From Rhodopirellula halodulae (GTDB lineage: Bacteria; Planctomycetota; Planctomycetia; Pirellulales; Pirellulaceae), in contig NZ_JAJKFV010000029.1 of the NCBI RefSeq assembly GCF_020966775.1, positions 365,001-429,000 of the forward strand: a stretch of DNA of 64,000 bases, read 5' to 3'. The notes below the pieces were generated by a model, which saw nothing but the letters and a program-made list of their open reading frames with translations, was not told where the DNA came from and ran no database searches. The position numbers were made by a program, and so were the translations under genes. Positions 1 through 64,000 of the stretch are shown here, piece after piece. How positions within the stretch are numbered: position 1 is the stretch's first letter; each line of letters opens with the position of its first letter.

Positions 1-1
1 A

Positions 2-319
2 GAGCCTGCGACTTTTCGTCGCGATGTGGAACGGGCTGACCTAGCACAGTTTCTGTTGTCGTTTCCCGATGAATACTTAACCCCGGGAAAGATTACCGAC
101 ACGCGAATTGTGGAAACGATTCAGCGGATCCAGGAAGCGATTTTTGGCAAGGCCAAGGACTCGATTCCAATGAAGGTGGTGATTGATGTCGGGGAAGCGA
201 TTCCGGTGCCGGCGGGGCGTCCGCCTCGCGGTGAAACGGATCCGGTGCTTTGCCAACTTCGAGACCAACTGCATACAATGGTGACTTCGTTGTCCAAGGA
301 AGCCAACTTGTTGGCCTGA
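2..319 (+). CDS. C-terminal end of a probable lysophospholipid acyltransferase (PlsC-like), cut by the window edge
   Basis: The reading frame is open from the left edge and stops at 319, so only about 105 C-terminal residues are visible. The conserved acyltransferase HX4D box would lie upstream, outside the window. The visible part has a segment reading VVIDVGEAIPV and then PRG, followed by an amphipathic helix. In planctomycete 1-acylglycerol-3-phosphate acyltransferases a similar tail follows the catalytic domain, which is the only basis for the family name. If correct, the enzyme would add the second acyl chain to phosphatidic acid at the inner membrane. A GTG at 26 is not a credible start because the frame runs through it. 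The assignment is tentative. Confidence 0.45.
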   Translation, partial: EPATFRRDVERADLAQFLLSFPDEYLTPGKITDTRIVETIQRIQEAIFGKAKDSIPMKVVIDVGEAIPVPAGRPPRGETDPVLCQLRDQLHTMVTSLSKEANLLA

Positions 320-439
320 GACACGTGACGATTGATTGCGACGGTGTTTCGCCTGGGTTTCCGATTGGCATCCCCTATCGGCTTTCCCTGTCGGTTTCCT
401 CGTTCAGCCTCCCATCTCAACTCACACGCCAACACAACC

Positions 440-1873
440 ATGTTGTCATTCTTCAAGAATCTTCGACCTGTTTTCCCCACGCGTCCCATGCAGGCCGCTG
501 GCATTTTGACGGCGGTGGCTGGTGGAATCGCGATCAGCGGATGCAGTGAACCGAAGCCGATGGCGTTCGAGCCCAACCTCGTGCACGCGATGAAGTACGA
601 GTTGAAGGAGGGCATCGAAATGGAACAGGCATCCAACGATGCGTTCTGGATCGTGACGGAAATGTTTGGCACGCCCGAGCAACCCAAGTTGCCGGAGGCC
701 GCCACGGAGGACGAAGATTTCGCGACTTTGGTTTCGCTGGATAACCTGATCATGGCATCGGGTCCTGCCGACGCGGAGGGTCGCGGGCTGTATCAAAAGC
801 ATTGTGCCGTTTGTCACGGCGTCAGCGGCGATGGACGTGGTTCCTCTTCCGCTATTTTGAATCCCTATCCGCGTGACTACCGGAAAGGTGTTTTCAAGTT
901 CAAGTCAACGGAACGTGGCGAGAAGCCAACCCGAGAGGACTTGGCGACATTGATCAAGCACGGCATTGAAGGCACCGCGATGGTTCCAGTGCCGAAGCTG
1001 AATGACAAGCAACTGGCGGCGCACTTGGGCAAGTCGATCGATTCCATGAGCGAAGCTGAAGTCGAAGCCGCCAAGGAAGAGGTTTTGGAGGAGCAGGTCG
1101 AGGCACTTACGGATTACGTGATCTATCTGTCGTGGCGTGGCGAATTGGAACGCACGTTGATTGATGACGCGATCTTCGAACTGGATTTGGAAGGTGGCGA
1201 TCGAATCATCAATCCCTCTCATCGCAACTCGACTGACGAAGAAGAGAAAGAACTCTTCGACGAAGGCTGGGAGATCGCGGAGGATTATGTGTTGGAGATC
1301 GCGGACGCTTGGTTGGCCGCACCTGACATGGTCGTGGAGGTTCCGGAACCACCTGCCGACATTCCGGTCGCTGACAACTACGACGAGTACGTTGCGTTGC
1401 AGAATGGCGACGAAGCCGAAACGTTGGCAAAGTCAGTCGCTCGCGGCAAAGAGCTTTACATGGGCAAGATCGCCCTGTGCAGCAAATGCCACGGCGCCAA
1501 AGGCATGGGCGATGGACAAACGACGGATTACGACGATTGGACGAAGGAATGGACGCTCGGCATCGGGATCAAACCTGAGAACCGGGACGATCTGATCCCC
1601 TTGTTGGCTCGTGGGGCATTGCCGCCGATCAACGCCAAACCTCGCAACTTCACGACCGGGTTGTTTCATGGTGGAGGCACCGCGGAGGATTTGTATCTGC
1701 GGATCACCCAGGGGATCGAAGGTTCTCCGATGCCCGCCGCGACGTTTGTCGATGGTGAGTTCGAAGAAGACGACGTGTGGCACTTGATCAACTACCTGCG
1801 GTCGTTGCAAAACCCACCCGAAACGGAAGAGACAACCGAAGAGCCCGCAACCACCGAAGTTGCAGCCCGCTGA
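440..1873 (+). CDS. Di-haem cytochrome c lipoprotein
   Basis: A 477-residue exported electron-transfer protein. I chose the ATG at 440 because it is followed by a hydrophobic segment ending in a lipobox (AISGC, Cys35); the frame also opens upstream at 332 but that part is not signal-like. There are two class-I cytochrome c modules, with haem sites CAVCH at residues 122-126 and CSKCH at 347-351. Each is followed by a typical C-terminal part containing a Met in a GxxM context (GTAM, GSPM) that can be the sixth haem ligand. Between them is an acidic linker. Expected location is the periplasmic face of the inner membrane. The C-terminal tail is rich in Glu and Thr. Partner oxidoreductases are not in view, so the exact respiratory role is unknown. 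Confidence 0.8.
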   Translation: MLSFFKNLRPVFPTRPMQAAGILTAVAGGIAISGCSEPKPMAFEPNLVHAMKYELKEGIEMEQASNDAFWIVTEMFGTPEQPKLPEAATEDEDFATLVSLDNLIMASGPADAEGRGLYQKHCAVCHGVSGDGRGSSSAILNPYPRDYRKGVFKFKSTERGEKPTREDLATLIKHGIEGTAMVPVPKLNDKQLAAHLGKSIDSMSEAEVEAAKEEVLEEQVEALTDYVIYLSWRGELERTLIDDAIFELDLEGGDRIINPSHRNSTDEEEKELFDEGWEIAEDYVLEIADAWLAAPDMVVEVPEPPADIPVADNYDEYVALQNGDEAETLAKSVARGKELYMGKIALCSKCHGAKGMGDGQTTDYDDWTKEWTLGIGIKPENRDDLIPLLARGALPPINAKPRNFTTGLFHGGGTAEDLYLRITQGIEGSPMPAATFVDGEFEEDDVWHLINYLRSLQNPPETEETTEEPATTEVAAR

Positions 1874-1884
1874 AGTTCAATCCC

Positions 1885-1950
1885 TGTAGCTCGGTGGTCC
1901 CCCACCGAGAGCTGAGCTCATTCACGGCGGGGGACCGCCGTGCCACAGGT
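1885..1950 (+). repeat. Palindromic repeat A, solitary copy
   Basis: This is the same roughly 64-bp unit found three more times at 6650, 6842 and 7040. It contains two consecutive hairpins: AGCTCGGTGG pairing with CCACCGAGAGCT (one 2-nt bulge), then CACGGCGG-GGGA-CCGCCGTG, a perfect 8-bp stem. It sits between convergent genes (cytochrome c and aspartate kinase), as do the other copies, so it may act as a bidirectional transcription stop. That role is inferred; the structure is seen directly. Confidence 0.85.
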
Positions 1951-1980
1951 GTTGTATCGTGAGGTCACGCTGAATTCCAT

Positions 1981-3768
1981 TCAGCTCAACGCGTCGGCGA
2001 AGGCTTGTTTCAGCCGTTCTGCGGCGTTGCCAGCTTGGCTGCTTTGGATCACCACGTTCACCTGCAGTTCGCTGGTCGCGATCATCTCCACATTGATCCC
2101 GGCGGAGGCGAGCTGATCAAACAAGATCGTTCCGACTTGAGTGTGGCTTCGCAAACCAATCCCGCTGACGCTGAGCTTGGTAATGCCCGAAGCTCCACGC
2201 ACGGCTCGCATTTGATGCTTGTCGCAAATCGCTTGAGCAACCTTTTCCGCGTCTGCCAAATCGGCTTGTTCCACCGTGAAGCTGACACTGGTGCTGCCGT
2301 CTTCGCCGTCATAACCCTGAACGATCATGTCGACAAAGATGCTTGCCTGGCCGATTTGGTCAAACATGTCCGCCGCCACACCGACTTGATCAGGCACACC
2401 GTCCAGTGTGACGCGAGCTTGATCGGGAACGATCGAAATGTCGGTCAGCGTGAGTGCTTCCAATGCATCGTTTTGCAGGCGTGCAACCACGTCCGCGACG
2501 TCGGCTTCCTTGGCCGCGCTGGCTTTGATTTCGTTCCAAGTTTTTGCATCCGCAGGACGCTCGTGAAGCGAGAACGCTTCGTGGACCGCGCGCAGGGCCG
2601 TGTCGGCTTGGTCACGTGGCACCAAGCATGAGATTTTGATTTCGCTGGTCGTGATCATTTGGATGTTCACGTTGGCGTCTGCCAAGGCGCGAAACATGCT
2701 CGCGGCGACGGACTTCTGATGCGCCATGCCGAGTCCGACCACGCTGACTTTGGAAACTTGATCGTCGTGAGTCACGCCATCGGCACCCAGCGATTTCAGG
2801 ATCGCTTCCAACGCGTTGAGAGTCTTTTTCAACTCGCCGCCGGCTACGGTGAAGGACACATCGGCTTTGCCAGCGTCGCCCACGTTTTGAACCACCATGT
2901 CGACGGCGACCTTTTCAGCCGCGATTGCGGAGAAAATCTTTTGGCTCATGCCAGGCACATCCGGAACGCCCAGGACCGTCACGCGAGCTTCATCACGCGT
3001 GAGGGCGGCTCCTGATACCGGTGCGGATTCGGATTCCGGTTGAGCAACGATCATCGTCCCGTCTTGGTCCGAGAAGCTGCTGCGAACATGAATCGGCACA
3101 TCAAACTTTTTGGCGAATTCGATTGATCGCGAATGCATCACGCCGGCACCGAGCGATGCCAGTTCCAGCATTTCGTCGTAACTGATCACATCCACTCGGC
3201 GAGCTTCGGCCAGCAAACGTGGGTCGGTCGTGTAGACACCATCCACGTCAGTGTTGATCTCACACGCATCGGCACCCAGCACGGCCGCCAGAGCAACAGC
3301 GGTGGTATCGCTTCCACCTCGACCCAGGGTTGTGATGTTCAGGTCGTCGTCGATGCCTTGGAATCCCGCGGCGACCACGATGTTGCCGGCATCCAACAAG
3401 CTTTCGATGCGACCCGTGTCGATCGATTGAATGCGAGCCTTGCTGAAACTGTTGTCGGTCTTCAGTCCAATCTGGCCGCCAGTGAGGCTGACCGCTTTGG
3501 AACCCATTTGGTGGATGGCCATCGCAACCAAAGCCACGCTGACTTGTTCGCCCGTGCTGAGCAGCATGTCCATTTCACGGGCGGGAGGCTCTTCGCTGAT
3601 CTGCGAAGCCAGGTCCAGCAACGTGTCGGTGTTCTTGCCCATGGCGCTGACCACCATCACGACTTGGTGACCGGCTTTTTGTGCACGGATGGCCTTGCGA
3701 GCAGCAGCACGGATTTTGTCGGTGTCCGCGACGGAGGTGCCGCCGAATTTTTGAACGATCAGGGACAT
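1981..3768 (-). CDS. lysC: Aspartate kinase with four ACT domains
   Basis: This enzyme phosphorylates aspartate, the first step towards lysine, threonine and methionine. The kinase domain (about residues 1-245) begins with the signature KFGGTS at 7-12 and has a GRGGSDTTA nucleotide-site loop at 149-157. The protein is 595 aa, well above the roughly 405-450 aa of the commonest bacterial forms, because the regulatory region is duplicated. ACT-like units lie near residues 263-328, 340-402, 450-515 and 529-592; the second and fourth share the motif MITTSE/MIATSE. Four-ACT aspartokinases are known in cyanobacteria. Feedback inhibition by Lys and/or Thr is expected from the family. It lies 78 bp downstream of the phosphomutase gene on the same strand, probably in one operon, and ends at a hairpin repeat. 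Confidence 0.95.
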   Translation of the reverse strand: MSLIVQKFGGTSVADTDKIRAAARKAIRAQKAGHQVVMVVSAMGKNTDTLLDLASQISEEPPAREMDMLLSTGEQVSVALVAMAIHQMGSKAVSLTGGQIGLKTDNSFSKARIQSIDTGRIESLLDAGNIVVAAGFQGIDDDLNITTLGRGGSDTTAVALAAVLGADACEINTDVDGVYTTDPRLLAEARRVDVISYDEMLELASLGAGVMHSRSIEFAKKFDVPIHVRSSFSDQDGTMIVAQPESESAPVSGAALTRDEARVTVLGVPDVPGMSQKIFSAIAAEKVAVDMVVQNVGDAGKADVSFTVAGGELKKTLNALEAILKSLGADGVTHDDQVSKVSVVGLGMAHQKSVAASMFRALADANVNIQMITTSEIKISCLVPRDQADTALRAVHEAFSLHERPADAKTWNEIKASAAKEADVADVVARLQNDALEALTLTDISIVPDQARVTLDGVPDQVGVAADMFDQIGQASIFVDMIVQGYDGEDGSTSVSFTVEQADLADAEKVAQAICDKHQMRAVRGASGITKLSVSGIGLRSHTQVGTILFDQLASAGINVEMIATSELQVNVVIQSSQAGNAAERLKQAFADALS

Positions 3769-3846
3769 GGAGATGACGAAACGAAAGGGAGTTGAAGGTG
3801 GCGAGCGACGATCAGAACAGTCGCTCAGGTTGCGATCGCGTGGAGA

Positions 3847-5091
3847 TCAATCGGCTTTCTTGACGAACGAATCCATCATTGTCCAACCAGGATCAAAGGC
3901 CCAACCGGAAGCATTCGCGGCCACCTCGTCGAAGGTGGTCGCCGAATCGGCTTCGATCCCGGTTCCGGCCATCACAAGCGGCACCGGACCGTGGGTGTGC
4001 TTCTTCGTGCGACAGAAGGTTGGGTGGTCGGGCAGGATCAACATGCGATGCTCACCGTGCTGCGACAACGCTTCCCACAAAGGAGCAACGATGTGCTCGT
4101 CGATCTGCTGCAATGCTTTGATTTTCTCGTCCGCGTTGCCCTCGTGGGAGGCTTCGTCCGGTGCTTCGATGTGGACGCAGACGAAATCATAATCAGCGAG
4201 TGCCTGGATTGCTGCTTGCCCTTTCCCGGCGTAGTTCGTGTCCAGGTAACCCGTGGCACCTTCGACCTCGATCCGAGGCCAGCCCGCCAGTGCGCCGATG
4301 CCGCGAAGCAAGTCAACGGCGGTGATCATCACGCCGCGAATGCCGTATCGTTCTTCGAACGTTGAGAGCTTGGGGGCGCCGCCGCTGCTCCACAACCAAA
4401 CGTGCGTGGCTTCGTCTTTGCCTGCCGCTTTGCGAGCCGCATTGATCGGATGTTTCGCCAGGATCTCAGCCGAGGCATTCATCAGGTCAACCAAGATCTG
4501 GCTTCCTGGGCCGCGTGGGAAATCATCGACCACGCTTAAGTCGGTCAAATCGTGAGGGGCACTGGATCGCGTCGATGAGGTGAACGGCGAGGGATGATCC
4601 GCGTCGCCGCGATACAGCATCAAATTGCGATAGCTCACGCCGGGGACAAATTCCAAACGCTCAGCCAGGTCGCTGTCGGCCAAGGGGCCGTTCTCTCCGA
4701 ACAATTCTTTCGAAAGGTCGGCCAGCAACGTGGTGGCTTCTTCGGTGCTGATGTGATCAGCGGTGAAGTCGATCATCGTTTGGTCGCGTATGGTGACCAA
4801 ATTGCAGCGAACGGCACAATCGTACGGCCCCAGCTCGATGCCTTGTGCGGCGGCTTCCAGCGGAGCGCGTCCCGTGAAGCACACGTTGGGGTCGTAGCCC
4901 AGCAAACACAGGTTGGCGATCTCGCTGCCGGCGGGAAAGTCAATCGGCGTGTTGTCCGTGACGCCGACGCGGCCCAGCGAAGCGATCTTGTCCATCGCGG
5001 GCAGATTCGCGGCCTGCAGCGGTGTGCGGCCGTTCAGCGATTCCAGGGGTTCGTCGGCACAGCCGTCGGGAATAATCAGTGCATATTTCAT
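3847..5091 (-). CDS. ApgM-family phosphomutase; possibly a non-orthologous homoserine kinase
   Basis: A 414-aa alkaline-phosphatase-superfamily enzyme of the archaeal-type cofactor-independent phosphoglycerate mutase family. The start is the ATG at 5091, giving MKYALIIPDG, the normal family N-terminus; the frame is open 55 codons upstream but that part is low-complexity. Asp9 in IIPDG is the first metal ligand, Ser56 in PAGSEIAN is the expected phospho-serine, and the C-terminal LPDH motif supplies further metal ligands. Standard annotation is 2,3-bisphosphoglycerate-independent phosphoglycerate mutase. A bacterial subgroup of this family has been proposed to be homoserine kinase on the basis of genome context, and this gene sits directly upstream of aspartate kinase, which fits that idea. 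Family assignment is firm; the substrate is open. Confidence 0.85.
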   Translation of the reverse strand: MKYALIIPDGCADEPLESLNGRTPLQAANLPAMDKIASLGRVGVTDNTPIDFPAGSEIANLCLLGYDPNVCFTGRAPLEAAAQGIELGPYDCAVRCNLVTIRDQTMIDFTADHISTEEATTLLADLSKELFGENGPLADSDLAERLEFVPGVSYRNLMLYRGDADHPSPFTSSTRSSAPHDLTDLSVVDDFPRGPGSQILVDLMNASAEILAKHPINAARKAAGKDEATHVWLWSSGGAPKLSTFEERYGIRGVMITAVDLLRGIGALAGWPRIEVEGATGYLDTNYAGKGQAAIQALADYDFVCVHIEAPDEASHEGNADEKIKALQQIDEHIVAPLWEALSQHGEHRMLILPDHPTFCRTKKHTHGPVPLVMAGTGIEADSATTFDEVAANASGWAFDPGWTMMDSFVKKAD

Positions 5092-5340
5092 GGCGAAGGC
5101 TCCGCCGGGATGATCGAGAGAATTGTGGCAGTTTCGTTGAACACTGGAAAAAACGAAAGGGCCCGACCGAGATCGCTCAGTCGGGGGCGTAGCAGATGAC
5201 GTGACTGTGCCAATCGCTGCAATCGGACCGCGTCCCCAGGCTTGACACCAAACCACCCAAAAAGATGTGGTGAAGTGGTCGGACGTGACCCATTCTTGAT
5301 TGGATCAATAGCTCTCTTCGTTCTCGCACCGAATTTGACG

Positions 5341-6618
5341 ATGCAAGCTGTCACATCCACGACGCATTCTTCCTCCGCCGATCCATTCGCTCCGTCCGCT
5401 TGGCAGAAGGAGTCTGCGATTTCTATTTCGACCGATAGCGACTCACCGGCCGCCACGGGGCACTCCCCCGCGGAAGTTCGAGAATTGGCGAAAGCGGTCC
5501 GTAAAGGCCAATGCATCGAGTCGGTAAGCAGCGATGAATCGGCTGCCGCTTTGAAGCCGCATCGCCGGATCGTTGAGTTGGATGCATTGCGGGCAATGGC
5601 CGCGATCAACTTGGTGCTGTTCCACTTCACCCACGTCTACGCTGTCAAGTTTGGATACACGAGTCCGCTGGGTGGCGAGTGGCCGTATGGCGCTTATGGG
5701 GTGGAGCTGTTCTTCATCCTCAGCGGTTTCGTCAACAGCATGTCGTTGCTGCGTCGCGGCAAGCCCACTGACTTTGTGGCCGCGCGATTGATCCGGATCG
5801 TGCCGTTGTTCTTGATGGTCATTGGTGCGAATCTTTGGATCACAACGCTGGCTCCGCTCAACGGTCAACCCGTTTCCACGGCTCAGTTCCTGGCCAACTT
5901 GACGTTGATGCCTCGCGTGTTTGGTTATGAATGCATCGATCCGGTGATGTGGACGTTGCAGGTCGAGATGATGTTTTACTTCGTCCTGGTGACGTTGTTC
6001 TGCAAAGGCTTTTTGAAACGATACTTCGTCGGGTGGGGATCGCTGCTGGCGGCATCGCTGGTCTTGTGCCCCACGTTGGATGCGGCCAAAGCGAGTTACG
6101 GTGACACGACGATCTTCGCAGCATTCACCGCGGTGCGACATCTGTTGGTATTGGATTTCGCACCGTTGTTCGCCATCGGATTCTTGCTGTACATGATCAA
6201 GACGGGCGTCGGGCCAAAGTGGAAGAACCTGCTGGGGATCGTGATCGCCGCTGGTGTGTTCCACAGCATTGATCATGGCAAACACAATCCCGCCGCGACG
6301 GTTTTGATCATCGGCTTGGTGACGATGGCGGCCTACGGCAAAATTCCTGTGCTTCGGCTGAAACCGTTTGTCACCGTCAGTGCGATCTCCTACGCGTTGT
6401 ATCTCTGTCACAACAACTTGGGCTGTGCGTTGATTCATGCGTTTGACCACGCCGGAGTGCCGCCGCTCGCGAGTCTCGCGATCGCGATTGTGTTCTCCTT
6501 CGCGTTGGCTTTGGTCATCACCAACCGAGTCGAGCAGCCGATCACCAAGGCATTGCGTCGGTTGTATGCCAAAGCAACTGAACGAGCCCGACAGCCCGCT
6601 GCCGAACCAGCCGTTTGA
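5341..6618 (+). CDS. Acyltransferase-3 family membrane protein (OafA/YrhL-like)
   Basis: A polytopic inner-membrane O-acyltransferase, 425 aa from the ATG at 5341. An in-frame start at 5242 would overlap the divergent phosphomutase leader and is less likely. The first about 75 residues are a Ser/Thr-rich cytoplasmic tail. The family core starts at about residue 78 with RRIVELDALRAMAAINLVLF; the usual catalytic His and Arg are represented by the FHF triplet and the RLIRI segment. About ten hydrophobic segments follow, ending with a basic tail. Family members acetylate or acylate sugars of lipopolysaccharide, exopolysaccharide or antibiotics; no glycan cluster is adjacent, so the substrate is unknown. 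Confidence 0.85.
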   Translation: MQAVTSTTHSSSADPFAPSAWQKESAISISTDSDSPAATGHSPAEVRELAKAVRKGQCIESVSSDESAAALKPHRRIVELDALRAMAAINLVLFHFTHVYAVKFGYTSPLGGEWPYGAYGVELFFILSGFVNSMSLLRRGKPTDFVAARLIRIVPLFLMVIGANLWITTLAPLNGQPVSTAQFLANLTLMPRVFGYECIDPVMWTLQVEMMFYFVLVTLFCKGFLKRYFVGWGSLLAASLVLCPTLDAAKASYGDTTIFAAFTAVRHLLVLDFAPLFAIGFLLYMIKTGVGPKWKNLLGIVIAAGVFHSIDHGKHNPAATVLIIGLVTMAAYGKIPVLRLKPFVTVSAISYALYLCHNNLGCALIHAFDHAGVPPLASLAIAIVFSFALALVITNRVEQPITKALRRLYAKATERARQPAAEPAV

Positions 6619-6649
6619 GCACGCACACCCACAACCAAAACCAAAAACC

Positions 6650-6713
6650 GTAGCTCGGTGGTCCCCACCGAGAGCTGAGCTCAATCACGGCGGGGGACCG
6701 CCGTGCCACAGGT
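6650..6713 (+). repeat. Palindromic repeat A, array copy 1
   Basis: This is the first A unit of the A-B-A-B-A array between the convergent acyltransferase and leuS genes. It has the same two hairpins as the copy at 1885, with one base shorter C-run in the first loop. Confidence 0.85.
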
Positions 6714-6841
6714 TGATTCGCGTTTGGGCGGTAGGCCGGAACACGCCGCTTCGGCGCAGCTCCGGCACCTGCGAACCGATCGGCTGATCTCCACAGCCGG
6801 ATATGCGTCGCAAAGCCTCCTGCATCCGGCCTGCAGTTCAC
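6714..6841 (+). repeat. Repeat B, copy 1, with a REP-like palindrome
   Basis: A roughly 128-bp spacer unit repeated at 6906. It has two structures. The first is GCCGGA pairing with TCCGGC, enclosing CGCCG-CTT-CGGCG. The second is GCCGGAT at 6796-6802 pairing with ATCCGGC at 6824-6830, followed by CTGCAG. By eye the second strongly resembles enterobacterial REP palindromes, which begin GCCGGATG and end ATCCGGCCTAC. Confidence 0.8.
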
Positions 6842-6905
6842 TGTAGCTCGGTGGTCCCCCACCGAGAGCTGGGCTCAAGCACGGCGGGGGACCGCCGTGC
6901 CACAG
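6842..6905 (+). repeat. Palindromic repeat A, array copy 2
   Basis: The second A unit of the array, 192 bp from the first. Both hairpins are conserved. Differences from copy 1 are confined mostly to the linker between them (GGGCTCAAGC versus GAGCTCAATC). Confidence 0.85.
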
Positions 6906-7039
6906 ATTGATTCGCGTTTGGGCGGTAGGCCGGAACCAGCCGCTTCGGTGCAGCTCCGGCACCTGCGAACCGATCGATCGGCTAATCATCACTGCCGGAT
7001 GTGCGTCGCAAGCATCCTTCATCCGGCCTACAGTTCACC
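6906..7039 (+). repeat. Repeat B, copy 2, with a REP-like palindrome
   Basis: This copy is about 90 percent identical by eye to the unit at 6714, with a 4-bp duplication (GATCGATCGG). The REP-like hairpin is GCCGGAT at 6994-7000 with ATCCGGC at 7021-7027, followed by CTACAG, even closer to the enterobacterial REP consensus than copy 1. Confidence 0.8.
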
Positions 7040-7104
7040 GTAGCTCGGTGGTCCTCCACCGAGAGCTGGGCTCAATCACGGCGGGGGACCGCCGTGCCAC
7101 AGGT
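7040..7104 (+). repeat. Palindromic repeat A, array copy 3
   Basis: The last A unit of the array; it ends 11 bp before the leuS stop codon. The first-hairpin loop reads GTCCTCC rather than GTCCCCC; the stems are preserved, so this variation does not break the structure. Confidence 0.85.
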
Positions 7105-7114
7105 TTTGTCGTGG

Positions 7115-9967
7115 TCATTTTACGACGAGGTTGACCATGCGGCCGGGGATGGCGATGGTCTTCACGACTTTCTTATCACCGATCGCGTTCTGGACCGCGG
7201 AATCCGCCAAGGCCGCTTCGCCCATCTCGTCCGGTTTCGCTTCGGGTGACAACGAAATCTTCGCCTTCACCTTGCCGTTGATCTGCACCGGGATCTCGAT
7301 GCTGGACTGCACCAAGGCGGCTTCGTCCCATTGCGGCCAAGGCTGCAGCGAAATTGACTCGTCGTGCCCCAGTTGCTTCCACAACTCTTCGCACAAGTGC
7401 GGTGCGTACGGAGCCAACAAAATCAAAAACGATTCCATCGCTTCGCGCGGGCGAGTCTCGCACCGGGTGAAGTGGTTGGTGAACTCCATCATCTTCGCGA
7501 TCGCGGTGTTAAAGCTCATCGCTTCGTTGTCTTCAGTCACCTTGCGGATCGTTTGGTGCAGCACGCGGCGTTGTTCTTCGTCACATGGCGTGTCGACGAC
7601 GGCGGCGGACAACTTCAGGTCGTCCTCGGGTTCGTCGATGATCATCCGCCAAACGCGATCCAAGAAACTCCGCACACCGCCAACACCATTCATGGCCCAA
7701 GGCTTGGTGGCTTCCAGTGGCCCCATGAACATCTCGTACAAACGAAGCGAGTCCGCACCGTAATCGCGAACGACGAAGTCTGGGTTGACCACGTTGCCGC
7801 GGCTCTTGCTCATCTTGAAAGCGCGGCTGTCGACCTTGATCGAAGCGTCGGACTTCAAGACAAACCCTTCGCCCTTTTTGACGACGTCGTCCTCCGCCAA
7901 AGCGACGGTTTCGACGGGTTCGCCCGTGGACTTCGTCACGCGGTTTCCTTCGGCGTCCTTTTTGACGTTCTTGGTCGAGACATGTTTGCCGGAGGGATCA
8001 ACGAAGCTGGTGAATTCAACTTCGCCCAAGATCATGCCTTGGTTGACCAGTTTGCGGAACGGTTCGGGGCAGGTCACGTGCCCGCGGTCGTACAGGACCT
8101 TGTGCCAAAACCGTGAATACAACAGGTGCAACACCGCGTGCTCCGCGCCACCGACGTACAAGTCGACGGGCATCCAATCCTTTTCCTTTTGCGGATCGAT
8201 CAACGCGTCGTTGTTCTTGGGATCGATGTAACGCAAGTAGTACCAGCACGAACCGGCCCACTGAGGCATCGTGTTGGTTTCGCGGCGATAGCGTTTGCCG
8301 TCGATTTCAACAATCAACCAATCGTCGTCGGCTTTCGCGAGCGGTGGTTCGGGACGACCGTGCGGTTTGAAATCCGCCAGCTCTGGCAAGGTGACTGGCA
8401 ATTGATCGTCGGGAACCAAACGACGAATGCCTGTCGGATTTCCTTCCGCGTCGATCTCATGCAAGATCGGGAAAGGCTCGCCCCAAAAACGCTGTCGGCT
8501 GAACAGCCAATCACGAAGCTTGTAGTTGACGGCTTCTCGGGCCAAGCCTTGTTCGGCCAGCGACTTGGTGAGCGCAGCTTTGACCTCCGCGGTTGTCTTG
8601 CCATCAAAGTCGCCGCTGTTGATCGCTTGGCCTTCGGCGACGAAGCAAACCTTGCCGGCCAAGATTTCGTCGCGCTGTTCGTGGTCCGCGGGCGGATCGA
8701 CCACCGGGATCACGGGCAAGTCAAACGCCACCGCGAACTCGAAGTCACGCTCGTCGTGCGCGGGCACCGCCATGATGGCTCCGGTGCCGTAACCCGCCAA
8801 CACATAGTCCGCGACCCAGATTGGGATGCTGCGTCCGTCGGCTGGATTGATCGCATGCGATCCGGTGAAGACGCCGGTCTTGGCTCGATCGCCATCGGTG
8901 CGTTCGCGGTCGCTTTTGAACGATGCCTTTTCTCGATAGGCATCGACCTCCGCCTTCTGCTCCGGTTTGACTAGCACATCGATCAATGGATGCTCAGGCG
9001 ACACCACCATGTAGGTCGCGCCGAACAAGGTATCCGGACGCGTGGTGTAAACCCGCAAGCAATCCTTGTCCGGTTCGGCCGGGAAGCCTTCCGCTTCACG
9101 AGCACGTTTGAAAGCGACAAACGGTCCGGTGTCGTCACCTACTGCACCACGTTGCAAGTAGAAGTCGACTTCGGCACCGGTGCTGCGACCGATCCAATCC
9201 GATTGCAATTTCTTGATGCCGGTTGGCCAATCCAGCTCGTCCAGGCCTTCCAACAAACGTTCGGCGTAGTCCGTGATTCGCAACATCCACTGTCGCAGCG
9301 GGATGCGTTTGACCGGGTGGCCGCCAACTTCGCTCTTGCCGTCGACGACTTCTTCGTTGGCCAACACCGTTCCCAGATTGGGGCACCAATTGACCAACGC
9401 GTCATCCAAGTAAGCCAAACGCTTCGAGTCACGGAACTGCTCGATGGCCAGTTCGCCTTCGGCCGTGACTTCCTGTGGAATGGGCAACTCCGAAATTGGA
9501 CGCCCCTTTTGTTGTTTGGCATCAAACCAAGTGTCATACAGAACGCCAAAGATCCACTGCGTCCATCGGAAGTAGTCTTCGTCGGTTGTCGCCAACACGC
9601 GGTCCCAGTCGTAACTGAAACCCAACATCTTCAATTGGCGGGTGAAGTTATCGATGTTGCGTTGCGTTTGAATACGAGGGTGCTCACCCGTTTTGATTGC
9701 GTGTTCTTCCGCGGGCAATCCAAAGGCGTCAAAACCCATCGGGTGCAACACCGACTCACCGCGAGCCCGTGCGAATCGCGAAACGATGTCGGTCGCTGTG
9801 TAGCCCTCCGGGTGCCCGACGTGCAGACCATCGCCGCTGGGGTAGGGAAACATGTCCAAGACATAGCGTTTCTTTTCACCGACTTTTTCGGGCGTGGCGA
9901 AAGTGTGATGCTCGTCCCAGTAAGCTTGCCAGCGAGGTTCGATTTCGTTGGGGTTGTAGCGGACCAT
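7115..9967 (-). CDS. leuS: Leucyl-tRNA synthetase
   Basis: This enzyme charges tRNA-Leu in the cytoplasm. It is a class I synthetase of 950 aa, longer than the about 860 aa of Escherichia coli. The HIGH signature is HVGH at residues 49-52 and the KMSKS loop is at 718-722 (KMSKSRGN). A CP1 editing domain with the [11 protein letters not shown] threonine-rich motif lies between them. Just before KMSKS is an extra charged segment of about 70 residues ([13 protein letters not shown] onward, rich in Lys/Glu/Asp), which accounts for much of the added length. The C-terminal anticodon-binding and LeuRS C-domains are present ([14 protein letters not shown]). The gene is monocistronic and ends against the repeat array. 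Confidence 0.98.
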
Positions 9968-10186
9968 GTCGTCTTAACGATGCGGGGAAGGGGAGGGCAG
10001 GGCGGGGCAGGGCACCCGGCAAAAAGAATGACCGCTCCGCGCCCAAACAGGTTCCCTCAGGGGGCGATTTCGGGCAAGCGGGCTGGTGCAAGACGGCGTG
10101 GAAGCTTTGGCGTGAAGTCACGCACGGTTTGGTAGCACGCGTCCTCAATGCATCGCGGGCCGCACTTGCAAAGACGGCGGAACGCC

Positions 10187-11086
10187 CTAGAAAGCACCCA
10201 TGACGCGGGCTGCAACGACCACGGTCGCCACCGCAATCACGCCGGATCCTGCCAGACGCCTCGCCCACACGCCCGTGGGTTGCCGTACCGCAACCCATTC
10301 CGTTCGAAAGGCCATCTCGGCCCAGTCGGATGTCGATTCGGAGCGTTCGATGTTGTCGCCGGAATCGAAGCCCAACGAAGCTGGTTTCAATTGTCGAGCG
10401 GGGAAAGCGTCTGCCCAAAGCCAACCGGAGATTGCCACGGCCAGCCCGATCCCAGTCGCCCAGTACCATGCGCGAGACGGCCAGGAGATCGGAAGCGGTT
10501 CGACTCGGATGGACTGAGCGAACAATTCGATCCGTTCACGGTTCGCTTGCTCGTAACCTTCCAACCACTCGTTGGTTCGTTGTTTCTCTGCCGCCCAAAA
10601 ATCGGCCCAAGCTGCTCGTTTCGGAGAAGCCTGCTTGGAATGACTCGCGAATTTCACCGGTGAGGCTGCGTCTTGGTCCGTCATGTCGCCGCGTGCCGTC
10701 GTGTCGCCGCGAGATTGTTCGGCGGTCGCATAGAACTCGGCCACTTCGCTTCGCCACCGGACCCAGCCGACGTTGGCGGACGCCTTGGGTTGCTGAGCCT
10801 GCATCAACCGTTGGCGAAAGCCTTCCAGGTTGTCCTTCGCCATCACTCGCTGCGACCACGTGGCGGTCGCAGTGTCTTTCGCGTTTCCGGTCGCTGCCTG
10901 AGAACTCGCAGCCCGAGAAACGTTCGTTTGTGGAAACTCAACGCGGAGCTGGGTGGGGCGAGGCGGCCAGATCGCCATCACCAATGTGAAACTGGCGACG
11001 GACGTCATCACGATGCCTGCCCAAGGCGAGATTCCCCCGGCGGAATTGCGTGTTAGGATCTTCAAAGCAGCGAATTTGCCAAACAC
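10187..11086 (-). CDS. Unknown membrane protein
   Basis: A 299-aa protein that I do not recognise. It has three likely membrane segments: near residues 22-40 (after a short basic N-terminus), 207-226 (WYWATGIGLAVAISGWLW) and a C-terminal one at about 278-296. Between the first and second is a long hydrophilic, Gln/Ala-rich stretch with helical character (residues 45-200), probably on one face of the membrane. No catalytic motif is visible. It is transcribed divergently from trpF, with a 128-bp shared upstream region. A GC-rich stretch of about 220 bp without genes separates its stop from leuS. Confidence 0.6.
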   Translation of the reverse strand: MFGKFAALKILTRNSAGGISPWAGIVMTSVASFTLVMAIWPPRPTQLRVEFPQTNVSRAASSQAATGNAKDTATATWSQRVMAKDNLEGFRQRLMQAQQPKASANVGWVRWRSEVAEFYATAEQSRGDTTARGDMTDQDAASPVKFASHSKQASPKRAAWADFWAAEKQRTNEWLEGYEQANRERIELFAQSIRVEPLPISWPSRAWYWATGIGLAVAISGWLWADAFPARQLKPASLGFDSGDNIERSESTSDWAEMAFRTEWVAVRQPTGVWARRLAGSGVIAVATVVVAARVMGAF

Positions 11087-11214
11087 GGAACGTTGCCATC
11101 AAAAGACGAAGCGATGAGACGTGCCGTCCCTTCGCACTCACTCTGTGCCGTCGGAACCGCCTCCTGTTTCATCGGCGGGTTCCGCTTCGGTGATCCAGGA
11201 AACCTGAAACGATT

Positions 11215-11997
11215 GTGCCAACCTTGTCAGCCAGCGAACCGTTCCCAGACCCCACTGGCGATTCAATTTCTTCCGGTGGTGATCTGCCGTTCCGGATCAA
11301 AATCTGCGGCGTTCGCACGGTGGATGATGTCCGGAATGTGAGCCAGGCCGGGGCGGACGCGATCGGTTTGAACTTTTACTCTCCCAGCGTTCGCAGTCTC
11401 CAGCCCGATTCGGAGTCCACCGAATCGATCAATGAAATGGCTCGAAAAGTCGGGCTGACGCGGGTTGGTTTGTTCGTCAATCACGAGCTGGCTGAGGTAT
11501 CGCGTGTGGCTTCGCGATTGCATTTGGATTGGGTCCAGTTGCACGGTGACGAAACGGTCGATGCTGCTGCTTCCCTGATTCAGTCCGGGCATCGCGTGCT
11601 GCGAGCCATTCGATTGCCGCGAGGGGGACTGTCGCCGTCGCAGATCGACCAGCGAATCGGCAAGTGGTCGGAGTTGCCGGTGACCCTGTTGTTGGACGCC
11701 GATGCGGGGGCGGCGTTTGGCGGTGGCGGGATGCCGCTGGATTGGCCGTGTATCCGCAAGTGGGCGAAGCGACGATCGCAAGATGCTGCCGCATGGGTGC
11801 TGGCAGGCGGTCTGACATCGGAAAATGTGGCTGAAGCCATCGTCTGCAGTGGTGCGCGAAGCGTGGATGTGGCCAGCGGTGTCGAGCAGCCCAAGGGCAC
11901 CAAGAACGCCGCGAGAATCCGTCAATTCGTTGCAGCCGTTCGGTTGGGATTCCAGGGGCCCAATGATGCGGCGGGAATTGAAACGACTGGGCGTTGA
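11215..11997 (+). CDS. trpF: Phosphoribosylanthranilate isomerase
   Basis: This enzyme catalyses the Amadori rearrangement of phosphoribosylanthranilate to CdRP in tryptophan biosynthesis. It is a TIM-barrel protein of 260 aa. The family motif KICGVRTVDD follows a 24-residue N-terminal extension, with the catalytic Cys in KICG. LHGDE and the phosphate-binding AGGLTSENV motif are in the expected order, and the catalytic Asp is in LLLDADAGAAFGGGG. The start is a GTG at 11215; no ATG is available before the first beta strand. Other trp genes are not nearby, as is common when trp genes are dispersed. There is a basic Asp/Gly tail after the barrel. A tRNA-Leu gene starts 51 bp downstream. Confidence 0.93.
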   Translation: MPTLSASEPFPDPTGDSISSGGDLPFRIKICGVRTVDDVRNVSQAGADAIGLNFYSPSVRSLQPDSESTESINEMARKVGLTRVGLFVNHELAEVSRVASRLHLDWVQLHGDETVDAAASLIQSGHRVLRAIRLPRGGLSPSQIDQRIGKWSELPVTLLLDADAGAAFGGGGMPLDWPCIRKWAKRRSQDAAAWVLAGGLTSENVAEAIVCSGARSVDVASGVEQPKGTKNAARIRQFVAAVRLGFQGPNDAAGIETTGR

Positions 11998-12048
11998 CGC
12001 GGGCCGGATTTGTGCCAAACTTGCCCGACCAGACACCCAATACAGCTC

Positions 12049-12133
<85 letters not shown>

Positions 12134-12141
12134 TCCGAATG

Positions 12142-12165
12142 ACCCCGTGATTCACGGGGTTTTTT
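12142..12165 (+). terminator. Intrinsic terminator after tRNA-Leu
   Basis: The stem is ACCCCGTGA/TTCACGGGGT with almost no loop, followed by a run of six T. It lies 9 bp past the tRNA 3' end and is the most typical rho-independent terminator on the plus strand here. Confidence 0.9.
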
Positions 12166-12297
12166 CATGCGCCGACGGAATTGGTCGCGAAGCATATGCC
12201 GTTTGGAATCAAATTTCGGCAAATAATATGTGTGGTTCGAGTCCCGCGAGAGTTGTGCCTCGGCGACTTTTTCGCTCTGAGCACGTCGGAGACGAAT

Positions 12298-14685
12298 TCA
12301 AGGACTCTCGGAGGGTGGGGTGTGGATGAGGCCGCCGAGGTTGGTGAGGAGTTGTCCGGTGTTGAAGTAGGTGGACTCGTTGATGGTGTCCGGGTCGAAG
12401 ATGGCTTGGGGGTCGTAGGATGGTCGACCTGCGAAATGCTTTCTGACCGCGGTTCGGTAGGCGGCTTTTTCGGGAACGTGCGGCCGGTGGGCTGGATCGC
12501 GAATCAAGCCAATCTTTTCAAACGGGACGCTGGGCAAGCTCGCCGTGTGGGCTCCCTCGGCGTAACGAAAGTCGAGTGAATTGGGGTCGCGGAACAAGTT
12601 CATGCTGATGTCGCGGTTGTCGTCCGTGTGGATGAACGGCACCTCACCCACATCTTTCACGCCTTGGTCTCCACTCGCGACGCGGTATTCAATGTTGCGG
12701 AAGTTGTTCGCAAAGCGGTTGCCCGTGAACTCGCAGTGGATCGGATAATACCGCATTTCTTCTTGGTTCATGATCTGGCGGAACAGTGGGAAACGACTGG
12801 CCCAGGGTTCCTGGTTCCATCCGTCCGGTCCGATTGCTTTCTCGACGCGGTACAGATAGTCGGCTTTGTCGCCGCGTTTGAGTTCGCCGGATTCGAACTT
12901 AGGCATTTGTTCGTATAGCTTCTTGGCGGCGGTCTGTGTGTTGTAGATGCCGATGTAGCCTTCGAGAAACAGATTGCGATTGACCCGGTGACCCGCGCCG
13001 CCATTGAGCAACACGGCGCGGTGGGCGGCTTTGTAAAAAATGTTTTCCTCGATGGTCTCGCCTTGGTCCAAGTCATCCGGGTAAATGCCGCCTCGCGGGT
13101 GCAGTTGCGGGATGCACATGAGGTGATGGATGAAGTTGTGGCGGATCACATTTCCCCAACTCCACATGGCCGCGCCGGAATAGATTGCTCCGCCGTCACC
13201 TTCTTCAAATCCGATGTTGAAGAACTCGTTGCGTTCGATCAGGTGATCGCAGTCGCCAAATGTCATCAATTGACCAGGTGCGTTGTGCAACAGGTTGTGA
13301 CGAAACACATTGCCAACGCCACGCAGTCGCACCGCGCCGTAGTAGTCGCTGGCGTTGACCTGAGTGAAGTGACAGTTGATGGCAAAGTTATTGGCCGGTT
13401 CAAGTGTCTTCAGATCACCGCCGCTGAGCGTCAAATGATTCACGACGTCGTAGATGTCGCACGAACGCAAGCCGCATCGTTTGCCTCCGGTGATCACGAC
13501 TCCGGGACGAGACGAATTGCGGATCGTGCAACCAGCCAGGACCACGTTGTTACCCGAGGCGATCTCGATCGATGCGACTCCTTTGCCCACGCCTTCGACA
13601 AGGATTCCTTCCACCAAAACGTTGGACGCACCGTCAAAGCGAAGCGGCCCCGGTCCTCCGTGAACACTGAGGATCGAATCAGCGGTGAGCTCAGCCCCGG
13701 GGATGAAATAGAGAACGCTTTGTTTCGGGTCAAAGTAGAATTCGCCGGGCGAGTCCAGTTCGCAAAGCAGATTGCTGATGATGAAGCGACGCGGCACCTT
13801 GGCGACGTTGCGAACGCCATATCGCGAATCGTTGGCGAGTTGCACGACCGAGTCGTTCACTGATGCGACCGGGTGCGATTGTCGATACCAGTCGTAGGCG
13901 AGGTAGCCGGTGACCTTTGCGCGTCCGCCGTTTTGCATCTCACGCGTCCAAGCCGAAACGTCTTTTTCGCGGACAGTGAATCGACCTCCAATCGGATTGT
14001 CGAGGGACCATTTGGGACGTGAGCCCGGGGTTCGACCCGCTGCGTAGACCGCTCCCTCGCTGAGAATTTTGTCGATGTATGCAAAGCCAACGTTTGGGTA
14101 ACGTGCTCGAGTCATGAAGTGTCCGTCGACGCTGCAGCTCGCCGAATCAGGCCGGAGTGCGTTGCGAAATCGTTCGTTCGAGATCGGCAACGCGTAGACA
14201 CGTTGTGACCTCGCAGCAGGGATCCGCTCCATCATCTCGGGAGCATCGATGGCTTTGGCGTCCGCGAGCGGCAGGTTGAGTCCTGAATCGAACACCGGCA
14301 ATTCGCCATCGACGGCGCGCAGTGTGATCGGATCGTCGGGGGTTCCCGCGAATCGTTGATCGAAGGTGACCGTTTCGGTGGTTGAGTAGCGGCCGCCGGA
14401 AATCCAAACGGTGATGGGCTCTTTTCCCGGGCCGGGTTGGCTGGCGAGCACCGCGTCGGCGACCGCGGCGAGCGTTTTCATTGGAGCGTCCGCGGTGCCG
14501 GAATTTCGGTCGTCACCGTCGGGGCTGAGATAGATCTCGGCTGCTCGCACCTGATGCGCGACGCCAACTTCGAACACATCGTCCGCGAAAGCACACAAGC
14601 CGAAGACGCATGCGAGCAGCAGCGAACGAGAGAGTGTCGGAACCGGCATCGAGCCGTTTGCGCTGGTGGTTTCCGGTTCCATCAC
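12298..14685 (-). CDS. Secreted right-handed parallel beta-helix protein
   Basis: A 795-aa exported protein. A cleavable signal is likely at residues 17-50, ending VRAAE. The mature part begins with the pattern IYLSPDGDDRNSGTADAP, common at the start of DUF1565/pectate-lyase-like helices, followed by PMKTLAAVADAV. Between about 330 and 600 are many short repeats of the N-x-F/I, R-N-x-F type (RHNLLHN, ERNEFFN, RHNFIHH, EENIFYK, NRNLFLE), the turns of a beta helix. Proteins of this type are polysaccharide lyases or glycosidases, so carbohydrate degradation is likely; the substrate is unknown. Its ATG overlaps the stop of the upstream phosphoesterase gene by 4 bp (ATGA), which indicates coupled translation. 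Confidence 0.8.
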   Translation of the reverse strand: MMEPETTSANGSMPVPTLSRSLLLACVFGLCAFADDVFEVGVAHQVRAAEIYLSPDGDDRNSGTADAPMKTLAAVADAVLASQPGPGKEPITVWISGGRYSTTETVTFDQRFAGTPDDPITLRAVDGELPVFDSGLNLPLADAKAIDAPEMMERIPAARSQRVYALPISNERFRNALRPDSASCSVDGHFMTRARYPNVGFAYIDKILSEGAVYAAGRTPGSRPKWSLDNPIGGRFTVREKDVSAWTREMQNGGRAKVTGYLAYDWYRQSHPVASVNDSVVQLANDSRYGVRNVAKVPRRFIISNLLCELDSPGEFYFDPKQSVLYFIPGAELTADSILSVHGGPGPLRFDGASNVLVEGILVEGVGKGVASIEIASGNNVVLAGCTIRNSSRPGVVITGGKRCGLRSCDIYDVVNHLTLSGGDLKTLEPANNFAINCHFTQVNASDYYGAVRLRGVGNVFRHNLLHNAPGQLMTFGDCDHLIERNEFFNIGFEEGDGGAIYSGAAMWSWGNVIRHNFIHHLMCIPQLHPRGGIYPDDLDQGETIEENIFYKAAHRAVLLNGGAGHRVNRNLFLEGYIGIYNTQTAAKKLYEQMPKFESGELKRGDKADYLYRVEKAIGPDGWNQEPWASRFPLFRQIMNQEEMRYYPIHCEFTGNRFANNFRNIEYRVASGDQGVKDVGEVPFIHTDDNRDISMNLFRDPNSLDFRYAEGAHTASLPSVPFEKIGLIRDPAHRPHVPEKAAYRTAVRKHFAGRPSYDPQAIFDPDTINESTYFNTGQLLTNLGGLIHTPPSESP

Positions 14686-15641
14686 CGAGCGAACTGTTGC
14701 TGCATCGTGTCCAGGAATTTTTGAAGCTGGTCGGCGGGCAATTGATTGATCCCCGCAGCAGCTTTGCGGCCTCCACCCGTTGGGAATTGGCGGACCAATT
14801 CATCGGCACCGGTCTTGGTTGCCAGTGGTGCTCGGACGCTGACCAAGTACTCCCCCGACGGAAGTTCGCTCAGCAGCGCGTGGGCTCGTTCAGGATTTTC
14901 GCGAGCCAATTGGTTGCTGTAGACGCCGCTGACTCGACGCGAAAAGGAATCGTTGGGGAATAGGAATGCGGCGCAAGACTCGGTGGCAAGTTTGGGCTCA
15001 ATCGAGGCAGCTCGCGTCATGTCGCTGTCGAAACCATCACGTAGCGTTTCGAACGTGGTGTCTGATGCGATGAATTCGAACGGGTCCGCGTAGGGTTGAA
15101 CTTTCCGATAGAGCTCATCCGGCGCGAAATACAGGTCGTCCAGCGTTCCGCCATAGCCGTTGTAGTTGAGCAAGGTTCCCAGTTGTTCGAGTTCAGCGAG
15201 CTGGTCATCATTCAGGCCAAGTGGTTCAGCGGCAGTTTTTGCCGCGTCATGCAGGTTGTCGCCGTACAGGGCGGTGACCGCCCAAGGCAGGAATTGACCA
15301 TCCAAATAGCGATTGACCAACAGACCGGTGCAGACATCGCCGGCGGTGTCGATGTGCGTGGACAAGAGCGACGATTCCGGAATGTCGCCGGCGAAGTGGT
15401 GATCGAAGTAGATGACCGGAACTTCGGCCGCGAGGACTCGTTTCAGTTCTTCGCGATTCTTGTCCAGTGAGATGTCCAGCACGGTGACCGAATCACCCGA
15501 GACCGCGGGGACTCGTTTGACAAGATTGATGTCGCGTTTGACACCCGTGACCAGCGTGCTTTCTTTGGGTTCGGCCAAGCGGAGTTGGTGAAGGGCACAG
15601 ATGCCGTCGGCATCACCATTGAAAACGTCGAAATGAGTCAC
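14682..15641 (-). CDS. DHH-family phosphoesterase
   Basis: A 319-aa cytoplasmic protein of the DHH superfamily (RecJ/NrnA/GdpP-like fold). The metal-binding motifs are visible in order: NGDADG at residues 8-13, DISLD at 56-60, DHH at 80-82, and a C-terminal DHHA1 motif TGGGRKAAAG near 287-296. Characterised relatives hydrolyse nano-RNA, pAp or cyclic dinucleotides; the sequence does not decide between these. The spacing between the DHH and DHHA1 parts is compact, closer to NrnA-like enzymes than to RecJ. The downstream gene, coupled by ATGA, encodes a secreted beta-helix protein, an unexpected partner for a nucleotide phosphatase. Confidence 0.8.
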   Translation of the reverse strand: MTHFDVFNGDADGICALHQLRLAEPKESTLVTGVKRDINLVKRVPAVSGDSVTVLDISLDKNREELKRVLAAEVPVIYFDHHFAGDIPESSLLSTHIDTAGDVCTGLLVNRYLDGQFLPWAVTALYGDNLHDAAKTAAEPLGLNDDQLAELEQLGTLLNYNGYGGTLDDLYFAPDELYRKVQPYADPFEFIASDTTFETLRDGFDSDMTRAASIEPKLATESCAAFLFPNDSFSRRVSGVYSNQLARENPERAHALLSELPSGEYLVSVRAPLATKTGADELVRQFPTGGGRKAAAGINQLPADQLQKFLDTMQQQFAR

Positions 15642-15789
15642 GCGAAACGCTCGTTAAATCAGAGGGAAGAATCGAGCACGATTCTAGTCCGCGTCGAGCT
15701 GAGCGAAATGGTTCGCACACGTCTGATGGAGCAAACGTTTGTAAGCACCGTGACTCGTCCGAAAATTGAAAGCCACCGGTTGTGGTGTC

Positions 15790-17286
15790 TCATTCGCTCA
15801 GCGGTGAGTACTCGAACGAGTGAACCGCAGCTTTGCCGGTTCCTTCCGCGTAGATCGCTGGACGAAGGTAAGAAAAGCTCCCCAGGACGTTGTGGTCATA
15901 GCCGGACAGCTCAAAGGTTCGGGAACACTTGGTCCAGTCTTCACCGTCCTCGCTGACGTATAAGTTGGCTGTCATGTTCGAGAGAGTCACGCGGAGGAAT
16001 CGAATTTTTTCGCCACGAACGCCTCGAAAGGACCGACGCGAATCGTTCAGTCGCATGATGACGCGATTGTTCTGCACGGCAACGCCGGCCAGTCGGGCTT
16101 CGGAGTACCAAATGGATAGACCGAGTTCGACGTCGGGATCTTGGTCACCAATTTCGATTCGAACGTCGTAGTTTTTCTCGGGCGGAATGACCTGCAAAGT
16201 TCGCATGCGTTCATCGGGGTTCTGGAAAACGAATTGTCCCTCGCCGACGTGATGCGCATTCAGAACGTGGGCACCCGTCATTTGCCACTGCAGGCCAAGT
16301 TCATGTGAATCGAAGGAGTCGTCCGCGAGCGTTCCATTGGTGTGATCGATGATCTCGGGTTCTACCTTCGGATCACGTTTCAAAACAAACCATCCGTCGT
16401 CGGTCCACTGGATGGATTCCAGCAAGGTGTGCCGGCCATGTGGCAAGGCGTCTTTTTTGTAGCCGTGATAAACGACGTACCAATTGCCGTCCGCGTCATC
16501 GATGATGGTGCCATGTCCTTTGCACCAATAGGTCTCGTTTCTGGACCAAGTGTGGACAACGGGATTGTGAGGGCTGTTTTCCCACGGCCCCAACGGGGAT
16601 CTCGACCGGGCGGATGTCACCATGTGGCTGGTAGCTGGTCCAGCGGTGCCGCCTTGGGCAGCCGTCATGTAGTAGTAGCCGTTGCGATAAGTCAGTTTGG
16701 GTGATTCCAGGCAAAAGCATTCGACTTCCCAATCGTCGGGGTACTGCCACCCAAAGTGCTTCTGCTGCGGGCCTCCCATCACCTTCAAGCCGTCTTTGGA
16801 CAACGGGACGACCTTGCCGTTGTGAAGGTAGAGGAATCGCTCGCCCTCCGGCGTAGCGATGTGGCCCGGATCGATCCCGGGCACATCCAGCTCGATTGGA
16901 TCGGACCAAGGACCGCGAGGGTTTTCGGCCGTGACCACAAAGTTTTTCCCGCTGGAAGGAAAGTAGAGGTAGAAGAGCCCATCATGATGAATCAACTCGG
17001 GGGCCCAAACTGTTCCCACATCGCGACCAAGCGCATTGGCGATGGGAGTCCAGTCGACCAAATTCGTGGAATGCCAGATCTTCAGTCCTGGATAAGTTCG
17101 ATAGGAACTGTGCGTCATGTAGAAGTCATTGCCGTCCCGCACGATGGTTGGGTCGGCGTGGTCGCCGCCAAGGATCACATGCAGCTTGTCGTCAGACGGT
17201 TGAGCGTGCAAATCAGAATGAATGGCCGGTAACAGACTGATATATAACAGCAACAGGGCGAGGATGATGAAGCGACCGCGAAACAT
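15790..17286 (-). CDS. Secreted glycoside hydrolase family 43 protein
   Basis: A 498-aa protein from the ATG at 17286, which places a classical signal peptide (residues 1-28, ending DLHAQ) at the N-terminus; a start 15 codons earlier is possible. The catalytic five-bladed propeller shows the family features: GGDHADPTIVRDG with the general-base Asp near the start, VWAPELIHHDGLFYLYF, the IDPGHI block, CLESPKL with the probable acid Glu, and YHGY. A C-terminal beta-sandwich (about 330-495) resembles the concanavalin-like DUF1349/GH43 C2 domain. Likely substrates are arabinan or xylan side chains. A 148-bp region without genes follows its stop. Confidence 0.88.
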   Translation of the reverse strand: MFRGRFIILALLLLYISLLPAIHSDLHAQPSDDKLHVILGGDHADPTIVRDGNDFYMTHSSYRTYPGLKIWHSTNLVDWTPIANALGRDVGTVWAPELIHHDGLFYLYFPSSGKNFVVTAENPRGPWSDPIELDVPGIDPGHIATPEGERFLYLHNGKVVPLSKDGLKVMGGPQQKHFGWQYPDDWEVECFCLESPKLTYRNGYYYMTAAQGGTAGPATSHMVTSARSRSPLGPWENSPHNPVVHTWSRNETYWCKGHGTIIDDADGNWYVVYHGYKKDALPHGRHTLLESIQWTDDGWFVLKRDPKVEPEIIDHTNGTLADDSFDSHELGLQWQMTGAHVLNAHHVGEGQFVFQNPDERMRTLQVIPPEKNYDVRIEIGDQDPDVELGLSIWYSEARLAGVAVQNNRVIMRLNDSRRSFRGVRGEKIRFLRVTLSNMTANLYVSEDGEDWTKCSRTFELSGYDHNVLGSFSYLRPAIYAEGTGKAAVHSFEYSPLSE

Positions 17287-17381
17287 AATGAAGCTGGTGG
17301 AATGCCGAGAATTTGTGTGAACGTACGACACTGTACTCGCGATGAAGCGTGAACCACAGCAAACGAAAGCCGTGCGGGCAT

Positions 17382-17420
17382 AAAAAAAGCCGGTGCGAAG
17401 TCAGGCAACTTCGCACCGGC
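17382..17420 (-). terminator. Intrinsic terminator of the large cytochrome/propeller gene
   Basis: A perfect 13-bp stem, GCCGGTGCGAAGT/ACTTCGCACCGGC, with a 6-nt loop. In the minus-strand direction it is followed by seven T. It begins 21 bp after the stop of the upstream minus-strand gene. Confidence 0.93.
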
Positions 17421-17440
17421 CAAATGAAATTTAAAAGGCT

Positions 17441-20400
17441 TTAGTTCTTGATCTTGGCCTTCTTTTTCAGCTGGTTCAGTTTCTCCACGCCGCCTTCGTT
17501 GATCTCAAAGAGGAAGCGGGACAGATCCAAGAACTGCTGGCGATCTTTCAGCATGTTTGCCAGGCCAGGAGGCATCGTCGAGTTTTGGGACTCGAGGACA
17601 TCTTCCACATCATCGATTGGAATCGTGCGTGGTTTGCCTTGATCGGCTGCGATGCTGAGCGTGATCTTGTCATCCGTTTCTTCCACCAAGAAGCCTGACA
17701 GGATCGCACCATCGACGGTGATCACATTCACCGTTTGGTACCCATCCAGAATCTTCTCCGATGGTTTGAGAATCGACTCGATCAAATGCTCGTGAGTGAT
17801 GTCCTCGCGAGCCTTTGTCAGTTGCGGTCCAAGCTGATAACCCTCGCTGACGTCGTGACAGGTCGCACAGGCCGTCTTCGTTCCGTAGAAGTACTGTGCA
17901 CCCCGAACGGCGTCCCCATTTTCGCGAGCATCTCGAACCAGATCGCTCAGCGATTCCGCCAACAATTCCGTTTCGAGCTGATTGGTGGCGGGTTCGTCTT
18001 CGACCATTTCCGGGCGACTGCCTTCGGGGAACGGATGCATCTCGATCAGTTCTTCCGGGCTGTAGAACCGTTGGCGGTCGTTGGTCGCTGCGCGAACTTC
18101 TTTCACCTCTTCGGGGGTGATGGCGCTGGCGTCGTTGCCCCAGCTGTTGCGAACGTAAGTCAATGCCGCAGCGATTTCCGCGTCCGAGAACATGTTCCCG
18201 ATGGCGGTCATCGGAGGCACACCTTGAGTTGGCTCAAAGACTTTGCCGCGAACGCGGATTTTGCCCCAGATGCCGTGCAGGGTGAGCTTGATCAAACGTT
18301 CGGAATCCCCGTTGACCCATTCACTGCCGGCCAGTGGAGGGTAGATCCGCACGATGCCCTCACCGTCATCCCGGTGACAGGCGTAGCACGATCCTTCTTC
18401 GAAGAACACCTGTTGGCCCAGGTTGTAAGTTTGGGCGAACTGTTTGTTTTTGAACTTGTCCGATTTGGTTCGGTAGTTCTTTGGTTTAGCCGCACCTTCC
18501 AGCTTGCTCGCCAGCAGGTTCTTGTACTCCACCATCAAGTTGTCGGTGTCAAACGAGTTCTCTTCGATCGTTTTTTCGACATCGCCTTTCAGCGTCCACA
18601 TCGCGGCGTTCAAAGCGTTTCGAATCCAGCGATCGGTCTTGTAGGAAGCGACCGTCAAAAGCACATCGGCACCATCGCGACCACCCAACCAGGAACCGGC
18701 CGAGAGTGCTTCCAAACGCACGCGAGGGTGCTGGTCTTTGGCTGCCGTCAGCAAATAGTTTTTGGGATCGTCCAGCAAATGCAGACAGTGACGAACGACT
18801 CGCACGGCCGCCGAACGAACGCGATGGTCTTCGGCTTTCATGCACGCATCCAGCAACTCAGTAGAAGGAGCCTGTTGACCCCAGGTCGCCCAAAGAGCTT
18901 CCAGGACCAAACGTTCGTTGTCCGAATTGTCTTGAGCGAACTTGGCAGCGGCATCCAAAACCGTTTGCTTGTCTCGGCCACGCAATTCGCGGTGCGAACG
19001 TTTGCGAGCGTTGACCTCAGGGAGCTTCATGTTTTCGAACAGTTGTTCGATCGATGCACCCGCAACCTTCGGCGGATCAACCAATGGTCGGTCGCCGTAG
19101 GTGATGCGATAGATGCGGCCGTATTCGGAATTTCGCATCGGGTCACGAGCACTGTGCTGCATGTGACCGATCAGCGTGTTGTGCCAATCGATGAAGTACA
19201 GGCTGCCGTCCGGGGCGACTTCCAAATCACAGGGACGGAAGTTTCCGTCGGACGATTGAATCAGGTTCTGACGGAACTTGCCTTTGATTTCCGCACCATC
19301 CTCAACGGTCTTGTACTGCTTGATTCCCAAGAAGCCGATGGTGTTGGCGTACATGTAGTCGCCCTGGACTTCCTCTGGGAAATGGCGGCTGTACAGGAAT
19401 TCCGATCCCGATGTCGGGCGAGTGTGGTGCTCGTAATTGAACTTGGAAACCTTCGGGATTTCCTTCGAGTGAGGGATGTTGATTGAGTAGCCAAGCATCC
19501 AGTACTGCGCGCCACCGGACGCATCGTTGACGAAGGTTTGTCCATATTCGTCATGAGCAACGCCCCAAGGGTTGGAAACATCGGACTGCATCACGCGTTC
19601 GACTTTCCACGAGCTTGGATCAAATCGCCAAACGCCACCGTCGGTCATCCGTTGTGGGCCCCACGGGGTTTCGACTTGCGAGTGCAAGAAGCGGCCTTCG
19701 CACATGTAGATGCCGTTGCCGTTGTCGACGTCGAAAGCGGAGATGGCGTGGTGGGTATCGTGCGGGTCAAACCCGTCCAACAAGTAGGTTGTCGAATCAG
19801 CACGATCGTCTCCGTCGGTGTCTTTCAGCAAAACCAAATAAGGCTCTTGCGAGAGGTAGACACCTTCGGGAGCGAGTTCGAAACCAATGGGCATGTGCAG
19901 GCCATCAGCGAAGACTGTTTCTTTGTCGGCCCGTCCGTCGCCGTCGGTGTCTTCGTAGATCAAGATCATGTCGTTGGGTTTTGCATCGCCCGGTTTGTAG
20001 TGCGGGTAGCTTGGCAACGTGGAGACCCAAAGACGTCCTTCGTTGTCAAACCGCATCTGGGCCGGGTTACCCAGGTTGGGGAAATCTTGCTCGGAGGCGA
20101 ACAAGGAAACCTGGTATCCCTCCGGCATTTCGAACTTCTTCAGGGCTTCTTCTTCCGCCTTGATGTAGTCCGGGTTGCCGTTCTTTTCGCTCATTCGGAA
20201 ATTCGTTTCGACCGGCGAAAGAGGACGCGTGATCGAGTCATCGACTTCGAGGGTGGACGATTTGCCTTGTGCGACGGACCAAATGTTTTGGTCCCGCAGA
20301 ACCGTCATTTGGCGGATTTTTTCGATTTCCTCGGGGTAGTTGAAGTTCCCGTAGGGGGCCCAGCGACGTCCGTAGGCGTGCACGCCGTTGAGCATGCGAT

Positions 20401-21448
20401 AGTCATTGCGCCAAAACCATGATTTGTCTTGGACGGCTTGGTGCAGCAGTGAGTCTTTTTCGGGAGTGCCCGCGTCGGCACCGAAGAGTTGCTGCATCAA
20501 GACGGGAGCGAGCTTTTGATAGCCCGCCTCCGATAGGTGCACGCCGTTGAGCGTCAAAGGCTCGTCCGCGTTTTGGAACCATGCGGAGGTGGGTGTGAAC
20601 AGATCGATGAAGCCCACTTTCTTTTCGTCCGCGACAACGCCGACGGCATCGGCGTAGGCCTTCAAAATTTGATTGCGATCTTCGGCACTGGGAAGGTGAT
20701 AATCAGGATGCTGTTGCATTGCGATCGGCGTGGCCAGCACTAACCGCGGCGGCTGGGCCGGATCACGTTGGTACGAACGCGACAGGGTGTGATCCACGAA
20801 AGCGCGCAGTTCGTTTTTGAAGTTTTCAACGCCTTCCAAGCCATCAAATGATTCGTTGAAGCCGAAGAACGCGACGATCGTGTTGGCTTTGACGATGGTC
20901 AGCCATTCGTCCGGTTTGGGATAGTGACCCTCGCCGTAGTGAGCCTGGATTTCCGGGCGAAACTTGTTGGCTCCGGGGAATGCCCACGGATCTTTCTTGC
21001 CAGCTTCCGGACGATAGGCGGGCGTGTGTCCCGGAAAACCCATGTTGCGGAACGTGAGCTGCTGGTCAGGAAACTGTTGGTACAACGCCGTTTCAAAGAA
21101 ATTAAACAGCTCCATCCGAGAGGCCAGATCGTTTCCGAGGAAAACAATGGTCTCGCCAGTTTCGGGTTTCAGCGGCAGCGAAGTCGGCGAAGCGGCGGAT
21201 TTGACTTCCGTTGGCTGCAGATACTCCGGGCGGACTTTCTTAGTTTGTTGCGTCTCGTTGTCCGTGACCGTGGTGATCACTTCCGGCGGCGTGTTGCCGG
21301 CGGCAGCGTCTTCTTTGGCGTTTGCTGGGGCAATTCCTGCTGCCAAGCAAGCGAAAACGACCGCGACCGCCGTCCCAGTCCACGTTGCGACACGATGTCG
21401 CAAATCTTTGGCCGCACGCCGCGTGCGGATTGTTTTGAGCTGTTTCAT
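17441..21448 (-). CDS. PVC-type protein with SGNH hydrolase, propeller, HEAT and two cytochrome c sites
   Basis: An exported multidomain protein of 1335 aa. The signal segment lies at about residues 20-45 after a very basic N-terminus. An SGNH/GDSL-like hydrolase module follows (about 95-325): TIVFLGNDLASR at its start, FGFNES, then NGVHLSEAGY supplying the Asx-x-x-His block. The PVC-type membrane-bound dehydrogenase propeller covers about 420-800 (DTDGDGRADKETVF, DTDGDDRADSTTY, DLEVAPDGSLYFIDW). HEAT-like helices run to about 990. Haem site CYACH is at 1021-1025 and CATCH at 1194-1198, followed by a DUF1080/Hpt-like tail (VDGAILSGFLVEETDDKITL). Such proteins are abundant in planctomycetes and thought to act in polymer or sugar oxidation at the cell surface. 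The terminal cytochrome pair suggests electron export. No partner gene overlaps. Confidence 0.88.
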   Translation of the reverse strand: MKQLKTIRTRRAAKDLRHRVATWTGTAVAVVFACLAAGIAPANAKEDAAAGNTPPEVITTVTDNETQQTKKVRPEYLQPTEVKSAASPTSLPLKPETGETIVFLGNDLASRMELFNFFETALYQQFPDQQLTFRNMGFPGHTPAYRPEAGKKDPWAFPGANKFRPEIQAHYGEGHYPKPDEWLTIVKANTIVAFFGFNESFDGLEGVENFKNELRAFVDHTLSRSYQRDPAQPPRLVLATPIAMQQHPDYHLPSAEDRNQILKAYADAVGVVADEKKVGFIDLFTPTSAWFQNADEPLTLNGVHLSEAGYQKLAPVLMQQLFGADAGTPEKDSLLHQAVQDKSWFWRNDYRMLNGVHAYGRRWAPYGNFNYPEEIEKIRQMTVLRDQNIWSVAQGKSSTLEVDDSITRPLSPVETNFRMSEKNGNPDYIKAEEEALKKFEMPEGYQVSLFASEQDFPNLGNPAQMRFDNEGRLWVSTLPSYPHYKPGDAKPNDMILIYEDTDGDGRADKETVFADGLHMPIGFELAPEGVYLSQEPYLVLLKDTDGDDRADSTTYLLDGFDPHDTHHAISAFDVDNGNGIYMCEGRFLHSQVETPWGPQRMTDGGVWRFDPSSWKVERVMQSDVSNPWGVAHDEYGQTFVNDASGGAQYWMLGYSINIPHSKEIPKVSKFNYEHHTRPTSGSEFLYSRHFPEEVQGDYMYANTIGFLGIKQYKTVEDGAEIKGKFRQNLIQSSDGNFRPCDLEVAPDGSLYFIDWHNTLIGHMQHSARDPMRNSEYGRIYRITYGDRPLVDPPKVAGASIEQLFENMKLPEVNARKRSHRELRGRDKQTVLDAAAKFAQDNSDNERLVLEALWATWGQQAPSTELLDACMKAEDHRVRSAAVRVVRHCLHLLDDPKNYLLTAAKDQHPRVRLEALSAGSWLGGRDGADVLLTVASYKTDRWIRNALNAAMWTLKGDVEKTIEENSFDTDNLMVEYKNLLASKLEGAAKPKNYRTKSDKFKNKQFAQTYNLGQQVFFEEGSCYACHRDDGEGIVRIYPPLAGSEWVNGDSERLIKLTLHGIWGKIRVRGKVFEPTQGVPPMTAIGNMFSDAEIAAALTYVRNSWGNDASAITPEEVKEVRAATNDRQRFYSPEELIEMHPFPEGSRPEMVEDEPATNQLETELLAESLSDLVRDARENGDAVRGAQYFYGTKTACATCHDVSEGYQLGPQLTKAREDITHEHLIESILKPSEKILDGYQTVNVITVDGAILSGFLVEETDDKITLSIAADQGKPRTIPIDDVEDVLESQNSTMPPGLANMLKDRQQFLDLSRFLFEINEGGVEKLNQLKKKAKIKN

Positions 21449-21973
21449 TTTGAGGCAGGTTCTTAGGTCCGGTTTGGCCGGATCTAGAAGGTAGGAGGAG
21501 GGAACTTAGAGAGGAGCAACATTGTAGTTCATTGAGTGCTTTTGAGCATCCGAGAACTGCGATTGGGGCGTGATCCTGAACCCTGGTGGACGTTGTTTGT
21601 AGGAAGAGCGACGAGATGCACTCCAATTTCACCGTGCTTGGGCGTGTCGCAAATGAATAGACTTCGGCTTTGGTGGTGAATTGCCGGGTGGCATGCGAAG
21701 AAACTTGGCGTGCGTTCAGAAAGGCTGTGGGGCGGATTGAACGTCCTGGATTTAGAAACGCGATTGCCGCCGGAGAAAAGAAGGGCGGCTGCGAAGTCTC
21801 GTTGCGAGACGCATGACCGACGGCGCAGCACCGCTGGTGCCGCGAAAAGTTGAGATTGGAGATGACGCGAATCCTTGAGATGCTCTGTCTGATCCGAATC
21901 GGACGCGCGAAGGAAAAGCGAGGCAAGGGATCGCCCGCAAGTGGCGAGCGATCGTTCTGTGACGTTGTTCGGC
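21449..21973. other. 525-bp non-coding region with several inverted repeats
   Basis: No supported gene lies here; the short open frames have no recognisable motifs. It must hold the promoter of the gene starting at 21448. Two close hairpins occur: GTCTCG-TTG-CGAGAC at 21796-21810 and GCACC-GCT-GGTGC at 21828-21840. A third, near 21929, is listed separately. Confidence 0.5.
21929..21953 (-). terminator. Possible terminator of phoD
   Basis: GATCGC at 21929-21934 pairs with GCGATC at 21948-21953, with further internal CGC/GCG pairing. It lies 20 bp past the phoD stop. In the minus direction only a weak T-rich tract follows, so this is a candidate, not a clear case. Confidence 0.4.
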
Positions 21974-23557
21974 TCAGGCTTTTTGAAGCTTTGGCGAGCC
22001 GGATTCAACGACGAACGAATTGCGAACGAAGGTCTTGCCGCCGGGCTTCAACACATCGTCGACCACCATGTAGTCCGATTGCCATGATTCCGGAGTGACT
22101 TCGCAGCGAATGTAGCCTCGTTCCGTGTTGTGCCATTTCACGCAAGCGTTCTCGGCCAGCACGGCATCCAAATTCTTGGGCTTGTCGGGACCGTTGCCGC
22201 CGCTGGAAAGCGAGGTTGCGACAAACTCCGTCGCGACCAAGTTGTCTTCCGAACGTCGGTCGTCGACGCGAAGTTCGTTGGCCCAGTTGGAGTGGATGTC
22301 TCCGGTCAGGACGACAGGATTGCTAACCCGGCGGTCTTGAATGAAACTCAGAAGCTCGCTGCGTTCGTGACAGTACCCGGGCCATTGATCCATCGAGAAC
22401 TGATGATTGTTGGGATCGCCCGACCGATTGACCATGCCCATCATGACTTGCTGGGCCAGCACGTTCCAAGTGGCGTTGGAACGAATCAAGTTGCGCGTCA
22501 GCCAGCCACGTTGTTTAGGACCCAACATGGATTGGTTGGGATCCATCGCGGCCTCGTTCAGCGGACTCTTGCGATCATTGTTGGGTTGGTCCGTTCGATA
22601 TTGGCGGGTATCGAGAATGCTAAATTCTGCCAAGCGTCCGAAGTTGCCGGTGCGGTACAGCCGCATGTCGCTGCCGCGTGGAATCTGACGCAAACGCAAC
22701 GGCATCATTTCGTAGTAGGCCTGGTACGCGTTGGCTCGTCGGGAAAGGAAGTCGAGTGGATCGATGCCCTTCTCTTCGGATACATCACACGCACAGTTGT
22801 TGTCAAATTCGTGGTCGTCCCAGGTCAGCCACCACGGACATTGAGCGTGCATGTTTTGCAACAGTTTGTCGGATCGATATTGAGCGTGGCGAATTCGGTA
22901 ATCGCCCAGCGACATGATTTCTGATCCGTGATGCGTTCGAACCTTTCCATTGCGACCGGCTTCGTATTCGTAGATGTAGTCGCCCAGGTGAAACACGAGG
23001 TCCACATTGTCGGCGGCCATCTGTTCGTAAGCAGTGAACAAACCTTGTTCGTAGTTTTGACACGATGTGACCGCGAAACGAACTTTGTCAGGCAGTTCGT
23101 GAGGAAGTGGCATGGTTCGAGTGCGACCGATGGGGCTCTCCGCATCGCCACAACGGAAGCGGTACCAGTACCAGCGGTTGGGTTCGAGTTGATCGAGCTC
23201 AACATGGACAGAGTGACCCAACTGCGGTGTCGCCAAGTGAGTTCCCGACGCGACCACGTTCCGCATACTGTCGTCGCTGGCAACTTCCCACTGAACCGCG
23301 ATGGTCTGCGCGGGCATGCCGCCATTGGGTTCCAAAGGAGATGGAGCCAGCCGTGTCCACAACACCATGCCACGATGATCAGGATCTCCTGATGCGACGC
23401 CCAGCGAAAACGGATTGGATGAGAACGTCGGCGTGGCGGACGCCCAAGCATGCTGCGAAGCCGTCACGAACGCGGGCAGTGCACCCGTGAAAGCCAAGAA
23501 TCGGCGGCGGTTGAGATGGCTTTGCGAAGAACAGTCGGAAGCGTGTTGGCGAGACAT
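21974..23557 (-). CDS. phoD: Tat-exported alkaline phosphatase D family protein
   Basis: A 527-aa secreted phosphomonoesterase or phosphodiesterase. The start is the ATG at 23557, which gives a twin-arginine signal (NRRRFLAFTGALPAF) near residue 20; the longer frame to 23812 adds a leader without signal features. PhoD N-terminal domain features follow (NPFSLGVASGDPDHRGMVLW). The metal-binding segments are conserved: HLGDYIYEYE, WDDHEFDNN, LDTRQYRTD and TGDIHSNW. Known PhoD enzymes bind Ca and Fe and release phosphate outside the cell. It faces a PhoX gene across a 456-bp divergent region, so joint control by phosphate starvation is plausible. A 12-bp direct repeat lies 44-67 bp upstream of the start. 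Confidence 0.92.
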   Translation of the reverse strand: MSRQHASDCSSQSHLNRRRFLAFTGALPAFVTASQHAWASATPTFSSNPFSLGVASGDPDHRGMVLWTRLAPSPLEPNGGMPAQTIAVQWEVASDDSMRNVVASGTHLATPQLGHSVHVELDQLEPNRWYWYRFRCGDAESPIGRTRTMPLPHELPDKVRFAVTSCQNYEQGLFTAYEQMAADNVDLVFHLGDYIYEYEAGRNGKVRTHHGSEIMSLGDYRIRHAQYRSDKLLQNMHAQCPWWLTWDDHEFDNNCACDVSEEKGIDPLDFLSRRANAYQAYYEMMPLRLRQIPRGSDMRLYRTGNFGRLAEFSILDTRQYRTDQPNNDRKSPLNEAAMDPNQSMLGPKQRGWLTRNLIRSNATWNVLAQQVMMGMVNRSGDPNNHQFSMDQWPGYCHERSELLSFIQDRRVSNPVVLTGDIHSNWANELRVDDRRSEDNLVATEFVATSLSSGGNGPDKPKNLDAVLAENACVKWHNTERGYIRCEVTPESWQSDYMVVDDVLKPGGKTFVRNSFVVESGSPKLQKA

Positions 23558-24013
23558 AGGGAGTCGGCTTGGTTGGAGGGAAGTCGTTGGTGGGTGGCGC
23601 GGTTTGCAGAAAGGTTTGCAGAAAATCGTGCAGCGAAAGCTCGATGGGTCGTCGAGGTGAATCAGTCGTTCCGAAACTTTGTTGATTTTAGGGAAACCAA
23701 GATGGAGGTGCCAAAAAATCGAGGCGAAGTGTATCGGCTGCTCAAGTTGAGCCAACATGCGAGCGGAGCGTCCGACGGTAATTCCGCGAATCTTCATGCT
23801 CGCAATCCGCAATTGTGAACAAACGATGAAGATTGTTCCTTCCTCGGGGATCTGCCGGTGCGGGCAAATCGGAATGGGCTACCTTGTCGCGAAAATTTGA
23901 GCCGGCTCGAGAGGCAATCCGCATCGGTCGAGAGAAACGCTTGCGGTCAATCGCTCGGGTGGCAAATAGCTTTTCTGATTCAAATTCGATTTGGGCATCG
24001 CGTGCTCCATCGA
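23558..24013. promoter_or_regulatory. Divergent phoD/phoX control region with a 12-bp direct repeat
   Basis: This 456-bp region separates two divergent exported phosphatase genes. The sequence GGTTTGCAGAAA occurs twice in direct succession (23601-23612 and 23613-23624). Pho boxes are paired direct repeats with an 11-bp period; here the period is 12, so the resemblance is only partial. No strong -35/-10 pair is asserted. Confidence 0.4.
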
Positions 24014-25480
24014 ATGGATGTTCTTTCTTGGGGATGGTTTTCAACCGTGACCGATCGCAATCGTCGACAGTTCTTGAGTGACAACTTTTCGGCTTTGGGT
24101 TCTTTTGGTGTGACCGCGGCGATCGCGGGATTGGGCCAACGCGTCGCCAGCGGCGGACAGCCCCAAAAAGGACCCGTGTTGCGTCCGATGTCGGATGAGT
24201 CCACCGGGCTGCCCTTGCTGCGTCTGCCGGAAGGTTTCCGCTACCGAACGTTCGGATGGTCCGGCGACATCATGCATGACGGCACCCCAACGCCCGTGGC
24301 ACACGACGGCATGGGAGTCATCGCCGCCGAAGGAGACGTGTTGACCTTGGTGCGCAACCATGAGATCAGCGATGACGGACGGGCAATCGCAATCAAATCA
24401 GGCAATGCATACGACGGCCGCGCACGTGCCGGTTGCACGGAATTGAAGTTCGACAGCGCGAAAGGCGAATGGTTGAGCAGTCGCGTTGTGTTTTCCGGTT
24501 CCAGCCGGAACTGTGCCGGTGGTGTGACGCCATGGGGCACTTGGTTGACCGCGGAGGAAACCGTATTGGGGCCTCGTGATGCCGATCACTACAAAGAAGA
24601 CAAGGTTCGCACGTTCGAGAAAACGCATGGTTGGGTTTTTGAAGTTGGGCACACTGATTCAGATGGCAATCCGGTGCCGATTCGGGACATGGGCCGCTTC
24701 GTGCACGAAGCAATCGCAGTCGATCGCAACTCGGGAGTTGTTTACCTGACGGAAGATCGCGGGACATCTGGTTTCTATCGTTTCCTGCCCAAGACTCCTG
24801 GCAAGCTGCACGAGGGTGGCGTGTTGGAAATGGCGGAGGTGGTTGGTCAACCAGATCTGCGTGGCGGTTTCAAGAACGGCGTTGAGTTTGATGTCGTCTG
24901 GCACAAGATTGACGATCCGTCTCGGGCCCACAGCCCCGAGTCGCTGAGCAAACGTACCAGCGAAAACGAGATGGGTGATGAGCTCGGTGTTTACTTGCAA
25001 GGCAAAGCCAAAGGCGGATCCACGTTTTCGCGTTTGGAAGGTTGCTGGTTCGGAAATGGCGTCGTCTATTTCGATGCGACCAGTGGCGGTGCAGCACAGG
25101 CTGGCCAGATTTGGCAATTCGATCCGGAGCAGCAAAAGCTGAAACTGCTGTTTGAATCACCTAGCAAGCCAACGCTGAACATGCCCGACAATCTCTGTGT
25201 CAGCCCGCAGGGAGGTTTGGTGTTGTGCGAGGACAATGACTACGGTGCCAACGAGTATCCGCAGCGTGCGTTCACTTTGTCGCAAGACGGCCATTTAAAG
25301 TTGCTGGCGGAAAACAACGTGCAACTTCATGGCGAGAAGAATGGCTGGAAGGGTGACTTCCGAACCAAGGAATGGGCGGGGGCGACGTTCAGCCCTGACG
25401 GAAAGTGGCTGTTCATCAATCTTCAGAGTCCTGGGATCACCTGTGCCATCACGGGCCCCTGGAAAGACGCCTTTGCATAG
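24014..25480 (+). CDS. phoX: Tat-exported PhoX-family phosphatase (DUF839)
   Basis: A 488-aa protein related to PhoX, a Ca- and Fe-dependent alkaline phosphatase with a six-bladed propeller. From the ATG at 24014 the N-terminus carries a twin-arginine motif (DRNRRQFLSDNFSALG); a GTG at 24047 is an alternative start just before it. Family blocks visible include FRYRTFGWSGD, VRNHEISDDG, CAGGVTPWGTWLTAEET, GRFVHEAIAVDRNSGVVYLTED and CVSPQGGLVLCEDND. The conserved Glu and Asp residues in these blocks are the expected metal ligands. It is divergent from the PhoD gene, and both products are exported folded, consistent with scavenging of organic phosphate. Confidence 0.85.
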   Translation: MDVLSWGWFSTVTDRNRRQFLSDNFSALGSFGVTAAIAGLGQRVASGGQPQKGPVLRPMSDESTGLPLLRLPEGFRYRTFGWSGDIMHDGTPTPVAHDGMGVIAAEGDVLTLVRNHEISDDGRAIAIKSGNAYDGRARAGCTELKFDSAKGEWLSSRVVFSGSSRNCAGGVTPWGTWLTAEETVLGPRDADHYKEDKVRTFEKTHGWVFEVGHTDSDGNPVPIRDMGRFVHEAIAVDRNSGVVYLTEDRGTSGFYRFLPKTPGKLHEGGVLEMAEVVGQPDLRGGFKNGVEFDVVWHKIDDPSRAHSPESLSKRTSENEMGDELGVYLQGKAKGGSTFSRLEGCWFGNGVVYFDATSGGAAQAGQIWQFDPEQQKLKLLFESPSKPTLNMPDNLCVSPQGGLVLCEDNDYGANEYPQRAFTLSQDGHLKLLAENNVQLHGEKNGWKGDFRTKEWAGATFSPDGKWLFINLQSPGITCAITGPWKDAFA

Positions 25481-25770
25481 TGCCCCTCAAGTCACTGCAG
25501 TCGCCTTGGATTTGGTTCTGTAGAGGGGTGGTGTGTTCTTTCGCCTACAGCCCGCAGACGGTTCGAGATCTGCTCTTTGACGCTGCGGTTGTGCGAAAAC
25601 TGAATGTTTCTCCATTGGTGCTTCCCCCTCAGAGTGTATTCTGAGTGCCACTTCTGAGGCTTGGTCGCTGAGCGTTGCGGCGATCAAAGTGATCGGAGGG
25701 TGGAGGCGTTGGTGCGTGGTCAGCTTGCCCGATGACTCCGGTGGTCTTATCTGCAGAAGGGCTTTGAGGA

Positions 25771-26781
25771 ATGGCTTACGGAACCGCGAAAACGTCACGG
25801 CGGTCCGCGTTCACCCTGATCGAATTGTTGGTGGTGATCGCGATCATAGGCATGTTGGTTGGGTTGTTGTTGCCTGCGGTGCAGGCGGCACGGGAAGCGG
25901 CACGGCGAACCGATTGTGCAAATCGCTCCAAGCAATTGGCGCTTGCCATTCACAACTACCATTCCGCGTTTCGAAAGTTGCCACGTGCGTGGTGGTTGGA
26001 GACGACTCCCGACGCGTTCAACGGCGGCAACTGGATGATGGCGATTTTGCCGCAGATGGAAATGAATGGCGTCTGGGAACAGATCGATCATGAACGTTTG
26101 TCGGTGGATCAGATCAGTCCTGACAACGTGGCGGTGCTTCAGAATCCGATGCCGGCTTTCGTGTGTCCGTCATCCCCCGGTGGAATGGATTCGCGACGCT
26201 ACACGTTTGATTCCACGCCCGCCGGATTGCCATTCACCGCCACCAACCTGGCCCCGGCCGACTTTTCGCCCACGACGGGTGTTCGCGGGACGTATGCGCA
26301 CTTCGCCTACGGCGCCTCGTTGAGTGGTGGACGGGAAGGTGCGATGCAGGTGGTCAGCCAAGTCTTCGGCGGAGAGCACGATGGTCGCTTTGCCGACATC
26401 TTGGATGGCTTGTCCCACACAACGTTGTTTGGTGAGCGGACAGGCGGCAATGTGGTCTACAGCGCTGGCCGTGAAGATCCCGTTGCCACCAATGCACTAA
26501 TCGGCGTGGAAGGCGGTGGCTGGGGCGATTTGCTCAACGGCGAACACTGGTTACAAGGTTCGTTGCGAAGCGGTTTGAGTTGGCCTCCATTGGGCGGCCC
26601 TTGCGCGATCAACTGCACCAACGCACGCGGATTTGGTTTTCACAGTTTCCATGTTGGCGGATGTCACTTCGCGTTTGCCGATGGTTCCATTCGGTTCATC
26701 GACACCAACGTGGAGCCCGCAGTACTGTCCTCTCACATCACACGTCGCGGTCGGGAATTCATTTCGAATGATGGGATTTAG
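25771..26781 (+). CDS. DUF1559 pseudopilin-like protein
   Basis: A 336-aa protein with a type IV prepilin N-terminus: a basic leader, then FTLIELLVVIAIIG at residues 14-27 with the conserved Glu18 (position 5 of the mature protein), and PAVQAAREAARR. The C-terminal end has the H-x9-DG motif (HVGGCHFAFADG), typical of the planctomycete DUF1559 family, of which each genome encodes many copies. The role is unknown; assembly by a type II secretion or pilus-like system is inferred from the prepilin signal. A small lipoprotein gene follows immediately, the usual partner. The 290 bp upstream holds no gene, only a weak CTCAGA/TCTGAG hairpin. Confidence 0.9.
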   Translation: MAYGTAKTSRRSAFTLIELLVVIAIIGMLVGLLLPAVQAAREAARRTDCANRSKQLALAIHNYHSAFRKLPRAWWLETTPDAFNGGNWMMAILPQMEMNGVWEQIDHERLSVDQISPDNVAVLQNPMPAFVCPSSPGGMDSRRYTFDSTPAGLPFTATNLAPADFSPTTGVRGTYAHFAYGASLSGGREGAMQVVSQVFGGEHDGRFADILDGLSHTTLFGERTGGNVVYSAGREDPVATNALIGVEGGGWGDLLNGEHWLQGSLRSGLSWPPLGGPCAINCTNARGFGFHSFHVGGCHFAFADGSIRFIDTNVEPAVLSSHITRRGREFISNDGI

Positions 26782-26791
26782 ACGAAGTGCA

Positions 26792-27211
26792 ATGAAAGCC
26801 TTCTTGGTGTTTTCGCTGGCTTCGTTCACGGTTGGATTCGTAGGCTGTCGCTCAAAACAAACCGATGACGGTTTGGTGCCCGTTCGGGGCGTCGTGACCG
26901 TGGATGGCGAACCCGCAGTTGGTGTGGTGATTGAACTGCACCCCGAATCCGATGGGCCGGCATTGTCCAAAGGCGTCACCTCCGACGGAGGCATGTTCGA
27001 GATCAGCACGCATCGCCAGGGAGATGGCGTTGTGCCGGGCGTTTACGATGTGACGTTCGTGTGGAGCGAATTCAACGTGGTGAGTCGATCGCAAGAAGGT
27101 GATCGATTGAACGGTCGCTACGCCACCAAGAAGGCGACCTCCATTCAGTGGAATGTTCCGGATCAATCGCTGTTTGATGCCGGGACGATTGAACTGACCA
27201 CGACCGACTGA
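26792..27211 (+). CDS. Small exported lipoprotein with transthyretin-like domain
   Basis: A 139-aa protein. The ATG at 26792 gives a lipoprotein signal MKAFLVFSLASF ending in VGFVGC (Cys19). ATG codons at 26768 and 26771 also lie in frame but would overlap the preceding gene. The mature part is a single beta-sandwich of the carboxypeptidase-regulatory/transthyretin type: VRGVVTVDGEPAVGVVIELHP, then TSDGGMFEIST and VVPGVYDVTF. Such proteins regularly follow DUF1559 genes in planctomycetes and probably work with them at the cell surface. No catalytic residues are evident. Confidence 0.82.
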   Translation: MKAFLVFSLASFTVGFVGCRSKQTDDGLVPVRGVVTVDGEPAVGVVIELHPESDGPALSKGVTSDGGMFEISTHRQGDGVVPGVYDVTFVWSEFNVVSRSQEGDRLNGRYATKKATSIQWNVPDQSLFDAGTIELTTTD

Positions 27212-27256
27212 TCATCGGTGTGTGGCCTCCGTCGAGGCCCGGCATTTAGCGTGGCG

Positions 27257-28216
27257 TCAGGCCGCGGCGAGAATTGCCATGAGCAGCATGGCCACCGCGA
27301 TCGCACAGCCGACCGCGAGCACGATTTTGGCGGTGGAGTACGGAGCCGAGCCGATCAAGTCTTGGCCGTTTTGGCCGCTAATCACGACACGGTAAAGTTC
27401 GTTGTGATATCGATAGGCCATCACATAGGCGGGCAGTGACAAACGCCGAGTCGTGAGACCCTTCACGACCGATTCGACTTTCACGTTGCGGAAACGCGAT
27501 CCAGGAATCTGCGTGTCCTGCACGTGTTTTTTGGCCATCTCTCGCAATGCGTCGCGAACTTGTCGACGAGCTTGCGATCGTTGGACGTCAAATTGTTCTC
27601 GCGTGATGTCCGCGTCATCGGGAGGGGTGGAGTGGACGGTTCGCAGGTCCAATCGACGGCTGACGGCGATGGTTTCCGCGTGCGATAAACCTCGGGAGGC
27701 GGACACCAAGATGTTCTGGAAGGTGACGTCGGTTTGTCCGGAGTGAGGTGCCCAACTGGATCGTCGTGAATTGGCGTTGGAGTCAGCGGTCCAGCTGATC
27801 TTGCATTCGGTGTCGAAGACCCACGCGACCCAGTAAAGCGGATGCAGATCGTCCACATGAGACGCCGTGATTAAGTCGCTGGGGCGAAACCAGCCCAGTG
27901 ATCCGAGCCAATGGCGAAGGACCCGTTGCGCATCATCCGGTGTCAGCAAGAAGGGCAGGTAGCCTTCGGTTTGCTCCATCGGATCGACAATGGTTTCCAG
28001 TTGCACCACACCCTCGCAAAACGAACAGCAAGGGGCTTGATGTTCCGGATCAAACGCGACCGCGGCGCCACAACCTTGGCATCGCAGGATCTTCGCCACA
28101 GTGGACTGGCGGTCGTTGGGGCGGTCGGGTGCGGATTGCCCGCAAATGGAACAACGCAGGTCGCCTTGTTCCAGCGGCGTTTCGCAACGTGAGCAGAGGA
28201 CTTCAACGGGAATCAT
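27257..28216 (-). CDS. Membrane-anchored double zinc-ribbon protein
   Basis: A 319-aa protein with two zinc ribbons at the N-terminus (C8/C11/C22/C25 and C46/C49/C64/C67). A central domain follows that contains YWVAWVFDTECKISW and a charged helix, then LPAYVMAYRYHNELYRVVISGQNG, and one C-terminal membrane helix (about 297-317). The function is not known. It is a paralogue of the gene immediately upstream (7-bp gap), sharing the order ribbon, R/S-D-F/L motif, beta-rich middle, LPxxxxxxRY block, GQ-G block, S/T-T-K-I and terminal helix. The ribbons would face the cytoplasm if the tail anchor is C-in/N-in. Confidence 0.6.
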   Translation of the reverse strand: MIPVEVLCSRCETPLEQGDLRCSICGQSAPDRPNDRQSTVAKILRCQGCGAAVAFDPEHQAPCCSFCEGVVQLETIVDPMEQTEGYLPFLLTPDDAQRVLRHWLGSLGWFRPSDLITASHVDDLHPLYWVAWVFDTECKISWTADSNANSRRSSWAPHSGQTDVTFQNILVSASRGLSHAETIAVSRRLDLRTVHSTPPDDADITREQFDVQRSQARRQVRDALREMAKKHVQDTQIPGSRFRNVKVESVVKGLTTRRLSLPAYVMAYRYHNELYRVVISGQNGQDLIGSAPYSTAKIVLAVGCAIAVAMLLMAILAAA

Positions 28217-28223
28217 GCAATGC

Positions 28224-29162
28224 TCACTGGGATGCGAGAAGAAGAACGAACAATCCGATCACCAGCAACGCGGCGATCACCACGATGGCAATTTTCGTGG
28301 TGGAGGTGGGGACATCGCCCGCGACCCGTCCCGTTTGACCGTTGACCAGGATCTGCACCGGAGGAGCGTCGTCCGAGTAGCGAACGGCAAAGCACCAGAT
28401 CGGCAACAACACCAAATCAATGACTTCTCGCGACAGTTGAGTTCGGTGTTGAAGATTGCGGTGGGAATCCCCCGGCATGAAATGTTTGAGTTGGTTGCCG
28501 ACTTTCGTAATGGTTTCTGTGTGGGCCAGTTGGAAGCATGTCGACTGATCTTTGCTGGGAAGTTCCGCCATCCAGCCGGTCACAATCGAAGGTGAAAAAC
28601 GTCGCAGAGATCGCAGGTCAAACGGTTCAATCGCTTCCAGGGAGTCGTTGTCGGTGCCTTTGGATGCCGTGACGATCACGTCCACGACATAACAAGAATG
28701 TTGGCCCTGCAGATTTCGCCATTCGGTCTTGGTCACGGTGCGTGTGCGGGTGACTCGTTTGCCTTTGGAATCAGTGGTCGTGTAGGTTTCGGTCTCGGTG
28801 TAGTTCTCACCGATTTCTGCGGAGTACTGCGTGTCGGCCACGGCACCGTACAGGTACGCGGGGAGGTAGACGCCCCGCGTGCAATCGGGAGCCGCACGTT
28901 TGAAATCGGATCGCGCGAAGAAATGGGCTCGCCGAATCCATTGTTTCACCAACTGAGTCGCACGGTCTTGATCGACCACAAAACCAATCGCGAAAGTTGG
29001 TGAGGGACGGTTCTTCGACGGTGGTCGTTGGATGACCGATGGCGAGGCACAGTACGGACAAATGGTGGCCAGCATCCCCGACAAACCCGTTAGTGCGGCG
29101 CCGCAAGATTGACAGGCAATCTCCTGAACGTCCGGCGTGGGGGTGGCTTCCAGGGAGGGCAT
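28224..29162 (-). CDS. Membrane-anchored zinc-ribbon protein, paralogue of the downstream gene
   Basis: A 312-aa protein from the ATG at 29162 (an alternative start at 29222 adds 20 residues). It has one zinc ribbon, C17/C20/C35/C38. The middle contains VYLPAYLYGAVADTQYSAEIG and a Thr-rich, probably beta, stretch TETETYTTTDSKGKRVTRT. Next come LLPIWCFAVRYSDD and LVNGQTGRVAGDVPTSTTKI, and a strongly hydrophobic C-terminal helix ending LLLASQ. I do not recognise a function. Similar proteins are sometimes labelled as PriA- or helicase-like because of the ribbon, but no helicase motif is present. It is co-transcribed with the second paralogue. Confidence 0.6.
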   Translation of the reverse strand: MPSLEATPTPDVQEIACQSCGAALTGLSGMLATICPYCASPSVIQRPPSKNRPSPTFAIGFVVDQDRATQLVKQWIRRAHFFARSDFKRAAPDCTRGVYLPAYLYGAVADTQYSAEIGENYTETETYTTTDSKGKRVTRTRTVTKTEWRNLQGQHSCYVVDVIVTASKGTDNDSLEAIEPFDLRSLRRFSPSIVTGWMAELPSKDQSTCFQLAHTETITKVGNQLKHFMPGDSHRNLQHRTQLSREVIDLVLLPIWCFAVRYSDDAPPVQILVNGQTGRVAGDVPTSTTKIAIVVIAALLVIGLFVLLLASQ

Positions 29163-29222
29163 ATCGGTGGGCAGCTGACGGTTGATGAGGTTGGCGGTTC
29201 GGACTGCAGTGTTTGGCCGCAA

Positions 29223-29808
29223 AAGTTGCGATTGGGGGCGCTCACCTGCTGAGGTGGGTGGGGGCCTCTCGCATCAACCCAAAATTCGCGACTACGTTGG
29301 CGATTGCCGAGAGGTGTACATTTGCGACGTGATATCGGATTGAGTCTGGCTTTCGAGAGGTGCCAAGCTAACACGTTTGTGCGCCGCGATGGGTGCCCAT
29401 TAGAAGGGTGGGAGGATGCACGCAATCCAATGCTGCATGGCCAATGCTGCCTGGCCAATGTTGCTTGGAATGGTGTGGGGTGTCTTGCAATGGCTCGCAG
29501 GGTCAGGCGATCGACGGAATTGACCAAATCAGGACCATCCACTCCAATTTTGGGTGAGAATTGATCGCAGACGTTGGTCCCACCAGCGATGCCCGCGAAA
29601 CGGTGTCTGCCGTGGCGACGGATGGATTTGGCATTGCGACGAAAGCCGTGTGTTTCGAGAACACGTGCTGCGTCAGACCTGGAAAGCGTTTGCAGGTTGT
29701 CGAGAGAACTGCTTGATTGCGTCCAGTGAGCGGCAAATTAATTCTGATTAGTTGGATTGTGGTGCGTCGTTGGGACGTGCCCCACTTATTTGAATCTTTC
29801 ACTCGAGG
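29223..29808. other. 586-bp intergenic region between divergent genes
   Basis: I see no convincing gene here. The region holds the upstream sequences of the zinc-ribbon operon (minus) and of the histidine kinase (plus). A short tandem repeat at 29428 is described separately. Confidence 0.5.
29428..29469 (+). repeat. Three tandem copies of a 14-bp unit
   Basis: The copies are CAATGCTGCATGGC, CAATGCTGCCTGGC and CAATGTTGCTTGGA. The third is diverged. It lies in non-coding sequence 340 bp before the histidine kinase start. Confidence 0.8.
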
Positions 29809-32163
29809 ATGGAAGCACGGGTGAATTCGATATCAACCTCCGATAATCCGATCAGTCTTACACGTAGTCTGCTCAACCCGTTGGCGGTCGCTGCGGTGAT
29901 CATCGTGTTGGTCATCAGCGGCGTGATCGCGCTGCACAACATTCGCGAACTGCAGCAAACGCGATTGAAGGTGGGCTTGACGTTGAAAGTGCTCGCTTTG
30001 CTGGCGGAGATCGAAGGATCGGTGATGGATGCCGAACGTGGTCAGCGTGATTTTTTGATCACCGGAGACGACGACCATCTGAAGTCTTTTGATGAGGCGA
30101 TCCGTCGGACCGAGGAAGGGATGGATCAATTTGACGAGTTGTTGGATGACCATCAAATTCAGCGATCCAAATTCGAGGAGCTGAAGCCGCTGGTACAAGA
30201 ACGCATCGAGCACTTGAGGAACGTGTTGAAGGTTCGGACCGAGCAGGGTGCCGATGCGGCTCGCGAAACCGTCATCGAAAATTCGCGTCAAAATTTGATG
30301 GGTCGCATCGAAGAGATGGCCAATTCAATGCGTCAAATCGAAGAGAACATGCTGGTCGTTCGTGAATCGATGGCATCGCGTGCTTATCGAAGCGGCATCA
30401 TCACTTCCGTTTCCTCGACGTTGATCGGTTTGGTGTTGGTCGGAAGTGTGCTGTATCTGCTGGAGCGGAACCGACGCAAAGCTGAACGAGATGCGATCAC
30501 GCTCAATGCAACTCGAGAACGTGTTCAGTTGGCGTTGGACGCGGCGGAAATGGGGGCGTGGAATTTGGATCCAACCACCAACACTTTGCAGACCGATGAA
30601 CGCTATCGGCGGATGCACGGCGTCGAAAAACAAGAGCTGTCGTTTGAGGACTCACTCAGACGCATTCATCCCGACGACCGGGCCCGGGTGCGGCAGGCCA
30701 TGCGAGCGTCGATGTCACCGCTGGATCCAACACCGTATTCGGTCGAATATCGCGTGGTGCATCGTGATGGTTCGATCCGCTGGGTTTCCAGCAAGGGAAT
30801 CGCTCGCGTAAGCAAGCGACGGAAAAAGACGGTGTTGACCAGTTTCGACGGAACGGTCGCCGACGTGACGGAACGCAAACGCCAAGAAGAACGCTTGCAA
30901 CGCAGTGAGCAGATGGCGCTCGCCGCCAACCAATCCAAGAGCGAATTCTTGGCCAACATGAGTCATGAAATTCGCACGCCGATGGCGGCGATTCTGGGAT
31001 ACGCGGACGTGTTGCTGGGGCACTTGGAAGACCCGGACAACCGAAATTGCATCTTGATCATGAAACGCAACGGCGAACACCTGTTGTCGTTGATCAATGA
31101 CATCTTGGACTTGTCTCGTATCGAAGCCGGCAAGTTGAGCGTCGAGGCAGAACCCGTGCCGCTGCCTCGCTTGGTCGGTGACATTCAATCGCTGATGCAG
31201 GTGCGCGCGGAAGAAAAGAATGTCGACTTCCAGGTGATGTTCGAAGGCAAGGTGCCTCAGTCAATCGAAACGGATCCGACGCGGTTGCGACAGGTGCTGA
31301 TCAATCTCATCAGCAACGCGATCAAGTTCACCGATGAGGGCAGTGTTGAGCTGAAGATCCGATTCATCCAGGGTGCCGAGCCTCCGGTTGTTGAGTTTTG
31401 CATCGTCGACACGGGCATTGGAATCAGCAAAGAACAACAAGACCGATTGTTCAAACCATTTTCCCAAGGCGATGCGTCGGTGACGCGAAAGTATGGCGGC
31501 AGTGGATTGGGTTTGGCGATCAGCCAGCGATTGATCGAGATGATGGAAGGCGAAATGTCGCTTGAAAGTGAACTGGGCGAAGGTTCCACGTTCTACGTGC
31601 GGTTGCCGGTCCACAGCGTGGATGGCATCAAGTTGGTGCAGCCTGATTTGATCAAGCAGCCACCTCGGCCTGAGGAGATGCTGGCGGAAACGCCAATGTT
31701 GGATTGCCGGGTTTTGGTGGTCGACGATCGTCGCGATGTGCGGCACATCAGTCAGCACTTTTTGGAGAAAGCCGGAGCGACCGTGGCCACCGCGGAAGAC
31801 GGGCAGGATGGAGTGGACACCGCGATTGAAGCTCGAGATGCGGGGCAGCCGTTTGACTTGATCGTGATGGACATGCAGATGCCCAATATCGACGGATTGC
31901 AAGCCACGGCGTTGCTGCGATCAGCAGGCATCGATTGGCCGATCATTGCCCTGACCGCCGATGCGATGAAAGGTGACCGAGACCGGTGTTTGAATGGCGG
32001 GTGCGATGATTATCTGTCCAAGCCCATCGATCACGTTCAGTTGGTCAGCATGGTCGCGTCTTACACGCAAGACATTGATTCGGCCGAATTGGTTAGCCGT
32101 CGTCGACAACGCGCCGACGACCTGCAACAGCAAATCGAACGTGAGGGTAAAGGGGCTTCTTGA
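29809..32163 (+). CDS. Hybrid sensor histidine kinase/response regulator with CHASE3 and PAS
   Basis: A 784-aa signalling protein. TM1 is at about 25-42, a CHASE3-like extracytoplasmic sensor at 45-185 (MDAERGQRDFLITGDDDHLK), and TM2 at about 193-216. A PAS/PAC domain follows at about 235-355, then HisKA with the phospho-acceptor His386 (NMSHEIRTPMAAILGY). HATPase_c shows N (INLISNAIKF), G1 (DTGIGIS), F and G2 (GGSGLGLAIS) boxes. A C-terminal receiver has Asp688 (VMDMQMPNID) and the invariant Lys in LSKP. The ATG at 29809 has an AGG directly in front of it. A GTG at 29821 has better-spaced purines (GGAAG) and may be the true start. No partner regulator is adjacent, so the target pathway is unknown. 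Confidence 0.92.
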   Translation: MEARVNSISTSDNPISLTRSLLNPLAVAAVIIVLVISGVIALHNIRELQQTRLKVGLTLKVLALLAEIEGSVMDAERGQRDFLITGDDDHLKSFDEAIRRTEEGMDQFDELLDDHQIQRSKFEELKPLVQERIEHLRNVLKVRTEQGADAARETVIENSRQNLMGRIEEMANSMRQIEENMLVVRESMASRAYRSGIITSVSSTLIGLVLVGSVLYLLERNRRKAERDAITLNATRERVQLALDAAEMGAWNLDPTTNTLQTDERYRRMHGVEKQELSFEDSLRRIHPDDRARVRQAMRASMSPLDPTPYSVEYRVVHRDGSIRWVSSKGIARVSKRRKKTVLTSFDGTVADVTERKRQEERLQRSEQMALAANQSKSEFLANMSHEIRTPMAAILGYADVLLGHLEDPDNRNCILIMKRNGEHLLSLINDILDLSRIEAGKLSVEAEPVPLPRLVGDIQSLMQVRAEEKNVDFQVMFEGKVPQSIETDPTRLRQVLINLISNAIKFTDEGSVELKIRFIQGAEPPVVEFCIVDTGIGISKEQQDRLFKPFSQGDASVTRKYGGSGLGLAISQRLIEMMEGEMSLESELGEGSTFYVRLPVHSVDGIKLVQPDLIKQPPRPEEMLAETPMLDCRVLVVDDRRDVRHISQHFLEKAGATVATAEDGQDGVDTAIEARDAGQPFDLIVMDMQMPNIDGLQATALLRSAGIDWPIIALTADAMKGDRDRCLNGGCDDYLSKPIDHVQLVSMVASYTQDIDSAELVSRRRQRADDLQQQIEREGKGAS

Positions 32164-32204
32164 CCAAGGTCTTGATGCGAATTCAAACGAATGTTGGCGG
32201 CGGT

Positions 32205-32960
32205 TTAGCGAATTGTTTGGCCACCATCGACGGGCAACAGTTGCCCCGTCGTCAGGTTGGTCCCCGTCGCGAAAAAGAGAACGGCGTCGGCGATGTCTTG
32301 CGGTTGAGATGGCTTGGGGAGCGGATAGTCAGCCACCATCGCTTCCAAGTCCCAGTTCGGATTGCCTTCGCGAATCCAGCGACTGTCGATGGGTCCCGGG
32401 CAAACGGCGTTGACCCGAATTTTGGGGGCCAAGGACCGTGCAAATGATTTGGTCATCGTGTTCAGTCCACCCTTGCTCGCGCAATAGGCGATGGACGAGC
32501 CAGAACCCGTGATGCCAGCGACGGAACTGACGTTGACCACGGATCCGCCGTCGCCCTCGGCGAGAAGCTCGGCCGCGGCACGCGTGACGAAGAAAGGGCC
32601 TTTCAAGTTGACACCGAGGATGCGATCCCACATGGGTTCGGTCAGCGTTTCCAAATCGGAATGTTCAATGAATTCCGTGGTGGCGGCGTTGTTGATTAGG
32701 CAATCAAGCCTGCCGAACTCGGATCGGATCTCGGCAATCATTTTGCGAACATCGGTGTCGACCGAAACATCGCATTTGGCCAACATGGTCTTTGCGCCGA
32801 TCGAAGAGGCTTCTTCCGCGGTTTGTTTCGCTTCGGCTTCGCTGCGTGAGTAATTGATCACAACGTCGTGACCTTGCCGAGCCAAGCCGATTGCACACGC
32901 GCGTCCAACTCCGGTGGCGGCACCCGTGATCAAGGAAACAGGGCGGGAAGAATCAGTCAT
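32205..32960 (-). CDS. Short-chain dehydrogenase/reductase (FabG-like)
   Basis: A 251-aa classical SDR. The Rossmann motif TGAATGVGRACAIG is at the N-terminus, NNA appears as CLINNAAT, the catalytic Ser is in VNVSSVAGITG, and the YxxxK pair is in AYCASKGG. The substrate pocket region PGPIDSRWI is typical of 3-oxoacyl-ACP reductase-like members, but SDR substrate cannot be read from sequence. The C-terminal TGQLLPVDGGQ is standard. It lies 45 bp upstream of the Mrp-type gene's stop on the same strand and may be transcribed with it. Confidence 0.9.
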   Translation of the reverse strand: MTDSSRPVSLITGAATGVGRACAIGLARQGHDVVINYSRSEAEAKQTAEEASSIGAKTMLAKCDVSVDTDVRKMIAEIRSEFGRLDCLINNAATTEFIEHSDLETLTEPMWDRILGVNLKGPFFVTRAAAELLAEGDGGSVVNVSSVAGITGSGSSIAYCASKGGLNTMTKSFARSLAPKIRVNAVCPGPIDSRWIREGNPNWDLEAMVADYPLPKPSQPQDIADAVLFFATGTNLTTGQLLPVDGGQTIR

Positions 32961-33005
32961 GTTGGAGAGCCGGTCAGAAGTTGAGTGGGGCGCTGTGGCG
33001 GAGCA

Positions 33006-34136
33006 CTACAGTGTGGGCAACGAAGCTTTGGGCGGTGAGGCGGCGGCTTTCGTTGCCAAATTTCGAACCAACGCTCGGGCGACTTGTTCAAACGGGGCAC
33101 GAGCCCGTTGGTCGGACGCGATGACTTCCGCCAATTTGCCCGCATCGCCGGCTTCACGAAGCGTGATGTCGATCGGCAGACCGCCCAAGAATGGCACGCT
33201 GAGTTCTTCCGCCTTTTCGCGAGCTCCACCGCGACCAAAGATGTCGTAGGTCTTGCCGCAATCGGGACAGGAGAATCCGCTCATGTTTTCCACCATGCCC
33301 GCGATCGGAATGTTGACCTTGCGGAACATACTGATGGCTTTGATGGCATCCAGCAGAGCGACTTCTTGTGGGGTGCAAACCACAACCGATCCAGTGATCG
33401 GAATGGCTTGCGACAGTGTCAGCGCGATGTCGCCCGTGCCCGGTGGCATATCGATGACCAAGTAATCCAGTTCGCCCCAGGAGGTGTCACGAAGGAATTG
33501 CTGGATCGAACCGTGGAGCATGGGACCTCGCCAGATGACGGCTTGGTCGGGTTCCAGCAAGAAACCCATCGACATGACTGGCATGGAACCTTCGGTTTCC
33601 GGAGGCACACCGGATTCACCGTTGGGGCCCAACCGGATGGGTTCGATCTTTTTGTCTTCGGAGATAGCGGGGCGACCCGACAATCCCAACAAGTGCGGGA
33701 CACTGGGGCCGTAGACATCAGCGTCCATCAGTCCCACTTGCGCGCCGAGTCGACGCAGCGTGAGTGCCAAGGAAGCCGCCACGGTGCTTTTGCCAACGCC
33801 GCCTTTGCCGCTGCCGACCAAGATCACGCTCTTGGCACGCAGTCCGACCTGGCCCAGGCGAGCCGGTGGACGAGCGTGAACACGCGTCGTGACTTCGATG
33901 GTTTTGCCCGTTGCGATGGTCAACGCCAAGTCGCGAATGGTGTCCGCGATTTCGTCCGCAATCGGTTGGCAGTGCGAGGTGATGCCGACGCTGATCCGAA
34001 TGGTGTCGCCATCAAGACTGATGTCGCCCAGTTGGCCAGTGCTGGCGATGGGACGTCCGGTTTCAGGATCCGGATGCTGACCAATTTTTTCGCGAAGGGA
34101 AGCAATCAGGGCGTCGGAATCGACGGGAGTCGTCAT
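33006..34136 (-). CDS. mrp: Mrp/NBP35-type P-loop iron-sulfur carrier
   Basis: A 376-aa cytoplasmic ATPase that carries or inserts Fe-S clusters (ApbC/Mrp family). The chosen ATG at 34136 begins MTTPVDSDALI; a start 10 codons earlier exists. The N-terminal about 95 residues form a MIP18/DUF59-like domain. The deviant Walker A is GSGKGGVGKST, with Walker A' DADVYGPSVPHLLG and the Walker B region VIDMPPGTGD. The cluster-binding CxxC is in SGFSCPDCGK. The C-terminal tail is Ala/Lys-rich. Function is inferred from family; the local neighbours (an SDR and a propeller protein) do not add information. Confidence 0.93.
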   Translation of the reverse strand: MTTPVDSDALIASLREKIGQHPDPETGRPIASTGQLGDISLDGDTIRISVGITSHCQPIADEIADTIRDLALTIATGKTIEVTTRVHARPPARLGQVGLRAKSVILVGSGKGGVGKSTVAASLALTLRRLGAQVGLMDADVYGPSVPHLLGLSGRPAISEDKKIEPIRLGPNGESGVPPETEGSMPVMSMGFLLEPDQAVIWRGPMLHGSIQQFLRDTSWGELDYLVIDMPPGTGDIALTLSQAIPITGSVVVCTPQEVALLDAIKAISMFRKVNIPIAGMVENMSGFSCPDCGKTYDIFGRGGAREKAEELSVPFLGGLPIDITLREAGDAGKLAEVIASDQRARAPFEQVARALVRNLATKAAASPPKASLPTL

Positions 34137-34199
34137 GTCGGGGACCAGGAACGAGCGGGGCAACAAAGCGGGTTCGACGGAAAAGCGACCAAACTGCGG

Positions 34200-35516
34200 T
34201 CACGAATTGGCATCGAGCAATTCGCCGATGTCCAGCAAGTGAACTTGGCGTCCGCCTTCGTTCTGGTCAACCGCGTGCGGGCTGTCGATGGCAACCAGTC
34301 GGCCGTCGGGGCTGCATCGCGGATGGGTGTCGCAGCGCCACTCGCCACTGTAACGCTTGGGGGATGGGAACCGTCCAAGGTCGAACCGCCGTCCGCTGGG
34401 CACGTGATAAAGAAAGACGGTTTGTCGCCGTGAACGATCCGGGTAGGTGTCGTTCAGAATCCAATCGCCGTGGTCACCCGCCAGGAACGTGTTGTGACCA
34501 TTGGTCGGCATCTTGTCGTGCCCGACGGGACGGACTTGGTCGGTTTGATCGACGAACTCGTAGAAACCGTTGGGTTGACCCGCGGGGCGAGTCCACATGG
34601 TCACCGCGTCATCGCCGTTCCAGATGAAGTGGGACGTGTAGCCCGAAGGATCCAGCACGTACAAATCCGATCCGTCCATGTTGGCGGTCAACATTCGGGT
34701 GACAAAGCCACCTTCGTACTTCAACTTGGCCGGATCGAACTTGGGGCGGTAGCGATGCAGGACGATGAATCGTGTTCCCGATGGATTGATCAGCAGGTGA
34801 TTGAAGTAGTGCCAGGCCTCGGCGTGTTTGTCGCCATCGGGCCAAGGCAGCTGAGCGACTTGAGCCAGTGACAGGATCAATTCACTTTTGCCCGTTTCCA
34901 AGTCGACTCGCCAAACGCCGGATTCCTCCGGTGCCCGTTGGTCGACATACGGATCGGCCAGGCCCGCGTAGCCGTAGCCGGGACGAAGATTGTTGATGCG
35001 GCGGAAGTCGGCGGACAGCCCGGTTCGTCCGTCTTGGCTGATTGTGTAGATCGGGCGATCAAGGGTGCGCGTCGTGCCTCGGTCCAAATCGCGAATCCGG
35101 CAGACGAAGCGGTCGCCGTCTTGGTCGTTCCATAGAACGCGGCGTCCGTCGTTGCCAACAAATTGCAACATGCAGCCTTGTTGCCAACCCCAGGCCGAAC
35201 TGGTGCCCAGCGGAACCCATTGGTCGTCGTTGGCGGTGTCGACATAGCCAACACCGATGGTGTCATCGGCTCGCGGGCTGCGGCCTTCGAAGCTGACTTC
35301 GTTGCTGAGGACAAACCGATTGGTGGGATCGAATTCTTGTTTGTCGTAGTAGCCAAACCAGTGATAGTTCGGGCCTCGCGTGATCGTTCGCGTGGGCACG
35401 AACGTTTCCAAGGGGCCGGTTTCTGGGCCGCCCTGCGAAAAGACGTTTCGCGGCTGGGTCGCTAACACTGCGCCGGCCGTCAAACCGCTGGCCAAGAATT
35501 GTCGTCGCGAGGACAT
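34200..35516 (-). CDS. Exported beta-propeller protein with Tat-like signal
   Basis: A 438-aa protein. The ATG at 35516 gives MSSRRQFLASGLTAGAVLA, a twin-arginine-like signal; the frame upstream to 35693 is low-complexity and rejected. The mature part has repeated beta motifs of TolB/WD40 style (GYVDTANDDQWVPLG, WNDQDGDRFVCRIRDLDRG, ADFRRINNLRPGYGYAG, HFNHLLINPSG-like, HPRCSPDGRLVAIDS). The repeated H/D-rich strands recall oligogalacturonate-lyase-type propellers, so a carbohydrate-related role is possible, but no catalytic residue can be assigned. The stop lies 63 bp from the Mrp start. Confidence 0.65.
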   Translation of the reverse strand: MSSRRQFLASGLTAGAVLATQPRNVFSQGGPETGPLETFVPTRTITRGPNYHWFGYYDKQEFDPTNRFVLSNEVSFEGRSPRADDTIGVGYVDTANDDQWVPLGTSSAWGWQQGCMLQFVGNDGRRVLWNDQDGDRFVCRIRDLDRGTTRTLDRPIYTISQDGRTGLSADFRRINNLRPGYGYAGLADPYVDQRAPEESGVWRVDLETGKSELILSLAQVAQLPWPDGDKHAEAWHYFNHLLINPSGTRFIVLHRYRPKFDPAKLKYEGGFVTRMLTANMDGSDLYVLDPSGYTSHFIWNGDDAVTMWTRPAGQPNGFYEFVDQTDQVRPVGHDKMPTNGHNTFLAGDHGDWILNDTYPDRSRRQTVFLYHVPSGRRFDLGRFPSPKRYSGEWRCDTHPRCSPDGRLVAIDSPHAVDQNEGGRQVHLLDIGELLDANS

Positions 35517-35807
35517 GCTGTGTCTCCGGTGGGGCGTGGGGCAAGGCGTCTGCGGGTGGGAACGCGAAAGTGGATCGCGTTGGCGGAAGCCAAGGTGGGG
35601 CGACCGCGCTGGATGACGCCATGATGGGGCGTCGCAGTTTAATGCATCTGGATCCGGCAAGTCGCGGGATACGATCCATTCACGATAGACCACGAGCGGG
35701 GGCGACCGAGAAACGGAGGTTGCCGTTGGGACCGATCGATGTCGGAGATGATTGTCCGGCGATGATCGGCAGATGACGATCGAATGAGGACCAATCGTTG
35801 AGGCGAA

Positions 35808-36011
35808 TCAGCGTTGTTCGCGGTAGGTCGTGAAGCTGAGAAATGCCAGCAAGCCGGCGAAAATCACGAAGCCGAGGCTCATCAGCATGCTAGCTGAGCC
35901 CAAGGGTGCCATGTCGCTCATCCCGGCCACGCCCAACAACAGATCGGCACCGAAGAGCACCAATAGCAGGATGGACGCCACAAGGCTAATCAGACAAAGA
36001 GCCTTGGGCAT
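35808..36011 (-). CDS. Small two-helix membrane protein
   Basis: A 67-aa protein with two membrane helices (about 5-28 and 41-60) joined by a Gly/Ser/Met-rich loop, and a basic end YREQR. No family was recognised. Length and composition suit a genuine small membrane protein, and the ATG is directly preceded by a purine-rich stretch on the minus strand. A function cannot be given. Confidence 0.55.
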   Translation of the reverse strand: MPKALCLISLVASILLLVLFGADLLLGVAGMSDMAPLGSASMLMSLGFVIFAGLLAFLSFTTYREQR

Positions 36012-36384
36012 GGACGGGAACCTCGATCAAAAGATGGAAAATCAGGATGCTGTTCAGTAGGGCTTGGCCCGGCTGATTGGGCCAGACGCGGCCCAAATGG
36101 CGTGGAGTGCTGCGACTCGCGTGGCAAGGATAACAGACTCGCCGTTTGGGTTTGGCCGCCAGTATAGTTCAAGCAAATGAAAATACCCAAGTTCACGTGA
36201 TTTCGCCATTCTCCCAAGGCTTTCGCGGCGGTTTGGGAGGATCGCAGCAATTGTCCGGACCCATTTCGTCTATCGTTTCAGGCCAAACGATGCGACGATG
36301 CGGAGGGCCGCCAGTGGAGAATACGGCCGGAATCGTGCGGTGTTGGCACGACGACTCGATTGAATTTTTCTGCAACAGGCAACC
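36012..36384. other. 373-bp region upstream of lgt
   Basis: No gene is supported here. It separates the small membrane protein (minus) from lgt (plus) and must contain both promoters. Apart from AT-richer stretches around 36160-36200, nothing distinctive is seen. Confidence 0.5.
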
Positions 36385-37803
36385 ATGCGTCGAACGCTGC
36401 TTCTGATCCCCCACGACATTGCGGGCCTGCCAATCTTTGGCCTCGGTTGGGCTCTGCTGATTTTGTTGATCGCCGTCGGGATCTATTTGGGCTGGGAATC
36501 CCGCAAGGGCGGGCTGGGAGCCGGCAATGCGTTTCGCCAAATCTTTGGGTTCGCCGCGACGGCCGCCGTGATTTTGGTCTTTGTCGTGCCGCGAACCGAG
36601 TTGGTCAACATTGATGGCGACCCGGTGGGGGTGGCCGTTCGTGGGTACGGAATGTTCTTGATGGCCGCGGCGGTCGCGTCCGTGGGGTTGGCGGCTTGGC
36701 GAGCCGAACGCGCGGGATTGGGGGCGGATTCGATTTTGCAGCTCGCCCCATGGACGTTCATCGGCGGTTTGATCGGGGCACGTATTTTCTATGTCACCCA
36801 GTACTACGAGGACTTTCTTCGTCCGACGACTTGGGAAACGATCAAGGCGATGGCCGCGCTGAACCAAGGCGGCTTGGTCGTTTACGGTGGGTTCATCGGC
36901 GGATTCTTGGCCTCTCTGGTGGCGCTTTATCGACATCGGACGCCCATTTGGCGCATCGGTGATGTGATCATTCCCTGCGTGTTTGTGGGGTTGTTTTTCG
37001 GTCGTTTGGGCTGCTTGATGAACGGCTGTTGCTACGGCGGGGCTTGCGAACCAGGACCCTTGGCTGTGCGATTCCCCGCGGGGTCTCAAGTGCACGCGGA
37101 GCAATTGTTGTCCGGTGAGTTGCTGGGGATCGAAGGCAAAGCCCTGTTCAGCGAAGGTGAAATGCCCGCGGGTCAGTCTCGCTGGCTGGTCGAGTCGGTT
37201 CAGCCGGGCTCGTTGGCAGAACGGGCTGGCGCGAGCGAGGGGCAGGAATTGACCATCGCGTTGGATCCTTCCTATCGAGACCAGGTGCCGCTGGATCGTC
37301 CGGCCGAGGAAGCGTTGCCAGGAGTCATCTTGCTAAACGACGACGAAGTTATGGCGAGATTTTCGCCTCAGGAGTTGCCGCCGATTGCGGAACCCGTTTG
37401 GGGCACGCAGATTATCAGTTCCGTGTTCGCCGCAATCACGTTCGTGGTCCTGTTGTTGGTGGAACGAATTCTGCACAGGAAAGCCACGAGGTCGGGAACG
37501 AACGAAACGACGATGGCCGTCGATGAAACGGCGACCACGGAAGATCAGGCGTCCGCCCAACGCGGCCATGCGGGGTACAAACCTGGCGTGCTGATGTTGG
37601 TGGGTTTCATCGCGTACGGAGTGTTGCGAATCGTATTGGAATGGATTCGCGTGGACGAAAAAGGACAATTTGGAACCGCACTTTCGATCTCGCAGTGGGT
37701 CAGTTTGGTGGTGATCACGGCGAGTATTGTCACGCTGGTGATTCGGCTGCGAAGCGGATCATCGGGGACCACCGGGACGGCTGCGGTTTCCGCCACCGGG
37801 TGA
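36385..37803 (+). CDS. lgt: Prolipoprotein diacylglyceryl transferase with a PDZ-like insertion
   Basis: This enzyme transfers diacylglycerol to the lipobox Cys of prolipoproteins in the inner membrane. The Lgt signature reads GRLGCLMNGCCYGG with the essential Arg at 207. Upstream helices contain GYGMFLM and the GGLVVYGGFIGG loop. The protein is 472 aa, against about 260-300 for most Lgt. The extra length is an insertion at about 245-345, after the signature and before the last helices. It contains a PDZ-like segment (WLVESVQPGSLAERAGASEG, then GQELTIAL). A second acidic insert (about 370-395) precedes the penultimate helix (VLMLVGFIAYGVLRIVLEWIR). The Glu/Arg pair in that helix is typical. 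The gene is followed by a separate operon 93 bp away. Confidence 0.9.
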   Translation: MRRTLLLIPHDIAGLPIFGLGWALLILLIAVGIYLGWESRKGGLGAGNAFRQIFGFAATAAVILVFVVPRTELVNIDGDPVGVAVRGYGMFLMAAAVASVGLAAWRAERAGLGADSILQLAPWTFIGGLIGARIFYVTQYYEDFLRPTTWETIKAMAALNQGGLVVYGGFIGGFLASLVALYRHRTPIWRIGDVIIPCVFVGLFFGRLGCLMNGCCYGGACEPGPLAVRFPAGSQVHAEQLLSGELLGIEGKALFSEGEMPAGQSRWLVESVQPGSLAERAGASEGQELTIALDPSYRDQVPLDRPAEEALPGVILLNDDEVMARFSPQELPPIAEPVWGTQIISSVFAAITFVVLLLVERILHRKATRSGTNETTMAVDETATTEDQASAQRGHAGYKPGVLMLVGFIAYGVLRIVLEWIRVDEKGQFGTALSISQWVSLVVITASIVTLVIRLRSGSSGTTGTAAVSATG

Positions 37804-37896
37804 CATCTCGTGACAATGATTGACGATTCGAAATTCTCGGATACACCGACCCGTGAATCTCGACCTGCCAGCCAGCCGCACCGAACCGTCGTTTGA

Positions 37897-38904
37897 ATGA
37901 ATGCCATGAAGATCGCTTGTTTCAGCACCAAACCATACGACCAACACTTCCTGACGGCGGCTTCGGAGGACTCGCCACACGAGTTCCTGTTCCTGGAGCA
38001 TCGTTTGGATGCGTCCACTGTGGTTCTGGCGGATGGATGCAATGCGGTCTGCGCGTTCGTCAATGACACGCTGGATCGATCGGTGTTGGAACAGTTGCGT
38101 GAAATGGGAGTTGGGTTGTTGGCCATGCGTTGCGCTGGGGTCAACAATGTCGATTTGGAAGCGGCCGCCGAATGTGGAGTGCGAGTCGTTCGCGTACCGC
38201 GATATTCGCCGTATGCGGTCGCGGAACACACCGTCGGATTGATTTTGACGCTGAACCGAAAGATTCACAAAGCTTACAACCGAGTCCGCGAGAACAACTT
38301 TTCGATCGATGGGTTTCTCGGTTTTGATTTGCACGGACGAACGTTCGGGGTGATTGGTACCGGAGCGATCGGTCGAGTGCTCGCGGGGATCATGAAGGGA
38401 TTTGGTTGTCGGGTGCTTCTCTATGATCCGTATCCCAATGAAGAGGGCAGAAAGCTGGGGGAATACGTTGAGCTGGAACGATTGCTGGCCGAATCTGACT
38501 TGGTTTCGCTGCAGTGCCCGCTGACTCCGGAGACCTACCATTTGATTGATGCGGACCGGCTGAGCAAAATGAAACGCGGCGCGATGTTGGTCAACACATC
38601 GCGTGGTGGGCTGGTCGACACATCGGCCGCGATTGAAGGTTTGAAATCAGGACAGTTGGGCGGGTTTGCTTTGGACGTCTATGAAGAAGAAACGGGTGTG
38701 TTCTTCGAAGACCTTTCGCAACAAGTGGTCCAGGACGACGTGTTGTCACGACTGATGACCTTTCCCAACGTGTTGATCACTTCGCATCAGGCGTTTTTCA
38801 CTCGAGAAGCATTGGAAACCATTGCTCAGACAACGATGGAAAGCATCGATGCGTTTGATGCTGGGCGAGCGTTGGACAACGAAGTGGTTGCTTCCTCATC
38901 ATGA
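37897..38904 (+). CDS. D-2-hydroxyacid dehydrogenase (D-lactate dehydrogenase type)
   Basis: A 335-aa NAD-dependent dehydrogenase of the D-isomer family. A second ATG three codons in (37906) begins MKIACFSTKPYDQ and may be the start. The Rossmann motif is GVIGTGAIGRVLAG. The catalytic triad is visible: Arg in VNTSRGGLVDT, Glu in DVYEEETG and His in ITSHQAFFTREA. Overall similarity is to LdhA-type enzymes, including YDQHFL near the N-terminus. Its stop overlaps the next gene by 4 bp (ATGA), so it is the first gene of the polyketide operon or is read together with it. A link of a lactate-type enzyme to that pathway is not obvious. Confidence 0.9.
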   Translation: MNAMKIACFSTKPYDQHFLTAASEDSPHEFLFLEHRLDASTVVLADGCNAVCAFVNDTLDRSVLEQLREMGVGLLAMRCAGVNNVDLEAAAECGVRVVRVPRYSPYAVAEHTVGLILTLNRKIHKAYNRVRENNFSIDGFLGFDLHGRTFGVIGTGAIGRVLAGIMKGFGCRVLLYDPYPNEEGRKLGEYVELERLLAESDLVSLQCPLTPETYHLIDADRLSKMKRGAMLVNTSRGGLVDTSAAIEGLKSGQLGGFALDVYEEETGVFFEDLSQQVVQDDVLSRLMTFPNVLITSHQAFFTREALETIAQTTMESIDAFDAGRALDNEVVASSS

Positions 38905-39656
38905 CCTCTGTGCGTGTTCGAAGCGATGAATGGATGGATGACCCGGATTTGGATCCGGAGCGTCATCGACAGGCTTTGATTGGTTTGGCAAGGCTGAACC
39001 GAATCAGCTTGGTTTCGCGTGTTTTCTTTCCGCGATTGGCAAGGTTAGCCGGGAAACAGCCGGGGCGACCTTTGCGAGTGTTGGATGTTGCCAGTGGAAG
39101 TGCTGATCTTCCAATCAATTGGTTGGTACGTGCTAAGCGAGCGGGGTTGTCTTTGGAAGTCACCGCACTGGATCGCAGTGAGACCGCAATGCGAATCGCG
39201 GGCGAAAACGCGAAAGCGGCTGGGGTGACGTTGGGAACAACGGTCCGCGATTGTTTGGCCGATGGTTTGCCAACCGGATTTGATGTGGTTACGAATTCGT
39301 TGTTCATGCATCACCTGGAAAACCATCAGGCCGTGCGTTTGATTCAAGAGATGTGGAGGGCCAGTGAGCGGTCTGTGTTGATTTGCGATCTGGATCGATC
39401 GGCGATGAACTTGGCGTTGGTCGCGGTGGCTTCGCGAGTGGTGTCGCGCAGTGACGTTGTGCATCACGACGCCATCGAAAGTGTTCGCGGCGCGTTCAGT
39501 CGTCCCGAGTTCGCCTCGTTGATGCGGCAAGCGATGGGGTATGACATTCCCGTGCGGGTGTCGTTCCCGTGTCGTTTCTTGGCGGTGATTGATCAAGCCT
39601 GTGTGGCGGAGGTGGTGCAAAACTCTCGGCCGATTCTTTCGGGTGCCATTCCCTGA
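38901..39656 (+). CDS. SAM-dependent methyltransferase (operon gene 2)
   Basis: A 251-aa class I methyltransferase. SAM motif I is LRVLDVASGSADLPINW, motif II LDRSETAMRIAG, and motif IV is near FDVVTNSLFMHHLENHQAV. The latter is of the type found in ubiquinone/menaquinone and polyketide methyltransferases. It overlaps the dehydrogenase gene by 4 bp upstream and the flavoprotein gene by 1 bp downstream (TGATG), a sign of translational coupling. In type III polyketide clusters a methyltransferase often methylates the phenol or pyrone. That is the likely role here, by context. Confidence 0.85.
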   Translation: MTSVRVRSDEWMDDPDLDPERHRQALIGLARLNRISLVSRVFFPRLARLAGKQPGRPLRVLDVASGSADLPINWLVRAKRAGLSLEVTALDRSETAMRIAGENAKAAGVTLGTTVRDCLADGLPTGFDVVTNSLFMHHLENHQAVRLIQEMWRASERSVLICDLDRSAMNLALVAVASRVVSRSDVVHHDAIESVRGAFSRPEFASLMRQAMGYDIPVRVSFPCRFLAVIDQACVAEVVQNSRPILSGAIP

Positions 39657-41014
39657 TGGCATGGGGGCATTCCGGTCCACCGTCCAACGATCCGACCGAT
39701 GAAAGAAAAACTGTCTGCCAAGACATCGGCCGCGTGGCGGTGATTGGTGGCGGGCCAGCGGGTAGCGCCGCGGCAACGCGACTGGCTCACCGTGGGGCAG
39801 AGGTGACGTTGTTCGAACGAGCTGAATTCCCGCGAGAGAAAGTGTGTGGGTGTTGCTTGGGAGCCGCCGGGTTGGCGGCGTTGGATGCAATCGGTGTTGG
39901 GCAATCCGTGCGTGAGCTCGGACAGCCCACGACATTCTTTCATGGTTACTTTCAAACCGGCCGGGGCGGAACGAGAGAAGAGCGAATTCATTCGACTCGC
40001 GGAGTCCGCATTCCAATCGTGCAAGGAACCGCTCTTTCGCGGTCGCAATTGGATTTGAATTTGTTGCGTTGGGCGGAGCAGGCCGGAGTCAACGTCCAGC
40101 AGCCTTGCGGAGCGACGATCGTGTCGCAGGATCCCAGTGGCGTTTGGGTGGAATCGGAATCGGGTGGATCTCAGCGATATGACTTGGTCGTGATCGCAAC
40201 TGGACTGACCGGAAAGTTCAGGCAGTCTGGGGCGGCGGAGTTGGCTTGGAAGCAAACGCCTCATGGTCCGATGGGCATATCCACGCATTTGCCACGCCAG
40301 ATTGCCGAAGAAATGGCGTGGCAATTGGAGGACGGTGAGATCCAAATGCACTGTGGCGAGGAAGGGTATGCGGGCGTGGTGCAGTTGCCCGGCGGTGACC
40401 TCGACATTGCGGCGGCGGTTCACGTGCGGCCCCGAAATTCAAAGGAAGATCATGCCGGGAAGCGAGCCATCGAGGCTGCCGTGGAGTCTTTGTTGTTGAA
40501 TTCCAATGCGTTGAATTCGCGTCAATCGGATCGTTTGCGTCAATGGTTCGCCGAGGGGGCGAGCTGGCAAACAACGCCTGCGCTTCGACGAAAACGGGTC
40601 GCTGGAAACGGGCGCGTCGTGGCGATTGGTGATGCTGCCGGTTATGTTGAGCCCCTGACGGGAGAAGGCATGACTTGGGGAATTGAAAGCGGATTGGCGG
40701 TGGCGGATCTTTGGGCTTTGTATCAGTCCGGACGAATCACGGCTGACAAAGAACCTAATTTTGGTGCACACTGGCACGCACGAGCGACGAAGTTTCAAAC
40801 CCGACGCCGCCGCCTTTGTGGTTGGGTCACCGGATGGGTTCGATATCGTCCGGCTCGCTGGTTGGCACGAGGTGGATTGCAACGTGCCGGTTGGTTGGCT
40901 GCTCCCTTCACACGTAGCCTCGCAATCGGACCACGATTCGAATCCACGACTACTCTTCAACGTCCACTCGCGAGCATCGCGGACGCATCCCATCGGACTC
41001 ACCCCTCTTCATGA
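39656..41014 (+). CDS. Geranylgeranyl-reductase-like FAD-dependent oxidoreductase
   Basis: A 452-aa flavoprotein. The N-terminal FAD motif is VAVIGGGPAGSAAATRLA followed by the acidic strand end LFERAEFPREKVCGCCLG. The C-terminal GD motif is AIGDAAGYVEPLTGEGMTWG. Both fit the geranylgeranyl reductase/PHBH-like group, which includes hydroxylases, halogenases and double-bond reductases. Upstream and downstream genes overlap by 1 and 4 bp. In the alkylresorcinol clusters of Streptomyces a flavoprotein hydroxylates the ring, and by analogy this enzyme may oxidise or reduce the polyketide product. The C-terminal about 80 residues after the GD motif are basic and rich in Arg. Confidence 0.87.
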   Translation: MAWGHSGPPSNDPTDERKTVCQDIGRVAVIGGGPAGSAAATRLAHRGAEVTLFERAEFPREKVCGCCLGAAGLAALDAIGVGQSVRELGQPTTFFHGYFQTGRGGTREERIHSTRGVRIPIVQGTALSRSQLDLNLLRWAEQAGVNVQQPCGATIVSQDPSGVWVESESGGSQRYDLVVIATGLTGKFRQSGAAELAWKQTPHGPMGISTHLPRQIAEEMAWQLEDGEIQMHCGEEGYAGVVQLPGGDLDIAAAVHVRPRNSKEDHAGKRAIEAAVESLLLNSNALNSRQSDRLRQWFAEGASWQTTPALRRKRVAGNGRVVAIGDAAGYVEPLTGEGMTWGIESGLAVADLWALYQSGRITADKEPNFGAHWHARATKFQTRRRRLCGWVTGWVRYRPARWLARGGLQRAGWLAAPFTRSLAIGPRFESTTTLQRPLASIADASHRTHPSS

Positions 41015-42117
41015 CAGCTCAGATTCTTGCGATTGCGACGGCGCACCCGACGCATCAGGCCGATTTGGCATTCTCGACGCACTGCGCCCAAAGTATGTCG
41101 TGCGAGGACGAAACTCAGGCCAATAAACTCGCCAAATTGTATCGCCGCACGGGCGTGGACACTCGCGGAAGCGTGTTGGTAGAAAAAGGCGACGCGGGCG
41201 AGTTGACTCAATCGTTCTATCCTCCGTTGGTGGATGGAGACGATCGCGGTCCCACCATGGAAACTCGTAATGACCGTTTCGCGGCGGAGGCTCCCGCGTT
41301 GGCAACCCAAGCCGGTCAGCGAGCGATCGACGCCAGCGGCGTGAAGCCATCGGAGATCACGCATGTGGTGACGGTGACTTGCACCGGATTCAATGCTCCC
41401 GGCATCGACGTTCAATTGATCGAACGGTTGAACCTACCTGTGACAACCCAGCGTGTTCAGGTTGGATTCATGGGGTGCCACGGATTGATCAATGCCATGC
41501 GAACCGCGCGTGGCTTGGTTGCGGTGGAACCCGAGGCGGTGGTGTTGATCGTCTGTATTGAGCTTTGCAGTTTGCATTACCAATATGGTTATGACGCACA
41601 GCGGATCGTGTCGGGATCTCTGTTTGCCGATGGGTCAGCAGGATTGATCGTCGCTGGCGCAGAGTCCTCGAATCGCGATGGTCATTCGGATCCGATCGGC
41701 GAGATACTGACGGTGGGATCTTGTTTGATTCCTGATAGTCAAGACGCGATGACGTGGCGAATCGGTGACAATGGATTCATCATGACTTTGGAAGCCAGCG
41801 TGCCGGGATTCATCGAGGCCAACCTGCGTGGCTTCATGGAACCTTGGTTGGCGAAGGCCGGTTTGACTCTGGATCAGATCGGTGGCTGGGCCGTGCATCC
41901 CGGCGGTGTCCGGATTCTGCAATCGGTGGAAGTGGCACTCGGACTGGAACCGGACGCACTGGACATTTCCCGTGAGGTGCTTCGAGAGCACGGGAACATG
42001 TCGTCGGCCACGCTGGGCTTTGTATTGCAGAAATTCACGCAGCGCCGTGTCCCCGGACCGTGGCTGATGCTGGGGTTTGGTCCCGGTTTGGAAATCGAAG
42101 TCGCCGTGGTCCGCTGA
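41011..42117 (+). CDS. Type III polyketide synthase (chalcone/stilbene synthase family)
   Basis: A 368-aa homodimeric ketosynthase that extends a CoA-linked starter with malonyl-CoA. The catalytic triad is complete: Cys156 in GFMGCHGLINA, His296 in AVHPGGVRIL and Asn329 in EHGNMSSAT. Near the C-terminus, MLGFGPGLEIE is the GFGPG motif that marks this family and separates it from FabH. The sequence VTCTGFNAPGIDVQLIERL precedes the active site, as in bacterial alkylpyrone and alkylresorcinol synthases. It overlaps the flavoprotein gene by 4 bp (ATGA). Starter unit and product cannot be read from the sequence. Long-chain acyl starters are common in bacterial relatives. Confidence 0.95.
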   Translation: MTAQILAIATAHPTHQADLAFSTHCAQSMSCEDETQANKLAKLYRRTGVDTRGSVLVEKGDAGELTQSFYPPLVDGDDRGPTMETRNDRFAAEAPALATQAGQRAIDASGVKPSEITHVVTVTCTGFNAPGIDVQLIERLNLPVTTQRVQVGFMGCHGLINAMRTARGLVAVEPEAVVLIVCIELCSLHYQYGYDAQRIVSGSLFADGSAGLIVAGAESSNRDGHSDPIGEILTVGSCLIPDSQDAMTWRIGDNGFIMTLEASVPGFIEANLRGFMEPWLAKAGLTLDQIGGWAVHPGGVRILQSVEVALGLEPDALDISREVLREHGNMSSATLGFVLQKFTQRRVPGPWLMLGFGPGLEIEVAVVR

Positions 42118-42156
42118 GGTCTTCTGATCGGCTTCCGGCGAGGCTATCTTGGTGAC

Positions 42157-43020
42157 ATGAATATCACCAAATGCATTGATTCGTCAGGTCAGACCCGAGT
42201 GGCAGTGGTTGAAGACGACCGGTTGATCCCGCTGCAAACGACCGCTGAGTTGCCCACGTTGTCCGCGATTTTGGCGTCGGGAAACCCGAAAGCCGCGGCG
42301 GAAACGCTTGCAAGAGACGAACCGATCGCGATCGACGATTCGACGCGGTGGCTTCCGCCGATTGACCAGCAAGAAGTCTGGGCTGCTGGGGTGACGTACA
42401 AGCGAAGCCAAACGGCTCGGATGGAAGAATCCGAAGCGGCGGCGTCTTGTTATGACCAGGTCTACAACGCGGATCGGCCGGAGATTTTCTTCAAGGCCAC
42501 GCCGTCACGTGTCAGTGGCCACGGCCAACCACTCCGCATTCGTGTGGACGCCAAGTGGAATGTGCCGGAACCCGAGATCACGCTGGTGCTCAGTCCGACG
42601 TTGAAGATCGTCGGGCTAACCGTCGGCAACGACATGAGTTCGCGAGACATTGAGGGCGAGAACCCGCTCTATTTGCCGCAAGCGAAGTGCTATGACCAGT
42701 GTGCGGGGTTGGGACCATGGATCACTCTGTTTGATGAGTTGCCAAGTGTCGACGCGATCACGGTGGACTTGAAAATCGTGCGTGATGGCGACGTGGTGTT
42801 TGATCAGTCCACCTCGGCCGCTGAAATGGCTCGTAAGTTTGACGATCTGGTGCAGTGGTTGGGACGCGACAACACGATGGCGGACGGGGCGTTCCTGATG
42901 ACAGGAACGGGGATCGTTCCGACCAGCGATTTCACGCTGCATCCTGACGATGTGGTCAACATCACGATTGGTTGTGTGGGCACGTTGTCCAATCGCATTG
43001 TCCAAGGGCCAACGTCTTAA
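42157..43020 (+). CDS. Fumarylacetoacetate hydrolase family protein
   Basis: A 287-aa protein of the FAH fold. Metal ligands are in the E-x-E motif VPEPEITLVL and in the following VGNDMSSRDIEG segment. The C-terminal GTGIVPTSDFTLHPDD is the family active-site loop. Members cleave C-C bonds of fumarylacetoacetate-like diketo acids or dehydrate sugar acids (2-dehydro-3-deoxy-D-arabonate dehydratase type), and this sequence resembles the latter subgroup somewhat more. It lies 39 bp downstream of the polyketide synthase on the same strand. It could process a diketo intermediate, or be a passenger. Confidence 0.87.
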   Translation: MNITKCIDSSGQTRVAVVEDDRLIPLQTTAELPTLSAILASGNPKAAAETLARDEPIAIDDSTRWLPPIDQQEVWAAGVTYKRSQTARMEESEAAASCYDQVYNADRPEIFFKATPSRVSGHGQPLRIRVDAKWNVPEPEITLVLSPTLKIVGLTVGNDMSSRDIEGENPLYLPQAKCYDQCAGLGPWITLFDELPSVDAITVDLKIVRDGDVVFDQSTSAAEMARKFDDLVQWLGRDNTMADGAFLMTGTGIVPTSDFTLHPDDVVNITIGCVGTLSNRIVQGPTS

Positions 43021-43044
43021 ACCCGAGCGTTGGTTGGGCTCGTG

Positions 43045-43989
43045 ATGGATTTCGATTCCGAGCATCACGCGAAGCGAGATGTGATCTCGCAAAGCCGCTT
43101 GCCTTTGGCGTGTTGGTGGAACGTGTTGTCGTTGGACGCCGTCACCGTCGCGGTGCTGTGGCAAGCTGTTTTCTTGCTCTCGTTTTGTGACCGTCTGCCT
43201 GAGCCACACGAATCGTTTTCGTTGGGGGCGGTTGTTTGGTTGATCTATGTCGCGGATCGTTTGCTGGACGGATCGCGATTGAACCTGAGTGAGCCTCATT
43301 TGGTCCGGCACCGAATGCATCACGATTTCGCGAGACGGTGGATCATCGCGTGGTGTTTGGTGCTGGCGTCGGCGTGTGCCGTGGTCGTCGCATGGTTAGA
43401 CGCGGCGATTGTTCGCATGGGGTTGATGGTTGGTGCATCGGTGATGATCTACGGTGCTGGGGTTCATTTTTGGCCCGGCGATTTACCGCGACGCCGCATG
43501 GTCGGGAAGGAAATTCAGGTCGGCGTGATTTTCGCTGCCGGAGTCAGCTTGATCGCTTGGCAAGAGTCCGCCAGTTGGTCCTTGGCCTTCGCGAGTGTGG
43601 CATCGGCCGGGTTGTTCACGGCCAATTGTTGGTTGGTGGCTGAACGCGAATCGACGGCAGACCAGGACTTTCACGAATTGAGTTTGGGGTATCGATTTCG
43701 CACGGTGACCGTTTGTGTTGCCGTGGTTGTATCGGCGTTCTTGTCGTGGATGACCGGGTGGCTTCCGTGGTTGATGGCGGCGAGCCTGTTGGTCGGAGTT
43801 GGGTTTCTGTCATTGACGAAGCTGCTTTGGACACGTGGTGAGCCGCAGACGCGGCAATACGGGCGTCGGTCTTTCGGGGAAGGTGGCAGACGCCCGCTCT
43901 TTGACGCGTGGGTGCCAATGGCAGATTGGTCATTGATCCTTTCACCGTTGGTGTGCTGGGCGGTAGTCTTGAGCTGGGATCTGATTTGA
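43045..43989 (+). CDS. UbiA-like polytopic membrane protein
   Basis: A 314-aa membrane protein with about eight hydrophobic helices. The start is the ATG at 43045; in-frame TTG 43030 and GTG 43042 precede it. An Asp-containing motif IYVADRLLDG lies at the end of the second helix, matching the first DxxxD-type prenyl-diphosphate motif of UbiA prenyltransferases. The second aspartate-rich motif is not clear: ERESTADQDFHEL is the best candidate. The family call is therefore tentative. If right, it would attach a prenyl chain to the aromatic polyketide at the membrane. It lies 24 bp after the FAH-family gene, and its stop overlaps a methyltransferase start. Confidence 0.6.
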   Translation: MDFDSEHHAKRDVISQSRLPLACWWNVLSLDAVTVAVLWQAVFLLSFCDRLPEPHESFSLGAVVWLIYVADRLLDGSRLNLSEPHLVRHRMHHDFARRWIIAWCLVLASACAVVVAWLDAAIVRMGLMVGASVMIYGAGVHFWPGDLPRRRMVGKEIQVGVIFAAGVSLIAWQESASWSLAFASVASAGLFTANCWLVAERESTADQDFHELSLGYRFRTVTVCVAVVVSAFLSWMTGWLPWLMAASLLVGVGFLSLTKLLWTRGEPQTRQYGRRSFGEGGRRPLFDAWVPMADWSLILSPLVCWAVVLSWDLI

Positions 43990-44663
43990 ACCGGAATCCT
44001 TCACGATCCGAGCGAGGCTACGATCGATTGGCGGGATGGTATTGGTTGCTGGAACAACCCGTCTTTCGACGTGACCTGCAACGCGCGAGAGAGGCTTGCT
44101 TGGTTGATCTGCCGCCGATGAAACGTATTTTGATGCTTGGCGACGGTGACGGAAGGTTGCTGCAAAAAGTCTTGATGACTCAGCCGCAGGCAAAGGTTGT
44201 CAGCGTTGAGCAAAGCTCTGAGATGATCGCACTGCAGAAACGACGGGCGGCATCGGTGGACGCCTCGCATCGAGTCGAATGGATCCAAGGGGATGCGATC
44301 ACTGTTCCGCTGCAGACCGGCTCCTTCGACTGTTTGGTGGCTGCGTTTTTCTTGGATTGCTTCACCGAGGTCGAGCTGAGTCATTGTTTGCCGGGGTGGC
44401 TGTCTTGTGTGGCGAACGACGGATTCTTTTACCACGTCGATTTCGTAATTCCGGAAAATGGATGGCGTCGGATGCGGGCAAAGTTTTGGAGCTGGATCAT
44501 GCATCGATTCTTTCGCTGGCAAACGGGGCTTCAATCGGCGAGTGTCGTCCCAGTGGAGCCGTTGTTGGATTCAAAGGTGTGGGCGGAGCGGTCCCGGCGT
44601 GAACTGAATCACGGTTTCATCCGCAGCGTTCTCTATCAACGTCGTTCAAGTCAGCTTTGTTAA
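43986..44663 (+). CDS. SAM-dependent methyltransferase (last gene of the operon)
   Basis: A 225-aa class I methyltransferase from the TTG at 43986, which overlaps the previous stop by 4 bp (TTGA). A GTG at 43953 is an alternative. Motif I is ILMLGDGDGRLLQKVL, motif II reads VVSVEQSSEMIALQKRR, and motif IV is FDCLVAAFFLDCF. The N-terminal sequence GYDRLAGWYWLLEQPVF is of the type seen in UbiE-like and phospholipid N-methyltransferases. The substrate is unknown; the place in the operon points to a second methylation of the same product. Three 15-bp tandem repeats lie directly downstream. Confidence 0.8.
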   Translation: MNRNPSRSERGYDRLAGWYWLLEQPVFRRDLQRAREACLVDLPPMKRILMLGDGDGRLLQKVLMTQPQAKVVSVEQSSEMIALQKRRAASVDASHRVEWIQGDAITVPLQTGSFDCLVAAFFLDCFTEVELSHCLPGWLSCVANDGFFYHVDFVIPENGWRRMRAKFWSWIMHRFFRWQTGLQSASVVPVEPLLDSKVWAERSRRELNHGFIRSVLYQRRSSQLC

Positions 44664-44668
44664 GTTCA

Positions 44669-44713
44669 GCGTCGCTGAGATGAGCGTCTATGAGATGAGC
44701 GTTGCTGAGCAGT
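44669..44713 (+). repeat. Three tandem copies of a 15-bp unit
   Basis: The copies are GCGTCGCTGAGATGA, GCGTCTATGAGATGA and GCGTTGCTGAGCAGT. They begin 6 bp after the stop of the last operon methyltransferase, in non-coding sequence. Confidence 0.75.
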
Positions 44714-44844
44714 TGCCTCGGGGCCGCGGCCAATCAGCACTTGCGGTGGAGCGGTTCAGCGTCGACGATACGTGGCCGCCATTTGCGGCGGAAGTTTGAA
44801 TCTCTTCGAAACGTTTGTTGATTGCCGTCTTCACGGCACGCTTT

Positions 44845-45603
44845 ATGAATGATTCCACTCTCGATCCTCCCGGCTCCATTGTTGTGATTGGCACGACGGT
44901 GCTGGGGATCGAAGCGGCTCTGTATGGCCGGTTTCTTGGTTATGACGTTACACTGGTCGGCGGTGCTGATGCTTGGTCCGATCGCTCTGAGTTGGACCCT
45001 GCTGTCCGCCGGATCGGACCGACGGGGCGGGGCGATTGGTTGGATCGGCATTGGCTGTCAGGCCGAAGTATTCCAGAGGCCTGGGGCGATGCATCGCCGA
45101 TGTTGCCTGATCGTAGTTTGTCTTCGTTGGCGCTGAATGCGATCGCAGCTCAGCGAGGCGACGAAATTCCCGCGGCGCTGCCGGTGACCCTGGGGGAATG
45201 GATCACGGATGGTTTGCTCGCCGTGACTCGTTCCGATTTGCTTCGTGGCCGAGTCATGCCCGACGCGATCGTCACGTCCGTGGAAACGGTCGACGTGGAA
45301 GATGAGGACGACGACGATGGGCAAATCCCGCCGGACTACCTGTTGAAGTACCAGTTTCTTGAAGCGTCAGACGAGGCATTGCCCGAATCGCAGCAATGCG
45401 AATGTGTGATTGTTGCCGGGTTACAAGGAGACCATGTTGAATGGTCCAAGCCGGAGTCCGATGAGTATTGGTTTGAGTTGTCTGAGTCTGATGACGAGAA
45501 CGCCGAAACTATGTTGCGAGATGGCTACCAGCAAATTGTCGCCGTCTACGCCCAATTGATGGGGCGCGAAGAGCTCGATCTTTATCGGCCTCAGCGAGGT
45601 TGA
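44845..45603 (+). CDS. Unknown protein with an N-terminal Rossmann-like segment
   Basis: A 252-aa protein. From the ATG at 44845 the N-terminus reads IVVIGTTVLGIEAALYGRFL followed by DVTLVGG, the beta-alpha-beta pattern of an NAD- or FAD-binding fold; the first Gly triplet is imperfect (GTTVLG). The middle holds LPVTLGEWITDGLLAVTRSDLL. The C-terminal half is very acidic (EDEDDDDGQ, ESDDENAE), which argues for a protein-protein role or a divergent oxidoreductase. It is separated by about 180 bp from the polyketide operon and converges on the AAA ATPase gene with a 9-bp gap. An oxidoreductase role in the adjacent pathway is possible but unproven. Confidence 0.55.
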   Translation: MNDSTLDPPGSIVVIGTTVLGIEAALYGRFLGYDVTLVGGADAWSDRSELDPAVRRIGPTGRGDWLDRHWLSGRSIPEAWGDASPMLPDRSLSSLALNAIAAQRGDEIPAALPVTLGEWITDGLLAVTRSDLLRGRVMPDAIVTSVETVDVEDEDDDDGQIPPDYLLKYQFLEASDEALPESQQCECVIVAGLQGDHVEWSKPESDEYWFELSESDDENAETMLRDGYQQIVAVYAQLMGREELDLYRPQRG

Positions 45604-45612
45604 TCGACGCAG

Positions 45613-47469
45613 TTACGCGGGAGGTTGGTGCGTCGCATCGACGCCGTTGTCTTCGGCCGGCTTCTGTAGGTCGATGACGGGGCTGCCCCATTGAATCTCC
45701 ATGGAATCACCGCACTCTTCGCAGGGTGTGGTGGTTCCCATTTTCGTGTCTTCGATGACCTGTGGCTTGTCGCAGTGAGGGCAGGTGACACGGATCATGC
45801 CTGCGGGTTCCGTCATCGCATCCAAATCCGCGTCGCTGATGTCTGGGATTTCGATGTCAGCGGGTTGCAGTGTCGTCAGCAATTCGTGAGTGATCTCTTT
45901 GGATCCAGCGATACGATTGGCCAATCGGCGGACGCTGCGTTCGAATGAGTTTCGGGACGTGCGACCGTTTCCAAAGTGGCGGTCTCGGTTGAAATACAGG
46001 TGAGTGAAGCCTCGAAGCAGTCGACGTCGGCTTTCCGTTGGCAGGACGTATTGGGCTTTGCCCGCAATCAGCTCGAAGATTCGGCACAACGCTTCCGGAT
46101 CGTAATCGTCGAAATGCATGGTGGTCCCGACGCGAGAACTCAAACCGGGATTGCTACGGATCATCTTCGTCATCTCTTTCGGATAACCGGCGAGGATCAC
46201 GACCAGACGATCACGTTGGTCTTCCATGCGTTTGAGCAGGGTTTGGATCGCTTCGCGACCGTATTGGTCTTGTCCGCTTTCGTCGATCAACGTGTAGGCC
46301 TCGTCGATGAAGAGCACACCATCCAGTGCCTCATCAATTTTCGCGTTGGTTTTCGGGCCGGTTTGACCCGCGTACTCCGCGACCAAGCCGCTTCGATCTG
46401 TTTCGACCAAGTGGCCTTTGTCGAGCACTCCCAAGCCACCGTAGATTTCGGCGATGATGCGAGCCACGGTGGTTTTGCCCGTGCCGGGGTTGCCCACAAA
46501 GGCCATGTGCAAACTGGGCTGGGTCGTGGGAAGTCCGGCTTCCTGACGATGTCGTTCCATCGCCAAAAAGTTCGCCAGCGTTTGAATTTGGTTCTTGATC
46601 GCATCCAATCCAATCAGCCGATCCAGTTTGGCACGTGCTTCCGCCAAGCGTTCTTCGGGAGAGCGTTGATCCTCTTTGTCATTTGTTTCTTGCTTAGGTG
46701 ATGCGTCAGGTTTCCGGGAGCCGCCTCCACCGGTGGTTGTGGGAGTGGGTTTGGCGGCGGCCTCGTGCCCGGTGCCTTCTCGCAAGCGTTTGGCTTCGTT
46801 ACGCAGCCAAGAGATCGCTTCACGGGCGTTGTCCAGGTCGGCTTGATGGTCGACGGTCGACGAGTGGTTTGATTCGGTTGGGCTGTCGGCCGCTGAATGG
46901 TTGATGGACGAAGCGCCTGCTCCGGTTTCTGGCGCGGATTGTTTGGCAGCTTCCATCGCGTCCAACATGGAATTCATGCGTTGGCGTTCCAGGTTGCTGT
47001 CGTCGCCGTCGACCATGGCAATCAGGTTGGCCATCCGAGTGGCGGCGGTGATGACTTCGCCCCAGCGATCTCGCAGCGAAGGCAGTTCCAAAAACGGACG
47101 AGTCACCTCGTACCAAGAGAAACCTTGCGCGGTGGTAATCAACCAGTCGATCGCCTCGTGCAGTTTGCTGCCTTGAACCGTTTCGCCCCAAACGTGTTCC
47201 AGCAGCACGCGACCGAGCTGGCGTTGTTCGAGAGATCTCGCATCGCTGGACGGGATCATGGTCGCGAAGACTTTCATCACAAAGCCTTCGTGCAGGTCGT
47301 CCATTTGTCCCGGCATGTTGCGGGTGTCGGTTGCGTCATCGCCCGCCAGCCAACCGTAGCTGCCCTCGGCGATCTCGCCGGATTCGACGAACAGAGTTTG
47401 CGTTTGCCGGAGGGCTTCGCGGTACAGCCGGATGGATCGCAAAATCGCGTCGTCGCTGGGGGAACTCAT
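45613..47469 (-). CDS. CbbX/SpoVK-type AAA ATPase with C-terminal zinc ribbon
   Basis: A 618-aa protein. The N-terminal about 175 residues are helical with no known motif. A low-complexity linker (about 180-270) then leads to LDRLIGLDAIKNQIQTL, the typical entry to the CbbX/SpoVK AAA domain. Walker A is GNPGTGKTTVA, Walker B VLFIDEAYTL, and sensor and arginine-finger segments follow (SNPGLSSRVG). At the C-terminus is a zinc ribbon, C563/C566 and C583/C586 (CPHC, CEEC), an unusual addition. Relatives remodel protein complexes such as Rubisco or act in type VII secretion. Neither system is visible nearby, so the target is unknown. Confidence 0.82.
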   Translation of the reverse strand: MSSPSDDAILRSIRLYREALRQTQTLFVESGEIAEGSYGWLAGDDATDTRNMPGQMDDLHEGFVMKVFATMIPSSDARSLEQRQLGRVLLEHVWGETVQGSKLHEAIDWLITTAQGFSWYEVTRPFLELPSLRDRWGEVITAATRMANLIAMVDGDDSNLERQRMNSMLDAMEAAKQSAPETGAGASSINHSAADSPTESNHSSTVDHQADLDNAREAISWLRNEAKRLREGTGHEAAAKPTPTTTGGGGSRKPDASPKQETNDKEDQRSPEERLAEARAKLDRLIGLDAIKNQIQTLANFLAMERHRQEAGLPTTQPSLHMAFVGNPGTGKTTVARIIAEIYGGLGVLDKGHLVETDRSGLVAEYAGQTGPKTNAKIDEALDGVLFIDEAYTLIDESGQDQYGREAIQTLLKRMEDQRDRLVVILAGYPKEMTKMIRSNPGLSSRVGTTMHFDDYDPEALCRIFELIAGKAQYVLPTESRRRLLRGFTHLYFNRDRHFGNGRTSRNSFERSVRRLANRIAGSKEITHELLTTLQPADIEIPDISDADLDAMTEPAGMIRVTCPHCDKPQVIEDTKMGTTTPCEECGDSMEIQWGSPVIDLQKPAEDNGVDATHQPPA

Positions 47470-47667
47470 GTCGTCAATCCGAGGAGGACGGGGGCGTCAA
47501 AAACGTGGTCGTAAGTATTTGAAAAACAATGGCTTGCGTCAATGTTCGGATCGCCCCGCGGCGTTGTGAAAAACGTGTGAACGAGGTAAAATAGGCATTC
47601 CAATTTTGGGCGTGTGGTCCCCGGATTCGCACTGTCCCGCTTCCCCTGTGACAAACGAGCAAATCCC

Positions 47668-50523
47668 TTGGCTGAAGACGGCGAAAATCAGGAACCAGGC
47701 GACGAAAACGCGGGTGAAGTGAATGGATCCGCTGGCAACGATGGCCAGCAGGACGGGCAGGGCGGTGCTGCTGAAAATGGCGGCGGAGGCCAGGTGCCTC
47801 CGGGGAGCGGGCCTCCAGGAGGTGCGGAACCGCCGTCCGGCGATGAATCAGGCGAGGGGGCCTCTGGTGGCGATCCTGACGGAGGACATGGTGCTCTTCG
47901 GATGGTCGATCTGCCGATCGAGGACGAGCTGCGTGAGAGCTATCTGACCTACGCCATGAGCGTGATTGTCAGCCGAGCACTTCCCGACGTTCGAGATGGA
48001 CTGAAACCGTCCCAGCGTCGGATTTTGGTCGCGATGAACGACTTGAATCTCGGCCCCGGCAGCAAGCGAGTTAAATGCGCAAAGATTTCCGGTGACACCT
48101 CCGGTAACTATCACCCGCACGGTGAAAGTGTGATCTATCCGACGTTGGTGCGGATGGCTCAGGAATGGAACATGCGGTCGTTGTTGATCGACAAACAGGG
48201 GAACTTCGGAAGCGTCGCCGGTTTGCCGCCGGCTGCAATGCGATATACCGAAGCTCGCATGTCCAGCGTGTCGGCAGCTCTGTTGGAAGACCTGAAGCTC
48301 GACACCGTCGACTTCATCCCAACCTACGACGAAGCGCGAACCGAACCCACCGTGTTGCCCAGCAAGTTCCCGAACTTGCTGATCAATGGTTCCGGCGGGA
48401 TCGCCGTCGGGATGGCGACCAGCATTCCACCACACAACCCAACCGAGGTTTGTGATGCGTTGATCAAGTTGATCGACGAGCCCGAAACATCCATCGATGA
48501 GCTTTGTGAAATCATTCCTGGTCCGGACTTCCCAACCGGCGGGATCATTTGTGGTCGAGCCGGCATCCGGCGCGGTTACAAGACCGGCCGGAGCACTATG
48601 GTGGTGCGGGCGAAATGCCGCATCGAAGAGATGCGCGGCAATCGCCACCGCATCGTGGTCACTGAAATTCCTTACCAGCAGTATCGCGACCGGATCGTGG
48701 AAAAGATCGCGGCTCTGGTCAACGGCGACCGGATCAAGGGCATCTCCGGCATCCGCGACGAGAGCGATCTGAAGGAACCCGTTCGTTTGGTGATCGAGCT
48801 GAAACGCGGCGAAGATCCCGATGTGATCTTGAACCAGCTCTATCAGTACTCACCGCTGCAAGACACGTTCTCGCTGATTTTCCTGGCGCTCGTCGATGGC
48901 AAGCCACGCGAGTTGACGCTGAAGGAAATGCTGGCGGAGTTCCTGCGCCACCGTGTGACTGTGATTCGCCGTCGCACGCAGTTCTTGTTGGCACGGGCTC
49001 GACGACGCAAGCACACCGTGGAAGGTTTGTTGCTGGCGCTCGCCAATATCGACGAGATCATTCAAACGATTCGTACCAGCCGGACTCAACCCGAGGCCAA
49101 AGAACGTTTGATGGGCATCGAGTGCCCCGCTTCCATGATGCAGCGAGCTCTCGGTGACGAAGGCTTCAAACAGTTCCAGCTCGAACGGGGTGAATCCGAT
49201 TCGTACACGTTGACCAGCGTCCAGACGGACGAAATTCTGCGAATGCGTTTGGGACAGTTGGTCAACCTCGAGCAAGAGAAGTTGACCAACGAGCATGCGG
49301 AGTTGCTGAAAGAGATCGCTGACTACATCGACATCTTGGGCAGCCCGAGTCGCATCAACGGCATCATCAAAGACGACTTGGAGGAGATGAAGCGTCGCTT
49401 TGGTGACAAACGACGCACCGAGATCAGCCACGAAGAACTCGGCAACATCGACCTGGAAGATTTGATCACGGAAGAAACCATGGTGGTTTCGATCAGTCAC
49501 CGTGGTTACATCAAACGGACGCCGACCAGCGTTTACAACACGCAGCGTCGTGGTGGCAAAGGCATGAAAGGTGCCAAGAGCGACGACGAAGATCCAATCG
49601 AACACTTGTTCGTCGCCAGCACGCACGCGTACCTGTTGTTCTTTACAACTGCCGGTAAAGTCCGCTGGCAAAAGGTTTACGACATTCCTCAGTTGGCTCG
49701 TGATGCCAAGGGACGCGCGATCGTGAACCTGTTGCAAATGGACGAAGGCGAGCAAATTGCCGAATGCTTGGCCGTTCGCGATTTCAACCAACCCGGTCAC
49801 AGCATCGTGATGACGACCAAAGGCGGGTTAGTCAAGAAAACACCGTTGGAACAATACAGCCGTCCCAAACGGGGTGGCATCATCGCGATCAAGCTTCGCG
49901 AGGGCGATGAATTGGTCGACGCCGCGGTGGTCGGACCCGGTGAAGAAATCATCATGGTCACGGCGGATGGCATGGCGATCCGTTTCCGCGAATCTGATTC
50001 ACGACCCATGGGACGCAATACGTCCGGCGTGAAGGGGATCTCTTTGGTCGACGATGACGCCGTGGTTGGCATGGTGGTCACGGATCCCGAGGCGACGTTG
50101 CTGACGGTTTGCAAAAACGGCTACGGAAAACGAACGCCGTTTGGTCCAAACTTGGCCGATGTGGATGGCGAGTCCGACGATGCGGCAGACAACGGCGACG
50201 ACGAAAACTCCGCGTCCAGCAGTTCCGCTCGCTACCGAACGCAAAAGCGTGGCGGCAAGGGCTTGCGTGACATCAAAACCAGCCAACGCAATGGCAAGGT
50301 CATCGGGATCGCTCGCGTCAACGACGACGATGAATTGTTCTTGATGACCGCCAAAGGCAAGCTGCAGCGAATCAGTGCTGGTGACATCAGCGTCATCGGT
50401 CGCAACACCCAAGGCGTCCGTATCATGAACGTGGATGACGGTGACGAGTTGATCGCCGTGGTGCGGGTTCCTGCAGAAGAGAATGCTGAGGAAGTCGCTG
50501 CTCCCGAACCCGCCGCTGAGTGA
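47668..50523 (+). CDS. gyrA: DNA gyrase subunit A with N-terminal extension
   Basis: This subunit breaks and rejoins DNA during negative supercoiling. With the TTG at 47668 it is 951 aa; a GTG at 47614 is an alternative. The conserved core starts at the ATG 47902 ([20 protein letters not shown]), preceded by a 78-residue Gly/Asp/Glu-rich extension. The catalytic Tyr is Tyr193 (RYTEARMS). The quinolone region reads [17 protein letters not shown]: Ser154 matches E. coli Ser83, and Pro158 occupies the position of Asp87. The GyrA box QRRGGKG is present, so this is GyrA rather than ParC. A second, similar QKRGGKG lies in the C-terminal propeller after an acidic Ser/Asp insert. Confidence 0.95.
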
Positions 50524-50544
50524 CTCTGGCGGGGGAAGCCTTCA

Positions 50545-50829
50545 TCACGGATGAATTGAAAATTTTTCGCGATCGGGCAAAGGGGCCCGGTCGTCGATGA
50601 ATGCGTCGTTGATCTTTCGTTCCATCGAATTCGCGACGCGTTTCAGCAATTCCAAAACGTCTTCTTGCGGCCCTTGCACGTCCATCAGCACGTCTCCATC
50701 GGGTTCGTTGCGAACGAATCCTTGAATGGTCAGCCCTCTCGCCTGGTGGATTGCATTGGCCCGGAATCCGACCCCTTGGACGTGTCCGCGGTACCGAACG
50801 ACTTTCCTGATTTGTTTGTGAGTGCTCAT
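50545..50829 (-). CDS. acyP: Acylphosphatase
   Basis: A 94-aa enzyme that hydrolyses carboxyl-phosphate bonds. The signature YRGHVQGVGFR contains the catalytic Arg, and the second block GFVRNEPDGDV contains the catalytic Asn. The normal length is about 90 aa. It converges with gyrA, with a 21-bp gap, and is divergent from the phosphodiesterase-like gene. Confidence 0.95.
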   Translation of the reverse strand: MSTHKQIRKVVRYRGHVQGVGFRANAIHQARGLTIQGFVRNEPDGDVLMDVQGPQEDVLELLKRVANSMERKINDAFIDDRAPLPDREKFSIHP

Positions 50830-50893
50830 TGGACTATCGTGACCGCGAATTTTGATTTGGGCAATCCTGTTCCTTCCATCTCGCGATTGTTGA

Positions 50894-51949
50894 ATGTCCT
50901 GTGTTCTCTTGAGTCGACCTGTTTGCCAGCGTGGTGAGTGGGGCAGTCGAGTTCATGCATCCACGTTAGTGAAGCCGAGTGATCGACGTCGTTCATGGCT
51001 GATATTGAGTTGGTTGTTCTTGGTCAGTTGCGTTGCAGCCTTGCAAGCGAAGCAGCCCAAAGTCCTGATGATTGGGATCGATGGTTTGCGTCGCGATGGA
51101 TTCGTCGCCGCCAACACGCCGCATTTGGATGCGTTGACGGATCGAGGGACGCTGTGTTTGGATGCAAGAGTGACGTCCGACGATGTCCCGCAAAGTGATA
51201 CCGTCAGCGGTCCGGGGTGGACGACGTTTCTGACGGGGGTCTGGGCGGATCGCCATGGCGTCACCGACAATTCGTTTCGCGGTCGGAATACGGAGACGGG
51301 GCCGCACGGGTTTGCTTTGGCCAAACTTGGTAAACCCAATGTGCAAACTGCATCGTATCTATGTTGGACGCCTCTGCGAGATCACGTGACGACCGATGCT
51401 GATATCGACGTGGTGGTCACGCCCGGTGAAAGTGACTCGGTTTCCTCGGCTTGGAAACGTGCCGATCAATCTTTGGCGTGGTCAGCGGTGCCGACTTTGG
51501 TCAATGATCACTCCGATTGGACGTTCGTCTATTTCGGTTCAGTGGATGAAACGGGACACGGCCACGGATTTCATCCGAGCGTTCCTGAGTATCTGGCCGC
51601 GATCGAGAATGTGGATCGTTTGGTTGGCGAATTGATGGATGCGGTTCATCGCCGCCCGACGTATGATTCGGAGGATTGGTTGATCTTGGTCAGTACCGAT
51701 CATGGCGGTGAGGGCAGGGGGCACGGTGGTGGTCGCGAGAACGTGAATGTTTACACCGTACCGATGATCGTCAGCGGGGACGCGGCCAATCCGGGAACGA
51801 TTGTTCCTCGTGAGGAAGGATCCGCTCCGCCCGCAACCGTCGATTTGGTTCCGTTGGCTCTGCATCATCTCGGGATCTCAATTGATCCCGCTTGGCAACT
51901 GGCGGGCAGCGTGGACGGGTGGCTCAAAACGACCGCCGACGCACGCTGA
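50894..51949 (+). CDS. Exported alkaline-phosphatase-superfamily protein (phosphodiesterase-like)
   Basis: A 351-aa protein of the type I phosphodiesterase/nucleotide pyrophosphatase family. A signal segment follows a basic stretch (RRRSWLILSWLFLVSCVAALQA). In-frame GTG 50969 would place it nearer the N-terminus and is an alternative start. Metal-site blocks: MIGIDGLRRDGF with the first Asp; GPGWTTFLTGVWADRHGV with the nucleophile Thr; FGSVDETGHGHG; and STDHGGEGRGHGG. The enzyme probably acts on phosphate esters in the periplasm. Its substrate is unknown. It converges on the giant RTX gene with a 76-bp gap. Confidence 0.85.
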   Translation: MSCVLLSRPVCQRGEWGSRVHASTLVKPSDRRRSWLILSWLFLVSCVAALQAKQPKVLMIGIDGLRRDGFVAANTPHLDALTDRGTLCLDARVTSDDVPQSDTVSGPGWTTFLTGVWADRHGVTDNSFRGRNTETGPHGFALAKLGKPNVQTASYLCWTPLRDHVTTDADIDVVVTPGESDSVSSAWKRADQSLAWSAVPTLVNDHSDWTFVYFGSVDETGHGHGFHPSVPEYLAAIENVDRLVGELMDAVHRRPTYDSEDWLILVSTDHGGEGRGHGGGRENVNVYTVPMIVSGDAANPGTIVPREEGSAPPATVDLVPLALHHLGISIDPAWQLAGSVDGWLKTTADAR

Positions 51950-52025
51950 TTCAAACTGATCGGCAATACGCGACCACCGAATGAATCAGACTTACTCGCC
52001 GCGGTCCGCCGGGCTCTGTATTGCG

Positions 52026-55000
52026 TCAGATGATCCGCACCAAGTCGTCTCCTGGACGAAGACGAAGGTCGTCTTCATCGGAAGCAAAGTAGGCGTCGAT
52101 GCCGCGTTCGCTCAGGGATCGGTCCTCCGAGCCATCGGTGCTGAGTGCGGCGATCAAATCGTCCGCCAAAGCGCTCACGCGGTTGGCGACCGTTTGTGAC
52201 GTATCCGTCCAAACCGCCACCAATCGATCGGCATCGGTTTCATCCGGAACGGTGGCGAGCGAGTCCATGATGATTAGGTCGTCACCGTCGCCGCCGTCGA
52301 GTTGATCAGCACCCAAGCCACCGATCAAAATGTCGTTGCCGGTGCGGTCATAGATTCGGTCGTTGCCATGACCACCGTCCAGGTAATCGTCGCCACCGCC
52401 ACCTGACAGCTTGTCATCTCCGTCGCCACCGTAGAAGCGAACGGGGATGGTTGATCGACGGTCACCGTAAATGTCATCCTCGCCGTCGCCGCCGTAGACT
52501 TCGATTCGGCTGAGGTTGTCGTAGGTCGCTTGGATACGAGTTCGTTTTCCGAGTCGAAGATCGAGGTCGATGCTATTGGGTTGATCACGCACGGTGTCCA
52601 ATCGAACTTGATCGTCTTCACCGCTCCCACCAATCATCAAGATGAACAAACCAGGGTTGTCGGGATCAGGGATCAACTGGTTTTGATCGACGATGGTGGT
52701 GGTTGATGCGGTTCCACGGCCATTGACGTTGTCACGTGTCTCAACGGTGATGGTGTAGGTCCCCGGTTGTTCCGCATTGAATGTGAAGGTCTTTCCCGTG
52801 CCAGCGTGGATGCCGCGACCGTCGGAGTCTTTGACTTCCCATAGATATTCCGTCGTCACCTCATCGGGAGCATCAGTCACATTGGCGATGAATTCGAATG
52901 TCTGTCCGACGACGCCAGATGCCGTTGAAGTGATTGCAACCGTTCGGTCGGTCGGCGGATCAACGGGCGTCCCACCCTCGTCACTGGGGGGAAGTCCACC
53001 GGGCGTCCAGGTACCGGTCGTGGCAGCCGAGGTGGCCGCATCGATCAGCCACTGCGTCATCGGAGGCGATGTGGTGGCAAACAATTGTTGGCCAAGTTGT
53101 TCGCCATCGTCGAGGTTGGGGTAGTTACGACCTTCGGTATGAACGTCGTTGGTATCAGCGTCCCCGCTGACTCGATTGCGGCCCGTGCCGCCGAGCACCA
53201 CATCATTTCCGTCATTCCCGTTGACTCGATCATCACCGATGCCACCTAGCAGAATGTCGTCGCCATCATCCCCTCGGATCGTGTCTTCGTGGAAATCGAG
53301 ACTGATTCCGGCCAGTTCAGGTGATCGAAGGAGGAAGTCTTCGTTGATGTCACTGCCTTCGATGGCATAGACGGCCAAGCGAAGGTTGATGGGCGTGGAT
53401 GGTGCGTCGATCAAGCGTGCGGCAAGGATCGCGGCGTGATCGCCCATGACGATGTCGTTGCCAGTGTCGCCATCAATGTCGTCATTGCCAATTTCCCACC
53501 GTGCATCAACTTGGCCATGACGTGATCCTTGCGAGAGACGCTCACTGGTCTCCGCGGCGCGGGCCAGACGCCCACCGGTCGTTGCCACGTTGGTCGGGAC
53601 TTTGGCGTTGTCGATTCGTGCCAGTTGATCAAGCAGTGTCTCGACATGTCTTTCTAGTTCGAAGGCTTCGATTTCATCCGCAGGTGAATCCAGTACGAGA
53701 GGCATCACCAACACTCCGTCATCGCCGATCACCATGTCGTCACCGACACCGCCGCTAATCTCGTCTTGGTCGATGTTGCGATCCATTTCGGCGACATAGG
53801 CGATGCGATTCAGTGGTGTGCGGTCGTCGAGCATCTCGTTGATGTCGATGGCTCGGGTGGATCGACGCTGAGTCAAACGTGTGTCGGCTGCTGTCGCTTG
53901 AGTCTGAAGCTGAACTTCCAGGTCCGCGAGCTCTGCCGGTGTGAGCCCAGGCGTCACGACGGTGTCGGGTAGATCGGACAGACCGCCCGTAACAATGGGT
54001 GTCACAACGCGAGCGTCGCCACCGACCAACATGTCGTTGCCTTCGCCACCTTGAATGTCGTCTTCACCGATCGTGATTTCGAGGGTGTCGACGTAGTCAA
54101 CATTGCGTCCGCTGATCACCGGCAGGCTGGGGCGTTCGCTAGCCGCGTCGGCCAGTAGCGTGTCAATCACACCGAGGTGAGCCACACCGATCAGAATGCC
54201 CGCGTCAGAGGCGACGGTTCGCAGTCCTTCCAGGTAATCCATCATGGAGGCCGCGTTTTCGGCGATACCGTCTGCATCTGAAAGCTCGCTATCGCCCGGG
54301 ATCATTCGAGTCTCAGGCATCTCCATCACCAGTTGGTCACCCACGATCGTGTCGTCGCCTCTTCCGCCGTCGATGGTGTCGCCACCGATGTCCGTGTTTC
54401 GACTGGGGATCGGTTGATTTTGGATCTCGTAGTCCACGACGGACTGATCGAGCATCATGTCGCTGAAACCGACCACCAATCCTGTGATAGAGTTCTGCGT
54501 TGCAACGATGGAGTCTTGCAGGGCCGAAACATCCGATTGCAATTCGCTTCGCACAATCATGGAGTCGCCTGCGATCACGTCTTGGCCGTCCCCGCCCGAG
54601 ATCGTGTCGGATCCATCGTTGACCTCGGATCGATCGACCAACGTTGGTGTGACCAAAATGGACGCGTTGATGAATACGTCGTCGGTGGTGGGAATTGCGT
54701 CCGAATTGGCGATCTTCGAAAGCGTCGCGTTCACGCTGGAAATGCGATCCCAACGAGGAGCCTCAGCAAGCCAATTGCCTGGTGCAGCGACCATGTCAGG
54801 AACCACCACGTGCCCGCCACTTGGCAGGGATAGAGTGACTTCGGCAAGTGTTGGCGAATCGCTAGCGATCAACCTCAGTGAGTCCGCCATCATCGAAAGG
54901 TCACCGATGATCGAGGTTGTGTTGACACCGAAATCGCCGATGAGCGTATCGTTGTCTCCGCCGCCATCGATCGCGTCATTCCCGCGACCGCCGATCACCA

Positions 55001-58000
55001 AGTCATCTCCGTCGCCGCCAAGGATGGTGTCATCTGAATCCGCTTCGATATCGATCAACATCGCGACGTTGAGCGACAGTCCAGACGATGGATCACTTAT
55101 CAACACATTGTCGAAGGTACGTATCGCTCCGAAGAGGACTCGGTCAGCTTGCAGCAGTTGCTTCGCCAATTCCGCGGGCGGGTTGTGCAACGTCGCGGGA
55201 TCCATCGGAATGACGTCCGTGACGCGAGAGATTTGCTCGGTCAGAACGTCCCGGTGCCAAGATCCATTGGAGTTCAAACGTGGAGTGCCATCATCGTTGA
55301 ACCCACGCAGAATCTGACCTTCGTCACCGAGGATGGTGTCGACACCCGAGTCACCTGAGATTGTGTCAGCACCGAGTCCACCGATCAGCTCATCTTCTCC
55401 ATCGCCGCCGTGCAGTTCGTCGTTGCCACGTTGGCCACGAACTTGATCGAACCCCGCTTCGCCGTGCAATTCATCATGGCCGCCTACCAAATCGACGTGG
55501 TCGAATGGGGTGACTTCGCGCATCACGATTGATTGCATCGGTGCAAGGTAGGTCTCGCGAGAGTCACGGGTGGTGCCGCCGTAGGTTCGCTGGATCCTCG
55601 CGTTGTCGCCGAGGATCACGTCGTTGTCATTGCCACCGTGAATCAAATCATTCGCGTCCGCACCGTTGGCCATGTTGTGGCCTCCCACGAGATCGTCGTC
55701 GCCATCGCCACCGAAAATCATGTCGGAACCTTGGCCACCGTAAACGATGTCGTCTCCAACACCTCCTGAGACCCGGTCGTCTCCACCACCGTCCGTCGAT
55801 GCAATGAACGAACTGATGACTTGATCGCCCAATGCTTCGCCGCGAGCGAAGCTAGCGTGATCGCCAAAAATGACGTCGAAACCAGCGTCCCCATCGATCG
55901 TGTCATCAGCGGTTCCGCCGATCAAAGTGTCGTCGTCATCACCGCCTGCGATCGTGTCGTTTCCTCCCACCGTGGGACTGACGACGGTTGCGATGTCAAC
56001 GGTTCCCGATGAGGTGACTTGGAAGTCAAGCGATGCATTGTCGCCGTAAATCAAATCCATTCCAGCATCACCGAACAAACGATCCTCGCCGCTTCCACCG
56101 ACGATCGTATCGTTGCCGGAGTCACCATGAATTTCGTCGGCGCCGCCGAGTCCAGCGTCCGTGGTGGTAATCAGATCAATCGTTCCAGCGACATAAGTTG
56201 GCGAGTTGGCATCCAATTCGTAGCTAACCTGACCATTGTCGCCGAGTAGGACATCGTGACCGGCTTGGCCTCGGATGACGTCTTTGCCAAGTCCGCCGAA
56301 GACAAGATCGTCGCCGTCGCCAGCTTCCATCGTGTCGTCACCACCTGTGTTGGGATCCGTCGTGCGGATTTGGTTCCGAGATCCCGTCGCGGTCAATGTC
56401 ATTTGGCCGCCATCGCCGAGTAGCACGTCCATCCCGTTGCCTGACTTGATGTCATCATCGCCCGCACCCCCGAAGACGACGTTGTCGCCGTCGCCCGCGA
56501 GAACGATATCATTGCCATCATCGTCGGACGAGCTGGTCTGGATGCTTTGTAGAATGCCCGCGACAAAGTTTGCTTCGCCACCATCACCCAGGATGATGTC
56601 GCCTCCGTTTGTGGTGGTGATGTCATCGTCTCCTGCACCGCCGAAGACGACATTGTCACCGTCGCCCGCGAGAACGATATCGTTGCCATCGCCTTCAGAC
56701 GAGCTGGTCCAGATGCTTTGCAGAATGCCCACGATAAAGTTTGCTTCACCACCATCACCGAGGATGATGTCGTCGCCATTCGAGGCCGTGATGGAATCGC
56801 CTGCAGTGCCGCCAAAGATCACGTTGTTGCCCGCGCCAGCGACGATGGTGTCACCACCACCGTATGTTGGATCGCTGGTTTGAATCCGCGTCAGCACGCC
56901 GGAGGCAAATTCCGCCGTGCCATTGTCGCCAACGACAATGCTGTTGTCATCACCGACGGTAATGTCATCCGCATCGGCACCACCGAAGACGACTTGGTGC
57001 CCCATGCCGGTCAAGATGGTGTCCGATCCACCCGTTTCCGGTGCGATGGTTTGAACATCCGTCAACACGCCCGATACCAAGGTGAGCTTCCCCGAGTCAC
57101 CCAAGATGGTGTCGTCGCCACCATTGCCCGTGATGTTGTCACCTTTTGCACCGCCGACCAGCACGTTCCCGTCGGATCCTCCGGTGATCGAATCAACTCC
57201 GCCGACGTCTGCTGCGGTTGATTCGATCGAGAGCACCCAACCAGTGATTGGATCGTAAGTCACACGGCCCTCGTCGCCGAAGACGACATCGAGCAGAGAA
57301 TCGCTTCCAGCCCACAACTGATCGTCACCGGCCCCACCGAGGATCACGTTGTGTCCATCGCCGGCGGTGATCAAGTCAGCCCCGCCGGTTCCGGAATCAA
57401 TCGTCTCGATCGTGGTCAGTGCCAACGGCGATGTCAGCAAGCCATCGGGACGAGTGTACGTCAGGATGCCACCATCGCCGAGAATCACGTTGTTGCCAGA
57501 GTCTGGGGCAAACGCAAATCCGCCACCAACTTGATTGATTTGGTCATTGCCTGCCCCGCCAAAGATTCGGTCATCACCGGATTCTCCCGCGATCTCATCG
57601 TCACCGCCAATCAGAGGCGATCGGGATTGCATCGATTGCAAACCTTCCATGCCGAGCAGTGCCAATCCCCTTCGCTCGGGAACGATTCCGCTGTCGTTCT
57701 TGAACGCATCATCGCCCACTTCTCCGGGAATGACTCCCATGGTGATGTCAGCATGGTCCCCGAAGATGAGATCGTCGCCGAGACCGCCACTCATGCGATC
57801 GTCACCCGCGAGCGTCATGTCATCTCTCATCGCGGAATCGCTGGTTCCGTTGACAACGGCGAAGGACAGGATCGGGGTGTAGGCACCGTCCAACATCAGG
57901 CCAGCAAGATCAAACCGCGTTTGCAAATTCGCGTTCAGACCGGTGTCGCCAATCATGCGATCGTTTCCGCTACCACCAACGAGGGTGTCATTGCCCGAGC

Positions 58001-61000
58001 CGCCCAGTAACAAGTCGTCACCATGACCGCCGGTGATTTCGTCATTTCCACGACCGCCATAAACAACGACGCCAAAGTTGGCGGCACTGAGGTCAAACAC
58101 ATCGTTGCCGTGATTGGCAAATGCGTAGGCATTGCCATTGCTGGCCCCGGAGGTGCTGGAATATCGCACGCCGTCTTGAAAGGTATCGCCGAGCAGAATC
58201 AATGGTGCGGGTGTTTCCGGAATAGCACCTGTCACCTGGAATACATCGCCGCCGATTACGCCTGGAGAAACCTCGCGGTTGCCGCCGCCATGAATGACCG
58301 TTGTTGCGCCTTCGGCGGTGCCGTTGACGTTGATCGTGTCATTGCCACTGCCAAGCAAAACTTCCAAGACTTCCAGGTCTTGGTAGGTGATGCCCAACGC
58401 GGACATGCCGATGCCGGTCACTTCCGTGGCGGTGACGTTCAGCGTGGTGTCGGACGCCGAGCCGTCATTGAACACCGCCAGCGTGTCGGTTTGCACGGCT
58501 TCATTGGTGAAGTCGTTGATACCGCTCGCGTCGGTTGGCGTTTCGGTCGGCAACATGACGGCGAGCGACAAGTCGGGAGTGTTCGTTCCCTTGCCTCCGT
58601 TGACGATGATCGATCCTGCCATCAGCGAGGTTGTATGGGGACTCGCTGTAAAGGACTTTGTCGGTTGCGATCCTTCGGTGGGCGTGAACGAAACATCGCC
58701 ACGCACCAGCACCGTCTGTTCGTCCATCCAGTTCAAGGAAGTGAACAGCAGATGTGGCGGTTGATCGATCCCGCGCCAGTTGGCGCCACCGTCAACTGAT
58801 ACTTCGGTTTGCCCAAACAGAATCAGCGGCAATTCCACGTTGGAAGTGGGAGCTTTGGTCAGTCGAACGGTGTAGCTGTCGATGGTCGATCCATCGCGTG
58901 AGACCACGGTCCGGCCATCCGATTCCACGATCAACGCATCGGCGGTTGCGTTGTCGATGACCGTCACATCGATGGTTGGTGCGGTGGACGAACCTGCCAC
59001 ATGGATCGGGTTAAACGTTGGATCACTGCTGGTGAACTCGTGGGTGATGGTGGAGATCACTCGTTCGCGAAGGTCAACGTTTTCAATTGCGGCGACCAAA
59101 ACCGTTTGCGGGATGTTCCAGTTTTCAGGCGTGAACGTCAGCGTGTTGGCAACCGCGTCCGTGTTGATCTGGTCATCGTGAGTCAGCGTGACCGTAACGT
59201 CCGAGGTTGGACGGCTGGTCAATTGCACCGTGTACGAATCCGTGATTCCCGCACCGGATGCCAAGTCGCCTTCCAAGACAGTCGTTCCACCCTCGCTTTC
59301 GCGTAGAATCAGTCCCCCCAAGTCATCGTCGTAAACGGTGACGTAAAGGTTCTCGATGGGCGACGCATTGAGTTGGTGGACTCGTTCTCGAACGGTCGTG
59401 TTGGTCGATGTGGTTCGAGCAATCAAGGTGTGGTCGAGGACCGCTTTGGTGGTGCCTTCGGCCACGTCATCGGCAATCGCTCGGATGTAGACGGTGCGTG
59501 GTGTCTTCCAATCGGCATCGGATCCAGAATCGAAAACCAACGTGAGAGCGGTTTGCCAACTCACCCCATCAAGCGAAACTTCGATTCCTCTGGCGGGGTC
59601 ATTTTCTGTGCCTTTGGACAGACTGGCACCCGCCGCTGAAATGGTCAGGTAGACCTTCGTGCCGGAGTAGTTGTTGCGATCAACGGCCATCCCAATTGTG
59701 TAAGCGTCAAACGCCAAACGAGTCGCGTTGTCGACTGCATTGGTCGCGAAATCGGCGGAGGTGTTGTAGGCGTTCTCGATCACGACGGATTCGCCGTTGG
59801 AAGGAACGATCGATACGATTCCGGTTGATTCTCCGGCGGCGTCACCCGTGATGGTCACACCGACGCCACCGATGTGAGCGTGTGCGTAGTCGGTGTCGTC
59901 GGATTCGACGCCGTGGTTGATGATCGATGATGCGCCGCTGTCCGATCCGGACACGATGGTGTTGGTCACATCGCCGCCGACGGAGATGAAGTCGCTGCCC
60001 AGACCGCCGACAATCGTGTAGGTCGCACCGGCTCGCGTTCCCAGCACAAAGAACGAATCGTCACCTTCCAGACCATCAATTTCGAACGCCTCCTCGACTC
60101 CGTCGATGTTGATGTTCAGTCCTGCACCGTAGATTCCGTCGGGCGTGATCACAAAACTGTCGTCGGCTTCGGATCCAACCGCCACCACACGGTCGGTGCC
60201 CTCACCTCCGTTGATGCTGACGGGGGCATTGATGTTGTAATGAACAAGGTCGTCTCCATCGCCGCCTTCGACGATGGTTTCGCCTTCGATGATGAACGCA
60301 CGGATCACAAACGTGTCGTCGCCGGATTCACCTTCCATCCGCAGCGACGCTTTGTTGCTGTAGACAGAAAACTCGTCTTCACCCGATCCCCCAAAGATCA
60401 CCATGGGTTTGGAGATACCATGCGAAAGGTAGCCGAGAGTGATCTCCGACGTCGCAATTTCATCGCCAACCAAGACGCCACTGGGATAGACACCATTGAC
60501 CGCGGAACCGGCAACATTGGGGTCTTCGCCAAAGACTTGTCCGATTTGAAACAGGTCCTTTCCGTCACCGCCGTCGATCGTGGTGGCGGTGGAGTTGTCA
60601 TCGATGAAGAACGAGTCGTCGCCGTCGTAAGCGTTGATTCTCAAACGCCCGTTGATGGTCTCGTCCATGTCAACGCGTTCGAAGTTCGCCGTCTGTTCAC
60701 CGCTCTCATCAAGTTGCAGCAACGCCATGAAATGTCGGCGAAGCAGCACGGTATCGTTTTCCGTCGTGGTGTGAATTGTCAGTGTGTCATCACCGTCGTC
60801 CGGGGTTCCTGAATCGGTGACACTGATGCGTTCGTTGCCGATGTGATCCAGCCGGATATCAATCGCGTCAGTGCCGCCGCGCATGTCGACGTGGTAGTGG
60901 TCCGCATTCAGGTTTTTTAACCACACGACGTCGTGATCTGAGTTTCCATACAGTCGCGTGTTGGGAGCGTCGATGTCTTGGCGGATGTCAATGGTCGATC

Positions 61001-64000
61001 CGGTACCGATGTCTGCATTCCCGTGGTCCACCTCAAAGATGACTTCGTCCGAGACGTTGACGTCGGCACCTTCCGTAACGGTCACATCGTCGCCGACTTG
61101 GAAAAGAATCGAACCACCGGCGATTTCAATGGACGAAGCCGAATCGATCAAAAGATTTTCGCCCGCGGAGGCCGAATCGAGTACGGTCACGCGAACATCG
61201 CCCTCAGTGGCGACGATGGAATCGATGATCAAACCACCGTTGGTTTCGGTCAGATAAACCGCCGATCCCGCGGTCATGAACAGACGCCCTTCGCCGGTTA
61301 CGGAGTTGTGATGGGTGTCGATTTCTAGATCGTTCAGGTCGGAGCCGATGCCGGATCCCGCGTGCAAAGCAATGTTTCGGCCGGCGACATTGGTGGCGGT
61401 GTTGTTCAGAGCATCGATCAAGTCCGCATCGGACCAAAGGTTGATGTCGGCCATGTTTGCTGTGATGTGTCCGATCTGAAAGTCATCACTGACTTCTGCC
61501 AGGTGAATGGAGACATCAGCGGTCGCATCAACTTGGTGCGCGACATCGAGCTCCAAAGGATTGTCGGAGGAACCGATCTCACCGGTGCCACCCGAGGCAG
61601 TCAGGACCAATGTGTCGGCGGCTAATTTGGCCGTCGCATCAGGAACTCCACCGGTACCCATGCCGCTGCCATCGAGAATGTTCCCGTTGGCCGTGATCGT
61701 GACTGCCGCGTTGGATGCAACGAGATGTTCTAGCACCACATCAGTTTCAGATCGAAGCTCCACCACGTTTCCGGCAACCGTGACGTCATGAACATGCAGA
61801 TTCAGAAGGCTGTTCACGTACGCATTGCCGCCGATGTTGGCATCGAGATCGCCGGTGATCTTGATCTGCAGGGCCTGTGTGTCAGATGCCAAGTCACCGC
61901 TGGTCGTGATGGACGCGGTGGGGGTCTCCAAGTGGATCATCGTCGGGGAAGTGATCGGATTACCGACCAGGGTTCCGGCCGCGTTCAATGTGATCGAATC
62001 ATTGGAAACCAGTTCGCTGATCGTCAGTTGACCTGCATCGGTGCTGATTCGCATTGCGCCGCCGGAGATCCCTGAAATCACTTCCAGATCTTCAGATGTC
62101 GCGCGAACGCTCATCGTTCCGGTGGATTCCAATCGTGTTTGGTGTGGGCTGACGATTCGGAAGTCCGATTCATTGTCCACGCCACCGATCGTATTGGCAT
62201 TGATGTCCAAGTTGCGACCCGCTTGAACGGCTGTTTCGCCGAGGCCAAGGTCAATCAACGCACCAGTCGACGACACCCGCACGTCGCCTGATGCGGAATC
62301 GATCGAGCTGATTTTCAGATCACCGTGCCCGCCGATGGCAATGCCGTCCGGCGCGGTGGCGGTGAGCGATCCCGATACCGAAACATCCACGTCGTCGGTG
62401 CGGTGTAAACGCAATCGTTCGATGATGGTTCGGTCTTCGACCAAGTCACCGGACAGAATGCTGACGGAAGCTCCAGCACCGCTGGTTCCGGTCGCCGCAT
62501 CAAACGATTCGCTTGTGTTGTGGGCAACAACGACCGCTTGCCAGCGAGTTGCATCCGTGAAGTCTTCACCGGACAAATGGATGGTTTGGTTGGAGGACAA
62601 GAATTCGTACCAGCCGTAGTCCTCCGCCGTTTCCACCAACACCGTTTGACCAGTCTGGATTTGGATCGGATTGGTGTCATCGGTGGTGTTGAAATCGGGT
62701 TCGATAACCGTCCAATTGGCAGGATCGTTGGCCATCGTTTTCGGATCGAGCTGGATACTCGCGTCCGCGCCGGTGTAGCGGTAAATGCGATAGTGCACGC
62801 CGACGACATCGGCAACGCGAGCTTCTTGCAAAGCAGCCTTGTCGGTCGCTGACAGCGATTCCAACCCACCAGCTAGAACAATGGTTTGGGGTTCGACCAA
62901 CGCACCGATGCGTCCCGATGCGGTCAGACTAACGTCCGTCGCGGAAACATTTGGTGTCTCGTTGTCGTTCGGCGCAGCGGGTGCGATGGTCGAGGCGGCT
63001 TCTGGGTATAGGAAGCGAGCCAGATTCGCGGCGATCATCGCGTCAGCAGTCGTCGCTTGGAAGACTCGATCATGGATGATTTGGGTTCGAGTCTCTGCGT
63101 CCAAACGGATGATGGTGTCTGGGTTGTAAGAGGCTCCATAAGGCTCGCCGATTTCGGCTGTGACAGCGTAGGTCAAACGCTCAAGCGTGATGGATGTCAC
63201 GTCATTCCCTGCGGTGATTGACAATCGAACACCGGGTTGTGGGAGATTTGATTCCGGGGCAGGGGCAATCGCGGCGTCGTAACGAGTCGGCGCCAATTGC
63301 AATGTGTTGGATTCAATCACCACGACATACAAAATCGATCCTGTGACGATGCCAGTACCGGTGGAGTGTCCATTGTTGAAGCGGATCTGGGCACCGGAAG
63401 TCAGACCGTGTGGCGAGGCCGTCGTGACGACTCCTGTTTCCGCGTCAATCGATGCGACGCCGATACTGCTTTCGACTGTCGGTGCGATGTCTTGTGCTTC
63501 AATGCGACTCTGCCAGTGGCTGTGGTAGTCACGCGTCTTGCTGGCATCGATTTGGCGGATTTGCTCATGAGCGGCAGCAGTGGCCGCGTCGCCGAACAGT
63601 TTTTGTCTGGCGTCAATCGCGGAAATTTGTTCAGCGGTCGGCGCGGTTGCTGTCTCGAGAATGCCATCAACGACGTCGCCCGATGCTGCGGTCACGTTGA
63701 CATCGCCCGATGTGCTGATGATGGAAGTCGTGGAGTCTTGGTAGGCGGTGGGTGAGACGAGGTTCAGGCGACCTGTGATTTCAACGACATTGATGTTTCC
63801 GAGTGCGTAGGCGGACAACCCAGCCTTGGCGTCAACTCGCATGGTTGAGTCGCCACCGATCGAACCACTTCGGCTGCGAAGCTGCACATGATCGCCTGAA
63901 ACCAGCGATGATGTACTCTCAGTGACCAAGCCACCGGCAACATTCAGATAGACATCATGACCCGCGTGAACGGTGTCGATCGTGATCATCGACGCGCTGG
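52026..64000 (-). CDS. Giant exported RTX-type protein with Calx-beta-like and PKD-like modules, 5' end outside the window
   Basis: At least 3990 residues; the frame is open to the right edge (an internal ATG is at 63989). From N to C: a long beta-helix/filamentous-haemagglutinin-like region (window 64000 to about 61000) with recurrent I-T-L-N-A-A/G and D-V-x-V-x-x-S-G strands; Calx-beta-like units near 59500-58600 (VTLTHDDQ, LTFTPENWNIPQTV); then a long series of RTX calcium-binding nonapeptides GGxGxDxxx from about 58080 to 53080; a PKD-like domain at about 52950-52690 (VVGQTFEFIANVTDAPDE); a second short RTX block at about 52640-52260; and an acidic C-terminal tail ending DLVRII. RTX proteins usually leave through type I secretion, with calcium-driven folding outside. 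A surface or adhesive role is inferred. No type I transporter is seen in the window. Confidence 0.85.
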   Translation of the reverse strand, partial: SASMITIDTVHAGHDVYLNVAGGLVTESTSSLVSGDHVQLRSRSGSIGGDSTMRVDAKAGLSAYALGNINVVEITGRLNLVSPTAYQDSTTSIISTSGDVNVTAASGDVVDGILETATAPTAEQISAIDARQKLFGDAATAAAHEQIRQIDASKTRDYHSHWQSRIEAQDIAPTVESSIGVASIDAETGVVTTASPHGLTSGAQIRFNNGHSTGTGIVTGSILYVVVIESNTLQLAPTRYDAAIAPAPESNLPQPGVRLSITAGNDVTSITLERLTYAVTAEIGEPYGASYNPDTIIRLDAETRTQIIHDRVFQATTADAMIAANLARFLYPEAASTIAPAAPNDNETPNVSATDVSLTASGRIGALVEPQTIVLAGGLESLSATDKAALQEARVADVVGVHYRIYRYTGADASIQLDPKTMANDPANWTVIEPDFNTTDDTNPIQIQTGQTVLVETAEDYGWYEFLSSNQTIHLSGEDFTDATRWQAVVVAHNTSESFDAATGTSGAGASVSILSGDLVEDRTIIERLRLHRTDDVDVSVSGSLTATAPDGIAIGGHGDLKISSIDSASGDVRVSSTGALIDLGLGETAVQAGRNLDINANTIGGVDNESDFRIVSPHQTRLESTGTMSVRATSEDLEVISGISGGAMRISTDAGQLTISELVSNDSITLNAAGTLVGNPITSPTMIHLETPTASITTSGDLASDTQALQIKITGDLDANIGGNAYVNSLLNLHVHDVTVAGNVVELRSETDVVLEHLVASNAAVTITANGNILDGSGMGTGGVPDATAKLAADTLVLTASGGTGEIGSSDNPLELDVAHQVDATADVSIHLAEVSDDFQIGHITANMADINLWSDADLIDALNNTATNVAGRNIALHAGSGIGSDLNDLEIDTHHNSVTGEGRLFMTAGSAVYLTETNGGLIIDSIVATEGDVRVTVLDSASAGENLLIDSASSIEIAGGSILFQVGDDVTVTEGADVNVSDEVIFEVDHGNADIGTGSTIDIRQDIDAPNTRLYGNSDHDVVWLKNLNADHYHVDMRGGTDAIDIRLDHIGNERISVTDSGTPDDGDDTLTIHTTTENDTVLLRRHFMALLQLDESGEQTANFERVDMDETINGRLRINAYDGDDSFFIDDNSTATTIDGGDGKDLFQIGQVFGEDPNVAGSAVNGVYPSGVLVGDEIATSEITLGYLSHGISKPMVIFGGSGEDEFSVYSNKASLRMEGESGDDTFVIRAFIIEGETIVEGGDGDDLVHYNINAPVSINGGEGTDRVVAVGSEADDSFVITPDGIYGAGLNINIDGVEEAFEIDGLEGDDSFFVLGTRAGATYTIVGGLGSDFISVGGDVTNTIVSGSDSGASSIINHGVESDDTDYAHAHIGGVGVTITGDAAGESTGIVSIVPSNGESVVIENAYNTSADFATNAVDNATRLAFDAYTIGMAVDRNNYSGTKVYLTISAAGASLSKGTENDPARGIEVSLDGVSWQTALTLVFDSGSDADWKTPRTVYIRAIADDVAEGTTKAVLDHTLIARTTSTNTTVRERVHQLNASPIENLYVTVYDDDLGGLILRESEGGTTVLEGDLASGAGITDSYTVQLTSRPTSDVTVTLTHDDQINTDAVANTLTFTPENWNIPQTVLVAAIENVDLRERVISTITHEFTSSDPTFNPIHVAGSSTAPTIDVTVIDNATADALIVESDGRTVVSRDGSTIDSYTVRLTKAPTSNVELPLILFGQTEVSVDGGANWRGIDQPPHLLFTSLNWMDEQTVLVRGDVSFTPTEGSQPTKSFTASPHTTSLMAGSIIVNGGKGTNTPDLSLAVMLPTETPTDASGINDFTNEAVQTDTLAVFNDGSASDTTLNVTATEVTGIGMSALGITYQDLEVLEVLLGSGNDTINVNGTAEGATTVIHGGGNREVSPGVIGGDVFQVTGAIPETPAPLILLGDTFQDGVRYSSTSGASNGNAYAFANHGNDVFDLSAANFGVVVYGGRGNDEITGGHGDDLLLGGSGNDTLVGGSGNDRMIGDTGLNANLQTRFDLAGLMLDGAYTPILSFAVVNGTSDSAMRDDMTLAGDDRMSGGLGDDLIFGDHADITMGVIPGEVGDDAFKNDSGIVPERRGLALLGMEGLQSMQSRSPLIGGDDEIAGESGDDRIFGGAGNDQINQVGGGFAFAPDSGNNVILGDGGILTYTRPDGLLTSPLALTTIETIDSGTGGADLITAGDGHNVILGGAGDDQLWAGSDSLLDVVFGDEGRVTYDPITGWVLSIESTAADVGGVDSITGGSDGNVLVGGAKGDNITGNGGDDTILGDSGKLTLVSGVLTDVQTIAPETGGSDTILTGMGHQVVFGGADADDITVGDDNSIVVGDNGTAEFASGVLTRIQTSDPTYGGGDTIVAGAGNNVIFGGTAGDSITASNGDDIILGDGGEANFIVGILQSIWTSSSEGDGNDIVLAGDGDNVVFGGAGDDDITTTNGGDIILGDGGEANFVAGILQSIQTSSSDDDGNDIVLAGDGDNVVFGGAGDDDIKSGNGMDVLLGDGGQMTLTATGSRNQIRTTDPNTGGDDTMEAGDGDDLVFGGLGKDVIRGQAGHDVLLGDNGQVSYELDANSPTYVAGTIDLITTTDAGLGGADEIHGDSGNDTIVGGSGEDRLFGDAGMDLIYGDNASLDFQVTSSGTVDIATVVSPTVGGNDTIAGGDDDDTLIGGTADDTIDGDAGFDVIFGDHASFARGEALGDQVISSFIASTDGGGDDRVSGGVGDDIVYGGQGSDMIFGGDGDDDLVGGHNMANGADANDLIHGGNDNDVILGDNARIQRTYGGTTRDSRETYLAPMQSIVMREVTPFDHVDLVGGHDELHGEAGFDQVRGQRGNDELHGGDGEDELIGGLGADTISGDSGVDTILGDEGQILRGFNDDGTPRLNSNGSWHRDVLTEQISRVTDVIPMDPATLHNPPAELAKQLLQADRVLFGAIRTFDNVLISDPSSGLSLNVAMLIDIEADSDDTILGGDGDDLVIGGRGNDAIDGGGDNDTLIGDFGVNTTSIIGDLSMMADSLRLIASDSPTLAEVTLSLPSGGHVVVPDMVAAPGNWLAEAPRWDRISSVNATLSKIANSDAIPTTDDVFINASILVTPTLVDRSEVNDGSDTISGGDGQDVIAGDSMIVRSELQSDVSALQDSIVATQNSITGLVVGFSDMMLDQSVVDYEIQNQPIPSRNTDIGGDTIDGGRGDDTIVGDQLVMEMPETRMIPGDSELSDADGIAENAASMMDYLEGLRTVASDAGILIGVAHLGVIDTLLADAASERPSLPVISGRNVDYVDTLEITIGEDDIQGGEGNDMLVGGDARVVTPIVTGGLSDLPDTVVTPGLTPAELADLEVQLQTQATAADTRLTQRRSTRAIDINEMLDDRTPLNRIAYVAEMDRNIDQDEISGGVGDDMVIGDDGVLVMPLVLDSPADEIEAFELERHVETLLDQLARIDNAKVPTNVATTGGRLARAAETSERLSQGSRHGQVDARWEIGNDDIDGDTGNDIVMGDHAAILAARLIDAPSTPINLRLAVYAIEGSDINEDFLLRSPELAGISLDFHEDTIRGDDGDDILLGGIGDDRVNGNDGNDVVLGGTGRNRVSGDADTNDVHTEGRNYPNLDDGEQLGQQLFATTSPPMTQWLIDAATSAATTGTWTPGGLPPSDEGGTPVDPPTDRTVAITSTASGVVGQTFEFIANVTDAPDEVTTEYLWEVKDSDGRGIHAGTGKTFTFNAEQPGTYTITVETRDNVNGRGTASTTTIVDQNQLIPDPDNPGLFILMIGGSGEDDQVRLDTVRDQPNSIDLDLRLGKRTRIQATYDNLSRIEVYGGDGEDDIYGDRRSTIPVRFYGGDGDDKLSGGGGDDYLDGGHGNDRIYDRTGNDILIGGLGADQLDGGDGDDLIIMDSLATVPDETDADRLVAVWTDTSQTVANRVSALADDLIAALSTDGSEDRSLSERGIDAYFASDEDDLRLRPGDDLVRII
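56471..57154 (-). repeat. 171-bp (57-residue) tandem repeats inside the RTX region
   Basis: Four consecutive units of exactly 171 bp have boundaries at 56471, 56642, 56813 and 56984; more diverged units flank them. Each encodes V-x-F/V-G-G, I-x-x-x-x-G-D-x-I-L/V-G-D, a strand such as G-I-L-Q-S-I-x-T, then G-N-D-I-V-L-A-G-D/G. The two units at 56471-56812 are close copies at the DNA level, suggesting recent duplication. Confidence 0.85.

What the first reader, a model, noticed from the sequence alone, without database searches (positions are those of the whole stretch)
37897..44663. Compact type III polyketide operon with two methyltransferases, a flavoprotein and a UbiA-like protein
Seen: seven same-strand genes, with overlaps of 4, 1 and 4 bp, gaps of 39 and 24 bp, then a 4-bp overlap. 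The polyketide synthase has its full C156/H296/N329 triad. Known: bacterial type III PKS genes often sit with a methyltransferase and a flavoprotein, making alkylresorcinols, alkylpyrones and phenolic-lipid quinones (Streptomyces srsABC, Bacillus bpsAB). Inferred: adding a UbiA-like protein, a FAH-family enzyme, a second methyltransferase and a D-2-hydroxyacid dehydrogenase points to a longer route, perhaps to a methylated and prenylated or lipid-linked phenol or quinone in the membrane. I know of no characterised pathway with this exact set.
Basis: partly seen in the sequence, partly recalled or inferred. Interest (0 to 1): 0.78.

Follow-up and report, generated by a model that had tools for sequence, protein, structure and literature searches.

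The report
Known alkylresorcinol genes plus unrelated neighbours
Three of these seven genes are an already published bacterial set for making fatty phenols, while the other four look like separate genes that came to sit beside it in one group of marine bacteria; two of those four, a membrane protein and a methyltransferase, turn up side by side in many distant bacteria and have no known job.

Summary
In detail: seven same-strand genes, gaps -4, -1, -4, +39, +24, -4 bp, PKS triad C156/H296/N329. The reading as one seven-gene pathway is only partly supported.

MT1-FDO-PKS (38901-42117) is the hidABC-type alkylresorcinol cassette published for Planctomycetota; the R. baltica PKS gave 5-heptadecylresorcinol in C. 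glutamicum (PMC10896814). The other genes are separable. The full string occurs in 5 of 12 same-genus relatives, where flanking genes are collinear too; in none of 21 other-genus genomes with a strong PKS hit. The first gene resembles fermentative D-lactate dehydrogenase. The FAH gene resembles 2-keto-3-deoxy-arabinonate dehydratase and occurs in 52 of 60 genomes. The UbiA-like protein (UBI) and second methyltransferase (MT2) form their own pair in five phyla, adjacent in 33 of 42 named loci; 41 of the 42 show no PKS hit nearby.

UBI and PKS co-occur strongly in Pirellulales (19 of 20 UBI+ genomes), weakly and probably through genome size in Cytophagales. A joint pathway is possible but unproven. 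The undescribed UBI-MT2 pair is the most novel element.

The parts
37897..38904 (+). DHD, D-2-hydroxyacid dehydrogenase, closest to fermentative D-lactate dehydrogenase; probable bystander
   Evidence: PF02826/PF00389; PDB 5z20 fermentative D-LDH E 5.1e-118; beside the PKS in 7 of 33 neighbourhoods; in 30 of 60 genomes at E<=1e-40, mostly elsewhere
38901..39656 (+). MT1, SAM methyltransferase of the alkylresorcinol cassette (HidA position)
   Evidence: PF13649; NCBIfam NF004851 252.7 bits, cut-off 243; MT1-FDO-PKS together in 23 of 33 PKS neighbourhoods (my reading of the table)
39656..41014 (+). FDO, FAD-dependent oxidoreductase (HidB position)
   Evidence: PF01494; TIGR02032 geranylgeranyl reductase family below its cut-off
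41011..42117 (+). Type III polyketide synthase, predicted alkylresorcinol synthase, triad C156/H296/N329
   Evidence: PF00195, PF02797; 82% identical to the PKS of genome G004, whose single contig has the length of R. baltica SH 1; R. baltica RB8853 was assayed in PMC10896814
42157..43020 (+). FAH-fold protein, closest to 2-keto-3-deoxy-D-arabinonate dehydratase; probable bystander
   Evidence: PF01557; PDB 2q18 E 9.3e-61; 52 of 60 genomes at E<=1e-20, beside the PKS in 5 of 33 neighbourhoods
43045..43989 (+). UBI, divergent UbiA-superfamily-like membrane protein; DxxxD kept, preceding N-D replaced
43986..44663 (+). MT2, SAM methyltransferase that travels with UBI
   Evidence: PF13649; adjacent downstream of UBI in 33 of 42 named loci

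Best explanation
The functional core is MT1-FDO-PKS, a hidABC-type alkylresorcinol cassette. The PKS takes a long acyl starter, adds three malonyl-CoA and closes the ring to a 5-alkylresorcinol (product shown in print for the R. baltica enzyme; inferred for this orthologue). MT1 then methylates the ring or its oxygens and FDO probably hydroxylates or oxidises it, giving a methylated alkyl-hydroquinone-like lipid (inferred; in print the G. maris pair added one methyl group, and the oxidoreductase's role is open). The four other genes became neighbours in one Rhodopirellula clade: a D-lactate-dehydrogenase-like gene, a sugar-acid-dehydratase-like gene, and the independent UBI-MT2 pair. UBI-MT2 most likely transfers a prenyl or similar group in the membrane and methylates the product (inferred from fold and partner); its substrate is unknown.
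For: PMC10896814 sections 12 and 15 for the cassette and its product. Order and domains here. Neighbourhoods: FAH, UBI and MT2 beside the PKS in 5 of 33; the trio together in 23 of 33. R. europaea 6C, a named record, has the full string (L161). UBI, MT2, FAH and DHD relatives elsewhere in genomes that keep the PKS. In 41 of 42 named UBI loci no PKS hit (phmmer E<=1e-10) in the fetched stretch, at most 10 kb a side and shorter on short contigs; MT2 adjacent in 33 of 42. R. sallentina and 12 of 86 UBI+ Cytophagales genomes have UBI without a type III PKS hit. D-LDH and KdaD matches. In the clade LGT upstream and the 44845 gene downstream are collinear too, so order conservation there is not specific to the seven genes.
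Against: Tight packing (4-bp overlaps at DHD/MT1 and UBI/MT2, short gaps around FAH) suggests one transcript in this species and could reflect a shared role. UBI+ genomes in Pirellulales nearly always carry the PKS: 19 of 20 against 96 of 276 without UBI. DHD sits upstream of MT1 also in G011 and, in another genus, G023, so its link is older than the clade. In 5 of 8 examined loci the FAH relative follows a DPPIV-type peptidase gene, not a sugar-acid gene (Pfam run on one, the rest by clustering).
Confidence: 0.75

Rival explanations
1. One reading: UBI-MT2 acts on the PKS product, prenylating and further methylating the alkylresorcinol or hydroquinone, while DHD and FAH are bystanders.
For: Physical joining in the window and 5 relatives. 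Co-occurrence in Pirellulales: 19 of 20 UBI+ genomes with PKS against 96 of 276, p 8e-8, not corrected for kinship; 15 of 16 against 9 of 21 in the fully listed 37-genome family sample. 27 of 41 UBI+ genomes have a PF00195 hit at E<=1e-12 (29 of 41 at 1e-5). Prenylation of alkylresorcinols is reported for Actinoplanes missouriensis, and one cyanobacterial hierridin-like cluster has a prenyltransferase gene (passages in PMC10896814 and PMC8086630).
Against: UBI is confined to one family in the order survey; counted by genus in the 37-genome sample it is 4 of 4 against 9 of 21, p 0.096. In Cytophagales it is 74 of 86 against 105 of 155, and 13 of the 16 genomes lacking both whose size is listed (16 of 50) are under 3 Mb, so genome size probably explains much of it. 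12 of 86 UBI+ Cytophagales genomes lack a PKS hit. In 41 of 42 named loci no PKS hit lies near UBI.
Confidence: 0.17
2. All seven genes form one dedicated pathway.
For: Spacing and shared strand; order kept in 5 of 12 same-genus relatives.
Against: String absent in the other 7 of 12 same-genus relatives and in 21 of 21 other-genus genomes with a strong PKS hit (a few of these contigs are short); FAH found in 52 of 60 genomes, mostly as one copy; DHD fits D-LDH; flanking genes equally collinear in the clade.
Confidence: 0.05
3. The PKS makes alkylpyrones or another type III product rather than alkylresorcinol.
For: The product class cannot be read from the triad; the best NCBIfam match is DpgA, far below its cut-off (172.1 against 425 bits); two planctomycetal enzymes outside such operons gave no product in PMC10896814.
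Against: The assayed R. baltica, G. maris and S. maiorica enzymes gave alkylresorcinols (PMC10896814).
Confidence: 0.06

Closest known systems
Planctomycetal three-gene alkylresorcinol operon (Milke et al. 2024, PMC10896814; R. baltica RB8853)
   Same: Methyltransferase - FAD oxidoreductase - type III PKS in that order; the presumed R. baltica genome (G004) has the same seven-gene string.
   Different: The paper calls adjacent genes not conserved except in close relatives. A term search of its main text found no 'dehydrogenase', 'fumarylacetoacetate', 'UbiA' or 'second methyltransferase'; its figures and supplements were not seen.
Cyanobacterial hidABC (hierridin B; Costa et al. 2019 as described in PMC10896814 and PMC8086630)
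   Same: Same gene order and kinds of enzyme; PMC10896814 reports 48-55% protein identity between planctomycetal and cyanobacterial proteins.
   Different: HidA O-methylates, the G. maris enzyme probably C-methylates. HidABC sequences were not compared here.
LA_0991 family prenyltransferase-like protein (NCBIfam NF047439)
   Same: All 42 members of the UBI alignment match it at E<=1e-3.
   Different: The window protein scores 46.8 bits against a cut-off of 300; I found no paper on its function.
UbiA superfamily prenyltransferases (PDB 4od4, 4tq4)
   Different: N and D at the start of the classical first motif (recalled) are I/V and Y here; the window protein does not match PF01040.
Streptomyces srsABC, Bacillus bpsAB (recalled)
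   Same: Type III PKS with a methyltransferase and, for srs, a flavoprotein.
   Different: Not compared by sequence here.

Membership tests
hidABC-type alkylresorcinol cassette of Planctomycetota | Methyltransferase - FAD oxidoreductase - type III PKS on one strand with short gaps or overlaps | tested here: met
hidABC-type alkylresorcinol cassette of Planctomycetota | Type III PKS with Cys-His-Asn triad | tested here: met
   C156, H296, N329 by motif; PF00195 and PF02797
hidABC-type alkylresorcinol cassette of Planctomycetota | Orthology to an enzyme shown to make alkylresorcinol | tested here: met
   82% identity to the only strong PKS hit of G004; G004's contig of 7145576 bases has the length listed for R. 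baltica SH 1; RB8853 is the R. baltica gene assayed. RB8853 was not fetched by name.
hidABC-type alkylresorcinol cassette of Planctomycetota | Product is a 5-alkylresorcinol | not testable with these tools
   Needs an assay
hidABC-type alkylresorcinol cassette of Planctomycetota | Sequence similarity to cyanobacterial HidA, HidB, HidC | not tested
   No HidABC sequence was on hand; 48-55% is the paper's figure
UbiA superfamily prenyltransferase (UBI) | UbiA fold | tested here: met
UbiA superfamily prenyltransferase (UBI) | First motif NDxxDxxxD (recalled) | tested here: not met
   In 12 of 12 sequences, D71 and D75 are kept, but position 68 is Tyr and 67 is I or V. The 42-sequence alignment agrees at 68, 71 and 75, but one of its scan patterns contained part of this stretch, so that agreement is partly built in.
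UbiA superfamily prenyltransferase (UBI) | Second motif DxxxD (recalled) | tested here: inconclusive
   E202 and D206 are nearly invariant and E202; no residue-level match to a solved structure was made
UbiA superfamily prenyltransferase (UBI) | Match to PF01040 over cut-off | tested here: not met
   No Pfam match for the window protein; 7 of 42 family members match at E<=0.01, best 1e-8
2-keto-3-deoxy-D-arabinonate dehydratase (FAH gene) | Closest solved relative, and an aldehyde dehydrogenase partner | tested here: inconclusive
   2q18 E 9.3e-61; aldehyde dehydrogenase directly downstream in 2 of 8 examined loci (Pfam on one, the other by clustering), a peptidase upstream in 5 of 8; neither in the window
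Fermentative D-lactate dehydrogenase (DHD) | Closest relatives are D-LDH | tested here: inconclusive
   5z20 E 5.1e-118, but below the NCBIfam D-LDH cut-off (209.5 against 356 bits); activity not testable

The most novel reading that the evidence does not exclude
UBI-MT2 is an undescribed two-gene lipid-modifying module, a UbiA-fold transferase with a rebuilt first metal motif plus a dedicated methyltransferase, kept side by side in five phyla. In the R. baltica clade it has been joined to the alkylresorcinol cassette because it acts on that product, so these bacteria make a prenylated (or otherwise alkylated), multiply methylated alkyl-hydroquinone: a polyketide-derived membrane quinone distinct from menaquinone.
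Probability: 0.15. Interest if true: 0.7.

Novelty: new member of a known kind. Interest (0 to 1): 0.38.

Why it matters
It turns a guessed seven-gene pathway into something testable: a published three-gene alkylresorcinol cassette whose function in planctomycetes is still open, and next to it a conserved gene pair with no known role. If the pair acts on the alkylresorcinol, it would help explain why the heterologous host made only the core compound with at most one methyl group. If it does not, it is an unassigned membrane-protein/methyltransferase pair present in Planctomycetota, Acidobacteriota, Bacteroidota, Verrucomicrobiota and Deinococcota (phyla as read from the record titles).

Tried and rejected
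1) One seven-gene pathway: rejected as the main reading because the string holds in 5 of 12 same-genus relatives and in 0 of 21 other-genus genomes with a strong PKS hit.

2) Co-occurrence as proof that UBI-MT2 serves the PKS: it looked strong in Pirellulales (19 of 20 against 96 of 276) and across phyla (27 of 41 at E<=1e-12), so I ran a control in the order of Agaribacillus (Cytophagales, by recall). There it was 74 of 86 against 105 of 155 (Fisher p 0.002), but of the 50 genomes lacking both, 16 have a listed size and 13 of these are under 3 Mb. I do not count it as evidence of a shared pathway. A full size-controlled or kinship-corrected table could not be made, as matchless genomes are not all listed.

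3) Profile-profile comparison of UBI with four UbiA proteins (heme O synthases by my reading of their neighbours) gave no match (probability 0.4%). The UBI profiles found no PDB chain up to E 10 or only unrelated ones from E 0.33. Fold and single-member hits carry the UbiA claim instead.

4) UBI as the only UbiA of the genome: rejected, as three PF01040 matches over the cut-off lie elsewhere in the genome.

5) Promoter and terminator scan: no clear excess over shuffles. Paper searches for LA_0991 (one unrelated paper) and for a UbiA-like/methyltransferase pair (none) gave nothing; searches on UbiA with type III PKS gave listings that I did not open except PMC8086630. No preprints are held.

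Full report
OBSERVATION. Family matches: 2-hydroxyacid dehydrogenase (DHD), methyltransferase (MT1), FAD oxidoreductase (FDO), type III PKS, FAA-hydrolase fold (FAH), no Pfam match (UBI; NCBIfam LA_0991-like, 46.8 bits against a cut-off of 300), methyltransferase (MT2). The PKS has C156, H296 and N329. Upstream is a prolipoprotein diacylglyceryl transferase gene (LGT), downstream an ORF at 44845-45603 with no match over a cut-off.

THE CORE IS PUBLISHED. Milke et al. 2024 (PMC10896814; I read the abstract, sections 12 and 15, and passages) report 96 type III PKS genes from 131 planctomycetal species, 58 of them last in a methyltransferase-oxidoreductase-PKS operon like cyanobacterial hidABC. 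The R. baltica gene RB8853 expressed in C. glutamicum gave 5-heptadecylresorcinol; the G. maris and S. maiorica genes gave alkylresorcinols too; two enzymes outside such operons gave no product. Adding the G. maris methyltransferase and oxidoreductase gave one methylation, probably on carbon. They state that adjacent genes are conserved only in close relatives. Genome G004 here has a contig of 7145576 bases, the size listed for R. baltica SH 1 (one passage of PMC4712552); its only strong PKS hit is 82% identical to the window PKS and lies in the same seven-gene string. So the assayed enzyme is very probably this gene's orthologue.

NEIGHBOURHOODS. Of 60 genomes (the window's own, 12 of the same genus, 24 of the same family, 23 of the same order) 33 have a strong PKS hit (E<=1e-60, my reading). 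I fetched 33 PKS neighbourhoods from the other 32 genomes (one genome gave two; a few lie on short contigs, one of 3.1 kb). FAH, UBI and MT2 flank the PKS in 5 (G002, G004, G005, G007, G010, all same genus); DHD in 7 (those 5, G011 of the same genus, G023 of another); MT1-FDO-PKS stand together in 23 (my reading of the table). In the five, LGT upstream and the 44845 gene downstream are collinear as well, so order conservation there is general synteny.

THE EXTRA GENES LIVE ELSEWHERE IN RELATIVES. FAH: 52 of 60 genomes at E<=1e-20, mostly one copy; in G001, of the same genus, only a distant one (36% identity). Its best solved relative is 2-keto-3-deoxy-D-arabinonate dehydratase, E 9.3e-61. In 2 of 8 examined loci an aldehyde dehydrogenase follows directly, as expected for sugar-acid oxidation (recalled); in 5 of 8 a DPPIV-type peptidase precedes it (Pfam on one of each, the rest by clustering). 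DHD: 30 of 60 at E<=1e-40; best solved relative fermentative D-lactate dehydrogenase, E 5.1e-118. UBI: 16 of 60, with MT2 beside it in each of the 16 by coordinates (it lists 18 of 60, the other two weak).

THE UBI-MT2 PAIR. One scan of named genomes with a 12-sequence UBI alignment gave 42 loci; titles name Planctomycetota, Acidobacteriota, Bacteroidota, Verrucomicrobiota, Deinococcota and one deltaproteobacterial MAG (phylum names recalled from titles). MT2 is adjacent downstream in 32 of 42 by a distance rule, plus L175 by eye (33 of 42). Two others are cut by contig ends (L181, L186); seven show no MT2 hit beside UBI, one of these (L176) with only 449 bases left. In most the frames overlap or nearly touch; L165 has about 430 bp and L173 about 100 bp between them. 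Only 1 of 42 loci (R. europaea, of the clade) has a PKS hit at phmmer E<=1e-10 in the fetched stretch, at most 10 kb a side. Ten loci of Bacteroidota hold a gene whose cluster representative I read as ATP synthase gamma subunit. Of 20 stretches around PF00195 hits fetched from UBI-bearing genomes outside Planctomycetota, none holds a UBI hit (in one, L220, the script found no PKS frame); 8 of the 20 hold both MT1-like and FDO-like genes within 5 kb, at family-level similarity only.

DOES THE PAIR SERVE THE PKS? For: in 296 Pirellulales genomes 19 of 20 UBI+ genomes have the PKS against 96 of 276 without UBI, p 8e-8; 15 of 16 against 9 of 21 in the fully listed 37-genome family sample, p 0.0016; 27 of 41 UBI+ genomes have a PF00195 hit at E<=1e-12. 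Against: these counts ignore kinship, and UBI is confined to one family in that order; by genus it is 4 of 4 against 9 of 21, p 0.096. In 241 genomes of the order of Agaribacillus (Cytophagales, recalled) it is 74 of 86 against 105 of 155, p 0.002, but of the 50 genomes lacking both, 16 have a listed size and 13 of these are under 3 Mb, so size and completeness probably account for much. 12 of the 86 UBI+ genomes there (8 of them of 3 Mb or more) and R. sallentina lack a type III PKS hit. I therefore treat a link as possible, not shown.

CONCLUSION. The window holds a new orthologous copy of a published alkylresorcinol cassette, in a clade-specific string with a D-LDH-like gene, a sugar-acid-dehydratase-like gene and the independent UBI-MT2 pair.

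Noticed in passing
window 44845-45603: ORF of about 252 aa with only weak sub-cut-off Rossmann-type Pfam hits at its start, next to the string; conserved at 69-74% identity in the five clade members and without a hit in the other 28 PKS neighbourhoods.
   Followed up: partly
window 36385-37803: Prolipoprotein diacylglyceryl transferase gene of 472 aa with two Pfam stretches; it also lies near the PKS in G003, G009, G011 and G023.
   Followed up: no
L186-L191, L193, L194, L197, L198: Ten loci of Bacteroidota hold genes that look like the ATP synthase operon near the UBI-MT2 pair (read by eye from cluster representatives); no explanation here accounts for this repeated context.
   Followed up: no
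L148:2917-4578 (G025): UBI frame with 205 residues before the likely start and runs of SSHPSS-like repeats near the C-terminal end.
   Followed up: no
L207-L226: 8 of 20 stretches around type III PKS hits in Bacteroidota, Deinococcota and Acidobacteriota also hold MT1-like and FDO-like genes within 5 kb, which hints that similar cassettes reach beyond planctomycetes and cyanobacteria.
   Followed up: partly
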